Positions 1 to 64,000 of a stretch of 64,000 nucleotides of DNA are shown one piece after another (position 1 is the first letter of the stretch; each line of letters starts with the position of its first letter). The DNA comes from Deltaproteobacteria bacterium SG8_13. Its GTDB lineage: Bacteria; Desulfobacterota; Desulfobacteria; Desulfobacterales; SG8-13. A model generated the notes under the pieces. It did not search any database. It saw only the letters and a program-made list of their open reading frames with translations, and was not told the DNA's origin. A program made the translations under genes and the position numbers. Location of the stretch: positions 1 to 64,000 of the forward strand of contig LJNK01000003.1 in NCBI GenBank assembly GCA_001303025.1, read 5' to 3'.

Positions 1-38
1 GATGGTGGCGATCGAGAGTGAGGACCGATTCGAGACGA

Positions 39-1802
39 TCACCGGGGAAGTTGGCGCATGCTTCTCAAGGCGTGCTTGCGTATCTTTCTGTTCGGCGACT
101 CTTGCGCCACCTCGACCAGGATCGGCCGGTAACCTGCCTCACCGGACATGCCGAGAAGGTTGCACATCCACGCCATCGCATCGATGTGGGCGTTGTCGGC
201 CAGGTTGACCCGATAGCCTTTCTGAAGCTCCTGGGCGGCGGTTTCAAATATGGCCGGATGTTTCAGCCGCTTGCGGTAAATCCGACGCGCCGCTTCCGTT
301 TTGTTGTCGCTTTCGACCGATTGCAGCATGGCGACATACCGCTTAACTTCGGGCGGCACCTGTCCGTGTGCGGCTTTTTCCGGCCTTGCCGGAAGGCTGT
401 GGTTGCCGGTGCCTGCAGCTGTGGTTTGACCTTTTGATGGATCCGGGACCGTTGGTGTGGACCGCGCGCGGTTTCCGGTAGCAAGCAGCGCATTGAGTTT
501 CTGCTCGACATGGCTGCTGGCGAGCACGGTGACGTGGTCTTCGTAAAAGCCCTCTATGCGCCGGGCCTCGGATTTGGCCCGCGGATCGAGTTGGCTTTGC
601 AACGTGACCGTCCCGTCGTTGGCGTCCCAGTGAAACCGACGGTTGCCGCCGTAGCTGAAAAACAGGTAGAAATCGACATCCGGTGGCAGTTTTTGCCGAT
701 AGAGTTCCTCGATGAACCGGCTGCCCTCGGCCACGTCCTCCCAGCTGGGAACGCTCAACGGCGAGCTGTTCAGGCCCACCTGTGCCGTCTTGTCGCCACC
801 CCAGGGGGTGGATATCGAAACGAACAGATGCGGACAGCCGTCGGTGGAAAGGTTCGCATGGCGATTGATGAAGGCCCGTGAGACCAAACCGCCCATGCTG
901 TGGGCAACCACCACCAGTTTTTCGAAACCGTAGCGCCGGTGGACCGCCCGAATCTTTGCCTGAAGCAATCCGGCCGCCAGGTTGAGCCGCAGGCCGGAGG
1001 GGTAATAATAAAACCAAGGTTGAAAACGGCGTGAATCGAGACCTTTGGCCAGGTATTTCCAGTCAAGGGGGGTTCCATTGATGCCGTGCACGAAAAGAAC
1101 CGGTGTCTTGCTCGCATCGAAGGGTTCCAACGAATAGAGATGGACACCGATTTTCTCGATGAAATCCGCCGGCTGCCAGAGCCCCATCGAGGCATATTTG
1201 CGCTGGAATATGTCGTCGTCCAGCTCAACGGTGCCACCGTATTCCAGCACCTTTTTCGATACTTGCCGGAGGGGAAGATTCTGCAGCGACACGGGAAAAT
1301 CGAACCGTTGAGGGCCCGGATTCTGCAGCTCGATGTCCAGGTCTGCGATGATCTGGTTGGGTAGAATCGTGACAGGCTCCGGTCGTAGGAGACGACCGGC
1401 GAATTCGTCCGGTTCCAACACGAAATTTCGATTGGCGTCCAGGAAAACTACGATTTTATAACGGCCGGCCGGCACAAACAGGGCATAGGATCCCGGCCGC
1501 GGAAGCAGCGTGTATGTGGCCAACCGGTCGCTGCGCCGGTTTTCGGCCTTCGAGTAAGACGTTGCAAAAGCTGCCACCGCGATCGGGCTGCTACCGGTCG
1601 CCCCCCCCCGGATGCTGCCGGTGAGCACACCGTCGATGTCCGCCTCGGTTTCACTGACCGTCAGCGGTGACTGCAGATCGAGCGCCCCCACCGACTCCCT
1701 GAATTCTTCCCCCATCAGCCGCATGTAACCGCAGCTGCAAATCAGCAGCGCTGCAGCAAGCAGAAAACATACCCGGAAACTCAATGGTTGGCTGCCGTTC
1801 AT
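39..1802 (-). CDS. Alpha/beta hydrolase (PGAP1/lipase-like) lipoprotein
   Basis: A 587-residue predicted lipoprotein. A hydrophobic N-terminus ends in a lipobox-like LICSC with Cys24. Residues about 45-170 look like a beta-rich module. The hydrolase core has an oxyanion-type FVHGINGTP (about 237-245) and the nucleophile elbow AHSMGG with Ser302. An Asp in WDANDGTV and a His in YEDHV are candidates for the rest of the triad. The family covers lipases, esterases and PGAP1-like enzymes, and the substrate cannot be read from sequence. The last 100 or so residues are helical and HEAT-like. It lies downstream of nfo on the same strand, 165 bases away. The ribosome site is weak, so the start rests on the signal peptide. 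Confidence 0.82.
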   Translation of the reverse strand: MNGSQPLSFRVCFLLAAALLICSCGYMRLMGEEFRESVGALDLQSPLTVSETEADIDGVLTGSIRGGATGSSPIAVAAFATSYSKAENRRSDRLATYTLLPRPGSYALFVPAGRYKIVVFLDANRNFVLEPDEFAGRLLRPEPVTILPNQIIADLDIELQNPGPQRFDFPVSLQNLPLRQVSKKVLEYGGTVELDDDIFQRKYASMGLWQPADFIEKIGVHLYSLEPFDASKTPVLFVHGINGTPLDWKYLAKGLDSRRFQPWFYYYPSGLRLNLAAGLLQAKIRAVHRRYGFEKLVVVAHSMGGLVSRAFINRHANLSTDGCPHLFVSISTPWGGDKTAQVGLNSSPLSVPSWEDVAEGSRFIEELYRQKLPPDVDFYLFFSYGGNRRFHWDANDGTVTLQSQLDPRAKSEARRIEGFYEDHVTVLASSHVEQKLNALLATGNRARSTPTVPDPSKGQTTAAGTGNHSLPARPEKAAHGQVPPEVKRYVAMLQSVESDNKTEAARRIYRKRLKHPAIFETAAQELQKGYRVNLADNAHIDAMAWMCNLLGMSGEAGYRPILVEVAQESPNRKIRKHALRSMRQLPR

Positions 1803-1967
1803 AAGATCGGATCGGGTGCCCGCTATCGATTTTCAAGCCCAAATGGACCGGCGGCTCCACGCAACACATCTGCCGGTCAGTTTATCCTGATTGGCCCGGA
1901 ATTTCAAGTTGGCCGATTTGCCCCAGGTCGATGCCCCGCGTTCAAGCAACTGGCCGCACGTTGTCGA

Positions 1968-2864
1968 TCAATCAGCCAGCAGCGCCCGCAGCCGATCAAG
2001 GTTTTTGCGATCCCAATCCTGTCGCTGGGCATCCTTGGGGGTTTCGATGATTTTGGGGATTGCCGCCAGGCGGCTGTCCTGCATGACGAAGCGAAACGCT
2101 TCGAGACCGATGAATCCCTCACCAATGTGCTCGTGACGATCCACCCGCATGCCCAGATCTTTTTTGGAGTCGTTCAGGTGCAGCAGTTTCAGGTAGTTGA
2201 ATCCAACAGCCGTATCAAACCTGCGCAGGACTTCTGAAAATGTCGCAACGGTGCGGATGTCATATCCGGCCGCGTATAGGTGGGCGGTATCCAGGCACAC
2301 GCCGATTTTCGACTTGTCCTCTACCCGGTCAATCAAAGCGGCAATCTGCTCAAAGCGATATCCGAGGCTGTTGCCCTGACCGGCAGTGGTCTCCAGCAGA
2401 ATCCTCGCGGTGGGGCGGGGCTGCTTCGACAATACCGCATTGAGGCTCTCGGCGGCCTTTTCCAGTCCCAGCGATTCTCCGAAGCCCATGTGGCTGCCGG
2501 GGTGCAGCACCACATCGGAAATCTGAAGCGCTGTGGCCCGCATCACTTCCTTTTCAAGGGCCGCACATGACCGCGCCCGCTGCTTCCGGTCCGGTGTTGC
2601 GATATTGATAAGATAGGAAGTGTGTGCGGCGACAGCCCGGATGCCGGTTTCGGCCCTGGCTGTATGGAACAGGTCGATTTCCGCCTCCTTCAGGCTCCTT
2701 TCTTTCCAAGTGCTGGCATTTTTGGTAAAGATCTGAAGTGCGCTGCACTCGAGTGCCGCCGCCCGGTAAAGGGCCTTTTCCAACCCGCCGGCAATCGATA
2801 GATGGGCCCCCAGAAGACATTGGCTCGTCGCGAATTTACCGGCAGCAAAACGGCCGTCTGTCAT
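1968..2864 (-). CDS. nfo: Deoxyribonuclease IV (AP endonuclease IV)
   Basis: Endonuclease IV cleaves the DNA backbone 5' of abasic sites in base-excision repair, using three zinc ions in a TIM barrel. The 298-residue product has the family's metal-binding blocks in order: LGAHLSIAGG near the N-terminus, VLHPGSH, LLETTAGQG, CLDTAHLYAAGYD, LLHLNDSK and DRHEHIGEG. The length is normal (about 280-300). It is transcribed away from the shikimate kinase gene, with 47 bases between the two starts, so both probably share a short divergent promoter region. The approximately 15 residues before LLGAH are unusual for the family and could mean the true start lies slightly downstream. Confidence 0.95.
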   Translation of the reverse strand: MTDGRFAAGKFATSQCLLGAHLSIAGGLEKALYRAAALECSALQIFTKNASTWKERSLKEAEIDLFHTARAETGIRAVAAHTSYLINIATPDRKQRARSCAALEKEVMRATALQISDVVLHPGSHMGFGESLGLEKAAESLNAVLSKQPRPTARILLETTAGQGNSLGYRFEQIAALIDRVEDKSKIGVCLDTAHLYAAGYDIRTVATFSEVLRRFDTAVGFNYLKLLHLNDSKKDLGMRVDRHEHIGEGFIGLEAFRFVMQDSRLAAIPKIIETPKDAQRQDWDRKNLDRLRALLAD

Positions 2865-2911
2865 ATCGTTGCCCCTTCTCCTAAAACCGTCGGAAGGTGA
2901 TTGCGCATTTC

Positions 2912-3439
2912 ATGAAAAAAACCGTGCGAGCAGGTGATAACGTCGTTCTGGTCGGCATGCCCGGTGTGGGGAAAAGCACCGTAGGGGTGCTGCTGGCCGA
3001 GCGTCTCGGATACGGATTTCTGGACACCGACATCCTGATGCAAACCCATGAGGGACGGAAGCTGCAACAAATTATCACGGTCAGGGGTCTCGATGGATTC
3101 CGCAGGATCGAGGAGAAAACCATCCTTTCCCTGTCGGTTGCTTCACATGTCATCTCCACCGGAGGCAGCGTGGTTTACAGCACCAGGGCCATGGAGCACC
3201 TCAAGAAGCGCGGCTGGGTATGCCATATGGATATCGAGCCGCAGATTTTAACAGAAAGGCTCGATAACATCGACACCCGGGGAATCGTCATGGAAACGGG
3301 ACAAACCATCGATTCCCTTTATCGGCAACGGTATCCGCTCTACATGCGACATGCGGATGTTACCGTCGAGTCCGGCCATCTGACCCCGAACCAGGTGCTG
3401 CAAAAGATCCTTTCGTCTTTGGCCGCGCTCACCGGATAA
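2912..3439 (+). CDS. Shikimate kinase family protein
   Basis: Shikimate kinase phosphorylates shikimate in the chorismate pathway. The 175-residue product has the P-loop GMPGVGKST (residues 15-23), the DTD shikimate/Mg motif (38-40), the substrate arginine in FRRIEE, and STGGS in place of the usual GGG loop. The LID region around TRGIVMETG differs from classical AroK (usually RPLL), so this is a divergent subgroup and shikimate specificity is inferred. ATG at 2912 follows a GGAAGG at a long spacing of 14; a GTG at 2897 is an alternative in the same frame. It is divergent from nfo. A DAHP synthase of the same pathway lies 29 kb away. Confidence 0.82.
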   Translation: MKKTVRAGDNVVLVGMPGVGKSTVGVLLAERLGYGFLDTDILMQTHEGRKLQQIITVRGLDGFRRIEEKTILSLSVASHVISTGGSVVYSTRAMEHLKKRGWVCHMDIEPQILTERLDNIDTRGIVMETGQTIDSLYRQRYPLYMRHADVTVESGHLTPNQVLQKILSSLAALTG

Positions 3440-3556
3440 GATGCAAGACGCTCGTAAAACGCCTTGTCCCCAGTTTCCACCAACTGCGGGTATGGCGCAG
3501 AGATCCGAGCAACCCGGCGTTTGACCGGCAGAGCGGATCTCAACGAACCCCGCCCG

Positions 3557-4273
3557 CTACTGCTTTTCAATGGGGAAAGTCATGCTCGCGCCATACCAGC
3601 CGATGACGGCGGTCAACGGAGCCAGCGAAAGAATCAGGAGCAGATAGACGATGCCGGTCCCTTGAAGGGGGTCGAGAACGCCAGGATCGTTGATCCGCCA
3701 GACAAAAGCAACAATGCCGGTGATCAGCATCACGATCGTCAGCGGGATCTTGACCGCTACCGGCCGGAGCATCTTGCCCAGGTAATTGTACCACCAGGTA
3801 AGTACGCCGGTGCTCATGGCCACCAGGGTGAACAGGATGCCGCCCGCCAGACAGTGCAGCGCGGTCAATTCAAAAGACTTTATCCCGGTAATCAGGTACA
3901 GGACATTGAAAAACGGGGTGGAAAGCATGAACACGATGGGGAAGTGAACCGTCATCGGATGGGGATGCCGCCGGAAAAACGGGTTGCTCTCGAGCAATAT
4001 TGCCAGGATTTTCGGCAGGGCAACGGCAGTTTCGGCGGTTTCCTCCTTCAGTGTTCCCACCTGGGAATAGCGTTCCAGAATCTCGGGGCCGTGAGGGGCT
4101 GCCTGGATATCGGTGGTTAGATTCGTGCCGGCACGGTGGCGCCGCATATGCGTGCCTGCTGCCCAAAGTTTGCTTCCGGTGACATCGTATACCTTGCCTT
4201 TGTGGGCAATGTACGCCGGGCTGCCGTTTTCTCCGTTGTACTTGGCCAGCTCCTTCGAATCGAACTCCTTCAT
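3557..4273 (-). CDS. Cytochrome b5-like heme domain fused to DUF2231 membrane domain
   Basis: A 238-residue membrane protein. Residues 1-75 form a cytochrome b5/steroid-binding-like domain with the hallmark AYIAHKGKVYDVTGS and two candidate heme-ligand histidines, in HMRRHRAG and APHGPE. Residues about 95-235 are a DUF2231-type region of four hydrophobic helices that opens with HPHPMTVHFPIVF, whose histidines could bind further heme. It probably acts in membrane electron transfer, but the partner is unknown. It is the last gene of a run fumC - zinc ribbon - UbiA - this gene, with 26 bases to UbiA. A prenyltransferase next to a heme membrane protein suggests a quinone or heme link (inference). 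Confidence 0.8.
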   Translation of the reverse strand: MKEFDSKELAKYNGENGSPAYIAHKGKVYDVTGSKLWAAGTHMRRHRAGTNLTTDIQAAPHGPEILERYSQVGTLKEETAETAVALPKILAILLESNPFFRRHPHPMTVHFPIVFMLSTPFFNVLYLITGIKSFELTALHCLAGGILFTLVAMSTGVLTWWYNYLGKMLRPVAVKIPLTIVMLITGIVAFVWRINDPGVLDPLQGTGIVYLLLILSLAPLTAVIGWYGASMTFPIEKQ

Positions 4274-4299
4274 CTGTCAGTTCCTCCTGCAGGTTTCCA

Positions 4300-5244
4300 T
4301 CAGAGCAATACGGCGATCAGCACCAGCAAAAGCATCGCCGGCGGGTAATAACTGGCGCGGTTGAACAGCTGCACGGCATGGACGCGGTTGCGGGTCTGCA
4401 GCAAACGGATGGCTGCCGGCCCCATCAGCCAGCAACCAATTGATAGAGAAACAAGGGCAAAAAGGCTTTTGGGGTCAATGCCCGATAGGAATACCATCGC
4501 CGCTTTGGCGGTCAGCGCCAGCACGAGGGCCACCGCGGCGAACCGGGCAGCCCTTTCAGGCCCGAATCTTAGCGGAACGGTCTGGGCCTGCAGGCGTCGG
4601 TCTTCTTCGACATCGGCCCAGTCATTCGGAATGTTCTGGCCGCCAATCTCCCAGAAAAAAAGCCACAGGAACAGCAGCAAAACGAAAGCCGCCGATGGCG
4701 CCGGATCCACAGCAAAAACAGCCGCTACGGCACCGGCGGTCTTTACGCCGCCGCTGATAATTGTTCTGAACGGACTGATGCGAAGCATCCCGCAGTATAC
4801 CGCCTCCAGGAGGCAGCCGGCCAGAAAGATCAACAAACATACCGGATTGAGCAGGGTTGCCCCAACCACGGCGACAAGGGACCAGCCACCGGCCCAGAGA
4901 AGACCTTCTTTAAAGGATAGCAGCCCCTGGGCCATGGGATGGCGGATAATGGCCGCGTCCAGGTAGTTATCCGACTCTCTCAGTCCGCCGTCCATGCGGG
5001 CTTTCTCGCGATCGACCCGGTAATCGATGATGTCGTTGAGCGCATAAACCGCCGTGTAGCCGGCAAAGACGGTAACCAGGCCCAAAGCAATGATCCTTGC
5101 CGGAGGGAATGCGCCCAGCCATAAAAGGGCGGCGAAGGCAGGGGTGGCCATATCCAGCAGGCCATGGGGAGTTCTGGAGAGGGCCAGAAACAACTTCAGG
5201 CGGGATAATCCGTGATGACGGTTCCGAGCTGGTCTGTGATTCAA
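4300..5244 (-). CDS. UbiA family prenyltransferase
   Basis: An integral membrane prenyltransferase of the UbiA superfamily (quinone, heme O or lipid prenylation). Both Asp-rich motifs are present: NDIIDYRVDREK in the first half and NDWADVEEDRRL in the second, separated by hydrophobic helices as usual. The acceptor is not identifiable. No ATG lies upstream of the conserved core; a TTG at 5244 has AGGA eight bases before it, and a TTG at 5280 is also possible, so the start is uncertain. It sits 55 bases after the zinc-ribbon gene and 26 bases before the cytochrome b5/DUF2231 gene, probably co-transcribed with both. Confidence 0.86.
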   Translation of the reverse strand: MNHRPARNRHHGLSRLKLFLALSRTPHGLLDMATPAFAALLWLGAFPPARIIALGLVTVFAGYTAVYALNDIIDYRVDREKARMDGGLRESDNYLDAAIIRHPMAQGLLSFKEGLLWAGGWSLVAVVGATLLNPVCLLIFLAGCLLEAVYCGMLRISPFRTIISGGVKTAGAVAAVFAVDPAPSAAFVLLLFLWLFFWEIGGQNIPNDWADVEEDRRLQAQTVPLRFGPERAARFAAVALVLALTAKAAMVFLSGIDPKSLFALVSLSIGCWLMGPAAIRLLQTRNRVHAVQLFNRASYYPPAMLLLVLIAVLL

Positions 5245-5299
5245 CAGTGATGTCCTATTGTCTGCAGGAACCGGTGACAAACCGGAAGCAGGCAGCCGC

Positions 5300-5506
5300 C
5301 TACTCCTTCAGCTTGCAGTCCGCATCCCATTCCGGACAGGCCGTCTTCATCTCCGTCTGGAATTTCGCCATGCACTCGCCGCACTCCATATCGGCGTTTG
5401 GCAGCTTCCCGTATCTTTCTTCCATTTCTTCGGCTGACAAAACCGTGAGTCCACTGCACCCGCATTGGGGGCATGCGGTCTGAATTCGGTACTTCTTATT
5501 AGCCAT
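5300..5506 (-). CDS. Small zinc-ribbon-like protein
   Basis: A 68-residue protein with Cys pairs CPQCGC and CGEC plus a further Cys in TACPEW and DCKL, consistent with a small zinc ribbon. No known function is recognised. ATG at 5506 is preceded by GGAGG at five bases. The start codon overlaps the fumC stop (ATGGCTAA, 8-base overlap), so translation is likely coupled to fumarase. A longer reading frame to 5533 would lie inside fumC and lacks a ribosome site. The overlap and the downstream UbiA gene support an operon. A role as accessory or regulatory metal protein is only a guess. Confidence 0.75.
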   Translation of the reverse strand: MANKKYRIQTACPQCGCSGLTVLSAEEMEERYGKLPNADMECGECMAKFQTEMKTACPEWDADCKLKE

Positions 5507-6890
5507 CTTCCCCTCCACTTGGTTCCGGGTCAAGTATGCGTTCGAGCATGTCCGTCGGCAGGATCTTCTCCGCTAACGCAACTGCGCGCACGGTCTGTCC
5601 GGTTTCAAAGGCAATCTTTGCGATTGCCGCCGCTTTCTCGTAACCGATGTGTGGGACCAGGCCGGTGACCATCGCCAGACTTTTTTCGATGTTCGCTGCG
5701 CAAGCCTCCCGGTTGGCGGTGATACCCCTTATACACTTTTCGGTGAAAACTTCAACACCTGCGCCGAGCAAACCGATCGACTGCAGCAGGTTGTGAGCGA
5801 TCATCGGGATGGCAACGTTGAGCTCGAAATTTCCGGACTGGCCCCCGAAGGTGATGGCGGTGTCGTTCCCCGTCACCTGGGCGGCCACCTGAAGGACAAC
5901 CTCCGGAATTACCGGGTTAACCTTGCCCGGCATGATGGATGAACCCGGTTGCAGAGCGGGGAGGTTGATTTCCCCCAGCCCGCAGCGGGGACCGGAGGCC
6001 AGCCAGCGAATGTCGTTGGCGATTTTCGTCAGGCTGACCGCAACGGTTTTCAAAGCACCGCTGACCTCAACGGCGGTATCCCGGGCACTCTGGGCTTCAA
6101 AGTGATTTTCGGCTTCCAGAAACGCTATGCCGGTTTCGGTCGCAATCCGCCCGATCACCTTGCCCGCAAACTCCGGGTGGGCATTGAGCCCATTTCCAAC
6201 AGCCGTTCCTCCCAGGGCCAGCTCCGCCAAACGACCCTCGGTGCTTTCCAGGCGACGCATGCCCAGCTCTATCTGCCGGGCATATCCCGAGAATTCCTGG
6301 CCAAGTGTCAGCGGCACGGCATCCTGCAGATGGGTGCGGCCGATTTTGTGAATGCCGGAAAACGCTGCTGTTTTCTGCAGCAGTGCTTCGCGACAGCGGC
6401 GTAAGGCCGGAAGCAACCGGTCGCGCATCGAAATCAGCGCAGCGATATGCAAGGTGGAGGGAATCACATCATTGCTCGACTGCCCGCAGTTGACATGATC
6501 ATTGGGATGTACCGGCGTTTTTACCGCCAGGGTACCGGTCAGAATTTCGTTGGCCCTGGCGGCCAAAACCTCGTTCATGTTCATGTTGGTGGAAGTTCCC
6601 GAACCGGTCTGGAAGACATCCACCACAAACTGTTCGGCAAATTTCCCCTCCATGACTTCCCCGGCTGCCTGAACGACAGCACCGGCGGTCTTTTTATCCA
6701 ACAGACCCAGCTCCAGGTTGACATGCGCGGCGTGCTTTTTCACCATCGCCAGGCTGCGGATGAAAACCGACGGAAGGGTTAGACCGCTGACGGGAAAATT
6801 TTCCGCGGCTCTTTGGGTCTGGGCTCCGTAGTAAGCGTCTGCCGGGACCTGAACGGTTCCCATGGTATCGATCTCTTCACGGTATGTCAT
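5499..6890 (-). CDS. fumC: Class II fumarate hydratase
   Basis: Fumarase C interconverts fumarate and malate in the cytoplasm without an Fe-S cluster. The 463-residue product matches the family length. It shows GSGTSTNMNMNEV, the GRTHLQDAVPL region, and the superfamily signature GSSIMPGKVNP with its mobile catalytic loop. ATG at 6890 follows GAAGG at six bases. The open frame runs on to 7343, but that extension overlaps other genes and does not resemble fumarase. The stop overlaps the start of the zinc-ribbon gene. Aspartase belongs to the same superfamily, but the sequence around the active site reads as fumarase. Confidence 0.94.
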   Translation of the reverse strand: MTYREEIDTMGTVQVPADAYYGAQTQRAAENFPVSGLTLPSVFIRSLAMVKKHAAHVNLELGLLDKKTAGAVVQAAGEVMEGKFAEQFVVDVFQTGSGTSTNMNMNEVLAARANEILTGTLAVKTPVHPNDHVNCGQSSNDVIPSTLHIAALISMRDRLLPALRRCREALLQKTAAFSGIHKIGRTHLQDAVPLTLGQEFSGYARQIELGMRRLESTEGRLAELALGGTAVGNGLNAHPEFAGKVIGRIATETGIAFLEAENHFEAQSARDTAVEVSGALKTVAVSLTKIANDIRWLASGPRCGLGEINLPALQPGSSIMPGKVNPVIPEVVLQVAAQVTGNDTAITFGGQSGNFELNVAIPMIAHNLLQSIGLLGAGVEVFTEKCIRGITANREACAANIEKSLAMVTGLVPHIGYEKAAAIAKIAFETGQTVRAVALAEKILPTDMLERILDPEPSGGEDG

Positions 6891-7030
6891 TTGTCGCCTT
6901 CTTGGTTTCGATTTCGATTGAAGATAAGGGGTTTCGCGGGGGCCGTCAAGAACCCGTGACATGCGCACCGGCGAGGGCTTTGCGGAGGCAGGTGGGAAGC
7001 AGCCGCTCGCAGAAGTGGTATCGCCGCGGG

Positions 7031-7414
7031 TCAGTCGCCGGTTGGCGGTGGTGCGACGAAACCTTTGACGATCTTCAGGATGTCTGCCAGGGTTCCGTCG
7101 CCCTTGGAAACGAAATGGGTGGCACCGGCTTGCAGGGCTGCCTGCCGGTATTCGGGCAAATCGGAGCCGGTGATGATGATCAGCGAGACCTGGGGGCACT
7201 GAGCGGCAAGCCGTGTGGCTATTGCGAGGCCGTCTTCCCCGGGCATGCGGATATCCATGCAGATGATGTGCGGCGTTTGCTCCGCAGCCTTCCGTATTCC
7301 TTCCGGGCCCGAGCCGGCCTCTCGCAGGCGAATGGATGGGCATTCCGCCAGCAGGGCGGTTTTCAACGCACGGCGAAAGGGGCCGTAGGCATCGATGAGT
7401 AGCACATCCAACAT
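7031..7414 (-). CDS. Single-domain response regulator receiver
   Basis: A stand-alone CheY-like receiver of 127 residues, with no output domain. The phosphoacceptor is the Asp in ICMDIRMPG, the switch Thr in IIITGSD, and the Lys in FVSKGDG. The acidic pair that binds Mg at the end of beta-1 is altered: the protein reads LIDAYGPF where most receivers have DD, so the second acid is Ala. ATG at 7414 begins the receiver fold; the upstream extension to 7483 has no ribosome site. It is divergent from the NarL-type regulator (235 bases). A role as phosphate sink or adaptor for the nearby kinase is inference. Confidence 0.8.
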   Translation of the reverse strand: MLDVLLIDAYGPFRRALKTALLAECPSIRLREAGSGPEGIRKAAEQTPHIICMDIRMPGEDGLAIATRLAAQCPQVSLIIITGSDLPEYRQAALQAGATHFVSKGDGTLADILKIVKGFVAPPPTGD

Positions 7415-7649
7415 CGGTTTGTTGTCAAACGGAAGGGCGGATTTTATCGCGCCTCTGAACGGTGAGGTGCTGTTGCCACCCAATCCATGGGAAGGGTTGA
7501 CGTGCCAGTGCGCACGGGTTCAAATCCATCTTTACTGCGTCCTGCCGCCGTGGTAAATGGGGTGGACACTGTATTTTGAGTCGGATAGGGCTGTATTTGC
7601 GGGTTAGCGATGGGAATCGGGGACGAGAACCGGATGCGATGAGGAGCGT

Positions 7650-8306
7650 ATGGAACCGAAGCACAGCATTGTAATCGCCGAAGACCACACGATACTGCGC
7701 GACGGCCTGCAGGCCATGCTTTCCTTTTATCCGGAATTCGACGTTGTGGGAACGGCCGGAGACGGTCTGGAGGCAATTCGCCGGGTGGAAACCCATCAGC
7801 CGGACCTTCTGCTGGTCGACCTTTCCATGCCCCGGATGAGCGGAATGGATGCCATCCGGGACGTTAAAAAGCGTTTCCCCCAAACCCGGATTATTGCTCT
7901 CACCGTTCACAAGACCGACGAATACATCCTGGCAACCCTGCAGGCAGGTGCGGATGCCTATATTCTGAAAGATGCCTGCCGGGAAGAGCTGATCCTGGCG
8001 ATTCGGACCGTGCTGGAGGGCAATCCCTACCTGAGTCCCGGTGTTTCGCAGAAGGTCATTGAAGGGTATCTAGACGGGAAAAAGCAGGGCGCCCCCGTTA
8101 CGGCCTATGACTCCCTTTCGGCCCGGGAGAAGGAGGTGTTGAAATTGATCGCCGAGGGGTACAAAAACCGCGAAATCGCCGAACTGCTGTGTATCAGCTT
8201 GAAAACCGTTGAAAAACACCGCGCCAACCTGATGAAAAAGCTCGACCTTCACAATGCTGCCGCCCTGACTTACCTGGCACTCGAAAAAGGTCTCGTTACT
8301 CCCTGA
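7650..8306 (+). CDS. NarL/FixJ-type response regulator
   Basis: A DNA-binding two-component regulator of 218 residues. The receiver (1-125) has the acidic pair EDH (11-12), phosphoacceptor Asp57 in LLVDLSMP, and Lys in YILKDA. The LuxR-type helix-turn-helix (about 150-210) carries LSAREKEVLKLIAEGYKNREIAE and SLKTVEKHRANLMKKL. GAGGAG sits three bases before ATG. It faces the PAS/GAF NarX-type histidine kinase, with only 18 bases between their 3' ends, and that kinase subfamily normally pairs with NarL regulators, so they are probable partners. Target genes cannot be read from the window. Confidence 0.93.
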   Translation: MEPKHSIVIAEDHTILRDGLQAMLSFYPEFDVVGTAGDGLEAIRRVETHQPDLLLVDLSMPRMSGMDAIRDVKKRFPQTRIIALTVHKTDEYILATLQAGADAYILKDACREELILAIRTVLEGNPYLSPGVSQKVIEGYLDGKKQGAPVTAYDSLSAREKEVLKLIAEGYKNREIAELLCISLKTVEKHRANLMKKLDLHNAAALTYLALEKGLVTP

Positions 8307-8324
8307 CTTTCGGCCTTCCGGCAA

Positions 8325-10784
8325 TTATCCACCGGCGCACGCCGGCCAGCAAATGCTGATTTTGGTACCGCTGCCCGGTGCCGAAGCGACCTCGAAGTTT
8401 CCACCGCTCAGCTCGGACCGTTCCCTCATACTGGCAAGGCCGATGCCCCTCTCCTGGCTTTTCAGGGATAGGACACGATCCAGATCGAACCCGGCGCCGT
8501 CGTCGGCGACGACCAGCTGAATCATAGAATCCGATGACTTCAGGCTCACCTGCACAGTGCTGGCCCCACTGTGTTTGGCAACGTTATTCAACGCCTCCTG
8601 TAAAATCCGGTATATGGCCGTCTTCAAGCGACCCGGTATTTCCTTCTCTTCGATCTCGAGCTGCCGATCAATCTGAATGGTTGAATAAAGTGTTTCGAAT
8701 TCGCGGCAGAACCAGCCGATGGTGGCGAGAATGCCCAAGTCGTCCAGAATGGACGGTCGCAGGTCCTTGCAAATTCTGCGCACTTCCTCGATCGTTTGCC
8801 GGGTAAGCGGTATCAGCGCCTTGAGGGTATCCAGGCTGGCGATTGCGGAATGCTGCTCGGTGTCGCGCAGCACATTCTCCATGCCGAACTTGATGGCACT
8901 CAACGCCTGGCCGATGCCGTCGTGAAGCTCAACGGCGATTCGCTTGCGTTCATGCTCTTCGGCGCCCAGTAATCGACGGGAAAGGATGCGCAGCTCCGTT
9001 TGCGATTTCCGCATCGCGTTTTCTGCCAGTCTCCGTTCGGCTATTTGATCGGAGAGCAAGCGGTTGGCCTCGGCCAGCTCCGAGGTCCGCTCCATCACCC
9101 GTCGTTCCAGCTGCTCGTTGGACTGGCGCAAGCCATCCTCGGCCCGTAACCGTTGAATAGCTGCACCCACTTGCATGGCCGCGTCCTCGAGCATCTCCAC
9201 CAGTTCGACCGGAACCCTGTCTGTCCCGGCGTCGGCCACATGGATCAATCCCAGAATCCGCTTTCCCAGCCGAATGGGGATCAGGGCGATGGACTCGTAC
9301 CCATAGTCGTTGCAAACGCTGCAGGTCCGTCCCGGCTCGGCCGCTGCCGTGCTTTCCACAAGGCGGCTCGACGCGTTGGTGAAAAAGGACCCACCCGGTG
9401 TGCACCAAGGCACCTGCAAATCGGTAAGCTGCTGAACAACGCGGATGCACATGGTGTCGGTGTCGTGAATCGAAAGCGGATTTTCCTTATGGAGAAAGTC
9501 CCGGCTGTAGCCTGTAAATGCCGCAAACGGGATGCTTCCCCGGGAATCCAGGATCCGCATTCCGACAGCGCCGCATCCGCTGACTGCCTGAATTTCTTCG
9601 ATGAACTCCTCCAGCATGGGACCCATCTGGGAGTGCCGGTTGACGATCAGCAGGAAGCGCTGTGAAGCCTCCAGTTTCTTCCTGGCTTTTTGTATCTCGC
9701 TGATGTCCCGGGTGACCGACAGCAGGTAGGGTCTGTCATTTACGTGAATCACCCGGCCGGAAATCAAACCGGTCTTGATTTGTCCGCATCGAGTTCGAAA
9801 CTCTGCTTCCAGGTTGTCGATCTCGCCGGTTCGCCTCAGCTCCGACACCATCTGATCTCTGGCTTCCGGATCGGCCCAAATCGGGATGTCTACGGAAGAC
9901 TTGCCGACGACCTGTTCCTTGGGATATCCGGTGAAATCGGTGAATCCCTCATTTACGCTGACGATGACGCCGGTGTCGATCTCCGCAATGGCAACGGAAT
10001 TGGGGCTGGTTTCAAAGGCAACCCGGAACCGTTCTTCACTTTCCTGCAGGGCCGATTCGGCATGCTTCCGGTCGGTGATGTCCCGAAATATTTCGAGTTT
10101 GAGAACGCTGCCGTCAGCATTCTTGAGAGGGGAATCCACCAAATCGTAGGTTTTGCCGGTTTTGGCCGAATACCATTCCCATCGGACCGTTTGACCCGAA
10201 AAAACAACCTCGTTTTTACACCAGGGGCAGCAGGATCCGCGGTTGTGAAAATACTCGTAACATTTACGATTGTCGATTGCTCCGAACTCTCTTTGCAGGG
10301 CCGGATTGATGTATTCAATTCGATAGCGGTCATTGACGATGTAGACCCCGTCTTCCATGGCGTTTAGGATATCGGTGAGATTGTCCCGTTCGATGGTCAG
10401 TTGCGCTTCGGTTTCCTTGCGGGCGGTGATGTCGATCAAGCCAAAAAGCAGGCGGGAGTTATCACCGGCAGCGGTGCGCTGCGCCAGGCACTGCAGGTGA
10501 AGGAAACCCTTTTCACGGTCGCCGTTTATTAATTGCAGATCGCCGGACTGCGGTCTTCCGGTGGTCATGGCCCGGCGACACCATGTGTCGAATCGCTGGC
10601 GGTCTGTCGAACCGATAAATTCGGAAAACCGTTTCTGCAGCAGCTCCTCTCTTGCCAGCCCCAGCAGTCGGGCCGCCATACGGTTTGCCGCCGCAATGCA
10701 CAGATCGGTATCAACGACCAGGTAGCCGAACGGGGCATCTTCAAAAAGCGCTGCGTGTCGATTAGAGGCCTTGGCCTTCTGCAT
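8325..10784 (-). CDS. Multi-PAS/GAF sensor histidine kinase (NarX-type, HisKA_3)
   Basis: A soluble 819-residue sensor kinase with no clear membrane segment. Domains: PAS about 10-120, PAS 135-240, PAS 250-365, GAF 380-545, coiled coil 545-605, HisKA_3 with the phospho-His in VELHDGIGQ (His621), and HATPase 715-815 with an N-box EALNNVAKHS and DDGAGFD. PAS-2 carries a Cys cluster (KCYEYFHNRGSCCPWC, residues 174-189), and the GAF domain has several more Cys, so redox or metal sensing is possible. GGGAGG lies five bases before ATG. Its likely partner is the convergent NarL regulator. The signal is unknown. Confidence 0.92.
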   Translation of the reverse strand: MQKAKASNRHAALFEDAPFGYLVVDTDLCIAAANRMAARLLGLAREELLQKRFSEFIGSTDRQRFDTWCRRAMTTGRPQSGDLQLINGDREKGFLHLQCLAQRTAAGDNSRLLFGLIDITARKETEAQLTIERDNLTDILNAMEDGVYIVNDRYRIEYINPALQREFGAIDNRKCYEYFHNRGSCCPWCKNEVVFSGQTVRWEWYSAKTGKTYDLVDSPLKNADGSVLKLEIFRDITDRKHAESALQESEERFRVAFETSPNSVAIAEIDTGVIVSVNEGFTDFTGYPKEQVVGKSSVDIPIWADPEARDQMVSELRRTGEIDNLEAEFRTRCGQIKTGLISGRVIHVNDRPYLLSVTRDISEIQKARKKLEASQRFLLIVNRHSQMGPMLEEFIEEIQAVSGCGAVGMRILDSRGSIPFAAFTGYSRDFLHKENPLSIHDTDTMCIRVVQQLTDLQVPWCTPGGSFFTNASSRLVESTAAAEPGRTCSVCNDYGYESIALIPIRLGKRILGLIHVADAGTDRVPVELVEMLEDAAMQVGAAIQRLRAEDGLRQSNEQLERRVMERTSELAEANRLLSDQIAERRLAENAMRKSQTELRILSRRLLGAEEHERKRIAVELHDGIGQALSAIKFGMENVLRDTEQHSAIASLDTLKALIPLTRQTIEEVRRICKDLRPSILDDLGILATIGWFCREFETLYSTIQIDRQLEIEEKEIPGRLKTAIYRILQEALNNVAKHSGASTVQVSLKSSDSMIQLVVADDGAGFDLDRVLSLKSQERGIGLASMRERSELSGGNFEVASAPGSGTKISICWPACAGG

Positions 10785-10947
10785 GTCCGCCTCCCTGCGA
10801 TGGTGACGTAGGTTCGATAATCCTCTACATCTCGCGGAGGAAGGCTGTCAACTCCCCGCTTTTAGGACAAACGCAGTTTGGAGCGCCGGAACGCTTCGAA
10901 AGGCATCGACCGGATCGAAATCAGCACGATGCTGAAGGAGTGGCTAT

Positions 10948-11220
10948 TCAGGAAGGCGGGTCTTGGGAACAAAGAGATTCCTTTATGCGCTCGCAGGCTT
11001 CGGAGGACAGGGAAACCGATGCGTCCATTCCGGCTTCCTGCAGTCTCGGGTTGCGGGCGATCTCCCGCAGGCAGAGCAACTGTTTGTATGCACGGCGGCA
11101 AAATCGGCACATGGCCAGGTGCATTCGGATCATCAGGCGTTGATGGAGCGGTAAGCGGCAGTCCATCGACTCGGAAAGCCGTTTGGAAACCCCTTTGCAG
11201 CTGAACATCCAGTGAGCCAT
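10948..11220 (-). CDS. Putative zinc-finger anti-sigma factor
   Basis: A 90-residue protein with the anti-sigma zinc motif: Cys8, an upstream His, then HLAMCRFC (H-x3-C-x2-C). Such proteins bind and hold ECF sigma factors until a signal, often redox, releases zinc. No transmembrane helix is seen, so it would be a soluble ZAS-type protein. The start shares one base with the sigma stop (TGATG at 11218-11222), and GGAGAG lies six bases upstream, so the two are translationally coupled. Pairing with the ECF sigma rests on this coupling and the motif. Confidence 0.78.
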   Translation of the reverse strand: MAHWMFSCKGVSKRLSESMDCRLPLHQRLMIRMHLAMCRFCRRAYKQLLCLREIARNPRLQEAGMDASVSLSSEACERIKESLCSQDPPS

Positions 11221-11825
11221 CAGGAACTCTCCGATGCCGATTTCTCGAACCAGTTGATTTCCAGGCAGCGACGCAGATAGGCCCGTGCCCGGTAGAGCAT
11301 CACCCAACTGTTCGTCGCGGTAATCTGCAGTGCCTTACACAGCTCTTCGGTGCTCAGTCCCTCCATCTCCCGGAGCATGAAAGCCTTGGCCAGACGTTCG
11401 GGCAACTCCGACAGGCAGCGATACAGGATGTCCACGAATTGACGCTGTTCGAGAATCTTGCCCGGGTTCACATCCCAGTTTCCCGGTCGAATGCGCCAGG
11501 CACCGGACTTTTCAAAAAATCCGTCCACCGTTTCACCGACCGCATCGATGTCCTGGACGGTTTGAACCCTATTTTTCCTGCGCAGATGATCGATAATCTT
11601 GTGCTTGAGGATGGCGGTCAGCCAGGTTTTCAGCGCGGAACGGCCCTGGAAATTTTTTCGGCCCTTCAGGGCGGCCAGAAATGTGTCCTGGACCAGATCC
11701 TCGGCCAGCGCCGGATCCTTGATGCGCGCCAGGGCAAATCGATACAGGTAATCCCCATAGCGATCGACCCAACTGTCCGGATTCTCGAATCCTTCTTCTG
11801 CTTTGTCCCGGACTTCCCGGTCCAT
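11220..11825 (-). CDS. ECF-type RNA polymerase sigma factor
   Basis: A 201-residue group 4 sigma factor. Region 2 is clear: LYRFALARIKDPALAEDLVQDTFLAAL followed by FQGRSALKTWLTAILKHKIIDHLRR. Region 4 is LSELPERLAKAFMLREMEGLSTEELCKAL and a helix-turn-helix that ends ARAYLRRCLE. It would redirect polymerase to a small regulon under control of the coupled zinc anti-sigma factor. A PilZ gene lies 28 bases upstream on the same strand. About 20 extra residues between regions 2 and 4 (around WRIRPGNWDVNP) are longer than in the shortest ECFs. Confidence 0.92.
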   Translation of the reverse strand: MDREVRDKAEEGFENPDSWVDRYGDYLYRFALARIKDPALAEDLVQDTFLAALKGRKNFQGRSALKTWLTAILKHKIIDHLRRKNRVQTVQDIDAVGETVDGFFEKSGAWRIRPGNWDVNPGKILEQRQFVDILYRCLSELPERLAKAFMLREMEGLSTEELCKALQITATNSWVMLYRARAYLRRCLEINWFEKSASESS

Positions 11826-11853
11826 AGTTGATAATCCCCGCTGGTTGACACTG

Positions 11854-12324
11854 TCAACTGACGATGGTGTACACGGAAGCCTCTTGCTCTGAAAAAGCCC
11901 GGATCATTTTCACCTGATTCCGGGCGAGGGAATTGAATTTGACTCCGAACCCCTGGGATCCGCTCCACACGATTTTACCGCCCAGGTTCAACTGTGCGGT
12001 ATAACCCGGCAGAGAAAAACTGAGCTGGACCCGCTTTTCGACAGGAAATTTTCCATCGGACTCGATGAATACCCCGAACGCGCTGATATCAAGGATAAAT
12101 CCTTCAAACGAACGTCCATCAATCCGGTATTCGAGACTCACCAGACAGTCTCTTCTAAAATCGGCTCTTTTTTCAACTACCAGGTTTCCCCTGATGCGCC
12201 GGGGAAGTTTGGCCTGCAAAAATTTGAGCAATTTGGCCTGCATCTCCTCTGGCATTCTGTCGACCAGCTTCAGAATTTGATTGCGGACAGCGGTTTTACT
12301 CAGCTTTTGAGCGGTGTCGGGCAC
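11854..12324 (-). CDS. PilZ domain protein (predicted c-di-GMP receptor)
   Basis: A 156-residue protein. The first 45 residues are helical. A PilZ barrel follows with the c-di-GMP contacts RADFRRDC (RxxxR type) and DISAFGVFIES (D/N-x-S-x-x-G). This makes ligand binding likely. The C-terminus contains GFGVKFNSL, common in this family. It is the first gene of a run PilZ - ECF sigma - anti-sigma with a 28-base gap to the sigma gene. The arrangement suggests, without proof, that c-di-GMP status and the sigma regulon are linked. Confidence 0.85.
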   Translation of the reverse strand: MPDTAQKLSKTAVRNQILKLVDRMPEEMQAKLLKFLQAKLPRRIRGNLVVEKRADFRRDCLVSLEYRIDGRSFEGFILDISAFGVFIESDGKFPVEKRVQLSFSLPGYTAQLNLGGKIVWSGSQGFGVKFNSLARNQVKMIRAFSEQEASVYTIVS

Positions 12325-12876
12325 GGGTGCGAAATCCTCAGGCGCCGGTGAGTTGAGGGTACGGGTTGCGGCCCGCGGGACGCAGCCGGCAACATTCTAC
12401 GCTATCAGGTCTTTTTTTTCAACCGGCGCCTGTGAAATTCAGCGCATGCAGGACACGGGCAAATTGACAGCTTTCGGGTGGTTACGCTATACAAGAGCAT
12501 GAACTATCCGTCCAGCCGCCTTCAGTTTTGGAGATGCCGGACAGCCTATAAGACCGTTCAAAGATTGCAAACCGATCGGATGAAATCCGATGAGCGCTGA
12601 ACCCTTTTCTTACGAGTTGAAACATAGAGTTCGGATTTTTAAAACCGAATTCGCCTACAGCAATCGTGCGGCTGATTTGCGGAAAGGTGCTGACGGTCCG
12701 AATCGCGATGTTTGGGGAATTTCTGGCCGTGCCCTGAATTTCGTTGAGCATCTCCGCTCCGATGGCCGGGTTGAACCTGCGGCCGCATCTGCTTCGGCCG
12801 GCAATCGCCCTGATGGGCTTTTTCTCCAGATCAGCCTGTTTCTGCCAACGCTGATGTGCAGAGATAAGGAGGTTGA
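12325..12876. other. 552-base intergenic region with a promoter and hairpins
   Basis: This lies between divergent genes (PilZ on minus, CoA ligase on plus). It has a good plus-strand sigma-70 promoter (12464-12493), a perfect seven-base hairpin at 12575-12591 (ATCGGAT/gaa/ATCCGAT), a second AT-rich palindrome near 12632-12652, and a short GCCC-TGAT-GGGC followed by five T at 12807-12823. It could be a long untranslated leader or a small RNA. A 96-codon frame at 12590-12880 ends in an ATGA overlap with the next gene but lacks a convincing ribosome site and protein-like composition. Confidence 0.5.
12464..12493 (+). promoter_or_regulatory. Sigma-70-type promoter
   Basis: A perfect -35 TTGACA (12464-12469) and a -10 TATACA (12488-12493) are separated by 18 bases. 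The predicted start near 12500 is about 380 bases before the CoA ligase gene, so the transcript would have a long leader or encode a separate small RNA. Confidence 0.55.
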
Positions 12877-14223
12877 ATGATTCGCCAGACCGCCTACTGG
12901 AATCCACTGCTCGAGACCCTGCCACCGGAAAAACTGCGCCGGCTTCAGCTGTACAAATTCCAGCGGATCTTTACGTGGGCTTACGAACACTCTCGATTTC
13001 ACAGAAAATTGTATGCCAAGGCCGGCATCGCTCCGGGTGATATCCGATCGTTCGAGGACATCCGCCGGGTGCCCAAGGTGGAAAAATCGATGATGCGCGA
13101 CATTCAACGCAAAGACCCTTTTCCGTATGGCGATGCACTGTGCGTCCCGTTGGAAGAGGTGAGCGTCTTCCGGCAGACCAGCGGCACCACCGGCCAGCCG
13201 GTCTACCAGCCCGACACCTGGCAGGACTGGGAATGGTGGGCAGAGTGCTGGTCGTACATCCTCTGGGCCCAGGGGTACCGTTCGAAGGACCGGGTCTTCA
13301 TCCCGTTCGGCTACAACGTGTTCGTGGCTTTCTGGGCCGGCCACTACGCGGCCGAAAAGATTGGTTGCGAAGTGGTGCCGGGCGGTGTTCTCGACACCCA
13401 GGCCCGTATACTGAAGATCCAGGAGCTGCAGGCAACGGCAATGATGGCCACCCCCACCTATGTATTGGGAATGGCCGAGACCGCCCGCAAAAAAATGGGT
13501 ATCGACCCCTCTGAGCTGACCATCGGCCGGATCACCTGCGCCGGTGAGCCGGGTGCCAGCATCCCTGCGACCAAAAAGCGAATGGAAGAAGCATGGGGTG
13601 CAAAGGTCTATGACCACGCCGGCGCCACCGAAATCGGGGCCTGGTCGTACGAGTGCATTGAGCAATCCGGCGGCCTGCACGTCAACGAGGCCTGTTTTCT
13701 GGTGGAAATCGAAGACATGGAGACCGGCGAAATCATCGAAGAGCCGGGCCGGCGGGGGAAGATGATCATAACGGCACTGGACCGCTATGCCCAGCCCTGT
13801 GTGCGTTTTGACGCCAAGGATGTGATCGAATGGGCTGCCGATCCCTGCCCGTGCGGTCGCACCTTTCGGTTGATCCGGGGAGGCGTGGTTGGCCGATCCG
13901 ACGACATTACCAAAGTCAAGGGGGTATTGCTTGCTCCGGCGGCTATCGAAGAGGTTGTGCGGGGCATTGCCGGGCTCGGTGACGAATACGAGGTGATCAT
14001 CGACAGGCTCGGCGATCTGGACCGTATCAAATTGAAGGTGGAACTCACATCCGGAGCCGAGAAACGGATAAAGGAAATCGAAGCGAATCTGAAAGACCAG
14101 TTGCGACTGAAGACCAATTTGTCCTACCGGCTGGAGTTTTACGATTTCGGCCGACTGCCGCGCTATGAAGTGAAAGCCCAGCGGTTCAAAGATCTGCGCA
14201 AAAAAACCTCATCGGAGAGTTGA
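12877..14223 (+). CDS. Phenylacetate-CoA ligase family (PaaK-like) AMP-forming ligase
   Basis: Family members activate aryl or other carboxylic acids to CoA thioesters through an acyl-adenylate. The 448-residue product has the P-loop-like RQTSGTTGQP (99-108), the adenylate motif YDHAGATEIG, the hinge Asp/Arg block YAQPCVRFDAKDVI, a CPCGRTF Cys cluster typical of PaaK, and a C-terminal domain ending RLPRYEVKAQRF with the catalytic Lys region. Specificity is unknown; many anaerobes carry several paralogues. AGGAGG lies five bases before ATG. A 65-codon gene follows after six bases. No beta-oxidation genes are adjacent. Confidence 0.88.
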   Translation: MIRQTAYWNPLLETLPPEKLRRLQLYKFQRIFTWAYEHSRFHRKLYAKAGIAPGDIRSFEDIRRVPKVEKSMMRDIQRKDPFPYGDALCVPLEEVSVFRQTSGTTGQPVYQPDTWQDWEWWAECWSYILWAQGYRSKDRVFIPFGYNVFVAFWAGHYAAEKIGCEVVPGGVLDTQARILKIQELQATAMMATPTYVLGMAETARKKMGIDPSELTIGRITCAGEPGASIPATKKRMEEAWGAKVYDHAGATEIGAWSYECIEQSGGLHVNEACFLVEIEDMETGEIIEEPGRRGKMIITALDRYAQPCVRFDAKDVIEWAADPCPCGRTFRLIRGGVVGRSDDITKVKGVLLAPAAIEEVVRGIAGLGDEYEVIIDRLGDLDRIKLKVELTSGAEKRIKEIEANLKDQLRLKTNLSYRLEFYDFGRLPRYEVKAQRFKDLRKKTSSES

Positions 14224-14229
14224 ACCACC

Positions 14230-14427
14230 ATGCCTGACAACGATTACGATCTGCAGAAATTACATTCCGACATTCGCTTACTGCAATCGATCACCGACAG
14301 GATGTTGGACGGCAGTGAAGGCTTTCCTGCACTGAACCGGAACATCCGGCGCATTCAAGCCGGTCTCAAGATGCTGGAACTCGACATCTGCGATTGGGTG
14401 GATCTGGAAAAACTTTCCACACAATGA
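14230..14427 (+). CDS. Small conserved-looking protein downstream of CoA ligase
   Basis: A 65-residue acidic, helical protein (LHSDIRLLQSITDRML, then NIRRIQAGLKMLELDI) that I do not recognise. It begins seven bases after the ligase stop codon in the same direction and has a protein-like, amphipathic pattern, which supports a real co-transcribed gene. The ribosome site is weak, so it may depend on coupling with the ligase. A role as ligase partner is guesswork. Confidence 0.5.
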   Translation: MPDNDYDLQKLHSDIRLLQSITDRMLDGSEGFPALNRNIRRIQAGLKMLELDICDWVDLEKLSTQ

Positions 14428-14763
14428 CCGGCCGATTTTCGGTTTTATGGAATGTTCTCCCCCCAAATCCGGTCGCCCTTCTGCCAATCCGGCCACCGTA
14501 TATGGGCGCAGAGCATTAGGGTGGCGAGATTGCGGTCACCGGGTTCGGTGGGCAGAGATCGCTGCGCACCACCTTCGAAACGGAAGTTCGCTTGACGGCA
14601 ACAGGGGTAATGAGCCGCTCTGAGGCCTTCAGAAATCGCCGTCCCTGAAGGCCTTTTATCGGCTGAAATCAGGAAATGCGGCAACCATGCCAATTGGCAT
14701 GGACCGAACAACCATAGCCCAATCAACAGATCCGGGCCGCATCTTCCGATCCGGTCCGGATCT
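14428..14763. other. 336-base convergent intergenic region
   Basis: This region lies between two convergent genes. It contains the strong hairpin at 14623-14654; otherwise I see no gene, RNA or repeat in it. Confidence 0.6.
14623..14654. terminator. Rho-independent terminator between convergent genes
   Basis: A perfect ten-base stem, AGGCCTTCAG (14623-14632) with CTGAAGGCCT (14645-14654), has a 12-base loop and is followed by TTTAT on the plus strand. It is well placed to end the CoA-ligase transcript and perhaps the opposing hydrolase transcript. Confidence 0.65.
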
Positions 14764-15621
14764 TCATTTCCGCTGAGGTGGCAGCAGCGCCAGAATCTGA
14801 TTGCGAATCAGCAGGGGGCGGTTCCAGAGAACGAAATGACCCTGATCCGCAACGCGGACCACCGTTGCACGATCTTTCAGCACTCGTTGGGCAAAATCTG
14901 CGTTGCCCGGCGATACGAGTTTATCCTTTTCCCCCTGCACTACAATCACCGGTACCCGGATACACGCCCAGCGGGGCAGCATTTCCGCCAATTGTGCGGA
15001 TAAGGGCATGATCTCCTGGTTGGCAAGGGCCAGCTCATCGGGCAGCGCCCAGTTGATCAGCGCCGAAGCAGCCAGATGGTTGTACCATCTCGGCTTTTCC
15101 AGATCCGGATCGAGTGACGGTGCTACCAGGACCAAGCCTGAGACGAGCTTCGGATAATCCATAGCCAGCCGGACGGCAATGGGGGCTCCGAGCGAATGCC
15201 CCACCAGTATTGCTCTGCGGTCAATCGATTCGCGCTCGATAATCGGCTGCAGGAAGGCGGCCTGCTGCTCAATCGATGCAACGATGCCGCCCCTGCCCGA
15301 TTTCCCGAAACCGGGTCGATCAACTGCAACCAGGTAGGCCCTCGCCAGGAGCGATTCATCCGTCATCAGCTCCGCATATGCGTGCCATGAACCCGGCGTG
15401 CCGTGAATCATAACGATCAGCGGGGCGTCATGCTGTCCGGCGGCAACATAGTGGATCGAACGACCACCAGCGGTTATTTCGGTAAAGGTCGCATGTTGCC
15501 GCGCGACGAACTCTTTTTCGACAGCGGACTTGTCGTAGGGTCCTTTCAGGCACCCGGCAGCTGTCACTATCAAAACGGCTGCCAGCATCAACGGCCGAAA
15601 CCGAAAACCCGTGGTTGTCAT
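14764..15621 (-). CDS. Alpha/beta hydrolase lipoprotein
   Basis: A 285-residue predicted lipoprotein hydrolase. ATG at 15621 gives a short signal peptide with lipobox TAAGC (Cys24). The fold shows MIHGTPGSWHAY (oxyanion region), DRPGFGKS, the nucleophile elbow VGHSLGAP, VVQGEKDKLVSP with the acid, and the catalytic His in VADQGHFVLW. The substrate is unknown. The frame stays open to 15795, but the upstream part is Arg/Pro-rich and would bury the signal peptide, so the shorter start is chosen although its ribosome site is weak. The THX gene lies 195 bases upstream on the same strand. Confidence 0.85.
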   Translation of the reverse strand: MTTTGFRFRPLMLAAVLIVTAAGCLKGPYDKSAVEKEFVARQHATFTEITAGGRSIHYVAAGQHDAPLIVMIHGTPGSWHAYAELMTDESLLARAYLVAVDRPGFGKSGRGGIVASIEQQAAFLQPIIERESIDRRAILVGHSLGAPIAVRLAMDYPKLVSGLVLVAPSLDPDLEKPRWYNHLAASALINWALPDELALANQEIMPLSAQLAEMLPRWACIRVPVIVVQGEKDKLVSPGNADFAQRVLKDRATVVRVADQGHFVLWNRPLLIRNQILALLPPQRK

Positions 15622-15816
15622 AAGTGATGCTGCTGCCATGCGATCCATCACCGTTGGCGTGGGTGTCCCTTTGGCTGCGCAGCAAGGCGATAAAGCCGAA
15701 GCGGACCGGTGGCGAGGCGACCGGCTTTTTGCCGCGCGCCGCAGTATCCATCGGGGTGAGGGACTGCCACAAAGCGGTTGATCGACAGGAAGCAATTTGG
15801 CGTAGTGAAACTTTCG

Positions 15817-15921
15817 TCAGTCTTTCTTTTCCCCGGATTTCTTCTTTTTCCGCTTGCGGGATTTCCCAAAGGTACCCTTGAAGATCTTGCCGCGCTTGGA
15901 CCGCTGATCACCTTTGCCCAT
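15817..15921 (-). CDS. 30S ribosomal protein THX
   Basis: A 34-codon gene. The product begins MGKGDQRSKRGKIFKGTFGK and continues with a Lys/Arg-rich tail ending SGEKKD. MGKGD-x-R-(S/T)-x-RGKI-(F/W)-x-G-(T/S)-(F/Y)-GK is the signature of the THX family, a tiny basic protein that packs into the top of the 30S head in Thermus. ATG at 15921 has a perfect AGGAGGT five bases upstream. Neighbours are a lipoprotein hydrolase and a rubrerythrin-like gene, neither ribosomal, so it seems to be its own unit. It is often missed because of its size. Confidence 0.9.
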   Translation of the reverse strand: MGKGDQRSKRGKIFKGTFGKSRKRKKKKSGEKKD

Positions 15922-16102
15922 TGGCAACCTCCTTTGGTGGTAAATGGTCGAGGTCACTGAACAGTGTGGATCGGCCGGACGATGTCTAACCGATCGGGCC
16001 TCGATCTCCGCCCCAGTTCATCCTAAGCGATTACGGCGCAGTGCACATCCATCACCGACTAGCGTGCGCGGTGTCTCACGCCCCATCTTTGTTCACGGGA
16101 CT

Positions 16103-16600
16103 TCACGTTTCGACGAACCGTGCCTCGATTGCCCCGCAAACCGGACAGCGAGCCGGAGCGAAGCCGGCGGATATGTAGCCGCAAACCTGACAGAGGAAAA
16201 AGATCGCCGATTCGTCCCGCTGGCGATGTGCGATTTCGCTGATCCGATCATAATGGTTCTTTGCCACCTCACCGAATTGCTGGAAAGCCTCCGATGTTTT
16301 TGACTCTCCGGCCCGGACGAAGCGCTCTGCCAGCTTCGGAAAAACTTCGGCAAAATCACCGTACTTTTTCCGACGCAACGCGTCCAGATGGGCGGCCGTA
16401 TCATCGATCCTGCCGCGCATACGCATCGACATCCGCCGGGACTGTATGTCTTCTGCGGCCGATATGGCCGCCAGCAACCTGGCCAGGGCCGGGCGACGAT
16501 CCTTTCGCAGACGGGCTGCATACAGCGTGTTGCGTATGGCCGAAATGCACTGGTCCGCATAAACGAGAGCGACTGCTGCATCCTGATCCTTGTACGGCAT
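16103..16600 (-). CDS. Rubrerythrin-like protein with C-terminal rubredoxin-type site
   Basis: A 165-residue protein. Residues 1-125 are a helical ferritin/rubrerythrin-like bundle. Residues 135-160 form a rubredoxin-like iron site, LCQVCGY ... RCPVCGA (C137, C140, C152, C155). Rubrerythrins reduce peroxide in anaerobes. Here the diiron ligands look degraded: AAEDIQSRR lacks the usual ExxH His, and FGEVAKNHY has altered spacing. The catalytic chemistry is therefore uncertain. GAGGAG is five bases before ATG. It lies 91 bases after a 73-residue gene with a TetR-type operator, probably in the same unit. Confidence 0.72.
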   Translation of the reverse strand: MPYKDQDAAVALVYADQCISAIRNTLYAARLRKDRRPALARLLAAISAAEDIQSRRMSMRMRGRIDDTAAHLDALRRKKYGDFAEVFPKLAERFVRAGESKTSEAFQQFGEVAKNHYDRISEIAHRQRDESAIFFLCQVCGYISAGFAPARCPVCGAIEARFVET

Positions 16601-16691
16601 GCAAACTCCTCATCTGTAGAAAGTGCGTGTTACAGTGGCGGAGCAATTGGTCTGCCGACGCACAGGAGCAAGCCAGATCGATCGCAACGCC

Positions 16692-16913
16692 TTACGATTT
16701 GTCAAAGGCTACTCTGGTCCACAAGCTGCGCCAGACAGAACCTTTTTCACGCTTTTTATCCAAAGCGGACGCATCTTGCAACCTTTCATGATAGGCTTCG
16801 TGTTCGATCTGGACGAACTGGTGACGAAGTGATCGGCATTCCAGAAAAAGATACAGCCGTTTTTCATCGTCAGCCCTGCGATACGCTTCAATGATGGTCT
16901 GTGGATCTTTCAT
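16692..16913 (-). CDS. Small protein of unknown function in the TetR-controlled unit
   Basis: A 73-residue charged, helical protein beginning MKDPQTIIEAYRRAD, with FLECRSLRHQFVQIEHEAYH in the middle. It is not recognised. ATG at 16913 is preceded by AGGAAGGG at a normal distance; a start at 16934 would overlap the operator. The operator 23 bases upstream matches the one in the tetR promoter. The rubrerythrin-like gene follows 91 bases downstream. This placement suggests a stress-inducible pair, but the function is unknown. Confidence 0.68.
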   Translation of the reverse strand: MKDPQTIIEAYRRADDEKRLYLFLECRSLRHQFVQIEHEAYHERLQDASALDKKREKGSVWRSLWTRVAFDKS

Positions 16914-16935
16914 TTTCCCTTCCTCCCCGCACAAA

Positions 16936-16949
16936 CACGAACGTTCGTG
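16936..16949. promoter_or_regulatory. TetR-type operator, copy 1
   Basis: A perfect 14-base palindrome, CACGAACGTTCGTG, shares the 12-base core ACGAACGTTCGT with the operator in the neighbouring tetR promoter. On the minus strand it follows an AT-rich TAAAAT, a candidate -10, so bound repressor would block the start of the 73-residue gene. Confidence 0.75.
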
Positions 16950-17021
16950 CTATTTTATTTTCAGTTTCTTCCCAAACCCTTGCCTGTCAGGATAGTTTGG
17001 GGTCGGACATCCTGCCGGATC

Positions 17022-17603
17022 TCACCGATAATCAGCCAGCAGTTTGTCGAGAGCGGCCTGTTGGCGCCGCATGGTCTCGCTGTCGCGCAGCAGCTTCTGG
17101 TAGTAATGAAAGCCGAGCAGGAGCGAGTAGAGATCGAAGGCAAACTGTTCGTGGTCGATATCCTGTCGAAAATCGCCTGCCTGAACGGCAGAGGCGGCAA
17201 TCCGCCGCAGGCAATCGACCCACTGCTCTTGCTGATGCAACAGAAACTCCCGGACCTTGCCGGGTCGATCGCTGAACTCCGTGCTGGCGGAGACGAAAAT
17301 GCACCCCCCGGTTAATTTTGCGCTCCAGCCGATCCAGTTGCGGACCAGGGCTTTTATCCGCGGTATGCCGGCCCTGGTTTTCAGTGCTGGAACCACAACG
17401 CTCTCGTTGAAGTCCTGGGCAGCGAACTGCAGGATTTCGATCTGCAGGTTCTCCTTGGATTGGAAATGCGCAAACAGGCCGCTTTTGGACATTCCGATCG
17501 CCCCGGCCAGCGAGCCGATGGTGACGGCTTCCAACCCCACCTGGCTGGCCATGTCGAGGCCGGTTTCCAGGATGGCCAGTTTGGTGTCTTCGCCTTTGGT
17601 CAT
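17022..17603 (-). CDS. TetR family transcriptional regulator
   Basis: A 193-residue repressor. The N-terminal helix-turn-helix is VTIGSLAGAIGMSKSGLFAHFQSKENL, and the C-terminal ligand domain resembles the TetR_C_13-like group (GWSAKLTGGCIFVSASTEF). It probably represses its own gene, because a perfect palindrome lies exactly between its -35 and -10, and also the 73-residue gene, whose leader has a matching site. The ligand is unknown. A FlK-like thioesterase gene is upstream on the same strand; an acyl-CoA ligand would fit but is speculation. Confidence 0.92.
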   Translation of the reverse strand: MTKGEDTKLAILETGLDMASQVGLEAVTIGSLAGAIGMSKSGLFAHFQSKENLQIEILQFAAQDFNESVVVPALKTRAGIPRIKALVRNWIGWSAKLTGGCIFVSASTEFSDRPGKVREFLLHQQEQWVDCLRRIAASAVQAGDFRQDIDHEQFAFDLYSLLLGFHYYQKLLRDSETMRRQQAALDKLLADYR

Positions 17604-17609
17604 GTCGAT

Positions 17610-17638
17610 AAAATAGTACGAACGTTCGTATTAGTCAA
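17610..17638 (-). promoter_or_regulatory. tetR promoter with embedded operator (copy 2)
   Basis: On the minus strand TTGACT (17633-17638) and TATTTT (17610-17615) are 17 bases apart. The perfect palindrome TACGAACGTTCGTA (17617-17630) fills the spacer. This is classical autorepression geometry. The 12-base core is identical to the site at 16936-16949. Confidence 0.78.
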
Positions 17639-17750
17639 GAAAAATTTCGAAATCCGGTTTTTCCGACAAAACGCGTCAATTGCCGGCGGGATCGACTTCG
17701 CAACCCCGGTGTGATTCGCAGCGTTGACCGGATGACCACCCAAACTTCAA

Positions 17751-18176
17751 CTAACCCGCTTTTCCTGCTTTTTCCACCACGCTCTGGTTAAATCGTTCCG
17801 CGTCGATAAGAAATCGCTGATGGGTGCCTGTTGAAATCCGGTCCAGCTCGTCACGGGCTTCGACCGCAAAGGTCAGCTTGCGACCTTCGACAGCGGTCAG
17901 CGTTCCCTTCACGGTCACTGTAAATCCCGGTGGGGTGGCGGCCGTATGACTGATATCGATGTGGATCCCGACGGTCTGCTGTCGGGGCCAGTCGATATGT
18001 GGATTGATGGCCTCAATACAGGCCCACTCGATCAGCCCCACCAGATAACCGGTGGCAAACACCTGCGGCATCTCCTGCAGCTGCGGCGCCTCGGGATATA
18101 GGTGCGGGACGGTCTTGTCGGCCGGCACTTCATAGGCAAACTCGAACGTCATTCCGGGTTGCAGGGTCGACTCCAT
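17751..18176 (-). CDS. FlK-like hotdog-fold thioesterase
   Basis: A 141-residue hotdog protein resembling fluoroacetyl-CoA thioesterase (FlK) family members. It has ATGYLVGLIEWACIEAI, with the helix Glu, GIHIDISHTAATPPG, with the conserved His after the strand, and STGTHQRFLID near the C-terminus. Most bacterial members hydrolyse unidentified acyl-CoAs rather than fluoroacetyl-CoA. AGGAGG is seven bases before ATG. It is upstream of tetR in the same direction with 147 bases between, but tetR has its own promoter. A substrate cannot be given. Confidence 0.8.
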   Translation of the reverse strand: MESTLQPGMTFEFAYEVPADKTVPHLYPEAPQLQEMPQVFATGYLVGLIEWACIEAINPHIDWPRQQTVGIHIDISHTAATPPGFTVTVKGTLTAVEGRKLTFAVEARDELDRISTGTHQRFLIDAERFNQSVVEKAGKAG

Positions 18177-18593
18177 TGGGGCACCTCCTGATTTTTTCTC
18201 CGGTCTGCCGCTTTTCTACAGCTTACAAAAGCCGCAGTCAACCGGCTGCTCTCCGCAGGTAACCGTCGCCGTGGAATTGGGTTCATCGGTGACGATGGCC
18301 GCAGAAGGGGGACAGGCAAACCGTCGGCCGGCGTTTTATCACTGTCCGCACTTATGGGCTTCTGTGCCCCTGGCCGGGATCGTTGCCGAGTTTCGCGATA
18401 CGCTCCCTCCGCAAGTGGTATGATCCCCTCATGATGGGAAAATCCCCGGTTTGCGTCTGCAGCGCCGGCTCAGCGCACCTCACCCCGCACCCTTGTGCGG
18501 CCTTGGCCGATAAAAAAAGGATCCTGTTTGATGGATTGGGCGAGCGGGCGGGATATGGGAGCGTTGCGGGCAGGAGCTGAACGGGATGTTACA
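18177..18593. other. 417-base intergenic region
   Basis: This region holds the promoter side of the thioesterase gene and the 3' side of the FHA gene. A hairpin CCGCAC-CCTT-GTGCGG lies near 18495-18510, with AAAAAAA after GGCCGAT at about 18514-18520. I see no protein or RNA gene. Confidence 0.5.
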
Positions 18594-18974
18594 TCATTCC
18601 TTGGTGTAGTATACGCGGGGAATCCAGCTTTTGTGAATTTTCAGTGTTTTCTCCGCTTTGCGCTCCACGTCGTCGATGAATTTGAAGGTGTTCCATCCCA
18701 CACGGATCAAGTCGTCGTTTTGCAACCGGTGCTCCGTGATCTCCCTGTCGTTCACAAACGTGCTGTTGGTGCTGCCAAGGTCCCTGATGGTATAGGTTGG
18801 TTTTTTATTTCCACCCGGCTCGTTGTCGATTTCCACGACGGCATGTTCCATGCTGACGACCTTGTCGTCGATGAAAATGTCACTGCCCGGATCGCGGCCG
18901 ATGCGGATCAGCGTTTTGTCGAGCTCGAACTTTTTTATCGCCACACCTTCGTGGAGCTGCACGATCGCTGCCAT
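18594..18974 (-). CDS. FHA domain protein
   Basis: A 126-residue forkhead-associated domain protein. It has the phospho-Thr-binding features in order: LIRIGRDPGSDIFID, VVSMEHAVVEI, and RDLGSTNSTFVND. FHA domains bind phosphothreonine peptides, often as Ser/Thr kinase targets or as adaptors in secretion. No kinase gene is in the window. ATG at 18974 has GGGGG eight bases before it; the extension to 18992 is unlikely. The gene ends a minus-strand run: DUF898 - M48 - phosphoesterase - TrmO - membrane protein - FHA. Confidence 0.9.
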   Translation of the reverse strand: MAAIVQLHEGVAIKKFELDKTLIRIGRDPGSDIFIDDKVVSMEHAVVEIDNEPGGNKKPTYTIRDLGSTNSTFVNDREITEHRLQNDDLIRVGWNTFKFIDDVERKAEKTLKIHKSWIPRVYYTKE

Positions 18975-19059
18975 CGTCACATCCCCCTGCAAAGCGGAAA
19001 AAACGGTCCGATTCGACCGTCACTCAGATTTTCTAGAATACCGCATTTTCAGCAGGGAA

Positions 19060-19803
19060 TCAATTCGATTGTCTGCCAATCGAAGCGATAATTCGGTCCA
19101 CTTCTTCCTGCCGAAGCCCGGCTGAAGTGCTGGAGATGTCCATCCACAGCTCGGATCCTTCCTTCGGGAAAACCACCAGGCGAACCGATTTCGAACGGGC
19201 GGGATTTCCAAGCTGAAAGCCCTTGAGTCGGCGGGAATGGAAGGCAAAGATCTCTATGGTATCCTCATTGACGTAAGCGGATTTGTAGGTGAGCAGGATA
19301 CCGATCGCCATCGACTGCTTCGCTGACTGCAGAAAACGCAGCTGGGCTGGGCTTGCAAACAGGATTCGCTCAACGATGGCATAATTCGTCTCACAGCAGG
19401 CGTTGCCAAAAGCCGCCGTAAGCTTGTCCAAAACATAGGTGTTTCCGGGCCGAGTCAACTCCGAGCGCCAATCGATCACCATGGCCGGATTGCGGACCTG
19501 AAAGACCTGCCCGGTGTGAAATATCAGCCCGGACAGGCTTTGGGTCTGAATTCGCGAGGCAACTCCCACCCAGGGGGGTTGGAACGAATACCCGTATGCG
19601 GAAAACAGTGTCCCGGGGAAGACGCCTGCCGGCCCTACGACGCGCTCGTGCGGCACCAGGTGCAGGGGCGGCTTGGACCGAAACTGGTGCAGGGAGACGT
19701 ACCGGGCCCCATACATGGTGAAAATGACCAGCCCGACGGTGGTGAGAATCGCCAGGGCGATCAGGCCGCCAAGGGTTCGCCTGTTTTTATTTTCAGCGGT
19801 CAC
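19060..19803 (-). CDS. Membrane-anchored protein of unknown function
   Basis: A 247-residue protein with one N-terminal transmembrane helix (about 12-30) and a large outside domain. I recognise no family. Features are FPGTLFSAYGYSFQPPW, a CC pair in GNACCETNYAIVERI, and a C-terminal strand-rich segment VRLVVFPKEGSELWMDI. The start is a GTG at 19803, with no clear ribosome site. It is 27 bases after trmO and 85 bases before the FHA gene, so probably co-transcribed. Confidence 0.65.
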   Translation of the reverse strand: MTAENKNRRTLGGLIALAILTTVGLVIFTMYGARYVSLHQFRSKPPLHLVPHERVVGPAGVFPGTLFSAYGYSFQPPWVGVASRIQTQSLSGLIFHTGQVFQVRNPAMVIDWRSELTRPGNTYVLDKLTAAFGNACCETNYAIVERILFASPAQLRFLQSAKQSMAIGILLTYKSAYVNEDTIEIFAFHSRRLKGFQLGNPARSKSVRLVVFPKEGSELWMDISSTSAGLRQEEVDRIIASIGRQSN

Positions 19804-19830
19804 ACGGTTACCATTAACAGATTCAAGAAA

Positions 19831-20313
19831 TCAACGGGTAAAACGGCTGTCAGCTCTCCATTCGCCGGTGCGCTCTTCGACGCCTTCCAGCCAGCCGACA
19901 CGTTTTGCATCCCAACAATCAAACTGCGGCACATACGGTTTGATATCCAGCAGCGGGGTGGTATCGAGCACGTCCACGTTTGCAACATCCAGGGTGTTTC
20001 GGTTTACCGCCAAAAGTTCTACTACGGAGAGCCCGATGGCGTTGGGGCGGGAAGGCGCCCGGGTTGCGAACAGGCCCCGGGGCCGGCTGTCCAGAAAGGG
20101 CGTAACCGTCAAGCGAACCTGTGCGCAACGATGAAAGTGATACAGCAAGATGATATGAGAAAACCCATCCAGGTCTTTGAGCCCTTCGGCAAACTCCGGC
20201 AGCAGTTCTACCCGCCCCAGGCTGCCAGTCGCACCGGCAGCCTGAATCGGCATGCCCTCCGGCTTCGTGAAAGGGGTGTGGATGACACCGATCGGTTTGT
20301 AATAGATGCGCAT
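19831..20313 (-). CDS. trmO: tRNA N6-threonylcarbamoyladenosine-37 methyltransferase TrmO
   Basis: TrmO (YaeB/TsaA-like) uses SAM to methylate t6A37 in certain tRNAs. The 160-residue protein shows the family hallmarks: YKPIGVIHTPF at the N-terminus, LDGFSHIILLYHFH, the signature LFATRAPSRPNAIGLSVVELL, and VDVLDTTPLLDIKPYVPQFD. Its length fits the short form without the second domain. AGGAGG is nine bases before ATG. Its neighbours are a phosphoesterase (33 bases upstream) and a membrane protein, with no functional link evident. Confidence 0.93.
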   Translation of the reverse strand: MRIYYKPIGVIHTPFTKPEGMPIQAAGATGSLGRVELLPEFAEGLKDLDGFSHIILLYHFHRCAQVRLTVTPFLDSRPRGLFATRAPSRPNAIGLSVVELLAVNRNTLDVANVDVLDTTPLLDIKPYVPQFDCWDAKRVGWLEGVEERTGEWRADSRFTR

Positions 20314-20346
20314 TCTATGGCACCTCCTGGCATCGGAAAAATCGAA

Positions 20347-21255
20347 TCAACTTCTTCCGCTTTTTGTTTGGCCGGCAGGCAGTGAGGCGCGCTGCAATAC
20401 GCGCGGCGATATGCCCGCATCCACCCCGCGCTGCTGGCGAACCAGTCTTATTACCGCCAACTCCGGCAAGCAATTCAGTCGCACCGGAACAATCGCCCAG
20501 CCCAGGCCCCGGGAAATGAACAGCGTCGTTTTTTGTGTGTGGATCAACCCGCTCGAGTATTTCTTGTTGAGCACCGGCAGTATGGGCGGGCCCCAGAACG
20601 GAACGACGACCTGACCGCCATGCGTGTGGCCGGAAATTACCAGTTGGATCCGGGTGTGATATGCCGTATCGACGGTGTCGGGATTGTGCGCCAGCAGGAT
20701 TTTCGTTTCTCCGGGCGGGACGGTTCGAAACGCCTGGTCGATGCCAGGCGCATCCTCCCAAAAGTCACCGGCCCCGCCGATCCAGATCCGTGCGGAGCCC
20801 CGGTTGATCGGCACCGCCCGGTGTCGTACATCTTGACCACTCGTGCGAAGCCAGTCAAGTGATTTCCGCGTATCGGCCCAGTGATCGTGGTTGCCCAGAA
20901 CGGAATAGACGCCGTGCGGCGCCTGCAACTTTACCAATTCAGGCCACACCCTGTCGATTTGCTTCGTCCGGTTGTGCTCGTGGACGTAATCGCCGGTGCA
21001 AACGATCATATCTTTTTCAATTGCATTGGCCCGACGGATCAGATGTCGGACAACAGCCAACGGCATCAGCGGACCGTAATGAAGATCGGTCAGGTGCACC
21101 ACGGTGAAACCCTCAAATTTCGGAGGAAGACCGGCGACCGGGACGTCGTAGCGGTTTACCTGGAATCGATACCTTTCGACAAAGAGCGGATAGCCGATCA
21201 CCCCTGCAGCCGCGGCGGAAAGCAAACATCGTTTTAGAAAGCTTCTGCGATTCAT
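20347..21255 (-). CDS. Tat-exported calcineurin-like metallophosphoesterase
   Basis: A 302-residue phosphoesterase with a twin-arginine signal (MNRRSFLKRCLLSAAAAG), so it is exported folded. Metal-binding motifs: HLTDLHYGPL, CTGDYVHE, VLGNHDHW, LLAHNPD and ISGHTHGGQ. It resembles the YkuE group, which removes phosphate from lipid or nucleotide substrates; the substrate here is not known. ATG at 21255 is chosen because it places the RR motif at the N-terminus; the frame extends to 21309. It follows the M48 gene by 103 bases. Confidence 0.9.
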   Translation of the reverse strand: MNRRSFLKRCLLSAAAAGVIGYPLFVERYRFQVNRYDVPVAGLPPKFEGFTVVHLTDLHYGPLMPLAVVRHLIRRANAIEKDMIVCTGDYVHEHNRTKQIDRVWPELVKLQAPHGVYSVLGNHDHWADTRKSLDWLRTSGQDVRHRAVPINRGSARIWIGGAGDFWEDAPGIDQAFRTVPPGETKILLAHNPDTVDTAYHTRIQLVISGHTHGGQVVVPFWGPPILPVLNKKYSSGLIHTQKTTLFISRGLGWAIVPVRLNCLPELAVIRLVRQQRGVDAGISPRVLQRASLPAGQTKSGRS

Positions 21256-21358
21256 ACCGACCGCGTCGATGACGCTGCAACCTTGTTGAAACCCGATCCG
21301 GGCGCACATGAAACGGGGGCGGATCGGAGGTGAACCGGTCCAACCGATGGCTGTCGAG

Positions 21359-22393
21359 TTATCGGGTTAAAGAGGCCTCCAGGTCCTGCAGGTAGCTGAT
21401 CCGCTTCCGGGTCTGCGGATGGGTCGACATGGCCGCCGGCCCGGAAAATTCCGGCTGCTTTTCAGACAACCGCTGCAACACGGTTTGAAGTGGCCGGGTG
21501 CCCCAACCCTTGCCGACGAGAATCATTCCGGCGGCCAGGTCAGCCTCCCTTTCGAACTGCCGGGAATAACCGGATTCCACCAGGATCGTCGGCAGCGTCG
21601 CAGCGATGGAGGTTATCGAGGCAACATCGCCGGCCAGCACGGAAATGAGCAGGAAAACACCGGTGTTCTGAAACAGCATCCGCAGACCGTGCCGGTTTTC
21701 GACATGGGCGGTTTCGTGGACCAGGATAGCGATCAACTCCCGATCGTTTTCCGCCAGTTTCACCAGCTCGTCCGTCATTACGATTATCCCGGAGGGCAGA
21801 GCGAACGCATTCGGCCCGGCCCGGGGACTGCTTCGCAGCACCAGTCGGTAGTGAAAACCCGAATCGACATCCGCAATCAGCTGACGGAAGATGTTTTGCA
21901 AATGATCTGCTTTTTTCTGGCTCAGCGCAGAGGGCTTGAAAAACCCATCATCAAGGGCCTGCAGGGTCCTTTCGCTGACGCTTTCCATGGTCTCCGGCGG
22001 CAGGGAGTAAGCGACCTTTTTAGCGGCGAATGGGATGCCATGGGCGGTGAACATCCAGACGCAGGCGATCAGTCCGGCCAGGCATCCGACAACCAGTCGC
22101 CACCGGGATTCGAAAAAATTCACCAGGCGCAAGATGCGATTATCCCCCTTGAGACTTTCCAACTTTCCAAAGGCCCGCAGGTCAGCGGTATCGCAACGCC
22201 CGCCGTTGGGCAACAGTATCGAGCGTCTGGTTCTGCCCAAGGGGGGGGTTAGTCTGCATTTCCCGAGTGGAAAGAGCAGCGGCAGCCCGTCGGCGTTTCC
22301 GGCAATACGGATTCGCTGCCCGTCGGATTGGATGCTGACGGCGTAAGCTTTGGAGCTTCGTCCGTCAAAGTATGTACCCTTGAATTCAATCAT
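21359..22393 (-). CDS. Membrane M48 family zinc metalloprotease
   Basis: A 344-residue M48 protease. A transmembrane helix lies about 97-118 after an N-terminal beta-rich region. The zinc site is HETAH in ILVHETAHVENRHG, with a third ligand Glu in SRQFEREADL. STHPQTRKRI near the C-terminus is typical of the family. Its first codon overlaps the DUF898 stop in ATGA, so the genes are coupled. DUF898 plus M48 is a recurring pair, which suggests a membrane quality-control partnership, but substrates are unknown. Confidence 0.9.
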   Translation of the reverse strand: MIEFKGTYFDGRSSKAYAVSIQSDGQRIRIAGNADGLPLLFPLGKCRLTPPLGRTRRSILLPNGGRCDTADLRAFGKLESLKGDNRILRLVNFFESRWRLVVGCLAGLIACVWMFTAHGIPFAAKKVAYSLPPETMESVSERTLQALDDGFFKPSALSQKKADHLQNIFRQLIADVDSGFHYRLVLRSSPRAGPNAFALPSGIIVMTDELVKLAENDRELIAILVHETAHVENRHGLRMLFQNTGVFLLISVLAGDVASITSIAATLPTILVESGYSRQFEREADLAAGMILVGKGWGTRPLQTVLQRLSEKQPEFSGPAAMSTHPQTRKRISYLQDLEASLTR

Positions 22394-23529
22394 ATGCCGA
22401 TGGCGATGTCGAAGAAATCGGTGGTCACCTCACCGATGGCACTCTGATCCGCTTCAGCCGCCGCGCTGTATTCGTCCAGGCTGCGTTCGGAAATAATCGT
22501 CAACGAGTTGAGGATATATCGGGTTCGCCTGATTTTCGCCCAGGGGATCAGCAGCCCGAAGGAGATAAAAATGGCAAGTATGTTCGTCAGCCGGATCCAC
22601 ATCAGCTTTCTGATCTCCAGTCGGCTTTGAAACTGCAGGGTGCCCGCCCGGGTCTGCGCCCAGCAGTAATTGGTCACCCGGCCGAAGATGTACTGCTGGA
22701 CAAGGGTAAAATAGACCATCATAACCACATAAGAGATTATAGGAATCAGCACGATTGCTCTGCTCAATCCTGCCGGCTGAATGGAGATGTCCTCTACGAA
22801 ACTGACAAAGCCCAGGAAACCGGCTACACCAATGCCCAGGAAAACCATGGATACCAGTCCCGCCAAACCGTAGGTTCGATAGAAGGCTCCGGCGTTGCCT
22901 TCAAATGAATTGCGGGTGGCTCCGTACGAAAAATTTTGGAAAAAATACTTCTTTCGCCTGTACATCCAAAAGGGAACGATCAGGCCCAGCGTCAATGGTA
23001 TCAGAATCGGCAGCAAGAGATATATGCCGTAACTCTCTTTCAGGCTGCCATAGAACCGAAACCGGATATTCCGGTAGGCTGAATTATAGGCATTGAATCG
23101 AAGAGATTTGCAAATCAAAAAGGGCAATACCAGGTAAAATGCAAGGAGAACACCGCTGCTGTAAAGCTGGTTGTAAGTGTCAGCGAACAGATAGAGCAGA
23201 ATCCCTGCCCCGACGATCAGGTTCCCCTTGAAGATAAACCAGGGGTTGGCCATGTAATCGAAAGGCTGGCCGGCCAGCAGGGTGCGCGCGTAAAGATATC
23301 GACGGCTTCTCACTTTTGCCCAGGCCGCGAAGATACCGCAAGTCAAAACGGTTAAAAACAAGTTTACCATCCAGATGCGGAAATATTCCCCTGCCGTGCC
23401 GGAAAAAATCATTCTGTATCGCTGACTTCCCGCCGGTGCCACCACGGCCGGCTCACCTGAAGACAACGCTTCCGCCGATTGCGGATTTTCCATCTCCAGC
23501 TTGATTCCGTTCACTTCAATGTCGCTCAT
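22390..23529 (-). CDS. YjgN/DUF898 family membrane protein
   Basis: A 379-residue polytopic membrane protein of the DUF898 (YjgN) family. Two similar halves each contain a signature of the type GIFAAWAKVRSRRYL and GLLIPWAKIRRTRYI, plus NPWFIFKG and a Phe-rich YFFQNFSYGATRN. The function of the family is unknown. ATG at 23529 has GGGGG eight bases upstream; the longer frame begins with a TTG and is unlikely. It is coupled to the M48 protease downstream by a four-base overlap. A divergent promoter region separates it from the Lon-like gene. Confidence 0.9.
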   Translation of the reverse strand: MSDIEVNGIKLEMENPQSAEALSSGEPAVVAPAGSQRYRMIFSGTAGEYFRIWMVNLFLTVLTCGIFAAWAKVRSRRYLYARTLLAGQPFDYMANPWFIFKGNLIVGAGILLYLFADTYNQLYSSGVLLAFYLVLPFLICKSLRFNAYNSAYRNIRFRFYGSLKESYGIYLLLPILIPLTLGLIVPFWMYRRKKYFFQNFSYGATRNSFEGNAGAFYRTYGLAGLVSMVFLGIGVAGFLGFVSFVEDISIQPAGLSRAIVLIPIISYVVMMVYFTLVQQYIFGRVTNYCWAQTRAGTLQFQSRLEIRKLMWIRLTNILAIFISFGLLIPWAKIRRTRYILNSLTIISERSLDEYSAAAEADQSAIGEVTTDFFDIAIGI

Positions 23530-23840
23530 CTGGATATCCCCCGCCGTTAATGCCGGATTGCCGGTGGACAAGGAAAAGCCTGTTCGACAGTTACCATCAT
23601 GCCTGCATATTATCAGATAACCGGCGAGAAAATCAATCCGCGCAGACTCGCGCCCGTGCCGCGCGGAAGAAAAGCGGACTGCAAGGGGGAAAAAGCCGAG
23701 TCAGGTTGTCAGGTAATTTTGCTTCCCGGGCAAAAAAACGCTATAGTGCATATCGATCGCCCTGCATCATGGGTGAATGCACCGTATTTCACCTCGATTT
23801 TGCGCCCAACGTTCGTCAAACACTGGAAAAGGAGTACGGC
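23530..23840. other. 311-base divergent promoter region
   Basis: This region lies between the DUF898 gene and the Lon-like gene. It contains the plus-strand promoter at 23719-23747. Apart from promoter and leader sequence I see nothing else here. Confidence 0.5.
23719..23747 (+). promoter_or_regulatory. Candidate promoter of the Lon-like gene
   Basis: TTGCTT (23719-23724) and TATAGT (23742-23747) are 17 bases apart, about 90 bases before the start codon. The -10 matches the consensus at five of six positions and the -35 is weaker. Confidence 0.45.
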
Positions 23841-26246
23841 ATGGCAGTCCAATATGAACTTCCTCCATCGGCGTTGCGTTGCCTGTGTGACCCTGCAGTA
23901 TTCGAATTCACCGACACATCGGAAATCGAACCCCTGGACGAAGTGATCGGCCAGCAACGCGCGGTGCAAGCCATCCAATTCGGCCTGGAGATGAACAGTC
24001 CCGGATACAACATTTTTGTCACCGGGCAGGAGGGTACCGGCAAGACCACCATCGTTAGGGATATCGTCTTTGAACACGCCCTGAAGCTGGGCACACCGCC
24101 GGATTGGTGTATGGTCAACAATTTTAGAGACGAATACCGACCGCGCGCGATTTCCCTTCCAGCCGGCAGTTCGACTCGTTTCGCAAAAACCATGAGTCGG
24201 TTCGTAGACGACTTGAAAATTCGGCTGCCGCGTGAATTTGAAAGCAAATCCTATCAGGACCAGCTCTCTGAAATCAAAAACCACCATAATGACCAGAAAA
24301 AGCAACTTTTCGACCGGCTCAACCATTCTGCCCAGCAGCGGCAAATTCAAATTAATCGAACGCCTGCAGGTTTTCAGACCATCCCCCTTGTGGACGGCAA
24401 TCCGCTTGCCCCTGAAGCGTATCAGAATCTGCCTCCTGAAGTGCAGAAGGAAATCGATGCCAGCGCCCTGCAGATCAGGAAGGAAATCGAAGAAACACTT
24501 CGCCAGGCAAGCAAGATCAATGCGGCCATGCAAAATGACATCGAGCAGCTGATGGAGAAAGTAGCGCTGTTCGTCGTCAAGGATCGGCTGGACATCATCC
24601 GGGAAGATTACCGTGAATGCCCTGATGTTCTGAGCTACCTGGATGAAGTGCAGACCGATATCATCGAAAGGGTCGGCAATTTCCTCAAACCGACCGAGGC
24701 CCAGGCGGCGGCCGAAAGCCAACCGCTGAAAGACGACCAGTCGGCATTTCAGGCTTACCAGGTCAATGTGCTCGTGGACCGGCCCTCTCTAAAGGGGGCT
24801 CCGGTTATTTTCGAGCCGAATCCGACCTACTTGAACGTATTCGGCCAGATCGAGAAACGGGCCTTTATGGGTATGCTAATGACCGATTTCACAATGGTGC
24901 AGGCCGGTGCACTGCTGCGGGCAAACGGCGGCTTCCTGATTATGGAAATTGAATCGGTGCTGCGGAATCCCGAAGTGTGGGAGGCGCTCAAGCGAGCGTT
25001 GCAAAACAAGCAGCTTTTTATCGAGGATGCCTTTGCCGGACGCGGACTTGCAGCCGCTTCCCTGAGACCGGAGCCGATCCCGCTGGAGGTTAAGGTCATC
25101 CTGCTGGGAAATTATGGCGCCTTTCAGCTGCTGCAGAATTTCGATTGGAAATTCAACAAAATCTTCAAGGTTCGTGCGGATTTCGACCATGAAACCCACC
25201 GCAGTGACGAAACCATTCAACTTTATGCCCGCTTCATTGCACGGGTTTGTAGGGAAGAAAAACTGCTGCCCTTTACACCCGACGGCGTGGCAGCAATCGT
25301 GGAGTTTGCCGAGAAATTCATTGCCAACAAAAACAAACTCTCGCTTCGTTTCGGTCCTATCGTCGGCATCATCAAAGAAGCAGATTACTGGGCCCGCAAA
25401 GATAAGGCCGATCAAGTCCTGGGAAGCTATGTGATTAAAGCCTTCAACGAGTATCGGTTCCGGTATAATCTCTACGAAGAGAAAATACAGGAAAGCTATA
25501 CGGATAACACGATTATGATCGATGTCGACGGCAGCGTGGTCGGGCAGGTCAACGCCCTGTCGGTTTATCAGATGGGTGATTTTCACTTTGGCCGACCTTC
25601 GCGGATCACCGCTGAAACCTACATGGGCAAGGAAGGTATCATCAACATCGAACGGGAAGCCAAGCTCAGCGGAAAAACCCACGACAAAGGAGTACTGATT
25701 TTGTCCGGATACCTCGGCCGTATCTTTGCCCAGAAACACGCACTGAATCTTTCCACCAGCATCACCTTTGAACAGAGCTATGGCGGAATCGACGGTGACA
25801 GCGCTTCATCGACCGAACTGTATGCCATCTTGTCGAGTCTGGCCGAAATCCCGATTCGGCAGGGTATTGCGGTCACCGGATCGGTCAATCAAAAAGGACG
25901 TATCCAGGCAATTGGAGGCGTGATCCAAAAAATCGAAGGATTTTTCGATGTGTGCAAAGCCAAAGGGTTGACCGGCGGTCAGGGGGTTATGATCCCGCGG
26001 GCGAATGTCAAGAATCTGATGCTGAAAAAAGAGGTCATCGACGCGGTCGAAAAAGGACAGTTTCACATCTACCAGGTATCCAGCGTGGAAGAGGGCATTG
26101 AAGTGCTCACCGGAATCCCGGCCGGAATATCGGATGATAAGGGGGATTTCCCGGAAGGAACCGTTTATCATCTGGTACAAAAGAAACTGGGCACCTATAC
26201 CGAACAGGCAAGTCAGCGCAAAAAGGAAATGGAGGAGCCGGACTGA
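23841..26246 (+). CDS. Lon-like ATP-dependent serine protease (LonB/LonC type, AAA_32)
   Basis: A cytoplasmic 801-residue AAA+ protease that differs from classical Lon in lacking the N-terminal substrate domain. Walker A is GQEGTGKT (62-69). A long helical insertion spans about 120-290. The ATPase half continues with GGFLIMEIES and the sensor region. The C-terminal S16 protease domain has the catalytic Ser654 in GDSASS and Lys697 in VIQKIEG, 43 residues apart as in E. coli Lon. AAAAGGAG is seven bases before ATG 23841; the frame is open upstream, but that part is not family-like. It probably degrades damaged proteins. Confidence 0.93.
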   Translation: MAVQYELPPSALRCLCDPAVFEFTDTSEIEPLDEVIGQQRAVQAIQFGLEMNSPGYNIFVTGQEGTGKTTIVRDIVFEHALKLGTPPDWCMVNNFRDEYRPRAISLPAGSSTRFAKTMSRFVDDLKIRLPREFESKSYQDQLSEIKNHHNDQKKQLFDRLNHSAQQRQIQINRTPAGFQTIPLVDGNPLAPEAYQNLPPEVQKEIDASALQIRKEIEETLRQASKINAAMQNDIEQLMEKVALFVVKDRLDIIREDYRECPDVLSYLDEVQTDIIERVGNFLKPTEAQAAAESQPLKDDQSAFQAYQVNVLVDRPSLKGAPVIFEPNPTYLNVFGQIEKRAFMGMLMTDFTMVQAGALLRANGGFLIMEIESVLRNPEVWEALKRALQNKQLFIEDAFAGRGLAAASLRPEPIPLEVKVILLGNYGAFQLLQNFDWKFNKIFKVRADFDHETHRSDETIQLYARFIARVCREEKLLPFTPDGVAAIVEFAEKFIANKNKLSLRFGPIVGIIKEADYWARKDKADQVLGSYVIKAFNEYRFRYNLYEEKIQESYTDNTIMIDVDGSVVGQVNALSVYQMGDFHFGRPSRITAETYMGKEGIINIEREAKLSGKTHDKGVLILSGYLGRIFAQKHALNLSTSITFEQSYGGIDGDSASSTELYAILSSLAEIPIRQGIAVTGSVNQKGRIQAIGGVIQKIEGFFDVCKAKGLTGGQGVMIPRANVKNLMLKKEVIDAVEKGQFHIYQVSSVEEGIEVLTGIPAGISDDKGDFPEGTVYHLVQKKLGTYTEQASQRKKEMEEPD

Positions 26247-26597
26247 GACGCATTACAGTGCCGCAAATCGTCCCGGTCATTTCCATGAAGTGACAATTTT
26301 CGGCAGTATGGAAAACAAAATCCGTCAGCACGGCAAACCGGCATGGGCGAATAAACCGATATCAAATTGATTTTATTGCAACTATTGGCACCTTGCCGAT
26401 GGCACGTCTTTTGCAGAATTAGAGCATGTCGTAATTTGTGCCGACCACGCACCGCCTGCAGGTAGGTTTTCGACCTCATCCGAGCCCAACGCGATCCCAT
26501 CTGGCATCCGATTTACACACTTGCGGCGAAGATCGTTCATCCGCCGGCACCAAAATACCGATCCTGCCGGGGATCCATCGATGGAGAGGTGATTGAA
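26247..26597. other. 351-base intergenic region with a sigma-54 promoter
   Basis: This separates the Lon-like gene from a 76-residue ORF. It contains the sigma-54 promoter at 26400-26415 and roughly 170 bases of predicted leader before the ORF. I see no clear terminator after the protease gene. Confidence 0.6.
26400..26415 (+). promoter_or_regulatory. Sigma-54 (RpoN) promoter
   Basis: TGGCACG-TCTT-TTGCA matches the -24/-12 consensus TGGCACG-N4-TTGCW at every fixed position, with GG (26401-26402) and GC (26413-26414) twelve apart. The predicted start is near 26426. Use of this site requires an enhancer-binding activator, which is not in the window. The only plus-strand gene downstream is the 76-residue ORF. 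Confidence 0.75.
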
Positions 26598-26828
26598 ATG
26601 ACGATTCGCATTCCTCCGGAAACGGTATTGGACAGAATACTTCGGCTACTGGGAAAAGAAAGACAGGTTGTCATCCCGCAGGCTGCGGTTCGCCTCTGCA
26701 ACGAACTGGGCCCGTATGTGCAGGTAACGGCCCGAAGGGAAAGTTTTTTTACCGCACTGTTTCGATCCGGTCGATCCCCGGAAGAAAATGAGGGCCCGGA
26801 TATGATTCCGCATCAGATCGGATTCTGA
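26598..26828 (+). CDS. Small protein of unknown function behind a sigma-54 promoter
   Basis: A 76-residue protein, MTIRIPPETVLDRILRLLGK then a basic VTARRESFFTALFRSGRS and an acidic tail. It is not recognised; it has no membrane segment or Cys motif. ATG at 26598 has GGAGAGG eight bases before it; a GTG at 26589 is also in frame. The gene is convergent with carB. The strong sigma-54 site 170 bases upstream, with nothing else between, is the best evidence that it is expressed and regulated. Confidence 0.6.
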   Translation: MTIRIPPETVLDRILRLLGKERQVVIPQAAVRLCNELGPYVQVTARRESFFTALFRSGRSPEENEGPDMIPHQIGF

Positions 26829-26884
26829 AGCCTTGCCTCTTTTTCCGCCAAATCCCCCAGCGGGCAGTGATTTTACTTCCGGCC

Positions 26885-29800
26885 CTATCCCTGCTGTACT
26901 GTAATCCGTCCGTGGTACTCCTGCAGCGAACGGACCTTGGGGACCCCTTCCCGCCTGGCGGCGATGCCTTTCGCCGCTGCAATTGCCGCCGCTGTGGTTG
27001 TAATGTAGGGAATTCGGTACTTGATGGCCGCTTTGCGAACCTCCGAACTGTCCCGCGTGCTTTGACGACCGCTGGGGGTATTGACCATCAGCTGGATTTC
27101 TCCGTTTTTGATGGCATCCACCAGGTCCGGTCGCCCAAAACCGATCTTGTGCACCTGCTCGGCTTCGATACCGTTCTGCTTGAGGAATTCGCACGTACCC
27201 CTCGTGGTCATGATGCGAAAGCCCAGGTCCCTGAAAAGCCGAACCGGCTCGAGGGCGGCGGTCTTGTCGCGATCTGCGATGGTAAACAGTACCGCACCGT
27301 TCAGCGGCAGGGCCGCCTGGGTCGCCTCCTGGGCCTTGAAAAACGCCCGGCCGTAAGAATGCGACAACCCGAGAACCTCGCCGGTGGAACGCATTTCCGG
27401 ACCCAGCAGCGGGTCGACTTCCGGAAACATGTTGAAGGGAAAAACCGACTCCTTGATCCCGTAGTGGGGAATCAGCCGCGGTTTCAGATCCAGGTCGGAC
27501 ATTTTCTTGCCCAACAGGATCTGAGTAGCCAACCGCGCCATGGAGATCCCGCAGACCTTGGAGACGATAGGCACCGTCCGCGAAGCGCGCGGGTTGGCCT
27601 CGAGCACGTACACCGTGTTTTCGAATATGGCATACTGAATGTTCATCAATCCGACGACATGTAACGCAATGGCAATTTTGCGGGTATAATCATAAATGGT
27701 TTCGAGGTGCTTCGGCGCTATGCTGATGGGCGGAATCACGCAGGCCGAATCCCCCGAATGGATTCCTGCCAATTCGATATGCTCCATTACGGCCGGAACA
27801 AACGCATCGGTTCCGTCGGCGATGGCATCCGCTTCGGCTTCGATGGCATTGTCCAGAAAACGGTCGATCAGGATCGGTCGCTGTGGAGATATCTCAACTG
27901 CCGCCGCCAGATACTGCTGCAGCATCTCTGCGTCCTGCACGACTTCCATCCCCCGACCGCCCAACACATAAGAGGGCCGCAGCATCAACGGATAGCCGAT
28001 TTGGGCCGCAATTGCGCGGGCTTCTTCCATCGTGTGGGCCATCCCCGATTCCGGCTGCGGTATCCCCAATTCCCGCATGATGTGACGAAAGCGATCGCGG
28101 TCTTCGGCCAGGTCGATAGTGTCGGGGCTGGTACCAAGAATACGGACACCGGCTGCCGCCAGTTCCCCGGCGATGTTCAACGGCGTCTGGCCGCCGAACT
28201 GCACAACGACCCCTTCGGGGCGTTCCTTTTCATAAATGCTCAGCACATCCTCGATCGTCAGCGGTTCGAAGTAGAGTTTGTCGGAAGTGTCGTAGTCGGT
28301 TGAAACGGTTTCCGGATTGCAGTTGACCATGATCGATTCAAAACCGGCCTCCCGGATGGCCAATGCCGCGTGCACGCAACAATAATCGAATTCAATCCCC
28401 TGCCCGATTCGGTTGGGGCCGCCGCCGAGCACCATGATTTTCTTCCTGCCGCTTACATCGACCCGGTCCTGTGCGTTGTAAGTCGAATAGTAATAGCTTG
28501 CGTTTTCCACCCCACTGACGGGCACGCTGTCCCAGGCCTGTGGCGCCCCTGCGGCAATTCTCTGTTGGCGGAGCTCGGCCTCGCTGCTGCCGAGCAGATC
28601 GGCCAGATAACGATCGGCAAACCCGTCTTTTTTCGCCCTCAGGAGAAGCTCGTCAGGCAGTCGGCGGCCTTTGAACGTCAGGATTTCTTCTTCCAGGGCA
28701 ACCAGCTCCTTCATCTGCTCGATAAACCACGGCTTGATGTGGGTTATTTCATAAAGCTTCTGGGTTTCGGCCCCCTTGCGCAGCGCTTCGTACATCTGAA
28801 ACTGGCGTTCGCTGCTGGCGGTTCCCAAAGCGGTGAGCAACTGTGCCAGGGTCCAGTTGTGGAAGTCCTTGGCAAATCCGAGACCGTAGCGGTTGATCTC
28901 CAGGCTGCGGATGGCCTTTTGAAAAGCCTCCTTGTAAGTCTTGCCGAGGCTCATCGCCTCTCCCACGGCACGCATCTGGGTGCCGAGCACATCATCGACC
29001 CCTTCAAACTTCTCGAACGCCCAGCGGGCGAATTTCACCACCACGTAATCCCCCGAGGGAGTGTATTTTTCAAGCGTTCCATCGCGCCAGTAAGGGATCT
29101 CGTCCATTGTCAGCCCGCCTGCGAGCAGGGCGGATACCCGGGCGATGGGGAACCCGGTCGCTTTTGATGCCAGCGCCGACGAACGCGAGGTTCGTGGATT
29201 GATTTCGATAACGACCACCCGGCCGGTGCTGGGATCATGGGCAAATTGGATGTTGGTGCCGCCGATCACTTCAATGGCCTCCACTATCGCATACGAGTAT
29301 TGCTGGAGGCGCAACTGCAGGTCCGCATCAATGGTAAGCATGGGAGCGGTGCAGTAGCTGTCACCGGTATGGATGCCCATGGCATCCACGTTTTCGATGA
29401 AGCATACCGTGATCATCTGATTCTTCGCATCTCGAACCACTTCCAGCTCGAGCTCTTCCCAGCCAAGCACCGACTCTTCTACCAGCACCTGATGCACGAG
29501 GCTGGCGGCCAGGCCGCGGGCTGCCACGCTGCGCAGTTCCTCCATGTTGTAGACCAGGCCTCCGCCGGTTCCACCCATGGTGTACGCCGGTCGGATAACC
29601 ACCGGAAAGCCGAGATCTTCGGCCACGTTCACGGCATCCTCTACACTGTGAACCGTCTGGCTGCGGGGCATTTCGATGCCCAGCCGATCCATTGTCTTTT
29701 TAAAGGCCAGGCGGTCCTCCCCTCGCTCTATCGCATCTGGGTTGACCCCGATCACTTTTGTACCGTACTGCTCCAGCACCCCACAGCGGTGCAACTCGGA

Positions 29801-30097
29801 GGATAGGTTCAGACCGGACTGGCCTCCCAAATTCGGCAACAACGCGTCCGGGCGCTCACGAGCGATAATTTCCGTGAGGACCTTTACGTTCAGCGGTTCG
29901 ATGTAAGTGACATCGGCCATCTCCGGATCCGTCATGATGGTGGCCGGATTGGAGTTGACCAGCACGACTTGGTACCCGAGGGACCGCAGGGCTTTGCAGG
30001 CCTGGGTGCCGGAATAGTCAAACTCGCAAGCCTGGCCGATTACGATCGGCCCCGAACCGATGATCAAAATTTTGTGGATGTCCTCTCTTTTTGGCAT
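26885..30097 (-). CDS. carB: Carbamoyl-phosphate synthase large subunit
   Basis: CarB makes carbamoyl phosphate for arginine and pyrimidines from bicarbonate, ATP and ammonia supplied by CarA. The 1070-residue length is normal. It shows two homologous halves: IGSGPIVIGQACEFDYSGTQA at the N-terminus and LGGGPNRIGQGIEFDYCCVHA in the middle, ATP-grasp segments (GTGGGLVYN, GGRGMEVV), and an MGS-like C-terminal domain with LMVNTPSGRQS. AAAGGA is eight bases before ATG. carA is not in the window. It is divergent from the PurF homologue (153 bases), both being nucleotide-linked amidotransferase genes. Confidence 0.97.
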   Translation of the reverse strand: MPKREDIHKILIIGSGPIVIGQACEFDYSGTQACKALRSLGYQVVLVNSNPATIMTDPEMADVTYIEPLNVKVLTEIIARERPDALLPNLGGQSGLNLSSELHRCGVLEQYGTKVIGVNPDAIERGEDRLAFKKTMDRLGIEMPRSQTVHSVEDAVNVAEDLGFPVVIRPAYTMGGTGGGLVYNMEELRSVAARGLAASLVHQVLVEESVLGWEELELEVVRDAKNQMITVCFIENVDAMGIHTGDSYCTAPMLTIDADLQLRLQQYSYAIVEAIEVIGGTNIQFAHDPSTGRVVVIEINPRTSRSSALASKATGFPIARVSALLAGGLTMDEIPYWRDGTLEKYTPSGDYVVVKFARWAFEKFEGVDDVLGTQMRAVGEAMSLGKTYKEAFQKAIRSLEINRYGLGFAKDFHNWTLAQLLTALGTASSERQFQMYEALRKGAETQKLYEITHIKPWFIEQMKELVALEEEILTFKGRRLPDELLLRAKKDGFADRYLADLLGSSEAELRQQRIAAGAPQAWDSVPVSGVENASYYYSTYNAQDRVDVSGRKKIMVLGGGPNRIGQGIEFDYCCVHAALAIREAGFESIMVNCNPETVSTDYDTSDKLYFEPLTIEDVLSIYEKERPEGVVVQFGGQTPLNIAGELAAAGVRILGTSPDTIDLAEDRDRFRHIMRELGIPQPESGMAHTMEEARAIAAQIGYPLMLRPSYVLGGRGMEVVQDAEMLQQYLAAAVEISPQRPILIDRFLDNAIEAEADAIADGTDAFVPAVMEHIELAGIHSGDSACVIPPISIAPKHLETIYDYTRKIAIALHVVGLMNIQYAIFENTVYVLEANPRASRTVPIVSKVCGISMARLATQILLGKKMSDLDLKPRLIPHYGIKESVFPFNMFPEVDPLLGPEMRSTGEVLGLSHSYGRAFFKAQEATQAALPLNGAVLFTIADRDKTAALEPVRLFRDLGFRIMTTRGTCEFLKQNGIEAEQVHKIGFGRPDLVDAIKNGEIQLMVNTPSGRQSTRDSSEVRKAAIKYRIPYITTTAAAIAAAKGIAARREGVPKVRSLQEYHGRITVQQG

Positions 30098-30250
30098 ATG
30101 GATTCCTTTCGTCAGGGATGTCTCGGCGCAGCGATGAGGAAATTCTGCCGCCCTTCAAACCGGGACTTTACAGAAAAGTTTAGACGTACTAAAGATCAAA
30201 TTCCTAATGTAAGTCGGATTGAAAATCAAGAACTCCTTGCGAGGCTGAAC

Positions 30251-31654
30251 ATGGGCGGTCTTTTTGGCGTCACGGCTACATTCGACTGTGTGAAAGATCT
30301 GTTTTACGGCACTGATTATCACTTTCATCTCGGTACCCGGCGCGGAGGGATGGCGGTAAAAAATTCTCACGAAATCGAACGATCCATCCACAATATCGAA
30401 AACGACTATTTTCGATCCAAATTCGAGGCGGATCTGCAGCGGTTCCGGGGAAATTCGGGGATCGGCGTAATCAGCGACTACGATGCACAGCCGCTGGTTA
30501 TCGGATCGCATTTGGGCACCTTCGCGCTGGTCACGGTCGGGAGGATCAACAACCTGGCCGAACTGGAAAACCGGGCGTTCAGACAGCGGGCACATTTCAC
30601 CGAAACGGCCGGCGGCCAGACCAATCCGACGGAGATGGTGGCCATGCTGATCTGCGAAGAAAACTCCTTTGAAGACGGCATCCGCCATGCACAAAAGGCT
30701 ATCAATGGGTCCTGTTCCATGCTGCTGTTGACTGACGACGGCATTTTTGCTGCCCGGGACCGCCTGGGCCGCACCCCGATCGTTCTCGGGAAAAAAACAG
30801 GCGCCTTTGCAGCCGCCTCCGAAACCTGCGCCTTTCCGAATTTGGGGTATGCAGTGGACCGCTTTCTGGGACCCGGCGAAGTGGTATTTCTCTCCCCCGA
30901 AGGAACCGATACGCGCCGGCCGGCCGGCGATCGAATGCAGGTCTGTGCATTTTTATGGGTGTACTATGGTTATCCGGCGTCCGAATATGAGGGGGTCAAT
31001 GTGGAATATGTCCGCAACCGCTGCGGTGCTGCGCTGGCTCAAGGCGATGATGCCCGGATTGACTGTGTGGCCGGAATTCCCGACTCCGGAATTGGTCATG
31101 CGATCGGTTATGCCAACGAAAAGAAAATTCCCTATGTCCGTCCCTTTGTAAAATATACCCCTACATGGCCACGCAGCTTTATGCCCCAGGACCAATCTTT
31201 GAGGGACCTGGTGGCAAAGATGAAGCTGATACCCATCCGTCGGCTGATCGATGGGCGCAGTATTTTGTTTTGCGAGGACTCGATTGTGAGGGGCACCCAA
31301 CTCAAAGACAACATCCAGGTGCTGTTCGACTATGGTGCCCGGGAAATTCACATGCGGCCGGCATGTCCGACGCTGATCTATCCCTGTGAGTTTCTGAACT
31401 TTTCCACCTCCCGATCGACCCTCGACCTGGCCGGTCGGAAAACCATCCACGAGCTGGAAGGCGAAAACGACTCGCATCTGAATGAGTATGCTTCGCCCGG
31501 CAGTGATCGAAATCGAATCATGGTCGAACGGATTCAGGATCAGCTGCGGCTGACCAGCCTGAAATATCAGCGGCTCGATGATCTGATTGCCGCCATCGGG
31601 CTGCCCAAGGAAAGCCTCTGCACCCACTGCTGGGATGGTTCCTCCTACTTTTAG
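30251..31654 (+). CDS. Amidophosphoribosyltransferase (PurF) homologue with Gly at the nucleophile position
   Basis: PurF normally makes phosphoribosylamine from PRPP and glutamine. This 467-residue homologue has the PRPP motif FCEDSIVRGTQL (usually VDDSIVRGT) and four Cys matching the Fe-S cluster ligands of Bacillus PurF (QVCAF, YPCEF, CTHC). It begins MGGLFGV, where true class II glutaminases begin MCG: the N-terminal Cys nucleophile is Gly. A Cys at position 13 (FDCV) is the nearest alternative. I recall similar MGG-type proteins in other phyla. Activity could be ammonia-dependent or different. GAGG is six bases before ATG. Confidence 0.85.
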   Translation: MGGLFGVTATFDCVKDLFYGTDYHFHLGTRRGGMAVKNSHEIERSIHNIENDYFRSKFEADLQRFRGNSGIGVISDYDAQPLVIGSHLGTFALVTVGRINNLAELENRAFRQRAHFTETAGGQTNPTEMVAMLICEENSFEDGIRHAQKAINGSCSMLLLTDDGIFAARDRLGRTPIVLGKKTGAFAAASETCAFPNLGYAVDRFLGPGEVVFLSPEGTDTRRPAGDRMQVCAFLWVYYGYPASEYEGVNVEYVRNRCGAALAQGDDARIDCVAGIPDSGIGHAIGYANEKKIPYVRPFVKYTPTWPRSFMPQDQSLRDLVAKMKLIPIRRLIDGRSILFCEDSIVRGTQLKDNIQVLFDYGAREIHMRPACPTLIYPCEFLNFSTSRSTLDLAGRKTIHELEGENDSHLNEYASPGSDRNRIMVERIQDQLRLTSLKYQRLDDLIAAIGLPKESLCTHCWDGSSYF

Positions 31655-31698
31655 CCGGCATCCGACCCGTTGGACCGGTGGATATCCAAATTTAAAAG

Positions 31699-31727
31699 TT
31701 GACAAACGCTGCGGCAGCAATTAGTCT
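31699..31727 (+). promoter_or_regulatory. Promoter of the DAHP synthase leader
   Basis: TTGACA (31699-31704) and TAGTCT (31722-31727) are 17 bases apart. The predicted start is near 31734, about 30 bases before the leader peptide, as expected for an attenuated biosynthetic gene. Confidence 0.65.
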
Positions 31728-31765
31728 GACAGCAATCAGAAGGTTACCGATTGGGGTTATACAGG

Positions 31766-31849
31766 ATGAGCAAACGGATCACAGGCAGCCACACCGACAC
31801 CCGGTATTATTTTTATTTCCGCATCGGCCGTCTGCCTGGGGTTCGCTGA
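31766..31849 (+). CDS. Tyr/Phe-rich leader peptide of the DAHP synthase attenuator
   Basis: A 27-codon ORF, MSKRITGSHTDTR then YYFYF then RIGRLPGVR and a TGA stop. Five consecutive aromatic codons (Tyr-Tyr-Phe-Tyr-Phe, 31805-31819) lie between attenuator segments 1 and 2. When charged tRNA-Tyr or tRNA-Phe runs low, a stalled ribosome would mask segment 1 and free segment 2. A GGGG stands nine bases before ATG. The ORF is followed by the terminator hairpin and then the DAHP synthase gene. It is too short for routine gene finding; the call rests on codon content and RNA geometry. Confidence 0.85.
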   Translation: MSKRITGSHTDTRYYFYFRIGRLPGVR

Positions 31850-31901
31850 TCACCACCTATTTCGATTCAGAGCCGCAGGCAGCAAGGCCTGCGGCTTTTT
31901 T
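31782..31901 (+). promoter_or_regulatory. Ribosome-mediated transcription attenuator
   Basis: Four segments are visible. Segment 1, CAGGCAG (31782-31788), is complementary to segment 2, CTGCCTG (31832-31838). Segment 2 also matches segment 3, CAGGCAG (31876-31882). Segment 3 is part of the terminator's 5' arm and pairs with segment 4 (31887-31896). The 1:2 plus 3:4 and the 2:3 pairings are mutually exclusive, the classical trp/phe layout. The aromatic codons sit between segments 1 and 2. Confidence 0.85.
31871..31901 (+). terminator. Attenuator terminator hairpin
   Basis: A perfect ten-base stem, AGCCGCAGGC (31871-31880) with GCCTGCGGCT (31887-31896), has a six-base loop and a run of six T (31896-31901). 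It stands 38 bases before the DAHP synthase start codon. Confidence 0.9.
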
Positions 31902-31939
31902 ATTGCCGAACCCTAAGACAGAAAGAGGAACCGAAGATC

Positions 31940-33022
31940 ATGAAAACCTACGATGTGCGCGTTAAAGATTTCATGCCCTTGATATCCCCTGCGGCACTGA
32001 AAGCGGAATTACCGATCCCCGAAGCGGCCGCTCGAGCGGTGGTCGCAGGCCGCCATGTGATTGAAAATATCATATCCGGGCAAGATCGACGGTTGCTGGT
32101 AATTACCGGCCCCTGTTCGATTCACGACACCGGCCAGGCCCTGGCGTATGCCGAGCGGTTGAAGACCCTATCGGAGATGGTTCAAGACAGCTTGTATCTG
32201 GTGATGCGCGTGTATTTTGAAAAACCGCGAACCACGGTTGGCTGGAAGGGGCTGATCAATGACCCGCACATGGACGGTACTTGTGATATGAGCGAAGGTC
32301 TGCGCCGCGCCCGGCAGTTGTTGCTGGACATCGTCGAAATGGGGCTTCCGACGGCCACCGAGATGCTCGACCCGATCACGCCCCAGTATATTGCCGGCCT
32401 GGTCTGCTGGTCGGCCATCGGGGCCCGCACCACCGAATCGCAGACGCACCGCGAAATGGCCAGCGGCCTGTCCATGCCCGTCGGATTCAAAAACTGCACC
32501 GACGGCGGCCTGGAGCATGCCATCAATGCCATTATTGCCGCCGGATCTCCCCAGCATTTTCTGGGCATCGACCCGCAGGGGCGCACCAGCGTGGTTCACA
32601 CCACGGGCAATCCGGCTACCCATGTTGTCCTGCGCGGAGGCAGACGTCCGAACTACGATTCGGTGAGCATCCGTGAAGCCGTTGAAAAGCTGAGGGGAAA
32701 AGGCCTGGCAGAGACGGTACTGGTGGACTGCTCACACGCCAACTCCAACAAACGCTACAGCGAACAGGCGGTTGTCTGGAGCGACGTCCTCAACCAGCGG
32801 ATAAACGGCAACGATGCCATCGTCGGGATGATGCTGGAGAGCAACCTCGAGGAAGGCCGACAGGATATCGGCGACCACCCGCAAGCGCTTCGCTACGGGG
32901 TGTCCGTCACGGATGCCTGCATCTCCTGGGAAACCACCGAACAGCTGATTCTGGAGGCTCACCGGCAACTTCAATCGTTGAACCCGGAGCCACGGGCAAC
33001 CGCCACCGCCGTTGGGAACTAA
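31940..33022 (+). CDS. 3-deoxy-7-phosphoheptulonate synthase (class I DAHP synthase)
   Basis: This enzyme condenses phosphoenolpyruvate and erythrose 4-phosphate, the first step to Phe, Tyr and Trp. The 360-residue product is the AroF/G/H type: ITGPCSIHD, YFEKPRTTVGWKGLINDP, GARTTESQTHREMASGLSMPVGFKN, and the metal-binding DCSHANSNK. This type is usually feedback-inhibited by a single aromatic amino acid; which one is not clear, so no letter is given. AGAGGA lies ten bases before ATG. Transcription is predicted to be attenuated through the Tyr/Phe leader upstream. Confidence 0.95.
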   Translation: MKTYDVRVKDFMPLISPAALKAELPIPEAAARAVVAGRHVIENIISGQDRRLLVITGPCSIHDTGQALAYAERLKTLSEMVQDSLYLVMRVYFEKPRTTVGWKGLINDPHMDGTCDMSEGLRRARQLLLDIVEMGLPTATEMLDPITPQYIAGLVCWSAIGARTTESQTHREMASGLSMPVGFKNCTDGGLEHAINAIIAAGSPQHFLGIDPQGRTSVVHTTGNPATHVVLRGGRRPNYDSVSIREAVEKLRGKGLAETVLVDCSHANSNKRYSEQAVVWSDVLNQRINGNDAIVGMMLESNLEEGRQDIGDHPQALRYGVSVTDACISWETTEQLILEAHRQLQSLNPEPRATATAVGN

Positions 33023-33435
33023 ATGGCGCACCTGCGGTTGTCCAACCCCGGCAGGGTCCTGGCACGGCTGGCGGTTAGATCGACTGCCCGCCCAGCTGCA
33101 GCCAAACGGCCGGGGCAGTCGCCGATGGGCCTGCCGGCAAGTGTGCAAACCGCTTCTACCGCCGCCGGACAGTGTGCCCTGTTATGCTTCGGGCGGCAGA
33201 TAAAGAGGTGAAATGGTGACGGCTGCGCTAATGAAAACACCGCAACCATTTTGAACAGACCTTTGCCGCACCACATGGCAACCGCCGAGTCCAAACCCAC
33301 CGCCAGGTTGTAGTTAAAACCTACCAAAACCCCTCTAAACGTTTATCGTTGCACTCTGTTTGTGCTTTCTTACTGTAATGTCGGGGCTACCATGATCGGA
33401 TCACACCGGCGTCAACCGCATCAAAGGAGTATCTC
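33023..33435. other. 413-base intergenic region
   Basis: This lies between DAHP synthase and the 111-residue gene, same direction. An inverted repeat GACTGCCC (33082-33089) / GGGCAGTC (33113-33120) has no T-run. A weak promoter-like TTGCAC (33349-33354) with TACTGT 16 bases on lies before the next gene. I see no gene in it. Confidence 0.45.
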
Positions 33436-33771
33436 ATGGACGATTGCCTGACGGCAGTGATTGAGAGCATCAAAGAAGAATTTGGGGATGAAATCTCTCC
33501 TAGCAGTCGGTTTTATGTAGAGGTGGGCATCGGCGAGCGGGCCGAAACGCTCGGCTTTAAAAATACGGGAAAGAAGTACCGGGACGTGCGGGCCATTATC
33601 CCCCTGAAACGCCCGGTCAGCGGGATGAAGGTGCGCATCGACGGCCGGGCATTCGTCAACTACGCCCAGCACGTCAGCGGTGTGGTACTGCCCGGCTATA
33701 TTGCCGCGGAAGCGGGACTGCCCGTTGAACCCTTCCTCCCCAACGACAGCATGATTCTGAATTTTAACTGA
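33436..33771 (+). CDS. Protein of unknown function
   Basis: A 111-residue protein with an alpha/beta-like pattern: MDDCLTAVIESIKEEFG, FYVEVGIGERAETLGFKNTGKKYRDVRAIIP, then VRIDGRAFVNYAQHVSGVVLPGYIA. No family is recognised, and there is no signal peptide or membrane helix. AAAGGAG is seven bases before ATG, and the composition is clearly protein-like. A 59-codon gene follows 39 bases later in the same direction, probably in the same transcript. Neighbouring functions give no clear hint. Confidence 0.72.
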   Translation: MDDCLTAVIESIKEEFGDEISPSSRFYVEVGIGERAETLGFKNTGKKYRDVRAIIPLKRPVSGMKVRIDGRAFVNYAQHVSGVVLPGYIAAEAGLPVEPFLPNDSMILNFN

Positions 33772-33810
33772 ACCGAACCAAACGCACTTCAATCGAAGGA
33801 GGCAGTGACC

Positions 33811-33990
33811 ATGTCAGCTACAAAGCAGAAGGAAGCATGGGTGCGGGTAAAGGACTTGGAAGGAAGCGATTTCATTTGTCCTCTATCTGCTCTGAAGGAC
33901 CCCGGGCAGGCAACCGAAGAGGAGTTGGAGAGTTGCGTCGACAGCGCAACCGCGGGCCGCTATGCCGGCCATATCACCATTGCTGACTAA
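33811..33990 (+). CDS. Small protein of unknown function
   Basis: A 59-residue protein starting MSATKQKEAWVRVKDLEGSD, with a Cys in FICPLSAL and another in ESCVDS. Not recognised. AAGGAGG stands eight bases before ATG 33811; a GTG at 33805 is too close to that site. It follows the 111-residue gene by 39 bases and is convergent with gpt. The strong ribosome site and co-direction support a real gene, with function unknown. Confidence 0.65.
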   Translation: MSATKQKEAWVRVKDLEGSDFICPLSALKDPGQATEEELESCVDSATAGRYAGHITIAD

Positions 33991-34058
33991 ATCGAAAATC
34001 CGCTATCCACGTTCAATGGTGCCGATCCAACTGCGCGGTGCCATCTGGTGGCTGAAAG

Positions 34059-34544
34059 CTATTTTTGGGTGGCCAGCGGTTCGACGAACCGGGTTTCCGC
34101 ATCCCATGGAAACAGGATCCAGGTATCCTGGCTGACCTCGGTGATAAAGGTGTCCACCAAAGGCCTGCCCTTCGGTTTTGCATAGACCGTGGCAAAGTGC
34201 GCTTCGGGCAGCATGTCCCGGACTTTTTTGGCGGTCTGTCCGGTGTCGACCAGGTCGTCGACGAGAAGCCAGCCCTTACCGCTGATGTCAAGGGGTTTGA
34301 GAATCTCCACTTCTCCTCGCTGATCCTGCCAGTTATAACTGCTGACACAGACCGTGTCGACCAGGTGAATGTCCAACTCCCGGGCCACGATGGCAGCCGG
34401 AACCAGTCCTCCGCGAGTGATGGCTACAATCCCTTTGAAATAATCGAATTCCAGCAGACGCCAGGCCAGCGCCCGGGAGTCGCGGTGCAGCTGTTCCCAG
34501 GAGACCGGAAATATGCGCTTGTAAGTTTTTGATTCATCAGCCAT
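34059..34544 (-). CDS. gpt: Xanthine-guanine phosphoribosyltransferase
   Basis: Gpt salvages guanine and xanthine with PRPP to GMP and XMP. The 161-residue product has the type I PRTase motif [13 protein letters not shown], the early [30 protein letters not shown], and the C-terminal purine-binding WILFPWD. It matches the usual length (about 152-160). It lies 67 bases after the second ABC permease gene on the same strand, so it may be co-transcribed with the BMP transporter, which would couple purine uptake with salvage. Confidence 0.93.
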
Positions 34545-34611
34545 TTTTTACTCCAGTTTTCAGTTCATCCCTATAGCGCTTGATGTTGTTGGTTTCATCG
34601 CTTTTTTTCTG

Positions 34612-35532
34612 CTAGTCGGGAGGTTCGATATTAGTGCCCAATGCCGCCGGCGCCTCATCTCCACGGCCTTTCCATGATGATACCACCAGTACCGCCACGG
34701 TCAATGCATATGGCAGCATCAGAAGCAGTGAGGACGGCAAATGGGTGCCGGTTGCCTGCAACCGAAACTGGAACGCCATCACGCCACCGAAAAGATACGC
34801 CCCCAGCATGGCCCGCCAGGGTTTCCAGAACGCAAAAATCACCAAGGCAACCGCTATCCAGCCGCGCCCGGCCGTCAGGCCGTTGGTCCACAGGTGGGTA
34901 TAAGCCAGAGACAGATAGGCCCCGCCGAACCCCATCAGACACCCGCCGGCCAGCACGCCGATCCAACGGTAGCCCACCACGCGCAGACCGGAAGCTTCAG
35001 CCGCTTCGGGGTATTCTCCCACCGCGCGCAGAGCCAGGCCCCAGCGTGTGTACCGAAGATAGAGCCACAGCAGTGCAGGCACCAGGTAGGAAGCATACAC
35101 CAACAGATCGTGGCGGAACAGAATCGGACCAAGCAGGGGGACCCGTGAAAGAAGCGGCACGGCAACGGCATCGAAACCCGGGCTGGCCTTGCCGACAAAC
35201 GGAGTCCCCAGATAGTTGGCCAAACCGGTGCCCAATATGGTCAACGCCAGTCCGGAGACTACCTGGTTGCCCCTGAAACCCAGACAGACCATCCCGTGCA
35301 CGCCGGCCAGCAATGCACCGCAAAGGCCGCCGATGAGAAACCCCACAACCGGACTGCCGGTGAGCCGGGCCGCCAGGAAGGCTGCCAGCGCGCCCACCAG
35401 CATGATCCCTTCCACCCCCAGGTTCAGAATGCCGGATCGCTCGGTGAGTATCTCACCCAGCGTGGCATAGAGAATCGGAGTGCCGGACTGCACGGCAGCG
35501 GCAAGCAGCGGAACCAGAACTTCGGGGTTCAT
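34612..35532 (-). CDS. BMP-type ABC transporter permease (second permease)
   Basis: A 306-residue inner-membrane permease of the branched-chain/nucleoside type that accompanies BMP binding proteins (YufQ/NupQ-like). It has about nine helices. ATLGEILTERSGILNLGVEGIMLVGA is the family's N-terminal signature, and TRWGLALRAVGEYPEAAEASGL is the ATPase-contact loop. The start overlaps the stop of the first permease (ATGA at 35529-35532). Nucleoside uptake is the commonest role of such systems; here it is supported by gpt downstream. Confidence 0.9.
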   Translation of the reverse strand: MNPEVLVPLLAAAVQSGTPILYATLGEILTERSGILNLGVEGIMLVGALAAFLAARLTGSPVVGFLIGGLCGALLAGVHGMVCLGFRGNQVVSGLALTILGTGLANYLGTPFVGKASPGFDAVAVPLLSRVPLLGPILFRHDLLVYASYLVPALLWLYLRYTRWGLALRAVGEYPEAAEASGLRVVGYRWIGVLAGGCLMGFGGAYLSLAYTHLWTNGLTAGRGWIAVALVIFAFWKPWRAMLGAYLFGGVMAFQFRLQATGTHLPSSLLLMLPYALTVAVLVVSSWKGRGDEAPAALGTNIEPPD

Positions 35533-36593
35533 CCGTATCTCCTTATCTCAAGCCGGTAGCGGGTGAAAAAGCCGCCAGCGAGCACCGTCAGCAGAATCAG
35601 CCCCTCCATGATCTGGCCGAAAGCGGCCGGCACCTGCAGATCCAGCTGCAGGGTCTCCAACCCGACCCGCAGGCCGGCCAGCAGATAAGAAGCTATCCCG
35701 ATATACAGTGGATTCAGCCGGGCCAACCAGGCGACGACGATAGCCGTGTAGCCGTACCCGACCACGATGCTCGGCTGAAGGCGATTCAGATTGGCCGAAG
35801 CTTCCAGAAAACCGGCCCAGCCGGCCAGCATCCCGCTCAGCACCATCACCAGCATCACCAACCGGGAATAGGAAAGCCCTGCGTAACGGGCCGCGCGAGG
35901 GTTCTCCCCTCCGGTCTGCAGCTCAAACCCGAGGCGTGTGAATCGCAGGAAGATCCAGCTGGCCAACCCGGCTGCAACACAGATGAGGATTCCCCAGTTC
36001 AAGCGGGTGCCGGCAATCATGCCCACCACCGCGCCGGTTGAAAACTCGCGTGTCATGGGAAAACCGAAGCTGGTAGGATCCTTCCAGGGACCGTAAACCA
36101 GGTAATCCAGGATGAGGATAGCGATGTAGTTCAGCATCAGGGTCACGATAATCTCGTTGGCCCGCATGCGGACCTTCAGCAAGGCCGGGATCAGACCCCA
36201 TAGTCCGCCGGCAACCGATGCGGCCAGCAGCATCAGCGGCAGAAGAACGGCTGCAGGCAGTCCCGGGGCCAGCAGGGCAATCCAGGTGGCACCCACCGCT
36301 CCGAGGGCATACTGCCCCTCGGCTCCGATATTCCAGACCTGGAGACGAAAGGCGATGGCCACGCCCAATGAGCAGAGAAAAATCGGCACCGACTTGATCA
36401 GGCAGTCCTCAATGGCCCAGGAAGAGAAAAAGGCCGATTTGAACAGCAGCAGCAATCCGCCCGCAGCCGGCTTTCCCTGCACCGCCAGCAGCAGGCCGCA
36501 AATAACCAGCGAAAAGGCAAGGGCAGCGGTAAAAACGAGAAAGGAGCCCCAGCCGAGAGGCTCCTGTCTTTTATGAATCCGTATTCGGATCAT
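35529..36593 (-). CDS. BMP-type ABC transporter permease (first permease)
   Basis: A 354-residue permease (YufP/NupP-like) with about ten helices. It carries IAFRLQVWNIGAEGQYALGA and RANEIIVTLMLNYIA, both typical, and a coupling loop FTRLGFELQTGGENPRAARYAG. ATG at 36593 begins MIRIRIHKRQEPLGWG, which resembles other family N-termini; the frame extends to 36752, but that part is not family-like. The usual ATP-binding gene should lie between this gene and the binding protein but is absent; only 252 non-coding bases separate them. Confidence 0.88.
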   Translation of the reverse strand: MIRIRIHKRQEPLGWGSFLVFTAALAFSLVICGLLLAVQGKPAAGGLLLLFKSAFFSSWAIEDCLIKSVPIFLCSLGVAIAFRLQVWNIGAEGQYALGAVGATWIALLAPGLPAAVLLPLMLLAASVAGGLWGLIPALLKVRMRANEIIVTLMLNYIAILILDYLVYGPWKDPTSFGFPMTREFSTGAVVGMIAGTRLNWGILICVAAGLASWIFLRFTRLGFELQTGGENPRAARYAGLSYSRLVMLVMVLSGMLAGWAGFLEASANLNRLQPSIVVGYGYTAIVVAWLARLNPLYIGIASYLLAGLRVGLETLQLDLQVPAAFGQIMEGLILLTVLAGGFFTRYRLEIRRYG

Positions 36594-36845
36594 CCAAAAC
36601 GTCCCGAAGATTTGGCGGGCGAATTGTCTAACCATTATCGATTTATGCCGCAGCGCAGTGGAGACCTCTTTTGCTTCACGCGCGGCATCGACAAAGAAGA
36701 CGGCAGGAGGTTTTGTTTCGCGCCCGGACGTGCGCATCGGTTTTGCGCGCATCTCTATTAAACGCGGCTTTGCACAGCTTCAACTCCATGCCGCAATCGT
36801 TTGTATAGATTTTCCGCTATACTGGAAATGGAAATGATCGGTGGA

Positions 36846-38057
36846 CTACTCCAAGGTGCCGACCACCCCTTGAACAAAATATTTCATCCCCAGCATCTCC
36901 TGGTCGGATGCAGTCTTGCCGGCCGGAATGCGAACGGCGCCCTGCTGGTCCTTTACCGGCCCTACAAACACATCGGTGCCGCCGGCCAAAAGTTCCTGCT
37001 TTTTCGCCAGAACCTTTTGACGGACGCTGTCGGGCACCATCGGACCAAACGGCGCCAGGTCGACAGTTCCTTCTTTCATGCCGTACCAGATTGCCTCGCT
37101 TTTCCAGGTGCCCTTGCGGACCTGCTCAACGATCTGCTTGTACAGCGGTCCCCAGTTCCAAACCGGTGCGGTCAGGTGGGCCTTTGGGGCAAAGGCCGAC
37201 ATGTCGGAATTGTACCCGACAGAATAAACCCCTTTTTCCTGGGCAGCCTCCTGGGGTCCCGGCGAATCCTGGTGCTGGGCAATCACGTCGGCACCGACGT
37301 CCAGCAGACTCTTGGCCGCTTCCTTTTCGGTTGCCGGGTCATACCAGGTCTTGGTCCATACCACCCGTACCTGAACCTTCGGATTGACCTCCTGCGCGCC
37401 AATGGTGAACGCATTGATGCCGCGGATGACCTCCGGAATCGGGAAGGCGGCCACGTATCCGAGGATGTTCGATCGGGTCATGGCACCGGCCACCATTCCC
37501 GACAGATAGCGGGCCTGGTACATACGGCCGAAATAGTTGCCCATGTTCGGTGCCATTTTGAATCCGGAGCAGTGCTCGAAAACCACCTCCGGAAATTGCT
37601 TGGCTACCTTCAGCATGGGATCCATGTAACCGAAGCTGGTGGCGAAGATGACGTCATATCCTTTGCGCGCCATGTTGAGCATCACCCGCTCGGAATCCGG
37701 CCCTTCCGGCACGGCCTCCACGTAGGAAGTCGTCACGCCGTCCATCGCCTCGACCGCCAGCCGGCCCTGGTCATGGGCATAGGACCATCCGGCATCACCG
37801 ATGGGCGATACATAAACAAAACCGACTTGGTACTCTTTAACTTCAACTTTTGCTTTTAACTCATCAATTTGAGCTTTAAGTTCAGCATTTTCTTTTTCTA
37901 ATGCCTGAATTCGATCTTTCAGTTCGGCATTTTCTTTTGACAGTTTTTCGACTTGATCACTCAGATCATTATCTGGTTTTTCAGCGCACGAAGATAGAAT
38001 AAATAATAGAGCAACGATGCATGCGAATACCATCAAATAGGGTGACCTCTTTCGCAT
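36846..38057 (-). CDS. BMP family substrate-binding lipoprotein with coiled-coil linker
   Basis: A 403-residue lipoprotein that captures substrate (usually nucleosides) for the ABC permeases downstream. Signal peptide with lipobox LSSC. Residues about 35-75 form leucine heptads (LSKENAELKDRIQALEKENAEL), an unusual insert before the BMP domain, which runs from VGFVYVSPIGDAGWSYAHDQGR to the C-terminus. The insert's DNA (about 37840-37990) is much richer in A+T than the rest. GGGAGG is six bases before ATG 38057. The transporter ATPase gene is missing from the locus. Confidence 0.9.
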   Translation of the reverse strand: MRKRSPYLMVFACIVALLFILSSCAEKPDNDLSDQVEKLSKENAELKDRIQALEKENAELKAQIDELKAKVEVKEYQVGFVYVSPIGDAGWSYAHDQGRLAVEAMDGVTTSYVEAVPEGPDSERVMLNMARKGYDVIFATSFGYMDPMLKVAKQFPEVVFEHCSGFKMAPNMGNYFGRMYQARYLSGMVAGAMTRSNILGYVAAFPIPEVIRGINAFTIGAQEVNPKVQVRVVWTKTWYDPATEKEAAKSLLDVGADVIAQHQDSPGPQEAAQEKGVYSVGYNSDMSAFAPKAHLTAPVWNWGPLYKQIVEQVRKGTWKSEAIWYGMKEGTVDLAPFGPMVPDSVRQKVLAKKQELLAGGTDVFVGPVKDQQGAVRIPAGKTASDQEMLGMKYFVQGVVGTLE

Positions 38058-38086
38058 TTCTTTCCTCCCTTTTCTAGTGATAGATT

Positions 38087-38650
38087 TCATCCGGATATAG
38101 CGACCTGATGAGACAAGTGGTCATTTCGGGGCCGCCACAGTGCTGCCAGGGCACCGGTGGCGAACTTGGCCACGATTTCTCCGAATATGATGGCCGTCAA
38201 CATTGCCGGTGCAAAGACCCCGGCAAAGGCAATCACGTTAAACAGCAAACTGTCCAATGGAATACTGACCAGGTTGGAACCGATAACCCGCTGCATCCAC
38301 GGTCGCTTCAGCAGCCGATGGTACACCTCGGTGTCGGCGGTTTCACTGAGGATAATGGCGATAAACGATGCGGTAATGATGCGCCAGCTGACCTCCAAAA
38401 ACAGGGACTCCAGCACCATGCCGACGGCGGCGCCGAAAATCATCAGGTAGACCGGTCTGCGCCCGAAGCGGTGGACCCGGTCGCGCTGGGTAAAGGTAAC
38501 GCCGAACACCAGGGTTCCTACGGATACCATTCCAAAAACGGGCAGGGGAATAAACCAGGTCGCCGTGTAATTGGCAATCAATACGGCGAGGATATATATC
38601 AGCATCGGTTGGATCAAAGTACGACACTCCTCAAGTCGAGGCTTTGGCAT
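38087..38650 (-). CDS. VUT family (YhhQ/DUF165) membrane transporter, probable queuosine-precursor uptake
   Basis: A 187-residue membrane protein with about six helices. It contains LIYILAVLIANYTATWFIP, GTLVFGVTFTQRDRVHRFGR, FIAIILSETADTEVYHRL and SNLVSIPLDSLLFNVIAF, matching the VUT family, whose E. coli member imports preQ0/preQ1. ATG at 38650 is the most family-like; the frame extends to 38776, and the ribosome site is weak. It ends 29 bases before the BMP lipoprotein gene, followed by permeases and gpt: a set centred on purine-like compounds. Its leader is GC-rich and structured. Confidence 0.82.
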   Translation of the reverse strand: MPKPRLEECRTLIQPMLIYILAVLIANYTATWFIPLPVFGMVSVGTLVFGVTFTQRDRVHRFGRRPVYLMIFGAAVGMVLESLFLEVSWRIITASFIAIILSETADTEVYHRLLKRPWMQRVIGSNLVSIPLDSLLFNVIAFAGVFAPAMLTAIIFGEIVAKFATGALAALWRPRNDHLSHQVAISG

Positions 38651-38912
38651 ATCGGATAACGATGAAAAAATCAAACCCTTAATGGTAACTCCCCGCAGAC
38701 AAGGAGCTCGAACATCCATCACCGCCCCTCTTCGGAGTCCGGCGACGGGCGGCACCGGCGGGCAGCCTCCCTGCACGGGTAATCCGTAATACCGCTAAAA
38801 CGATCTTTTTTAGGGTTTGCTTTGACAGCCGGGTTCTTTTTGTGGAAAACTGCCGTTGAACTTTCTCCAGCCGATGATTCGTAACATTACCAGGTTGATG
38901 GAGGTTTCGAAA

Positions 38913-39758
38913 ATGATCCCGATGATCCGACATAAGTCCGTTCCGCCTGTCTCTGCAGCCGCAGCTCTGGCAGTTGGTTTGCTGGCCTTGCTGATTTCCT
39001 GTGCGACGGTGCCGATCACCAACCGCCAGAGCCTGCAAATGGTGCCGGATGCCGAACTGATGGCATTGAGCCTGCAGCAGTACCGACAGGTGCTCGAAAA
39101 GAGCCGTCTTTCCAGTGATCAAAAACAAGTCGCCATGGTTCGAAAAGTCGGAATGAAGCTCGCCAGGGCGTCGGAGGACTTTCTCAGGGAAGCCGGAATG
39201 GAAAGTTCGCTGGCATACTTCCAATGGGATTTCAACTTGATCGAAGATGACAAGATGATCAACGCCTGGGTAATGCCCGGCGGCAAGGCCGCCGTTTACA
39301 CCGGGATTCTTCCGTTTACCCGAGATGAAACCGGCCTGGCCGTCGTCCTTGGACATGAAGTGGCACACGCGATCGCCGGCCACGGAAACGAGCGTATGAG
39401 CCAGGCCCTGCTGGCACAGATGGGGGGCATCGCCCTGTCGGCGGCACTGTCTTCCCAACCGAGGGAAACCCAGGCGATGGCGATGGCCGCTTTCGGCGCC
39501 GGCGCATCCATTGGCATACTGCTGCCCTACAGCCGGCTTCACGAAAGCGAAGCGGACCGCATCGGCTTGACCCTGATGGCTCGCTGTGGTTATGACCCGC
39601 GCGCAGCAGTGCCTTTCTGGGAGCGAATGAACCAGGCCGCCCAATCGAGACCGCCGGAGTTTTTGTCTACCCATCCAGCTCCGGACACCCGAATCGAAAA
39701 TATACAAAAGTATATACCGGAAGCAATGCCACACTTTGAAAAGGCGGTGGCACGGTAG
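38913..39758 (+). CDS. M48 family metalloprotease lipoprotein
   Basis: A 281-residue periplasmic protease, anchored as a lipoprotein (LLISC, Cys about 31). The zinc motif is HEVAH in VVLGHEVAHAIAGHGNERMS, with the third-ligand region LHESEADRIGL and the family C-terminal STHPAPDTRIENIQ. It resembles LoiP/YcaL-type proteases that survey outer-membrane assembly. GGAGG is eight bases before ATG 38913; a frame opening at 38856 lacks a good site. It is divergent from the VUT gene and followed by tRNA-Trp on the opposite strand. Confidence 0.93.
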   Translation: MIPMIRHKSVPPVSAAAALAVGLLALLISCATVPITNRQSLQMVPDAELMALSLQQYRQVLEKSRLSSDQKQVAMVRKVGMKLARASEDFLREAGMESSLAYFQWDFNLIEDDKMINAWVMPGGKAAVYTGILPFTRDETGLAVVLGHEVAHAIAGHGNERMSQALLAQMGGIALSAALSSQPRETQAMAMAAFGAGASIGILLPYSRLHESEADRIGLTLMARCGYDPRAAVPFWERMNQAAQSRPPEFLSTHPAPDTRIENIQKYIPEAMPHFEKAVAR

Positions 39759-39802
39759 CAGTTGGACAGGAACGGCCGGGACCGGTGAATCAGAAATAAA
39801 AA

Positions 39803-39878
39803 TGGCAGGCCAGGAGGGATTCGAACCCCCAACACCCGGATTTGGAGTCCGGTGCTCTGCCGTTAGAGCTACTGGCCT
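39803..39878 (-). tRNA. tRNA-Trp (anticodon CCA)
   Basis: A complete 76-base cloverleaf on the minus strand: acceptor AGGCCAG/CTGGCCT, D-stem GCTC/GAGC, anticodon stem CCGGA/TCCGG with loop CTCCAAA, a T-arm containing TTCGAAT, discriminator G and an encoded CCA end. The anticodon CCA reads UGG. No typical partners (tufB, secE) are next to it. Confidence 0.97.
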
Positions 39879-40095
39879 GCAAAGGTGAGTCGGTTTTGTA
39901 CCCCTTCCCGCGGATTTTGGCAAGGATAAAATGGGCCGTACATGCCGAGACGAAAGGTCAGGATATCGAATGCATAACCACCCGCTCGCTGCGGAAAACC
40001 ACTTCATTTTACCTGCCGGTGCCCGCAGTCGTTGCCGGCGTTATGGAATGCTCTGACAGCGCCAACCGAATGAACCGAAACCCGCGGAGGTTTGC

Positions 40096-40584
40096 ATGCA
40101 AGAAGACAGACACATTCTCACCATGCTCGTGGAAAACGAGCCCGGAGTGACCGCTCGGGTCTCCGGGCTTTTCGCAGGGCGCGGATATAACATCGAGACG
40201 ATTTGCGGGGCCCCGACTGCCAATCCGAATATGTCCCGCATCACCATCACCACAACGGCCAAATCCGAGCAGATCGAACAGATTCTCAAACAGGTGCGCC
40301 GTCTGATCAATGTGATCAAGGTGCGGGACATGACCGGCAAGAACGCCGTAAAAAGAGAACTGGCGTTGATCTGTGTCAAGGCCCAGCCGAAAGACCGGCC
40401 GGAAATCCAACGGATCATCGAAACCTTCAGGGGCAGGATTGTCGATACGGGTGTATCCCACTATATCGTCGAAGTAACCGGCGGTCAGGAAAAAATCGAT
40501 GCACTCCTTCAGTTGCTGGAGCCGATGGGGGTCATGAAACTGGCTCGATCCGGCATCCTGGCCCTCTACCGCGAACCGACATAG
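40096..40584 (+). CDS. ilvN: Acetolactate synthase small (regulatory) subunit
   Basis: The regulatory subunit that gives valine feedback control to acetohydroxyacid synthase. The 162-residue product has an N-terminal ACT domain (ILTMLVENEPGVTARVSGLFAGRGYNIETI) and a C-terminal domain with VKRELALICVK and GVMKLARSGILALYRE, matching IlvH/IlvN length. GGAGG is five bases before ATG. The large-subunit gene is not next to it, which is less usual because ilvB normally precedes it. It is convergent with the zinc-ribbon membrane protein gene. Confidence 0.95.
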   Translation: MQEDRHILTMLVENEPGVTARVSGLFAGRGYNIETICGAPTANPNMSRITITTTAKSEQIEQILKQVRRLINVIKVRDMTGKNAVKRELALICVKAQPKDRPEIQRIIETFRGRIVDTGVSHYIVEVTGGQEKIDALLQLLEPMGVMKLARSGILALYREPT

Positions 40585-40677
40585 ACCCCCCGCTGCCAGG
40601 GATGCTGGGCCGGGCAGGCGTACGACATCCATGAAACAGACAGGATCGCACACAGCGGTGGGCGGGACAACCTACTT

Positions 40678-41562
40678 TTACCGAGGATTCTTTGATTTTA
40701 CCAGTGACGGTTTGCCTTTCGGGCGAAGGCGCTTGGGAGTCCGTACTGCCGATGGGCGGGCCGATTTTTGTCCTTTGACTTCCAGCAGCACCAGACTGAA
40801 CAGACCCAGCAGGCAGATTACGGCGAGCAGGACAGCGATCAGGCCAAATTTCAACAGATAGCCTGCAAAAGGGCTGACTGCCGTGCGGTGGGACTTCAAT
40901 TTCTGGTATTCAACAATAAAATCTTGAACGTGCTCGGGATCAAGCGAACGGGCCTGACTGATGATGGTTTCCAGGTTTACGATAAAATCTTTGCGCTGGT
41001 GTTTCTGCAATCCGTTCATCCATTCCACAAAATCCTCCCGGAATTCATCACCGATATATTTTTGTATCAGACCGGGTAGCTGAATGTCGGGAACCGCTGC
41101 CTGGATTTCCATCAGCGGATCTCGCTTCAATTCCAGGGACCGTTGCACCTCGCTGAAGGTGACGGCTTTTCCGCTGCCAATCGAAAGCCAGGTAAACACC
41201 CCCACCAGCACCACCATAAAAAGCAGCCCGATGGAAAAATAGGAGACATATTTCGCCAGAAACGTCATTTTATCGCCTTCGGCGCGGCCCAGCAATCTGG
41301 ACACCACACCGCCGGCATCGAGCAGCGGCTTCTTCAGCTTATCGGTCTTGAATTTGGGCAGGGAAAATTTGGGCAGTTTCTTGCCCAGCTTGCCGCCCGT
41401 TTTTTTATCGGAGTTTCCTTCCGCTCGAGCTTCATCCAGCTGTGCCTGGCTAACCTGGATTCGGAAATCGCAGATTTTACAGCGAAACGAAAAGCCGTAC
41501 GGCGGCAGTTTTTCCTTTTTGAAGGTGTAGATTTTTTTGCACTGGTCGCATTCGACTCTCAT
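40678..41562 (-). CDS. MJ0042-type zinc-ribbon membrane protein
   Basis: A 294-residue protein. The N-terminus is a zinc ribbon (VECDQCKKIYTFKK ... FRCKICDFRIQV). A Lys-rich linker follows (KLGKKLPKFSLPKFK), then a transmembrane helix about 108-128, an acidic helical domain, and a second helix about 235-262 before a basic tail. Zinc-ribbon plus membrane proteins like this are common in Desulfobacterota and myxobacteria with unknown roles. No enzymatic motif is present. The gene stands alone on the minus strand. Confidence 0.8.
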   Translation of the reverse strand: MRVECDQCKKIYTFKKEKLPPYGFSFRCKICDFRIQVSQAQLDEARAEGNSDKKTGGKLGKKLPKFSLPKFKTDKLKKPLLDAGGVVSRLLGRAEGDKMTFLAKYVSYFSIGLLFMVVLVGVFTWLSIGSGKAVTFSEVQRSLELKRDPLMEIQAAVPDIQLPGLIQKYIGDEFREDFVEWMNGLQKHQRKDFIVNLETIISQARSLDPEHVQDFIVEYQKLKSHRTAVSPFAGYLLKFGLIAVLLAVICLLGLFSLVLLEVKGQKSARPSAVRTPKRLRPKGKPSLVKSKNPR

Positions 41563-41727
41563 ATCTCTACCCTGGTGGTCCCCATCGATGGATTGATAGC
41601 AGCCGTCGCCGGGGACCCGTAGCGGTTCCTCCAGCCGGTGGTTTTATTTAATCCAATTATATCAAACCATTAATGAAAAGGAAAGTGGCGGGTAGGGATT
41701 GAATCGGCAGCGCCGGAAACGGAAGGC

Positions 41728-42039
41728 TCAATTGGTTGAAATGGATTTCAGAATACCGTCGACGGCCGAAAGAATGGTGGTGACATCCTCGCTGGAAACA
41801 TCCGAAAACCAGATCTTCTGGGGGTAGAGAATCACATTGGGGCCATCGGCACATAGACCCATGCAGCCGCACTGCGATACTCGCACCTGCGGCCGCCAGC
41901 CTCTGTTGACGACTTCTTCCTTCAACCTTTTACGGATGGCCGGATTGTTGCCGTCTGCGCAAGATTTTCGCTGTCCATGGCGATCATTGACACATACAAA
42001 AATATGGCAGGCATACGGTGATTCTTTTTTTGCGGCCAT
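41728..42039 (-). CDS. Thioredoxin-like [2Fe-2S] ferredoxin
   Basis: A 103-residue member of the thioredoxin-fold 2Fe-2S family (NuoE/HydA-like electron carriers). Cluster ligands follow the C-x(10-12)-C ... C-x3-C plan: FVCVNDRHGQRKSC, then GCMGLC, followed by ADGPNVILYP. These proteins carry electrons to or from hydrogenases and dehydrogenases; the partner is unknown. GGGAGG is eight bases before ATG. The DUF4136 gene lies upstream on the same strand with just 15 bases between, so co-transcription is possible. Confidence 0.9.
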   Translation of the reverse strand: MAAKKESPYACHIFVCVNDRHGQRKSCADGNNPAIRKRLKEEVVNRGWRPQVRVSQCGCMGLCADGPNVILYPQKIWFSDVSSEDVTTILSAVDGILKSISTN

Positions 42040-42054
42040 AAAGATCCTCCCTTA

Positions 42055-42621
42055 TCATTTTGGCTGCGGTGGAAATTGCTTCAAGATCCTGTCGACCGTT
42101 TGATCGACATCGGCAGTGAGCTGCTCCGGATTTGATCGGCGGGGCATCCGGCGCGTTCCGGTTCCCCTCCAGAGCAAGCTGCCGCTGCCCGGATCGGTTA
42201 TGTCGATTACCAGCATGCCTTCATCATATTCGCTGACCCCCCCGCCGGTGTTGACCCCCACGCCACCGAAGCTGCCAGAGCTCCCAACGCCGAATCCGAC
42301 ACTTGTCCTGACGCGCTCGGACCCGATCTTTTTCCGGATCTGAAATACATATGAGACCGCAAAATCCGGAGTGCCGCCGGAATCCTTCCGGAAGCCGTTT
42401 GCCGAAAGCGTGCGTTCGACCGCCGCTCGAATTCGCGCATCGAGCAAAGGGTTGTCCACCCGAACGTCTCCGGTCTTGATCTGCTGTTCTGATTTCCAGG
42501 CAAACGAATTCAGGCCCGAAAGATCCGTGTTCACGTCATAATCCTGGCCGACCTCCAGCCCGGAACAGCCGAAGACCAGAATCGACACGGTCAGGATGAT
42601 ATATCCTCGAAGCGCTCGCAT
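42055..42621 (-). CDS. DUF4136 family lipoprotein
   Basis: A 188-residue predicted outer-membrane-type lipoprotein: signal peptide MRALRGYIILTVSILVFGC with the lipid Cys in VFGCSG. DUF4136 features are QDYDVNTDLSGLNSFAW at the start of the mature part, AVERTLSANGFRK, DFAVSYVFQIRKK, a Gly-rich stretch, and LVIDITDPGSGSLLWRG. The function of the family is unknown. AAGGAAG stands before ATG 42621; the open frame extends to 42684 without a ribosome site. It follows the fibronectin-type gene by 59 bases. Confidence 0.88.
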   Translation of the reverse strand: MRALRGYIILTVSILVFGCSGLEVGQDYDVNTDLSGLNSFAWKSEQQIKTGDVRVDNPLLDARIRAAVERTLSANGFRKDSGGTPDFAVSYVFQIRKKIGSERVRTSVGFGVGSSGSFGGVGVNTGGGVSEYDEGMLVIDITDPGSGSLLWRGTGTRRMPRRSNPEQLTADVDQTVDRILKQFPPQPK

Positions 42622-42680
42622 CGGCTTCCTTTCGCGAAAGCGGATCGATGTGTGTCCGGATAACACGGCGGATGGGAGGA

Positions 42681-43103
42681 TCACACGAATTGCAGTTTTC
42701 GGACCGGGGATTCATCTTCATCCGGTTCCGGCGCGGACACCTCTGCTTCAGGGACTTGCGAAGCTGTTTCGGGGTCCTGGATCGAAACAAACTCCTTCAT
42801 GGTCTCCATCTTCAGGCCCTGCGGCGCTTCCGGTACGCTGAACTGGTAAGGGGCGAAAAGGGTCGCCATGTCGGATTCATTGCCGAGCTCATCGATGGCA
42901 GTGATGCCGAATTCGATCGCCCCGTTTGCAGGGGTAAAGGCTGCAACGTCATCGGGCAGAACAATCTCGGTAACGTTATTCAAGCGAACGCAGCTGGAAT
43001 GGTATCCAACCCCTCCGCCGACGGACCAGTAGAGTTTATAGCCGACCACCTGGGAAGAATTGGAGGCTTTCCAGCTGAGTCGTCTCTTTTTCATTTTCGC
43101 CAT
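42681..43103 (-). CDS. Fibronectin type III-like small protein
   Basis: A 140-residue protein with one fibronectin type III-like domain: LSWKASNSSQVVGYKLYWS, ending with FGITAIDELGNESDMA, the usual C-terminal strands. The tail is acidic and Pro-rich (EAEVSAPEPDEDES). There is no signal peptide, which is odd because such domains are commonly extracellular. GGAGAG is six bases before ATG 43103. It follows parA by 118 bases and precedes DUF4136 on the same strand. The role is unknown. Confidence 0.75.
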   Translation of the reverse strand: MAKMKKRRLSWKASNSSQVVGYKLYWSVGGGVGYHSSCVRLNNVTEIVLPDDVAAFTPANGAIEFGITAIDELGNESDMATLFAPYQFSVPEAPQGLKMETMKEFVSIQDPETASQVPEAEVSAPEPDEDESPVRKLQFV

Positions 43104-43221
43104 CACCCACTCTCCTTTTCCAAGGAACCTGTCGGCTCACCGGCATCGCGCCCCGGTATCGGGTTCCCGTCCACCGGGAATGCGGGGGAGTCTGAATACA
43201 GCTGCTGCGGGCAGGCCCGGT

Positions 43222-43941
43222 TTATACCGAGTACAGCGTTTGCCAGTGCGGCGTTTGACCGTGCTCGCTGTCCTGCACCACTGCATCCGCTGTGACGCCG
43301 ATGTTTTCCTCGTTGCCAAGCATTTTGGGCGAGATTTCTTCGAACAGACTTTCGATCTCCAGCATTGCCTTGCTGCCGGGAGCATATTGCATCACCGACA
43401 CGCCGGATGTCATCGAATCGACGTAGGCCACTCTCTGGCACAGCTCCGACTGGAAAATCTCCGTATCGAAAACTTCCATGGCTTCCCTGGCTTCCCTTCC
43501 CACGCGGGTTCCGGGAATTTTCCGACTGACCAGCAATTGGGCTTTCAGATCGGGATTTTCCCGCTGCACTTCGGAAATCATCTCCAGCGTTCCCCAGCAG
43601 GACCAAATGTCCAGCGGACTCGGACTCAAAGGTACAATGACCAGATCGGAAACCGCCAGAACCGAACGGGATATTTCTCCGATGGCCGGTGGTGCATCGA
43701 TCACAATGTGATCGTAGCGGTGCAGCAGCGTCTCGATGTCGGCCGGCCTGACCGGGTCCGGATGATGGATGACCTCGATCGCCTGATTTTCTTCAACATC
43801 ATGCCATTGAGTCGCGCTCCCCTGGGGATCGGTATCGAGCAGCACCAGGTTGAAGTTGTTCCTGCTGAGCATGGCAGCCAGATTGATCGCAACGGTAGTT
43901 TTACCGACTCCACCCTTCTGGTTCACGACACTGATGATCAT
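43222..43941 (-). CDS. ParA family ATPase (orphan)
   Basis: A 239-residue ParA/MinD-type ATPase: deviant Walker A QKGGVGKTT at residues about 8-16, LLDTDPQGSATQW (Walker A'), and IVIDAPPAIGE (Walker B). These ATPases position DNA or large protein assemblies. No parB or parS-like site is adjacent, so it may be an orphan for cargo other than the chromosome. GGAGGG is six bases before ATG 43941; the frame's extension to 44055 is upstream leader. The promoter at 44017-44045 is well formed. Confidence 0.9.
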   Translation of the reverse strand: MIISVVNQKGGVGKTTVAINLAAMLSRNNFNLVLLDTDPQGSATQWHDVEENQAIEVIHHPDPVRPADIETLLHRYDHIVIDAPPAIGEISRSVLAVSDLVIVPLSPSPLDIWSCWGTLEMISEVQRENPDLKAQLLVSRKIPGTRVGREAREAMEVFDTEIFQSELCQRVAYVDSMTSGVSVMQYAPGSKAMLEIESLFEEISPKMLGNEENIGVTADAVVQDSEHGQTPHWQTLYSV

Positions 43942-44016
43942 TACGGCCCTCCTCTTCTTGTTGTACTCGGGATTGATTGATGCTTGAAAGCCGGACAGGC
44001 AGCGACAAACGACTCC

Positions 44017-44045
44017 CCCATACAACCAATTAAAGGCTTTGTCAA
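44017..44045 (-). promoter_or_regulatory. Promoter of the ParA-family gene
   Basis: On the minus strand TTGACA (44040-44045) and TATGGG (44017-44022) are exactly 17 bases apart. The predicted start is about 70 bases before the parA start codon. The surrounding DNA is AT-rich. Confidence 0.55.
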
Positions 44046-44135
44046 CCGAAACCACATTATATAGAAGAAAAATCTGATGTATTTACCAATATATTGTGGC
44101 TGCCGGCATACCGGAAGGGAAGCAAAGAATGTGGG

Positions 44136-45152
44136 TCAAAGAAGACGGTGCGGCAGGCTTTCGATTTTAGCGGCCGGAGTGATTCGGATGAAATCGAGTT
44201 TGCGCTGCAGCTCCCTGATAGAAGACGCCCCACCGTATGTCAGCCCGGAGCGCAGTCCGCCGATAATATCGGCGACGATCTCGTCCTCGTTTTCCCGATA
44301 CGGAACTGTAGTGGAAATCCCCTCGGCCGTTTTCCACTCCGCCATACCGCCGTGATAATCGCTGTGAGCCTCGCTGCTGGCCATGCCGCGATAGACCTTG
44401 ACTTGCGCCTCCTGGCCGCACGCGCTCTTTTCGCTGACCACCGGGCCGGGGGTCGGCCGTGTGCCGGCCAGCATGCTGCCCAACATCACGAAATCTGCAC
44501 CGAACGCCAGCGCTTTAACGATGTCGCCGGGTGTGCGGATGCCGCCGTCGGCAACGATGGAACGATCGACTCTCGCACAGTTTTTGATGGCCGTCAGGTT
44601 GGGGACGCCAAAACCCGTTTTGATCCGGGTCGTGCAAACCGCACCGCCTCCGATACCTACCTTGACGATGTCGGCGCTGCAGGAAGCCAGGTAGTCCGCT
44701 CCGGCATAAGTAGCCACATTGCCGGCCATAATACAGGCTGTTTTCCCCAGCATATCCCGGATTTGTTTGAGGGTACGGCCCACATACCGGGCATGCGCAT
44801 GGGCAACATCGACGCAGAACCGATCGGCACCTGCATCCCGCAGCGCCTCCGCTCTTGTCAGGTCGCTTTCCGAACAACCGACGGAGGCAAAAACCGGATA
44901 TTCGCAGGCTTTGAAGATCCGTACGTTTTCCTCTATCGGCATGAATCGGTGCAGCACGCCGATTCCACCCTTCGCGCCGATATAGTTGGCCATTTCCGAC
45001 TCGGTAATCGTGTCCATGTTCGCCGTCAACACCGGCAGCGCAAGGGAAAGCTTGCCGGTTTTGCATGTCATGGAAATATCCACGACTCGCCGCGATTCCC
45101 AGTGATTGTAAGAGGGAACCAGCAGTACATCGTCATAAGTGATAGCATCCAT
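44136..45152 (-). CDS. guaC: GMP reductase (IMPDH/GMPR family)
   Basis: GMP reductase converts GMP to IMP with NADPH. The 338-residue TIM-barrel protein lacks the CBS domains of IMP dehydrogenase. The catalytic Cys loop is GIGGGAVCTTRIKTGFG, and the C-terminal half has MASSEAHSDYHGGMAEWKTAEGI and GGLRSGLTYGGASSIREL, both closer to GMP reductase than to IMPDH. A CBS-less IMPDH-like enzyme is the alternative. AGGAGG is eight bases before ATG. It follows the DUF454 gene by 16 bases and is likely co-transcribed with it. Confidence 0.85.
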   Translation of the reverse strand: MDAITYDDVLLVPSYNHWESRRVVDISMTCKTGKLSLALPVLTANMDTITESEMANYIGAKGGIGVLHRFMPIEENVRIFKACEYPVFASVGCSESDLTRAEALRDAGADRFCVDVAHAHARYVGRTLKQIRDMLGKTACIMAGNVATYAGADYLASCSADIVKVGIGGGAVCTTRIKTGFGVPNLTAIKNCARVDRSIVADGGIRTPGDIVKALAFGADFVMLGSMLAGTRPTPGPVVSEKSACGQEAQVKVYRGMASSEAHSDYHGGMAEWKTAEGISTTVPYRENEDEIVADIIGGLRSGLTYGGASSIRELQRKLDFIRITPAAKIESLPHRLL

Positions 45153-45168
45153 ATCCGCGCCTCCTGTT

Positions 45169-45687
45169 TCAGGTGCAGTCAGCCTGCCGGCAACCTGTCA
45201 TTGCGTGCCGGTCGGATTCGTCCGAACCACCGACGACATTTTCATCGGGCCCGCCGGCGGGCTGCATTGTTTTACGGCTTACGATGAAAATCGAAACCCC
45301 GCAAGCAATGGCAAGCAGCAACAATCGCAACCACAGCACGTCCACAAATATGAATGCCGAACAGAGGATGGATGTCCACAAAACCGCCAAGGTCGTGATT
45401 TTTGCTCTTCGGGGCATCCCTGAACGGCCCTCTACTGCACGAAGATAGGTGCCCAGGATGCGGTGGTGTCGAAGCCAACGGTCAAGGCGATCAGAGCTGC
45501 GAACAAAGCATGCAGCTGCCAGCAGCAGAAAGATCGTCGTCGGCATGACGGGCAAGAAAATGCCGAGGACCCCCAGGGCTACAAAACCGATGCCTGCCGC
45601 AATGAGAATCAGCTGCACGGTTTTCGATCTGACCGATGGCGTAGCGGAATCAGTTGCTGTCGTTGACGCTGGACGGGAGTCTGCCAT
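45169..45687 (-). CDS. DUF454 (YbaN-like) membrane protein
   Basis: A 172-residue inner-membrane protein. It has the DUF454 signature GFVALGVLGIFLPVMPTTIFLLLAAACFVRSSDRL, then RWLRHHRILGTYLRAV and a second helical pair LAVLWTSILCSAFIFVDVLWLRLLLL. The function is unknown. The C-terminal tail, rich in Gly, Asp and Cys, is not conserved-looking. It is 16 bases upstream of guaC on the same strand. Nothing in the sequence links the two functionally. Confidence 0.9.
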   Translation of the reverse strand: MADSRPASTTATDSATPSVRSKTVQLILIAAGIGFVALGVLGIFLPVMPTTIFLLLAAACFVRSSDRLDRWLRHHRILGTYLRAVEGRSGMPRRAKITTLAVLWTSILCSAFIFVDVLWLRLLLLAIACGVSIFIVSRKTMQPAGGPDENVVGGSDESDRHAMTGCRQADCT

Positions 45688-46268
45688 GAAATCACCTCAA
45701 AGGTAAAGTCGCACGCGTTGTCACATTTCCGTTTTCTCTCGTGAAATATAGGCCCTGCCGCGAAAAGTACAAGGGCGGCTGGCAAAAAGCGGCAGGGTTT
45801 TGGAGCCAAACCGGTTTCCGGACGTCATTGCGACAGCGGCTGCAGATGCGCCGTCCCATTTGTATTTACCCGCCGCAGGCCACCGTTTTCCCGTTTACCA
45901 TTTCTGCATGCATGGTCCATGTGCTGAAACCGTACAACCCGCTGAAGCCCTTTGACACAAATCTTTATTTGTATTACGTTATTTTATCGACCCCTGAATC
46001 GGCCTTTCCTCTTCTTGGTGGCTGCTCGCATCCTGTTACACCTGTGCCTGATGCGCTCACCGGTATCGTATTTGCCGGGCAGCCGGTCGGCTGGACCCGA
46101 TCGGATCGGCAACTGTTTGCAGCTGGCTCCCATTGCCAATGAGGCCTGGACTGCGGCTGCCTCCATCCACAAGAATTGTGGCCGGTGGAAACCGAGCCCG
46201 GCAGTGTTTCCCCGTGTGTCAGAGGACCTGAATCTGCTCCTCCCAACCGTAAAAAAAGGAGGTGTCAT
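45688..46268. other. 581-base divergent intergenic region
   Basis: This region lies between DUF454 (minus) and the universal stress gene (plus). A promoter-like TTGACA (45952-45957) with TACGTT 17 bases on (45975-45980) sits in an AT-rich stretch about 290 bases before the stress gene. An open frame at 45741-46142 lacks protein-like composition and a ribosome site. I see no other feature. Confidence 0.45.
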
Positions 46269-47222
46269 ATGAAGGTGGAATTCAGGCGGATCGTTTGCGC
46301 GACAGATTTGTCGGATTTGTCGAATCAAGCGGTTCACTACGGCAGCTCGTTGGCCGCGCGATTCGAAGCCGTGCTTATCCTGTGCCACGTTATCGACCTG
46401 CCGGTGGTCTCGGTGCACGGCGCCGCTTATGTTTACCCCCAGGATTACGTAGAAGGGTTGAAAGAAGATGCCTTGCAGAAACTGGACGCTTTGGTGAAAG
46501 GCCGGAAAGTCAACTGGCGGCCTGCGGTCATCGCCGGGCCCGTGGCATCCACCCTCTGCAACCTGGCAGACAGTGAAAAGGCCGATCTGGTCATCGCTGC
46601 GACGCACGGCCGTTCCGGTTTGAAACGCTGGATACTAGGGTCGGTTACCGAACGGCTGATGCGAACCGTTCCCTGCCCCTTGATGTCGATTACCCCTTTC
46701 GCCGGCAAGAGTGACCCCGTTTTATCCGAGCCGGTGCAATTCAAGAACATCCTGGTGGGTTGCGATTTTTCCGAAGATTCCGCAGCAGCCCTGGAAAGCG
46801 CGATCAGTTTGGCCCAGGAATACCAGGCCCGACTGCATCTGGTGCATGTCCTCGAACCGGTCGCATACAGAGAGGTTTTGCTGTCTCCCGGTGTCATGGA
46901 CAGGGTGCGTGTGAACCTAAACGCGAAGTTGACCGAACAGCTGCAAGCCCTGGTCCCGGAAGAGGTGGACAACTGGTGCGAGGTTAAAACCAACTGCCTG
47001 GCGGGTAAACCGTATGAAGAGCTGATAAAATACGCCACCATTCATGCCATCGATCTGATCGTGCTGGGGATCCGGGGAAGAAGTCTGGTGGATTCCATGC
47101 TGCTGGGGGCCACCACCGATCGGGTGGTCCGCAAGTCGAGGTGCCCGGTCCTATCGGTGGGGCCCATGCTGGACCGCACGGCGGCGGACGCGGCGCCACC
47201 GGCAGCCGAACAACAGGGCTAA
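46269..47222 (+). CDS. Tandem universal stress protein (UspA-like)
   Basis: A 317-residue protein made of two Usp domains. Domain 1 (1-145) begins RRIVCATDLSDLSNQAVHY and has the ATP-binding-type ATHGRSGLKRWILGSVTERLMR. Domain 2 (about 158-302) begins KNILVGCDFSEDSAAALE and has LGIRGRSLVDSMLLGATTDRVVRKS. Both G-2x-G-9x-G(S/T)-like loops are recognisable, so nucleotide binding is likely. AAGGAGG stands eight bases before ATG 46269; the open frame continues upstream but without family similarity. Usp proteins are induced under starvation or stress. Confidence 0.92.
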   Translation: MKVEFRRIVCATDLSDLSNQAVHYGSSLAARFEAVLILCHVIDLPVVSVHGAAYVYPQDYVEGLKEDALQKLDALVKGRKVNWRPAVIAGPVASTLCNLADSEKADLVIAATHGRSGLKRWILGSVTERLMRTVPCPLMSITPFAGKSDPVLSEPVQFKNILVGCDFSEDSAAALESAISLAQEYQARLHLVHVLEPVAYREVLLSPGVMDRVRVNLNAKLTEQLQALVPEEVDNWCEVKTNCLAGKPYEELIKYATIHAIDLIVLGIRGRSLVDSMLLGATTDRVVRKSRCPVLSVGPMLDRTAADAAPPAAEQQG

Positions 47223-47342
47223 AGATCCTTGAGATGGAAATCCCGTGATGGGGCGAAGGCTTTCAACAGCCGGCACGATGGCGGATACATCGGTGAGATC
47301 GTCGGCGAATCAATTCGCAAGGAAAAAGCCGGCAGATGCTGT

Positions 47343-47726
47343 TTAGCGGCCCGGAACGATAATGCGGGAGTCTTGCTTGCCGCTGCCGGGTGCTATTATC
47401 GAAGAAGTTTGCTTCTCCTTCATTTTCTTCACTTCCTCGGCCAGTTTGTCCACCGCCGCCTGCATGGCCTCCGGAAAATTCTTGAAGGCCTGTTGGAGTT
47501 GTTTGGCCTGAATCACTGCCTGCAGCGGCAACGGCCCATTGGGTGTCAGGATGTTGGTCTCACCGATAAAGATGGTTTTGCGGGTTTTATCCACCGAACC
47601 ATCCGTTTTGACCGGCGTCAGCCGCCGGATAGTGGCCACTTTCAGATCGGTGAAGGACTCTTCCAGGTATAAATTCTGGCGATCCACGGAAAAATCGACC
47701 GATTCGACATCGCGCTCGTTTGCCAT
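47343..47726 (-). CDS. Protein of unknown function
   Basis: A 127-residue soluble protein, MANERDVESVDFSVDRQNLYLEES, then KVATIRRLTPVKTDGSVDKTRKTIFIGETNILTPNG, then an amphipathic helix AVDKLAEEVKKMKEKQ and a short tail. The middle has the look of a conserved beta domain; I recall similar proteins labelled only cytoplasmic protein in sulfate reducers. GGAGAGAG is eight to ten bases before ATG. It is convergent with the stress gene, with no functional hint. Confidence 0.7.
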   Translation of the reverse strand: MANERDVESVDFSVDRQNLYLEESFTDLKVATIRRLTPVKTDGSVDKTRKTIFIGETNILTPNGPLPLQAVIQAKQLQQAFKNFPEAMQAAVDKLAEEVKKMKEKQTSSIIAPGSGKQDSRIIVPGR

Positions 47727-47888
47727 TGAAATGTCTCTCTCCTTAATTTGGTTTGCAACCGGACAGTTTTTTGATCCGTGCGTACCCGCCAGGCTACCAG
47801 ATCCCCGTAATTAAAGCAACCGGCTGGCAGTTTGACCGCAAGCGGTGGGGAAACCCGCCCGCCATTGAAACCCTCGCGATGTCGAAAG

Positions 47889-49154
47889 TCAACGAAATCG
47901 TTGCAGCCCAAATGGGGAAATGTCGATCTGCGGGTCACGTCCGGCCACCAGGTCTGCAATAATTCGACCCGTCGCCGGTGCCAGCGACACGCCCATCATG
48001 CCGTGTCCTGTAGCCACATAAAGGTTGGGACGATCCGGCACCCGGTCGATTACCGGCAGATCGTCAAACATTATGGGCCGCAGGCCAGCCCACTGTTCTG
48101 CCACCGGTTCTGCGGGTGGATCTCGCAGGTATTCGCCGGCTGCTTTTCTCAGGTTTTCCAACCTTTTTTTCACCAGATGCGTGCCATGCCCAGAAAACTC
48201 CATCGTCCCGCCGAGTCGACAGCCGTTTCTAAAGGGAGTCGCCACAACGCTGCGCTCTTCGAAGATACAGGGAATCTTCGGGCAACCCAACGAGTTTGCA
48301 AAGGTGATGCTGTATCCCTTGCCCGGCTGCATCGGCAGTCTAACGGCCAGGCCGCGGATGAGCTGCGGGCTCCAGGCACCGGCGGCGATGACGCAAGCAT
48401 CGGCAGTAAATACGCCTCGATCCGTTTGCAACGTGACGGATTCCGGTCGACTCGAAACAAAACGCTGAAAAATACAGTTTTCTTCGAATTGAACCCCGTT
48501 GCGAACCAACAGGTTTTTCCATTCCCGAATAAAGGCATCCGGCCGCAAGTGACTGTCATGGGAATGGTGCCAGCCGCCGTACAGGTCCCCGCGTAGTGAC
48601 GGTTCCAGGTCTGTCAAGGCTGCACCCCTGAATGCCTTCGCCTCTATTCCGAATCTCTCCAGCCCGGCGAGAGTTTGCCCGTATCTCTCCATGTCGGACC
48701 CGCTGCGAAAGACCAGCAGGACTCCTTTGCGTTCATGCTCACCATCAATGCCTTCCGGTTCAAAAAGCTCTTGATAGAGAGCATCCGAATATTGAAGGAT
48801 GCTGGCGCGGGCCCGAACGGCGTGTTCGAGGTGTTGCGGATTGCATTTGGCGGCAAACCGCAGCAGCCAGGCAAGCCGAAACAGGTTCGGGGAAGGCTTC
48901 ACGTACAACGGCGATCCACGCCGAAATATCCGTATCAACTCGTGTCGGATCACTCCGGGGGCACATAACGGCAGAAGGTGGCTGATAAAAATCAGACCAC
49001 AGTTGCCATGGGACGCACCGGAGCCCACTGTTTCCCTTTCAATGACCCGCACCGGCTTGCCGTCGACAGACAGGTAGTGGGCACACGCCAGTCCTATAAC
49101 TCCCCCACCGATGACAATGATCTCGTCAGGATTGTTTGGTGCAATCTTCTCCAT
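47889..49154 (-). CDS. FAD-dependent amino-acid oxidoreductase (DadA/DAO-like)
   Basis: A 421-residue DAO-family flavoenzyme that likely oxidises D-amino acids or related amines. The dinucleotide-binding motif IIVIGGGVIGLACAHYLS is at 12-30, with an acidic ERETVGSGASHGNCGLI following. The C-terminal FAD block is EQWAGLRPIMFDDLPVIDR and LYVATGHGMMGVSLAPATG. It resembles D-amino-acid dehydrogenase (DadA) in length and layout, but glycine oxidase or proline-linked enzymes are possible. There is no twin-arginine signal. It stands alone on the minus strand, divergent from fabH. Confidence 0.85.
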   Translation of the reverse strand: MEKIAPNNPDEIIVIGGGVIGLACAHYLSVDGKPVRVIERETVGSGASHGNCGLIFISHLLPLCAPGVIRHELIRIFRRGSPLYVKPSPNLFRLAWLLRFAAKCNPQHLEHAVRARASILQYSDALYQELFEPEGIDGEHERKGVLLVFRSGSDMERYGQTLAGLERFGIEAKAFRGAALTDLEPSLRGDLYGGWHHSHDSHLRPDAFIREWKNLLVRNGVQFEENCIFQRFVSSRPESVTLQTDRGVFTADACVIAAGAWSPQLIRGLAVRLPMQPGKGYSITFANSLGCPKIPCIFEERSVVATPFRNGCRLGGTMEFSGHGTHLVKKRLENLRKAAGEYLRDPPAEPVAEQWAGLRPIMFDDLPVIDRVPDRPNLYVATGHGMMGVSLAPATGRIIADLVAGRDPQIDISPFGLQRFR

Positions 49155-49527
49155 TCCGCTCCCGGGTTTTTTCCTGCTTCGATTACCGATGAGACAACCG
49201 ACGAGCCCGGCTCGCCGCGCCAGCCGCTTTCAATGCCGCTGACCTGCGGATTTCTCTCATCTGCAGGCGAAGGGATCGTTTGCTCTCGAGATGGTCGATT
49301 CAAGTAAAACTCTCATCCAGAACCCCATTACCGTAGATCCTTTGCCTTCACAAGTCGTAATTGCCGCCGGTGCCTGCCGGAAACAGCCGCCGTAGCGTGC
49401 TGCCAGCAAAGTCGTTGCGAATTTCCACCCAAATGGTTATGTTACCACTGTTTTATGCCAAAGCACCTCTGCAGATGATTGACCGTGCAAATCCGGAGCA
49501 CGGGCTCCGGAAGCGAAAGGGTGACAG
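49155..49527. other. 373-base divergent intergenic region
   Basis: This lies between the amino-acid oxidase gene and fabH. It should hold both promoters, but I find none with good -35 and -10 matches. No gene, RNA or repeat is seen. Confidence 0.4.
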
Positions 49528-50541
49528 ATGCATTACGTAGCCAGAATCACCGGAACCGGTTCGGCGTTCCCGGAAAACCGGCTGACAAACGATGACATCG
49601 CGCTGAGATTGACACAAGTCGGTCTGGAAACCAGCGACCAGTGGATTCGGGATCGAACCGGCATCGTCGAGCGGCGGATTTCGAATGTGGAAAACAGCGC
49701 TGAAACCAATTCATCTCTTGGCGAACGGGCCGCCCGAAATGCGCTGGAAATGGCTGGACGCAAACCGGATGATATCGATCAGATCATCTACGCCACCTGC
49801 TCTCCGGACACCCTCATTCCCGCAACCGGATGCTGGTTGCAAAGTAAAATCAGGGCACGCAACGCCTGGGCCATGGATATCAATGCCGCCTGTTCGGGTT
49901 TTGTTTACGGAACCATCATCGCCGAACAGTTTATTCGAACGGGTCGCTCGAAAACCGTGCTGGTAGTTGGTGCCGAGGTGTTAAGTCAATTTGTCAACTG
50001 GCATGACCGCACGATTTGCATCCTGTTCGGCGACGGTGCCGGTGCGGCCATCGTGGAGCGTGAATCGGCCAAGTCATCGCAACGGATCATATCCAGTCAC
50101 CTGGTTTCGGACGGAACGCTGACCGAGCTTCTTCATGTCCCGGCAGGTGGGTCCAACATGGAAGTGACACCCGATCGCTACGAACGCAACCTTAACAAGA
50201 TGCAGATGAACGGCCGCGAGATCTTCAAGGTCGCCGTCCGGACCCTTACCGAATGCGCACTTCGTTCCATCGAACAATGGGGAATGCGGGCGGACCGGTT
50301 GGACTGGTTTGTGCCGCACCAGGCCAATCTTCGTATCATCGAGGCGGTGGCCAATCGTCTCGGATTCTCAATGGATAAAGTGGTAATCAACCTGGATCGT
50401 TACGGCAACACATCCGCAGCGACGATTCCGACGGCGCTCGACGAGGCGATTCGAGACGGTCGCATCCAGCCCGGACAAACCGTGCTGGTGGACGCCTTCG
50501 GAGCTGGTTTGACAGCCGGCGGCCTTCTCTTCCGCTGGTAA
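49528..50541 (+). CDS. fabH: 3-oxoacyl-[ACP] synthase III (KASIII)
   Basis: FabH condenses acetyl-CoA with malonyl-ACP to start fatty-acid synthesis. The 337-residue product has the triad: Cys122 in NAACSGF, His in VPHQANLRI and Asn in DRYGNTSAATIP, plus TGIVERRI near the N-terminus and FGAGLTAGG at the C-terminus. Its length is normal. It is not in a fab cluster (no plsX, fabD or acpP nearby), so a role in a special lipid or a fatty-acid side route is possible. AAGGGTG is seven bases before ATG. Confidence 0.92.
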   Translation: MHYVARITGTGSAFPENRLTNDDIALRLTQVGLETSDQWIRDRTGIVERRISNVENSAETNSSLGERAARNALEMAGRKPDDIDQIIYATCSPDTLIPATGCWLQSKIRARNAWAMDINAACSGFVYGTIIAEQFIRTGRSKTVLVVGAEVLSQFVNWHDRTICILFGDGAGAAIVERESAKSSQRIISSHLVSDGTLTELLHVPAGGSNMEVTPDRYERNLNKMQMNGREIFKVAVRTLTECALRSIEQWGMRADRLDWFVPHQANLRIIEAVANRLGFSMDKVVINLDRYGNTSAATIPTALDEAIRDGRIQPGQTVLVDAFGAGLTAGGLLFRW

Positions 50542-50645
50542 GAGAAAATCCACCGGCAGCCAACCGCGGCCGTTTCAGGGCCCTGTGGCAACGACTCTTG
50601 CTGGCTGCAGCGAACGGCCGGTGATCGGGTTACCAGGAGGGTTTC

Positions 50646-51524
50646 ATGTCACCGAAATCATCTCGAAAACGGCTGTTTCCGACCGCACAGGAAGATGCAC
50701 AGTCAGCGCGTCTGCATGCCGACTCTCCCCACGGCCAGTCTCTCTCCTACCAACTGGCCTTCCAGGACAAGGAATTTCTGCTGAAAGACGAATTGCGACC
50801 GGTTCGCCTGCAACTGGAACTGCTCAAACCGGAACTGATTCAAAACGAGCTGGGCATTGAATCCACGGTGGTAATTTTTGGCAGTGCCCGGGTTCTCGAT
50901 CCGGAATCCGCAGAGGCCAACCTGGTATCCCTGCAAGCCGAGGCCAACGGGAGCTCGTCGGATCCGGGATTCAGCAAGAAACTGCTCAAGGCCCGCCAGG
51001 ATCTGAAAAAAAGTATATATTACGAGCAGGCACGAGAGCTGGCACGACTGATATCCCGCAATTCTCCCCGCGACAAGCTGGTGGTGGTGACCGGAGGTGG
51101 GCCGGGAATAATGGAAGCGGCCAACCGGGGGGCTTACGAGTCCGGCGCCCAGAGTATCGGATTGAAAATTGTTCTTCCGTATGAACAGAAACCCAACGAG
51201 TATATTACTCCGGAACTGGCATTTCAGTTTCACTACTTCGCTATCCGAAAGATGCATTTCCTTCTGCGGGCCAAGAGCTTGGTGGCCTTTCCGGGTGGAT
51301 TCGGTACGATGGATGAGCTGTTTGAAGCGCTGACATTGATTCAGACCGGCAAGATCAAACCAATGCCAGTGCTGTTGTTCGGCAGGGAATTCTGGGAGCG
51401 GGTGATCGATTTTCAGGCGCTGGTCGAAGAAGGAACAATCAGCCCGGAAGATATAGACATTTTCCGGTACGTCGAAACGCCCGCCGAGGCCTGGGAGATC
51501 ATCTGCCGGGCTAGCGCGCGGTGA
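50646..51524 (+). CDS. LOG family protein (TIGR00730-like phosphoribohydrolase)
   Basis: A 292-residue Rossmann-fold protein of the LOG family, whose studied members release base from nucleoside 5'-monophosphates. It shows VVVTGGGPGIMEAANRGAYESGAQSIGL and the hallmark PGGFGTMDELFEALT. The N-terminal 70 residues are an extra helical region seen in the longer bacterial subgroup. AGGAGG is five to six bases before ATG. It follows fabH by 104 bases. Its 3' end overlaps the opposing hybrid kinase gene by 14 bases. Confidence 0.92.
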   Translation: MSPKSSRKRLFPTAQEDAQSARLHADSPHGQSLSYQLAFQDKEFLLKDELRPVRLQLELLKPELIQNELGIESTVVIFGSARVLDPESAEANLVSLQAEANGSSSDPGFSKKLLKARQDLKKSIYYEQARELARLISRNSPRDKLVVVTGGGPGIMEAANRGAYESGAQSIGLKIVLPYEQKPNEYITPELAFQFHYFAIRKMHFLLRAKSLVAFPGGFGTMDELFEALTLIQTGKIKPMPVLLFGREFWERVIDFQALVEEGTISPEDIDIFRYVETPAEAWEIICRASAR

Positions 51525-53544
51525 TCTCCGGCCGGTCGAGCACTTCTCTGATCTTCCGGGACAGACTTACCTCATCAAACGGCTTCTGGATGAAGCCCTC
51601 CCCTCCGCGCAGAAGAATGGCCGATGCCTGGCCGTCTACGCTGTAGCCGCTCGACAGCAGCACTTTTACGTTCGGATTGACGGCCTTCAGGCTATCGAAG
51701 GTCTGGCTTCCGCTCATGCCGGGCATGATCAAATCCAGTATGACAAGACCGATCCGATCTTTGCTACGCTCATACTGCTCGATCGCATCCACGCCGCTGC
51801 GGGCCGCCAGAACACGGTATCCGAGATGTTCTAGCAACTCGCGCGCAACTTCTAAGATCATCGCTTCATCATCGACGAGCAGAATCATCTCACTGCCCCT
51901 GAGGGGCTGGGCAATATCGCTGCCCGGATCTCCATTTGCTGCTTCTTTGCAGACCCTTTCTGAAGCCGGGAGATACACATCGAAGGTGGTTCCCCTTCCC
52001 GGGTTGCTGCGCGCCTCGATCATCCCGCCGTGATTCTTGATAATACCGTATGCGGAAGCCAGGCCCAGTCCCGTTCCCCGGCCCATTTCCTTGGTGGTAA
52101 AAAAAGGATCGAAAATCCTCTCCAACGTCTCCTGGTTCATCCCCACCCCTGTATCGGAAACGCTCAAGCGCACATACTTCCCAGGATCCACGCTAAATGA
52201 ACGTACGATATCGCCGCCCAGATTCAAGTTGTCGGTTTTCAGGTGAAGCTCCCCCCCGGTCGGCATGGCCTGCCAGGCGTTGACGTACAGATTGAGTGCA
52301 ACCTGCTGGATTTGCCCCGGGTCGGCCTCCACCGGCCAGAGGTCCTCCTGCAGGTCATGATGAATTTTGATCTCCTTTTTGGTCCTGCCGAACATGTCGG
52401 CGCTTTTTCGAACCAGCTCGTTCAAGGAGACCGGTTTCACTTCGTATTTCCCTCCCCTGGCGAAACCGAGGAGCTGCCGGGTCAAATCCGAGCCGTTCTG
52501 GATAAATTGCTCGATGGTTTTCAGGTGTTGGTCCAGAGTCGAAACTTCACCGAATTTAATCCGCAGCAAAGAGACGTTACCCTGAATGGCCATCAGCAGA
52601 TTGTTGAAATCATGGGCGATGCCGCCAGCCAGGGTACCGATCGCTTCGATGCGTTGGGCATGCTGGAACTGCGCTTCCAGCATCTTCTGCTCGGTTACAT
52701 CCAGCAGTATGGACAGTACAAAGGGCTGTCCTTTGATTTTGATCAGTTGTGAATATACCTGCGTGCTGATTTTCGGTCCCGCTTTGGTCGCGAAATCGAC
52801 TGCCAACCCCTGCACGGCTCCGCTTTCCGACAAGTCTTTGTCGATCGCTTCCTGATCCTCGACCGCGTAAAGGTGAAGTTCAACAGCCGTGCTTCCGATG
52901 ATTTCGTCACGATCGTATCCAAGCAGTGCGCAGAACCGGTCATTGATTTCGCGAATTTTGGCTGTTTCAAAATCGACCAGCACGATGGCCTGGGGAGAAA
53001 GATCGAAAAGGCTCCGGAATTTTTCCTCGTTTTCCCGCAAAGACTCTTCTGCGCGGCGTCGCTGGGTGATGTCCTCGATGATTCCGTCGATCCATTTAAT
53101 GTTACCATCCGAATCGTAGGTTACCCTTGCCGTGCAGGAGGCCCAGATCGGAGTCCCGTCCCTTTTTTTCAGCAACAGCTCCTTGCCCCGCACGTGCCCT
53201 TTCACCATGACTTCATCGATAAAATTTTGCCGATCTTCGGGATGCATGTACAGATCCGCCACCGACACATGCATGAAAGCCTCAACAGTGTCATATCCGA
53301 AAATCTGGGCAATAGCTGGATTGGCTTTGAGAAATCGGCCGAAGGAATCGGCGGTGTTGCGATAAATACCCACGTTGAGATTGTCGATCAGGGAGCGATA
53401 CTCTTCTTCGCTCTGGCGCAGGGCCGCTTCCACTTCCCTGCGTTCCCGGCTTTCCTCGAGCAGTTTTCGCCGCGTATCATCCATTTCAGAAGAAGACACG
53501 CTGTTGGGATGCCGGTTATCACCGCGAAAGACGTCATCACCCAT
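51511..53544 (-). CDS. PAS-PAS hybrid histidine kinase with C-terminal receiver
   Basis: A soluble 677-residue hybrid kinase. PAS about 40-165, PAS about 170-290, HisKA with the phospho-His in [11 protein letters not shown] (His311), HATPase about 400-530 with DTGVGMNQ and [12 protein letters not shown], and a receiver from about 553 with DDE (557-558), phosphoacceptor Asp604 in VILDLIMPG, and Lys in FIQKPFD. The phosphorelay partner is not adjacent. No membrane segment is present, so it senses a cytoplasmic signal. Its 3' end overlaps the LOG gene. The start at 53544 has a fair site, GGGAG. Confidence 0.93.
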
Positions 53545-53936
53545 GGAGGCTGGCTCCCGATGTCGATAATGGGGAAACGCCCGGATAGGAGACCAGATCC
53601 GAAGAGTGCTGATTTTTCAGCATTTTTCTCTGCATCCCGGGCGGGAATTCGAAAGGGCAGCAGCAAAAACAGATAATATTTTAAATCAGTTACAGCCTTT
53701 TTGTCAACCAAAGGATGCTTGACGCCGGGCCGGCTGATTCCTATGTTTACCCCTGAATTCCCATGCTACGAATGTGCGACAACAGCGCAAGCCTTATCCG
53801 TTGCCTCCGGACACATTGCGGAGAATTGAACGCAGGGGCTGAAACCTTTTGCACGCAGCAATGAGACGACTTGAAGCACTCCAGAGATCCGTAAGGTGTT
53901 GGTTTTTACGAACCGGTTCGAATAAAGGGTGATACA
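53545..53936. other. 392-base divergent intergenic region
   Basis: This lies between the hybrid kinase and a small membrane protein. I see promoter-like AT-rich patches near 53675-53705 but no gene, RNA or repeat. Confidence 0.4.
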
Positions 53937-54155
53937 GTGGAGACAATACTGCTTCTGATGGTGACCGCTCTGGTCTTCGGTATTTTTTTCCTGGTATTTT
54001 TTCTGAAAGACTCTTCCAAAGATCGGCCGGCGCGTTTTCATACTTGCGGCAACTGCAAGTGCCACGGCAGCGCAAACCCGACAGACCTCATCAGCCATCG
54101 AGTCGGGACAGGGAAAGAGAAGCCTTGCGGCTCCGACAGTCCAGGTGGGTTGTAA
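53937..54155 (+). CDS. Small membrane protein with a cysteine cluster
   Basis: A 72-residue protein: one N-terminal membrane helix (about 3-23, LLLMVTALVFGIFFLVFFL) followed by a cytoplasmic-type basic stretch and a Cys cluster HTCGNCKCHG with another Cys near the end (KPCGSD). The start is GTG at 53937 with AAGGGTG seven bases upstream. The cluster could bind a metal or an Fe-S centre, in the manner of NqrM-like helper proteins, but I cannot assign it to that family. It stands alone before convergent genes. Confidence 0.55.
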   Translation: METILLLMVTALVFGIFFLVFFLKDSSKDRPARFHTCGNCKCHGSANPTDLISHRVGTGKEKPCGSDSPGGL

Positions 54156-54213
54156 GCAGTGCTCACGCAGCCCGCATATATCAGGTCCATGAGCGGGGTC
54201 GGCTTGAACCGGG

Positions 54214-54663
54214 CTATGAAACTGCCGGTTTGGTGCCGTTTTCCATTATCATCTTCAGCTTTTTCAGATCATTTTGCACCTGCTGACGAGCCTTGCGGTT
54301 CACCAGAAAACCGGCCAGTTTCAGATGTTTCAGTTCCAACCTGCCACTGGTAGTTAGGAGCGTTCCCCGGTTTTGCGGTAAAAACGAAAACTGCGTTTTT
54401 CCTGAAACCGATCCGGAAGTAAACAGGTAGGTACAGAGCCGGTTCGGTTCATATTCAATGATCTCGCCTGCAGACTCGAATCGTATCCCCAGGAAACGAT
54501 TTACACAGCTGTAGGTTGAGCCAATCCCGAAAGCCCCCCTGGAGGTGACCGCGGTCTCCAGAATACCCGACTGCCAGATAGCGTTGTTGTCCGGATCGGT
54601 CACATATCCGAAGACCCTTTCCACGGGCTGGCGAATAAAGATGCTTTCCTGAATCTGAATCAT
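54214..54663 (-). CDS. SRPBCC (START-like) domain protein
   Basis: A 149-residue helix-grip protein of the polyketide cyclase/dehydrase type: IQIQESIFIRQPVERVFGYVTDPDNNAIWQSGI, then IGEFIG-like turns around RFESAGEIIEYEPNRL and a long C-terminal helix KARQQVQNDLKKLKMIME. These proteins bind hydrophobic ligands. The ligand is unknown. It follows the dodecin gene by 93 bases on the same strand. The start ATG at 54663 is the natural family N-terminus, although the ribosome site is weak. Confidence 0.85.
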   Translation of the reverse strand: MIQIQESIFIRQPVERVFGYVTDPDNNAIWQSGILETAVTSRGAFGIGSTYSCVNRFLGIRFESAGEIIEYEPNRLCTYLFTSGSVSGKTQFSFLPQNRGTLLTTSGRLELKHLKLAGFLVNRKARQQVQNDLKKLKMIMENGTKPAVS

Positions 54664-54756
54664 CTGTTACGCTTTCCGGGCCTACGCCACAAGAAAAGCC
54701 TTCACGGTCGAAAACCCCCTCCCGCGAAGGCTCGGTCTTTTGATACCAAAGCGGCG

Positions 54757-54966
54757 TCAGCCGGCATATTTGAAAGAAAGTTTGACCCGGGCCCGAAATG
54801 CGGTAACTTTCCCGTTCTCTACCTTCATGTCCAGTTTCTCTATTTCCGCAACTCTCAGATCCCTGAGGCTTTTTGACGCCGTTTCAACCGCATTTTTTGC
54901 AGCCTCCTCGAACGAGGTGGGGCTGCTTCCAACCAGATCGATGATTTTGTAAACGCTGTCGGTCAT
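54757..54966 (-). CDS. Dodecin flavin-storage protein
   Basis: Dodecins are small proteins forming hollow dodecamers that hold FMN, riboflavin or coenzyme A. The 69-residue product matches the family throughout: VYKIIDLVGSSPTSFEEAAKNAVETASKSLRDLRVAEI and ENGKVTAFRARVKLSFKY. The Trp that stacks on flavin in archaeal dodecins is not present at the usual site (LRDLRVAEI), as in some bacterial members. GGAGG precedes ATG. It is downstream of the RND operon but separated by 222 bases. Confidence 0.93.
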   Translation of the reverse strand: MTDSVYKIIDLVGSSPTSFEEAAKNAVETASKSLRDLRVAEIEKLDMKVENGKVTAFRARVKLSFKYAG

Positions 54967-55025
54967 GTCTGCCTCCTTTGCTGGTTGTGGTTAACACGAT
55001 AAGCCGGGTGTGCTGAATACTGCTG

Positions 55026-55054
55026 CCCGGACGGTGCTATCATTTCCGTCCGGA
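55026..55054. repeat. Inverted repeat between the RND and dodecin genes
   Basis: CCGGACGG (55027-55034) and CCGTCCGG (55046-55053) are perfect eight-base arms with an 11-base loop. There is no T-run on either side, so it is not a standard terminator; it may be a processing or 3'-stability hairpin. Confidence 0.55.
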
Positions 55055-55188
55055 CAGACCGGAGCCCGCGCAGACGTTCATCAGGATAAGAGAAGAAAGA
55101 AACGGACGGTACTACAGGTCGTGTCCGCAATGGCCCTGCCGGCTATCCGATTTTGTAGTCAATGCCTTTCGGGATGTCAAGATCGATT

Positions 55189-58100
55189 TCAGCCCGTTGA
55201 GGGCAATGCCCGTCGAGCGAGCCCGCGGGATTTCTCTTTGAGCGAAGCCAGCATCGCATAGAGCGTCGGCACGACCACCAGCGTCAGAAAAGTCGCCACC
55301 ATCAGGCCGAAAATGACAACGATGGCCATGTTCTGCCACCACTGGGTCGACTCACTGATAAAGGACATGGTCATTTTGTGAAAGTCAAAGGAGACCCCCG
55401 TGACCATCGGCAGCAGGCCCAGCACGGTGGTGACTGCCGTCAGAAGAACCGGCCGCAACCGGGTGGCCCCTGCCGCGACAACTGCACTTTGATAATCCAT
55501 GCCGCGGCTGCACAACTTGTTGGTGTAGTCGATCAGTACGATGGCGTTGTTGACCACCACCCCGGCCAGCGAAATGACACCTACCCCGGACATGATGATG
55601 CCGAATGGCGAGCGCATCAGTGTCAGACCGAGAAACGCACCGCCCAGGGACAAGACAACGGAGGTGAGAATAATCAAGGGCTGAATGACGGAGTTGAACA
55701 AAGTCACCAGAATGAGAAATATCAGCAGAACCGCAACCAGAAAGGCCTTGGTGAGAAATTCCTCGGCTTCTTGCTGAAATTCGAATTCCCCGGTGAATTT
55801 GATGCGATAGCCGGCCGGCAGCGGGAATTCCTTCAGAAGCGTTTCGGCCTGGGCCCGGGCTACCGGTCCCGGAATCTTGGTTTCGTCCACATTGGCCTTC
55901 ACGGTTACCACCCGATCGTGGTTGATGCGCACGATGTCCCCCAGCGTACCGGAATAATCGATGCCGGCGATGGTGGTCAGCGGCACCAGCTGGCCGGAAG
56001 GGGTGGGAAGCATCAGTTTGTGCAGGACATCCGTCACCCGCCGGTTGGCCGCTCCGAGGGTTACCGTGATGTCGTAATCTTCACCGCCTTCATGAAAAGT
56101 GGAAATATCCAGACCGTTATATGCCGTTTTGAGTGCAAATCCGATGTTGTCCGTGGATAATCCGAACAAGGCCGCCTTCTGACGGTCGACCCGCACACGA
56201 ACGGAAGGAATTCCCTGTACATAATCGTCTTGAATATCTTCGACAAAGGGTACCCGGGAGATGGCCTCTCTTACGAGCTTTGCCAGATGGCCAAGAACCC
56301 GGAAATCGTCACCGGAAATCTCGATATTGATCGGTGAACCGGTGGGCGGTCCTTCCTGTTGTTCGGCCACTGTGATCCGTGCACCGGGGATGTCCCTTAC
56401 CCTGCGACGGATCGCTTCCATGCTTTGCGCCGAGGGATTCAGTCGATCCTTCAGGTCCAGAAACTGAACGCCGATATGATTCGGCAGGTTCGGGCCGAAG
56501 GCCATCCCGGCGCCCGAAGTTTCCACCGCCTTGGAGTAGATGTACTCCACATTGCCCAAGTCACTGGGGCCGAGAACGGTTTTCCCGAAGGCATTGCGGT
56601 GCTCTTTGGGGCTGTATGCTTCCGGATACCGCTGCACGGGCCACAGACCTTTTTGGTCCTGTGCGCCGGCAACGGCCATCTCCACTTTCCGGGCAATGCG
56701 GTCGATATAATCGAGGTCCGCTCCCTCCGGTGGCTCGATGTTGACATACATGCTTTTCGGATCGATCTGGGGAAAGAATTCAACCGGCTTTTCGATTCCC
56801 ACCGCCAGCAGCCAGGCTTGAAACAGAAGCACCAGCACGGCAAAGGACCCTGCCAGCACGATGAACCGGTATCTCAAGGCCGTTTGCAGGACCCGCTCAT
56901 AGGTGGTCAGCAGCAGGCCTTTGATTTCCACCGGGTTTTCGCCGGCCCGGGCAATATCATCGACGGCCGCTGCTGGACTGTCAAGGACACGGCCTTTTTT
57001 CAGCCGCATGAAAATGGCGGTAAGCGCCGGGTTGATGACCAGGGCCACGAAAAGGCTGGATGAAAGCGTAACCACCAGGGTAATCGGCAGGTATTTCATG
57101 AATTCACCCATGATTCCCGGCCAGAAGATCAACGGGAAAAACGCAGCCAGCGTGGTGACTGTCGAGCCGATTACAGGATAGGCAACCTCGGAGGTGGCCC
57201 TCATGGCGGCCGACACGCGGGGCACCCCCTGTTCCATGTACCGGTATATATTCTCGATAATAACGATGGCGTTATCCACCAGCATACCCAGGGCGAGAGT
57301 CAGTGAAAACAGCACGACCATGTTCAGGGTGATGCCGAGAGCGTACAGAATCGTAAATGACAGCAACATGGAAAACGGAATCGCCAGGCTGACCAATATG
57401 GCATTACGGATACCAAGGGCAAAGAAGAGCACGATGACCACGAGGATAAGCCCGGAGATGATGTTGTTCTCCAGATCGGCCACCATCAGCCGGACGTCTC
57501 TGGCACGATCCATCAGTTTGGTGACCTGGGTCCCCTGGGGCCAGCTTTGGCTGCGGTTTTCGACCAGTTCGTCGATCTGGTCGGTGATGGCGACAATGTT
57601 TTCCCCCACCCGCTTTTTGACCGAAATGCTCACGGCATCCCGGCCGTTTAGCCGCGATCGGCTGGTTTCATCCTTGAAGCCGTCCACCACTTTGGCAAGA
57701 TCCTTCAAGTATACCGGGCGGCCGGAAAAAGTGCCGACGACCAGTTGGAATATCTCCTCCGGACGCTCGAATTCTCCTGGTACACTCAACTGGTAACGAC
57801 CGTCCCCTAAAGTGATGGAGCCTCCCGACGAATTCTGATTTTCTCCCTGCACGGCGGTCTGCAGGGCAAGAATCGGCAAGCGGTAGTAGGCCAGCTTGTC
57901 CGGATCGACTTCGATCCGGATTTCCCGCTCCAGCCCGCCGGTTACCTCGGCCTCTAAAACCCCTGCAATGGCCTCGATATCCTCTGCCAAGTCATCGGCA
58001 ATCTCCTTCAGACAGGTGATTCCGCAGGTTCCGGAAAGAGAAAAAACAACTATGGGAAGTTCAGAAAAATTGACCTCGAAGACTGCCGGGTCATCTTCCA

Positions 58101-58467
58101 AATCTGCCGGCAGTTCCTTCTTGGCCTCATCGACCTTGTCCTTGACCTTCTGCAATACCTCGTCGATATCGGTCCCCGGAATAAATTCGATGTTAATCTG
58201 CGACAGACCTTCCGAACTGACCGAATGAATCTTTTTGACCCGGTCAAGGCCTTTGAGCTTGCTTTCAATCTTGATGGTAATCGAAGTCTCGATGTCCGAC
58301 GAAGCCACCCCTTTGTAAGAAGTGGAAACGAAGACGTTGGGGATGGTGATGTCCGGCTCGCTCTCCCGCGGAAGTGCAACGTAGCAATAGACCCCGACAA
58401 CCAGGATGATGGCTGCCAGAACGACGACGCTGATTCGATTACCGATGGCGGTGTCCGAAACGATCAT
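55189..58467 (-). CDS. RND efflux permease (AcrB/HAE1-type)
   Basis: An inner-membrane RND pump of 1092 residues with 12 predicted helices and two large periplasmic loops. It has the N-terminal AIGNRISVVVLAAIILVVGVYCYVALPRESEPDI and TM4 with ALGMLVDNAIVIIENIYRYMEQ, which carries the proton-relay-type Asp. The pump takes protons in exchange for drug or lipid efflux. Its start overlaps the adaptor stop in ATGA (58464-58467). An outer-membrane TolC-type gene is not present here. It is probably controlled by the upstream TetR. Confidence 0.95.
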   Translation of the reverse strand: MIVSDTAIGNRISVVVLAAIILVVGVYCYVALPRESEPDITIPNVFVSTSYKGVASSDIETSITIKIESKLKGLDRVKKIHSVSSEGLSQINIEFIPGTDIDEVLQKVKDKVDEAKKELPADLEDDPAVFEVNFSELPIVVFSLSGTCGITCLKEIADDLAEDIEAIAGVLEAEVTGGLEREIRIEVDPDKLAYYRLPILALQTAVQGENQNSSGGSITLGDGRYQLSVPGEFERPEEIFQLVVGTFSGRPVYLKDLAKVVDGFKDETSRSRLNGRDAVSISVKKRVGENIVAITDQIDELVENRSQSWPQGTQVTKLMDRARDVRLMVADLENNIISGLILVVIVLFFALGIRNAILVSLAIPFSMLLSFTILYALGITLNMVVLFSLTLALGMLVDNAIVIIENIYRYMEQGVPRVSAAMRATSEVAYPVIGSTVTTLAAFFPLIFWPGIMGEFMKYLPITLVVTLSSSLFVALVINPALTAIFMRLKKGRVLDSPAAAVDDIARAGENPVEIKGLLLTTYERVLQTALRYRFIVLAGSFAVLVLLFQAWLLAVGIEKPVEFFPQIDPKSMYVNIEPPEGADLDYIDRIARKVEMAVAGAQDQKGLWPVQRYPEAYSPKEHRNAFGKTVLGPSDLGNVEYIYSKAVETSGAGMAFGPNLPNHIGVQFLDLKDRLNPSAQSMEAIRRRVRDIPGARITVAEQQEGPPTGSPINIEISGDDFRVLGHLAKLVREAISRVPFVEDIQDDYVQGIPSVRVRVDRQKAALFGLSTDNIGFALKTAYNGLDISTFHEGGEDYDITVTLGAANRRVTDVLHKLMLPTPSGQLVPLTTIAGIDYSGTLGDIVRINHDRVVTVKANVDETKIPGPVARAQAETLLKEFPLPAGYRIKFTGEFEFQQEAEEFLTKAFLVAVLLIFLILVTLFNSVIQPLIILTSVVLSLGGAFLGLTLMRSPFGIIMSGVGVISLAGVVVNNAIVLIDYTNKLCSRGMDYQSAVVAAGATRLRPVLLTAVTTVLGLLPMVTGVSFDFHKMTMSFISESTQWWQNMAIVVIFGLMVATFLTLVVVPTLYAMLASLKEKSRGLARRALPSTG

Positions 58468-59621
58468 TTCACGATGTCCTCCGGGCGGGCTGCCGTGCGG
58501 ACCACGTTGACCGTCTCCCCGTCATTGACACTGCGGTGTCCGACCACGATTACCTGTTGCCGGCTGTGCAGTCCTTCTGTAATTTGCACCCGCCAGCCCT
58601 CGAGCAGCCCCAGTTGCACAGGTCTGGCATGCGCCTGGCCGTTTTCAACAACGTAAACGATGTGTTCCGCATCCCGGTTGATGACCGCATACAGCGGAAT
58701 CGACAGCCCTTCGGGCACTTCCTGTTTTATGATCTCGACCCGGGTAAACATGTCCGGCAGAATTTCACCCCGGGAGTTGTCCAGTTCGAGCTCCAGGTTG
58801 TACAGCCGGGCCATTGAATCGGCAGTTTTCGAAAGGAAATGCTTTCGGGCCACAAAAGATTGGTTGTTCAGTGCGTCGATGGTTACTTTGAACGTCTCGA
58901 CCCTGCGAACGGCATCTACATCCGACTCGGGTATGCCGACCCGCACCTTCAGCCGCTCGATTTGCAGCAGCTCTACCAGCGGATCGCCCACGGCCAGATA
59001 TTGCCCTTCTTCGATCAAAATGCGATTGACCACACCCGAAAACGGCGCTTTGACGGTACACCTATCCAATGCCAACCGGGCGTTGTTCATCGCAGAGCGC
59101 GTGTTTTCCACGCGTGCGACCGCATTGTCCAGTTGGGACTGGGGAATGACCTGGCGTTGGTGAAGCGCTTCCAGGCGATCGAGGTCCGAAACGGCCACAC
59201 GGTAAGATGCTCTGGCGGAGTCAAACGCATTGCGGTAATCGCGTGAATCGAGTGTAACCAGCGTTTCGTCCTTTTTGACACTTGCACCTTCTCCAACAGC
59301 TTTGCGGGTAACCTTTCCGGCGACTTCGGCCACCAGTTGCAGCTCCACCCACGGAGCTGTCACTCCTGGCAAATTGATCCGATCCCGGATGACAGAAGGC
59401 GTTAGGGTCAGGGTGACCACGTTGGGAACCGGCTTTTCCCGGTTCATATTCGCCAAATTCCGGTTTTTGATGATCTCAGCCTTGGAATGGATTCTGATGA
59501 ACAAGATACCGACCAAAACGAGAAGAGAAAGGATTACCAGCGCCGGCAGCAGCCGATGAAATCGGGTCCGGCGAGGCTCATCTGGCGACCGATCGGGATT
59601 TCCATTATTGTGCGTAATCAT
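58464..59621 (-). CDS. RND efflux periplasmic adaptor (HlyD/MFP family)
   Basis: A 385-residue membrane-fusion protein linking the RND pump to an outer-membrane channel. An N-terminal membrane anchor spans about 24-44 (LLPALVILSLLVLVGILFI). A lipoyl/barrel-sandwich pair follows with WVELQLVAEVAGKVTRKAVGEGASVKK and APFSGVVNRILIEEGQYLAVGDPLVELL, a coiled-coil hairpin, and a beta-barrel. ATG at 59621 has AGGAAGG nine bases before it. It follows tetR by 44 bases and overlaps the pump gene by four, one operon. Confidence 0.93.
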   Translation of the reverse strand: MITHNNGNPDRSPDEPRRTRFHRLLPALVILSLLVLVGILFIRIHSKAEIIKNRNLANMNREKPVPNVVTLTLTPSVIRDRINLPGVTAPWVELQLVAEVAGKVTRKAVGEGASVKKDETLVTLDSRDYRNAFDSARASYRVAVSDLDRLEALHQRQVIPQSQLDNAVARVENTRSAMNNARLALDRCTVKAPFSGVVNRILIEEGQYLAVGDPLVELLQIERLKVRVGIPESDVDAVRRVETFKVTIDALNNQSFVARKHFLSKTADSMARLYNLELELDNSRGEILPDMFTRVEIIKQEVPEGLSIPLYAVINRDAEHIVYVVENGQAHARPVQLGLLEGWRVQITEGLHSRQQVIVVGHRSVNDGETVNVVRTAARPEDIVK

Positions 59622-59665
59622 GTCTCTCTGCCTTCCTGGTTTCATTCGGTCCCGGGCAAAGACTG

Positions 59666-60331
59666 TCAAAAGCCCGGAGTCGCAGACACGGAATCGGTTC
59701 CTGCAGCCGGATCAGCGGCGATCATCCGAATAACATTCTGAAGGGAAAACCGGATCTGTTCCCGGATATCGAAGTCATTTTCCGATATCAGATAATGCAG
59801 GCTGATCCCGTCCAGATAGCCGAGCAGGTTGATGGCGATTTTTTCAGCCTCGCGGGCGACTTCGGGCCGAAAAGCACCGGAGGAAATTCCTTCCAGAAGG
59901 ATATTGATCACCATTTTTCGCATTCCCGTGTGAATTTCCTTCATCAGGTGTCGTCGTTTGTACAGTGCCCCGCTCTGCAGAAGGGTGTGCTGCAGCACAT
60001 CTATGGAGAGCCGGGCGGTGCCCTGATCGAGCGGGTCGACCAGATCCATGCTCATTTCGACAAAAGCCTTCAACCGCTCGACGGGGTCTTCGATGGTCTC
60101 AAGATGCTTGAGGTATCTCATTTCCAGCTTTCGAATCCATTCCATCACGGCGGCAACGAGAATGTCCCCTTTGGTGCTGAAATATTCATAGATGGTTCCC
60201 TTGCCCACTTCGGCTTCTATGGCGATGCAGCCGACGCTGGTGGCCGCGTAGCCCTGTCGAGAAAATAGGGCAAGGGCGGCCCGGACGATTTTCTGTCTTT
60301 TTTTTTCCCTGTCCACATATCGCGGGGACAT
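59666..60331 (-). CDS. TetR family regulator of RND efflux
   Basis: A 221-residue TetR-type repressor. DNA-binding helix-turn-helix: ALFSRQGYAATSVGCIAIEAEVGKGTIYEYFSTKGDIL. The C-terminal domain resembles the AcrR-like or TetR_C_11-like group. It is the first gene of an operon with the adaptor and RND pump, so autoregulation and control of efflux are very likely. Its promoter at 60449-60477 contains a palindrome that fills the -35/-10 spacer. The inducer is unknown, perhaps a toxic hydrophobic compound. Confidence 0.92.
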   Translation of the reverse strand: MSPRYVDREKKRQKIVRAALALFSRQGYAATSVGCIAIEAEVGKGTIYEYFSTKGDILVAAVMEWIRKLEMRYLKHLETIEDPVERLKAFVEMSMDLVDPLDQGTARLSIDVLQHTLLQSGALYKRRHLMKEIHTGMRKMVINILLEGISSGAFRPEVAREAEKIAINLLGYLDGISLHYLISENDFDIREQIRFSLQNVIRMIAADPAAGTDSVSATPGF

Positions 60332-60751
60332 AGTGTTCTCCTTGCAGCTGCCCGACCGGGAGCAGGCAGCGGTTTCACAGGCGCCCGGCAGCAGATTTTT
60401 ACCGACCGATGGGTTTTCTATCAGTGTTTGCGGCGGTAATCAATAAAAAATATAATATAAAATATGTTTATATTCAAGTTGTTGCAAAAAAATATTTCTG
60501 TTTACGCGTCGTCGCTATTTGCAGCGCAAACCGACTGATGGGTCAGTTCCGGCAACGGTGCTGTCCGCACCGACTGACCGGCGATGGTGTCAAAGCAGCT
60601 GCCGGATGGCTGTGGAGGAATCGACAAGACTGCGGAATGCGAATCCCGAATAAGCCGAATTTTTTCTTGCATGCCGCCGATTTCCCCTGTAGACAATCAA
60701 ATTTCATACCAGCGCCATTGACTTGCCGCAGATAAGAAAACCACAGGCAGC
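60332..60751. other. 420-base divergent promoter region
   Basis: This region lies between tetR (minus) and the six-hairpin-type gene (plus). A very AT-rich block at 60440-60500 contains the tetR promoter and operator. The rest holds only weak structure, and I see no clear plus-strand promoter. Confidence 0.5.
60449..60477 (-). promoter_or_regulatory. tetR-RND promoter with candidate operator
   Basis: On the minus strand TTGAAT (60472-60477) and TATATT (60449-60454) are 17 bases apart. The inverted repeat AATATAAA (60454-60461)/TTTATATT (60467-60474) lies across the spacer, a typical TetR autorepression layout. The low complexity of the sequence tempers confidence. Confidence 0.5.
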
Positions 60752-61786
60752 ATGAAACTCGACGCGACCGGTAAAAAACAGGATCTCGGGCTGGATATCA
60801 CCCGGTTGAGCGCTCAGATCGCGAAGGTACAGCAAACCAGTGGCGAAATTCCCTGGTGCATCGGCAAAAAAACCGATCCTTGGGATCATGTTGAAGCCGC
60901 TATGGGGCTGAGCATCGGCGGTTGGCTGGTGGAGGCGCAGGCCGCATATGCGTGGATGGCCGCCAATCAGAACCCCGACGGCAGTTGGTTTGCCGCTTAC
61001 CGCCAGGGCCGCGCGCAGGACAGGACCCGGGATGCGAACATGTCCGCCTATATCGCCGTCGGGGTACTGCAGCACTACCTGATCACTGGAGATGTCGGAT
61101 TCCTCCGCAAACTCTGGCCTGTCGTCAATGCGGCAATCGATTTCGCACTGAGCCTTCAGTCCGCCCACGGAGACATATACTGGGCGATCAGCCCGGCCGG
61201 ACGGGTCGACCGGATGGCGCTTCTGACAGGATCGAGCTCGATCTGCATGAGCATAAAGTGCGCCTTGGCCATCGGCCGACATCTGGGCCATAGCAGGCCG
61301 AGCTGGCAGGAAGGACTGCGGAAACTCGAAAATGCCATACTGCACAAACCGCATCGATTCAACATGACCAAATCCCGCTACTCCATGGACTGGTACTATC
61401 CGGTACTATGCGGTGCCGTCACCGGGCCGCTGGCCCGAGAGAGAATCGATCGACACTGGAAGCGCTATGTGATCGACGGACAAGGGGTCCGCTGCGTGTT
61501 CGATGCGCCCTGGATCACCATCGCCGAAACCTGTGAATTGGCATTGGCGCTGGTTGCCATGGGCGATCTGCCGCTGGCCAGAGTCGTATTCAACTGGATC
61601 GGTGACAAACGCTATGAGGACGGCTGTTACTGGGCCGGACACACTTTCCCGGACATGACCGTGTGGCCGGAGGACAAACTTTCCTGGACCAACGCGGTGG
61701 TGCTCATGGCGGTCGACGCCTTGTACGAGCTCACCCCTGCCAGCCGATTGTTTTCCCATCGGCACTGGAACGATACGGAACCATGA
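60752..61786 (+). CDS. Six-hairpin (alpha/alpha toroid)-like protein
   Basis: A 344-residue protein with repeated helical hairpins typical of the six-hairpin glycosidase or terpene-cyclase toroids: WDHVEAAMGLSIGGWLVEAQAAYAWMAANQNPDGSW, ANMSAYIAVGVLQHYLITGD, MDWYYPVLCGAVTG and HTFPDMTVWPEDKLSWTNAVVLMAVDALYEL. No signal peptide is seen, so it acts in the cytoplasm. Exact activity is unknown; a glycan- or isoprenoid-acting role is plausible. Its stop overlaps the acyltransferase start (ATGA), so the two are tightly coupled. Confidence 0.72.
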   Translation: MKLDATGKKQDLGLDITRLSAQIAKVQQTSGEIPWCIGKKTDPWDHVEAAMGLSIGGWLVEAQAAYAWMAANQNPDGSWFAAYRQGRAQDRTRDANMSAYIAVGVLQHYLITGDVGFLRKLWPVVNAAIDFALSLQSAHGDIYWAISPAGRVDRMALLTGSSSICMSIKCALAIGRHLGHSRPSWQEGLRKLENAILHKPHRFNMTKSRYSMDWYYPVLCGAVTGPLARERIDRHWKRYVIDGQGVRCVFDAPWITIAETCELALALVAMGDLPLARVVFNWIGDKRYEDGCYWAGHTFPDMTVWPEDKLSWTNAVVLMAVDALYELTPASRLFSHRHWNDTEP

Positions 61787-62502
61787 TACGGGACCACCGC
61801 CCCTATTTTGTCAAACGCGCTCACCTGCGTTTGCAGCAGTGGTATACCCGCCGTTTTCTGCGGCCTCAGTTTGCCGCCCTGGGAGAACATCCCAGCTTCA
61901 TCAAACCCTGGCACATCGAAATCTTCGGATCACCGATCGAAATGGGTGATTACGCGACGATTTTCGCGATATCGGACGCCCAGGTGCGCCTGTCGGTCTG
62001 GTCGGCCGGAAAGGGGAAGGGACGGATTCGTATCGGCGACTACTGCATGCTCTGCCCGGGTGTTCGCATCGGTTCGGCCGCCGAAGTTATAATTGAGGAC
62101 AGCTGCATGATCGCCAGTCATGCCTATATCACCGACTGTGATTGGCACGATGTATACAACCGCGTCTCGATCGGAAAATCCGATCCGATCCGTATTGAAG
62201 CGAATGTGTGGATCGGAGACAGCGCCATTATCTGCAAAGGCGTGCGGTTGGGGACGAACAGTGTCGTCGGTGCCGGGGCGGTTGTTGTCGACGACGTGCC
62301 GGCCAACACCATAGCGGCCGGAAATCCCGCCCGTGTCGTAAAACATCTCGACCCGCAGCAGCCCATCACCGCCCGCAAACAGTGGTATGCAGATCCAGCC
62401 ACTCTTTTCAGCGATATCGAACGGTTGGACAAGGAAATGCTGCAGGGCAACACCGTCCGTCATTGGCTCCGGCACCTGCTGTTTCCATCCCGCGGTGACT
62501 GA
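61783..62502 (+). CDS. Left-handed beta-helix (hexapeptide) acyltransferase
   Basis: A 239-residue CoA-dependent acyl- or acetyltransferase of the LbH type. Hexapeptide turns are visible: RIRIGDYCMLCPGVRIGSAAEVIIEDSCMIASHAYITD and WIGDSAIICKGVRLGTNSVVGAGAVVVDDVPANTIAAGNPARVV, with a likely catalytic His in SHAYITDCDWH. The N-terminal 60 residues are an extra helical region. ATG at 61783 overlaps the previous stop. The pair suggests a sugar or lipid modification step. The target is unknown. Confidence 0.85.
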   Translation: MIRDHRPYFVKRAHLRLQQWYTRRFLRPQFAALGEHPSFIKPWHIEIFGSPIEMGDYATIFAISDAQVRLSVWSAGKGKGRIRIGDYCMLCPGVRIGSAAEVIIEDSCMIASHAYITDCDWHDVYNRVSIGKSDPIRIEANVWIGDSAIICKGVRLGTNSVVGAGAVVVDDVPANTIAAGNPARVVKHLDPQQPITARKQWYADPATLFSDIERLDKEMLQGNTVRHWLRHLLFPSRGD

Positions 62503-62581
62503 ATCCTGAGACAAATCCGCGCAGGTTTCAGCTGCCGTGCTCCCTTGCCTAAAGATTTGCGCCCAGACTTCGCAGGCGCAT

Positions 62582-63799
62582 TTATCCATCCTGATATCTG
62601 GCGGAAGATTCGATTTCGCTGCGCCTGCCGGTCCGCCGGAGGTGCAAGGTAAATCCGCCGAATATCAGTCCGCCGGCCAGAGCCAGCAGGCTGCTGACGG
62701 CAAAAAGCGCAAAAGAGCCGATCCGGCCATACAGATACCCGTTGAGAAAAAAGCCGACCATCAGTCCCAATCCGTATTGCACTGCGTTGTTGACTGCCTG
62801 CCCGAAAGTCTTGTTGCGTTCCGAAGTCAACCTGTCGATGTAGAGGATGCTGGCCATGTGAAATGCTGCGTAGGTAAAGGCGTGCAGGGGCTGGGTGAGC
62901 AGAATCAGCCAGGGCGAATGAGCGAAATACAGGACCATCCAGCGGAATGCCGCGGCGCCAAAGGAAAAAACCAGGACACGATCCAGGGAAAAGCGCCGGA
63001 AAATACCACCGGATGTTATCATCACCAGAATTTCAACCACGGAGGCCAACGCCCAGGATATCCCGATAAAAGAGCTGGAAAACCCCAGCGTCTTTAGGTG
63101 AATCGAAAAAAAGCCATAGTAGGCACCATGACTGGCAAGCATCAGAAAACCGCAAAACAGAAACACCACAGATTGCAGCCGCATCAAGGTCGCAGGCCGG
63201 CCGGGTAAAGGTGTCGTTTTCGGGCCGGCGTCAAGGGGCAAGCGCATCGCAGCGATCGACTGCACAACACTGCCGGCGAGTATCAGCAGCAGAATCAGAC
63301 GAATGTCGAAAATATCGATCAAGCGGCCCAGCAGCAACACGACCAGTATGAAGTTAACCGACCCCCAGGCTCGAATGTTGCCGTAACGCTGCCGGGCCCG
63401 ACCGAGCAAATCCATGGAGAATGCTTCCAGAAAAGAGATGAGCGGAGCAAAAAAAATACCATGCGCCACGGTAATGGCGAACATTGGTAAAAACGCGGAG
63501 GTTGTCAGGTACAAACACCAGGTGAAAGCAGCGCACATGCTGCAGAGAACATACAGGCGCCGGCGGCTGTGAAACCGATCAGCCAGGGTTGCCCACAACA
63601 ACGGAAATATGACAAGCACCAGCGAGCGGGCTGCCGACAGACTGCCGATCTGGGTTCCGCTCAGGCCGATATGATAGCAATAAAGGTTGAAATACGGCAG
63701 GTAGATGCCAAGAACGCCAAAGTAAATGAAATACTGCAGACGGATCATCTGCAGTGGGTGGGGTCGAGTCGAAGGGCTTGTCGACCGTTGCATCGGCAA
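62582..63799 (-). CDS. MFS transporter (MFS_1-like)
   Basis: A 405-residue, 12-helix major facilitator of the MFS_1-like/LacY-related group. It has the loop 2-3 signature WATLADRFHSRRRLY, a long cytoplasmic loop near the middle (LPLDAGPKTTPLPGRPATL), and YFIYFGVLGIYLPYFNLYCYHIGLS at the N-terminus. Substrates of this group include sugars, phenylpropionate and other small molecules; nothing here tells which. It is four bases downstream of the Hsp20 gene stop and likely co-transcribed. It is convergent with the acyltransferase gene. Confidence 0.9.
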   Translation of the reverse strand: MPMQRSTSPSTRPHPLQMIRLQYFIYFGVLGIYLPYFNLYCYHIGLSGTQIGSLSAARSLVLVIFPLLWATLADRFHSRRRLYVLCSMCAAFTWCLYLTTSAFLPMFAITVAHGIFFAPLISFLEAFSMDLLGRARQRYGNIRAWGSVNFILVVLLLGRLIDIFDIRLILLLILAGSVVQSIAAMRLPLDAGPKTTPLPGRPATLMRLQSVVFLFCGFLMLASHGAYYGFFSIHLKTLGFSSSFIGISWALASVVEILVMITSGGIFRRFSLDRVLVFSFGAAAFRWMVLYFAHSPWLILLTQPLHAFTYAAFHMASILYIDRLTSERNKTFGQAVNNAVQYGLGLMVGFFLNGYLYGRIGSFALFAVSSLLALAGGLIFGGFTLHLRRTGRRSEIESSARYQDG

Positions 63800-63803
63800 C
63801 GCC

Positions 63804-64000
63804 CTACTCCACTTTTACGGTGATTTGCTTCGCTATCTCCTGATCGGGTTTTGAAATTTCGACCTGCAGGATTCCCTCCTTGAACCTGGCCCTGATGGCC
63901 TCCGGTTTGACGTGATAGCGCAGATTGAACGACCTGCTGAAGGTTCCGAACGAACGTTCCCGGCGGACGTAGTTTGCCTCCCCCACCTGTTCGTGCTGCA
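63804..64000 (-). CDS. Hsp20/alpha-crystallin small heat-shock protein (C-terminal part)
   Basis: The gene runs off the right edge; the start and first part are outside the window. The visible 64 or so residues are the end of an alpha-crystallin domain: RRERSFGTFSRSFNL, a beta segment VKPEAIRARFKEGILQVEISKP, and the terminal KQITVKVE. Hsp20 proteins hold unfolded proteins in large oligomers. The C-terminal I-x-I tail is replaced by the simple KQITVKVE ending. The MFS gene begins four bases after the stop. Confidence 0.9.
   Translation of the reverse strand, partial: QHEQVGEANYVRRERSFGTFSRSFNLRYHVKPEAIRARFKEGILQVEISKPDQEIAKQITVKVE

Follow-up and report, generated by a model that had tools for sequence, protein, structure and literature searches.

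A predicted aromatic amino acid attenuator before DAHP synthase in Desulfobacterota, and a leader family that may have stayed while the entry enzyme changed

The leader region upstream of DAHP synthase

In the window, which is the whole analyzed stretch of 64,000 nucleotides, a purF-like gene ends at position 31654 and is followed on the same strand by a leader region and a DAHP synthase gene. DAHP synthase catalyzes the reaction with which aromatic amino acid synthesis begins, using PEP and erythrose 4-phosphate. The class I enzyme that an earlier sequence-only reading had placed after a terminator was confirmed by profile, with 480 bits to TIGR00034 at a cut-off of 173. That reading had also described a 27-codon leader with the run Tyr-Tyr-Phe-Tyr-Phe, and indeed the ORF has 27 codons (ATG 31766-31768, TGA 31847-31849) with YYFYF as codons 14-18, so that a short ORF with a run of end-product codons, predicted to be translated, lies before the gene. 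An in-frame TTG could be the start of the leader instead, and the ATG is the start that aligns with those of the relatives. All features are collected in Table 1.

Table 1. Features of the leader region and the gene that it precedes, in window coordinates.
Feature	Position	Strand	Basis
-35 element TTGACA of the presumed promoter	31699..31704	+	sequence; perfect consensus
possible -10 element TAGTCT	31722..31727	+	17 bases after -35; weak, 3/6
alternative in-frame start TTG	31751..31753	+	AGAAGG 7 bases 5' of TTG; leader would be 32 residues
leader peptide ORF MSKRITGSHTDTRYYFYFRIGRLPGVR + TGA	31766..31849	+	sequence; start and C-terminal LPGVR align with relatives
segment 1, CAGGCAG	31782..31788	+	pairs with segment 2; 79.5% of cells over 30 leaders
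control codons 14-18, Tyr-Tyr-Phe-Tyr-Phe	31805..31819	+	sequence; aromatic run kept in 72/102 homologous upstream regions
segment 2, CTGCCTG, within the leader ORF	31832..31838	+	2:3 pairing in 93.3% of cells
intrinsic terminator, 3:4 hairpin and six U	31869..31901	+	scan; 3:4 pairs in 96.3% of cells, compensatory changes
segment 3, CAGGCAG, 5' arm of the terminator	31876..31882	+	sequence; 2:3 and 3:4 pair conservation
class I-alpha DAHP synthase (aroFGH type), controlled gene	31940..33022	+	TIGR00034 profile

The three seven-base complementary segments proposed by the sequence-only reading are all present and allow mutually exclusive 1:2, 2:3 and 3:4 helices upstream of DAHP synthase. Likewise, the ten-base-pair terminator with six U was recovered as ten continuous pairs, 31871-31880 with 31887-31896 (the scan counts 12), and six T at 31896-31901, so that an intrinsic terminator stands before the structural gene; the U run is 38 bases from the ATG of DAHP synthase. 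The promoter that had been claimed held up in part: the -35 element is perfect, and 57 of 65 leader regions have TTGAC at the corresponding position, compared with about 5 in shuffles, but the -10 element matches at three of six positions and a consensus scan called no promoter.

Conservation of the leader among Desulfobacterales

The enzyme was searched in 291 genomes of the same order (Desulfobacterales), and 102 upstream regions of homologues were examined for a terminator preceded by a short ORF in which aromatic codons make up four or more of six. Leader and terminator were found together in 72 of these regions and in none of 510 dinucleotide shuffles, and among the remaining 30 several carry a leader yet fail the terminator rule. 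Eleven paralogous DAHP synthases (52-56% identity) showed no such leader, so that it does not look like something that DAHP synthase genes carry in general. Phe and Tyr are both present in 62 of 65 tight leaders, 25 of which have Trp as well. The individual codons and their exact order vary among relatives while the Phe/Tyr(/Trp) character of the run is kept, and the loss of the leader codons in relatives, which would have spoken against the reading, was thus not what the comparison returned.

The helices were kept as well (the percentages of cells over 30 leaders are given in Table 1), with compensatory changes, and the covariation in all three exceeded nearly all shuffles. Because the window's own leader was among these 30, a second covariance model was made without it, and this leave-one-out model still recovered the element of the window, with a score of 79.9 bits and an E value of 2.7e-16. 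The nearest sampled DAHP synthases (G197/L083 and G141/L085, 70-72% identity) had no recognizable leader, nor had the single genome of the same family that has the gene (G001/L002). In L003 (with L083), a run of eight T lies where a one-base change would yield FFYFRF, so that an error in the metagenome-assembled genome (MAG) or a decayed leader is possible. In L009, one aromatic leader (FFFWFYF, 1380-1445) is followed by two tandem terminators.

Folding of the leader RNA and the predicted switch

The whole leader was more stable than all 200 shuffles (z = -3.8), and the part 3' of the control codons (31818-31901) had z = -5.2, both beyond chance. The free RNA folds as 1:2 plus 3:4, that is, with the terminator. 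The switch was computed by folding the RNA 3' of the ribosome and nothing else, with the ribosome's leading edge assumed to be 17 bases away from the first base in the P site. For the window, with the A site on codons 14-18, the antiterminator reached a probability of 0.88-1.00, while from codon 19 onward it was the terminator, at 0.93-1.00, that prevailed; this puts the computed switch point directly 3' of the last aromatic codon. The downstream RNA was folded alone because a ribosome modeled as an unpaired block lets 1:2 close around it, which is sterically implausible, and that treatment was rejected.

We therefore have an aromatic run, exclusive helices and a terminator, in an arrangement that is conserved across the order and covaries, and we put the probability that the element is a ribosome-mediated transcription attenuator, belonging to a Desulfobacterota leader family that controls aromatic biosynthesis genes, at about 0.93; a response to amino acids is what the codons would predict. 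RNA polymerase would start near 31735 and the ribosome would translate the leader. When tRNA-Tyr and tRNA-Phe are charged and plentiful, the ribosome would reach the stop codon and cover segment 2, so that 3:4 would pair and end transcription near 31901. If one or other of these tRNAs is uncharged, the ribosome would stall on codons 14-18 and hold segment 1 off segment 2, the 2:3 antiterminator would form and the DAHP synthase gene would be transcribed. Without translation, 1:2 would form and the terminator would remain. The classical change from 1:2 to 2:3 pairing on a stall, as the sequence-only reading had it, agrees with the computed switch after the aromatic codons, but not in the placing of segment 1: in trpL, segment 1 overlaps the control codons, whereas in the window it ends 16 bases upstream of them, without overlap, so that a stalled ribosome would part segment 1 from segment 2 rather than cover it. 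That one leader integrates both Tyr and Phe is plausible.

In most relatives, unlike the window, the terminator once completed is favored at equilibrium, and equilibrium folding of full-length leaders was for this reason rejected as a general switching test, failing in most of them. There the antiterminator must form while segment 4 has yet to be transcribed. When truncated RNAs were folded, the 5' arm of the terminator was paired in all leaders (65/65) for the first aromatic codon, in 61/65 for the last and in 36/65 for the stop codon; this measure is a crude kinetic model that also counts weak local pairs, and its outcome is compatible with an antiterminator that forms first.

The leader family under other genes

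The family covariance model, built from DAHP-synthase leaders only, had matches with E <= 1e-6 in 208 of the 291 genomes searched in the order, and others elsewhere in the phylum. Among the best 150 matches in the order, 64 stand 28-231 bases ahead of DAHP synthase and 73 stand 37-331 bases ahead of ADH synthase, the latter genes lying above the cut-off of TIGR01949. ADH synthase, an archaeal-type enzyme unrelated to DAHP synthase and to our knowledge little studied in bacteria, opens the alternative route, which leads from aspartate semialdehyde to dehydroquinate. The other 13 of these 150 have downstream pheA (7, two of them confirmed by profile), ADH synthase (2), DAHP synthase at a contig end (1), aroE (1, confirmed by profile), a contig end (1) and no clear gene (1). 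In the wider phylum, matches precede shikimate kinase (aroK), I-beta DAHP synthase, prephenate dehydrogenase (tyrA) and dehydroquinate synthase II. No genome was on both gene lists (88 genomes with DAHP synthase and 115 with ADH synthase, the ADH synthases being listed at an identity of at least about 70%), and weaker ADH-synthase-like genes are present in some of the DAHP-synthase genomes. From the genes downstream, one leader family seems to mark the entry step of the pathway whichever enzyme performs it, a breadth that the sequence-only reading had not noticed.

Further leader-like elements were observed elsewhere. Two tandem leaders, each with its own terminator, precede an ADP-forming acyl-CoA ligase in L277 (190-510, G385), the aromatic FYYFYY first and then the Tyr/Cys run YCYCYCYC. 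In L224 and L226, Phe-rich leader-like ORFs stand before the binding protein of a branched-chain-type ABC transporter, possibly a control of aromatic uptake or a weak match. A DAHP synthase of Latescibacterota (L021, 1357-1440) has an aromatic leader (YRYFYFYFYY) and a terminator, and the covariance model did not recognize this leader (E 0.18).

Alternative explanations

An ordinary terminator of the purF-like gene next to a chance short ORF, with the DAHP synthase promoter further down, would suit the same-strand gene upstream, and intergenic terminators are common. However, the ORF with its aromatic run comes together with the alternative pairing and the terminator in the 72 homologues and in no shuffle, the conserved TTGAC sits upstream of the leader rather than 3' of the terminator, and a mere 38 bases are left between the U run and the ATG, which makes this account very improbable. 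An RNA-binding protein or a metabolite acting on the hairpins, with the peptide irrelevant, is a control that the hairpins by themselves would permit, but the run is kept as Phe/Tyr(/Trp) despite varying codons and order, the computed switch point follows the control codons and no Rfam riboswitch matches; we give attenuation of that codon-free kind scarcely any weight. Attenuation governed by the leader codons is the reading that we retain.

Whether the leaders of the two enzymes share an origin is a separate matter. Leaders of 25 DAHP synthases and 20 ADH synthases were intermixed in a tree with no grouping by enzyme, their mean identity was 0.58 between the groups and 0.576 and 0.588 within them, and the peptide end LPxVR is common to both; the ADH-synthase leaders compared had been picked from good model matches, which biases them towards similarity, and a tree of RNAs this short carries little weight. 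Families f35 and f23 each include leaders of both kinds. The selection of the compared leaders thus leaves some room for two origins, with likeness arising because attenuators share one build, and so does the fact that a short element is under strong functional constraint. But the model misses E. coli pheL and trpL and also a second leader in the window's own genome, so that generic attenuator likeness is insufficient, and the identities, the intermixing and the shared LPxVR point the same way; separate origins are for us unlikely, although a fair minority of our expectation stays with them. We incline, by a little, to what is the simplest reading, a homologous leader that has stayed in Desulfobacterota while the entry enzyme was swapped between DAHP synthase and ADH synthase, even within f35 and f23.

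A Phe-rich second leader before I-beta DAHP synthase

When reading upstream of an I-beta DAHP synthase in the window's own genome, and not through the search for codon runs, we observed this second leader, MTLNAKTYPDLYLGCFFFGFRSVHPDA (L203, 5308-5483, contig C118), which is Phe-rich (FFFGF, fold z -4.75) and followed by a terminator, before the I-beta DAHP synthase (5524-6339) and pheA (6365-7429). The covariance model of DAHP-synthase leaders had a single match in this genome and did not match the leader on C118, and no other run of five Phe/Tyr codons in the genome lay within a leader with a terminator. Judging by the codons, the leaders of the two DAHP synthases would be weighted differently. 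The search of this genome, which is an incomplete MAG, gave no TyrR-type HTH that passed its cut-off, and this suits the attenuator reading. A kdsA-like gene is split over the contig ends C79 and C92 with overlapping sequence, which is an assembly break.

Comparison with known systems

The window holds a clean predicted aromatic attenuator on DAHP synthase in an anaerobic lineage, and our search of the openly readable literature returned no report of such a leader in Desulfobacterota. The part worth following is a leader family with two alternative entry enzymes, which, as far as the genes downstream indicate, would tie ADH synthase to aromatic supply through regulation. If the swap is true, a cis-regulatory RNA outlives the enzyme that it controls, and the regulation is kept while the chemistry is exchanged. 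A possible origin of amino acid attenuators in gammaproteobacteria, followed by few transfers, has been suggested (PMC3766115); a family in 208 of 291 desulfobacterial genomes (E <= 1e-6) and in the wider phylum speaks against so narrow a gammaproteobacterial picture.

Among the amino acid operon leaders of Rfam (His, Trp, Thr, Leu, Phe), the class of mechanism is alike and none matches the window; up to E 10, no family reached its gathering score, and the best were unrelated sRNAs at chance level. With pheL-pheA and trpL-trpEDCBA of E. coli, the window shares a leader ORF of end-product codons, exclusive 1:2, 2:3 and 3:4 helices and an intrinsic terminator, and differs in that each of those leaders serves one amino acid and another target gene; the covariance model found neither of them.

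The closest precedent is the AroR leader of Corynebacterium glutamicum (Phe-Tyr-Phe), which precedes aroF, a DAHP synthase (Neshat et al. 2014, as summarized in PMC11802643 and PMC7356990). Attenuation of DAHP synthase by a Phe/Tyr leader is therefore not new in kind, and of the earlier view that direct attenuation of this gene is noteworthy, the attenuator itself is supported but its novelty yields to AroR. According to the summary in PMC11802643, limitation of Phe had an effect on AroR and limitation of Tyr had none, which is why we rate the integration of both amino acids no higher than plausible. As these accounts describe it, AroR has in common with the window a leader peptide with Phe/Tyr codons directly upstream of DAHP synthase and transcription attenuation, and it differs in its actinobacterial host, its short FYF run and its response to Phe only, whereas in the present family the runs are longer and often include Trp, and genes other than DAHP synthase are also covered. 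Taken together, the window element would work like AroR, by the descriptions given of it, and like pheL and trpL.
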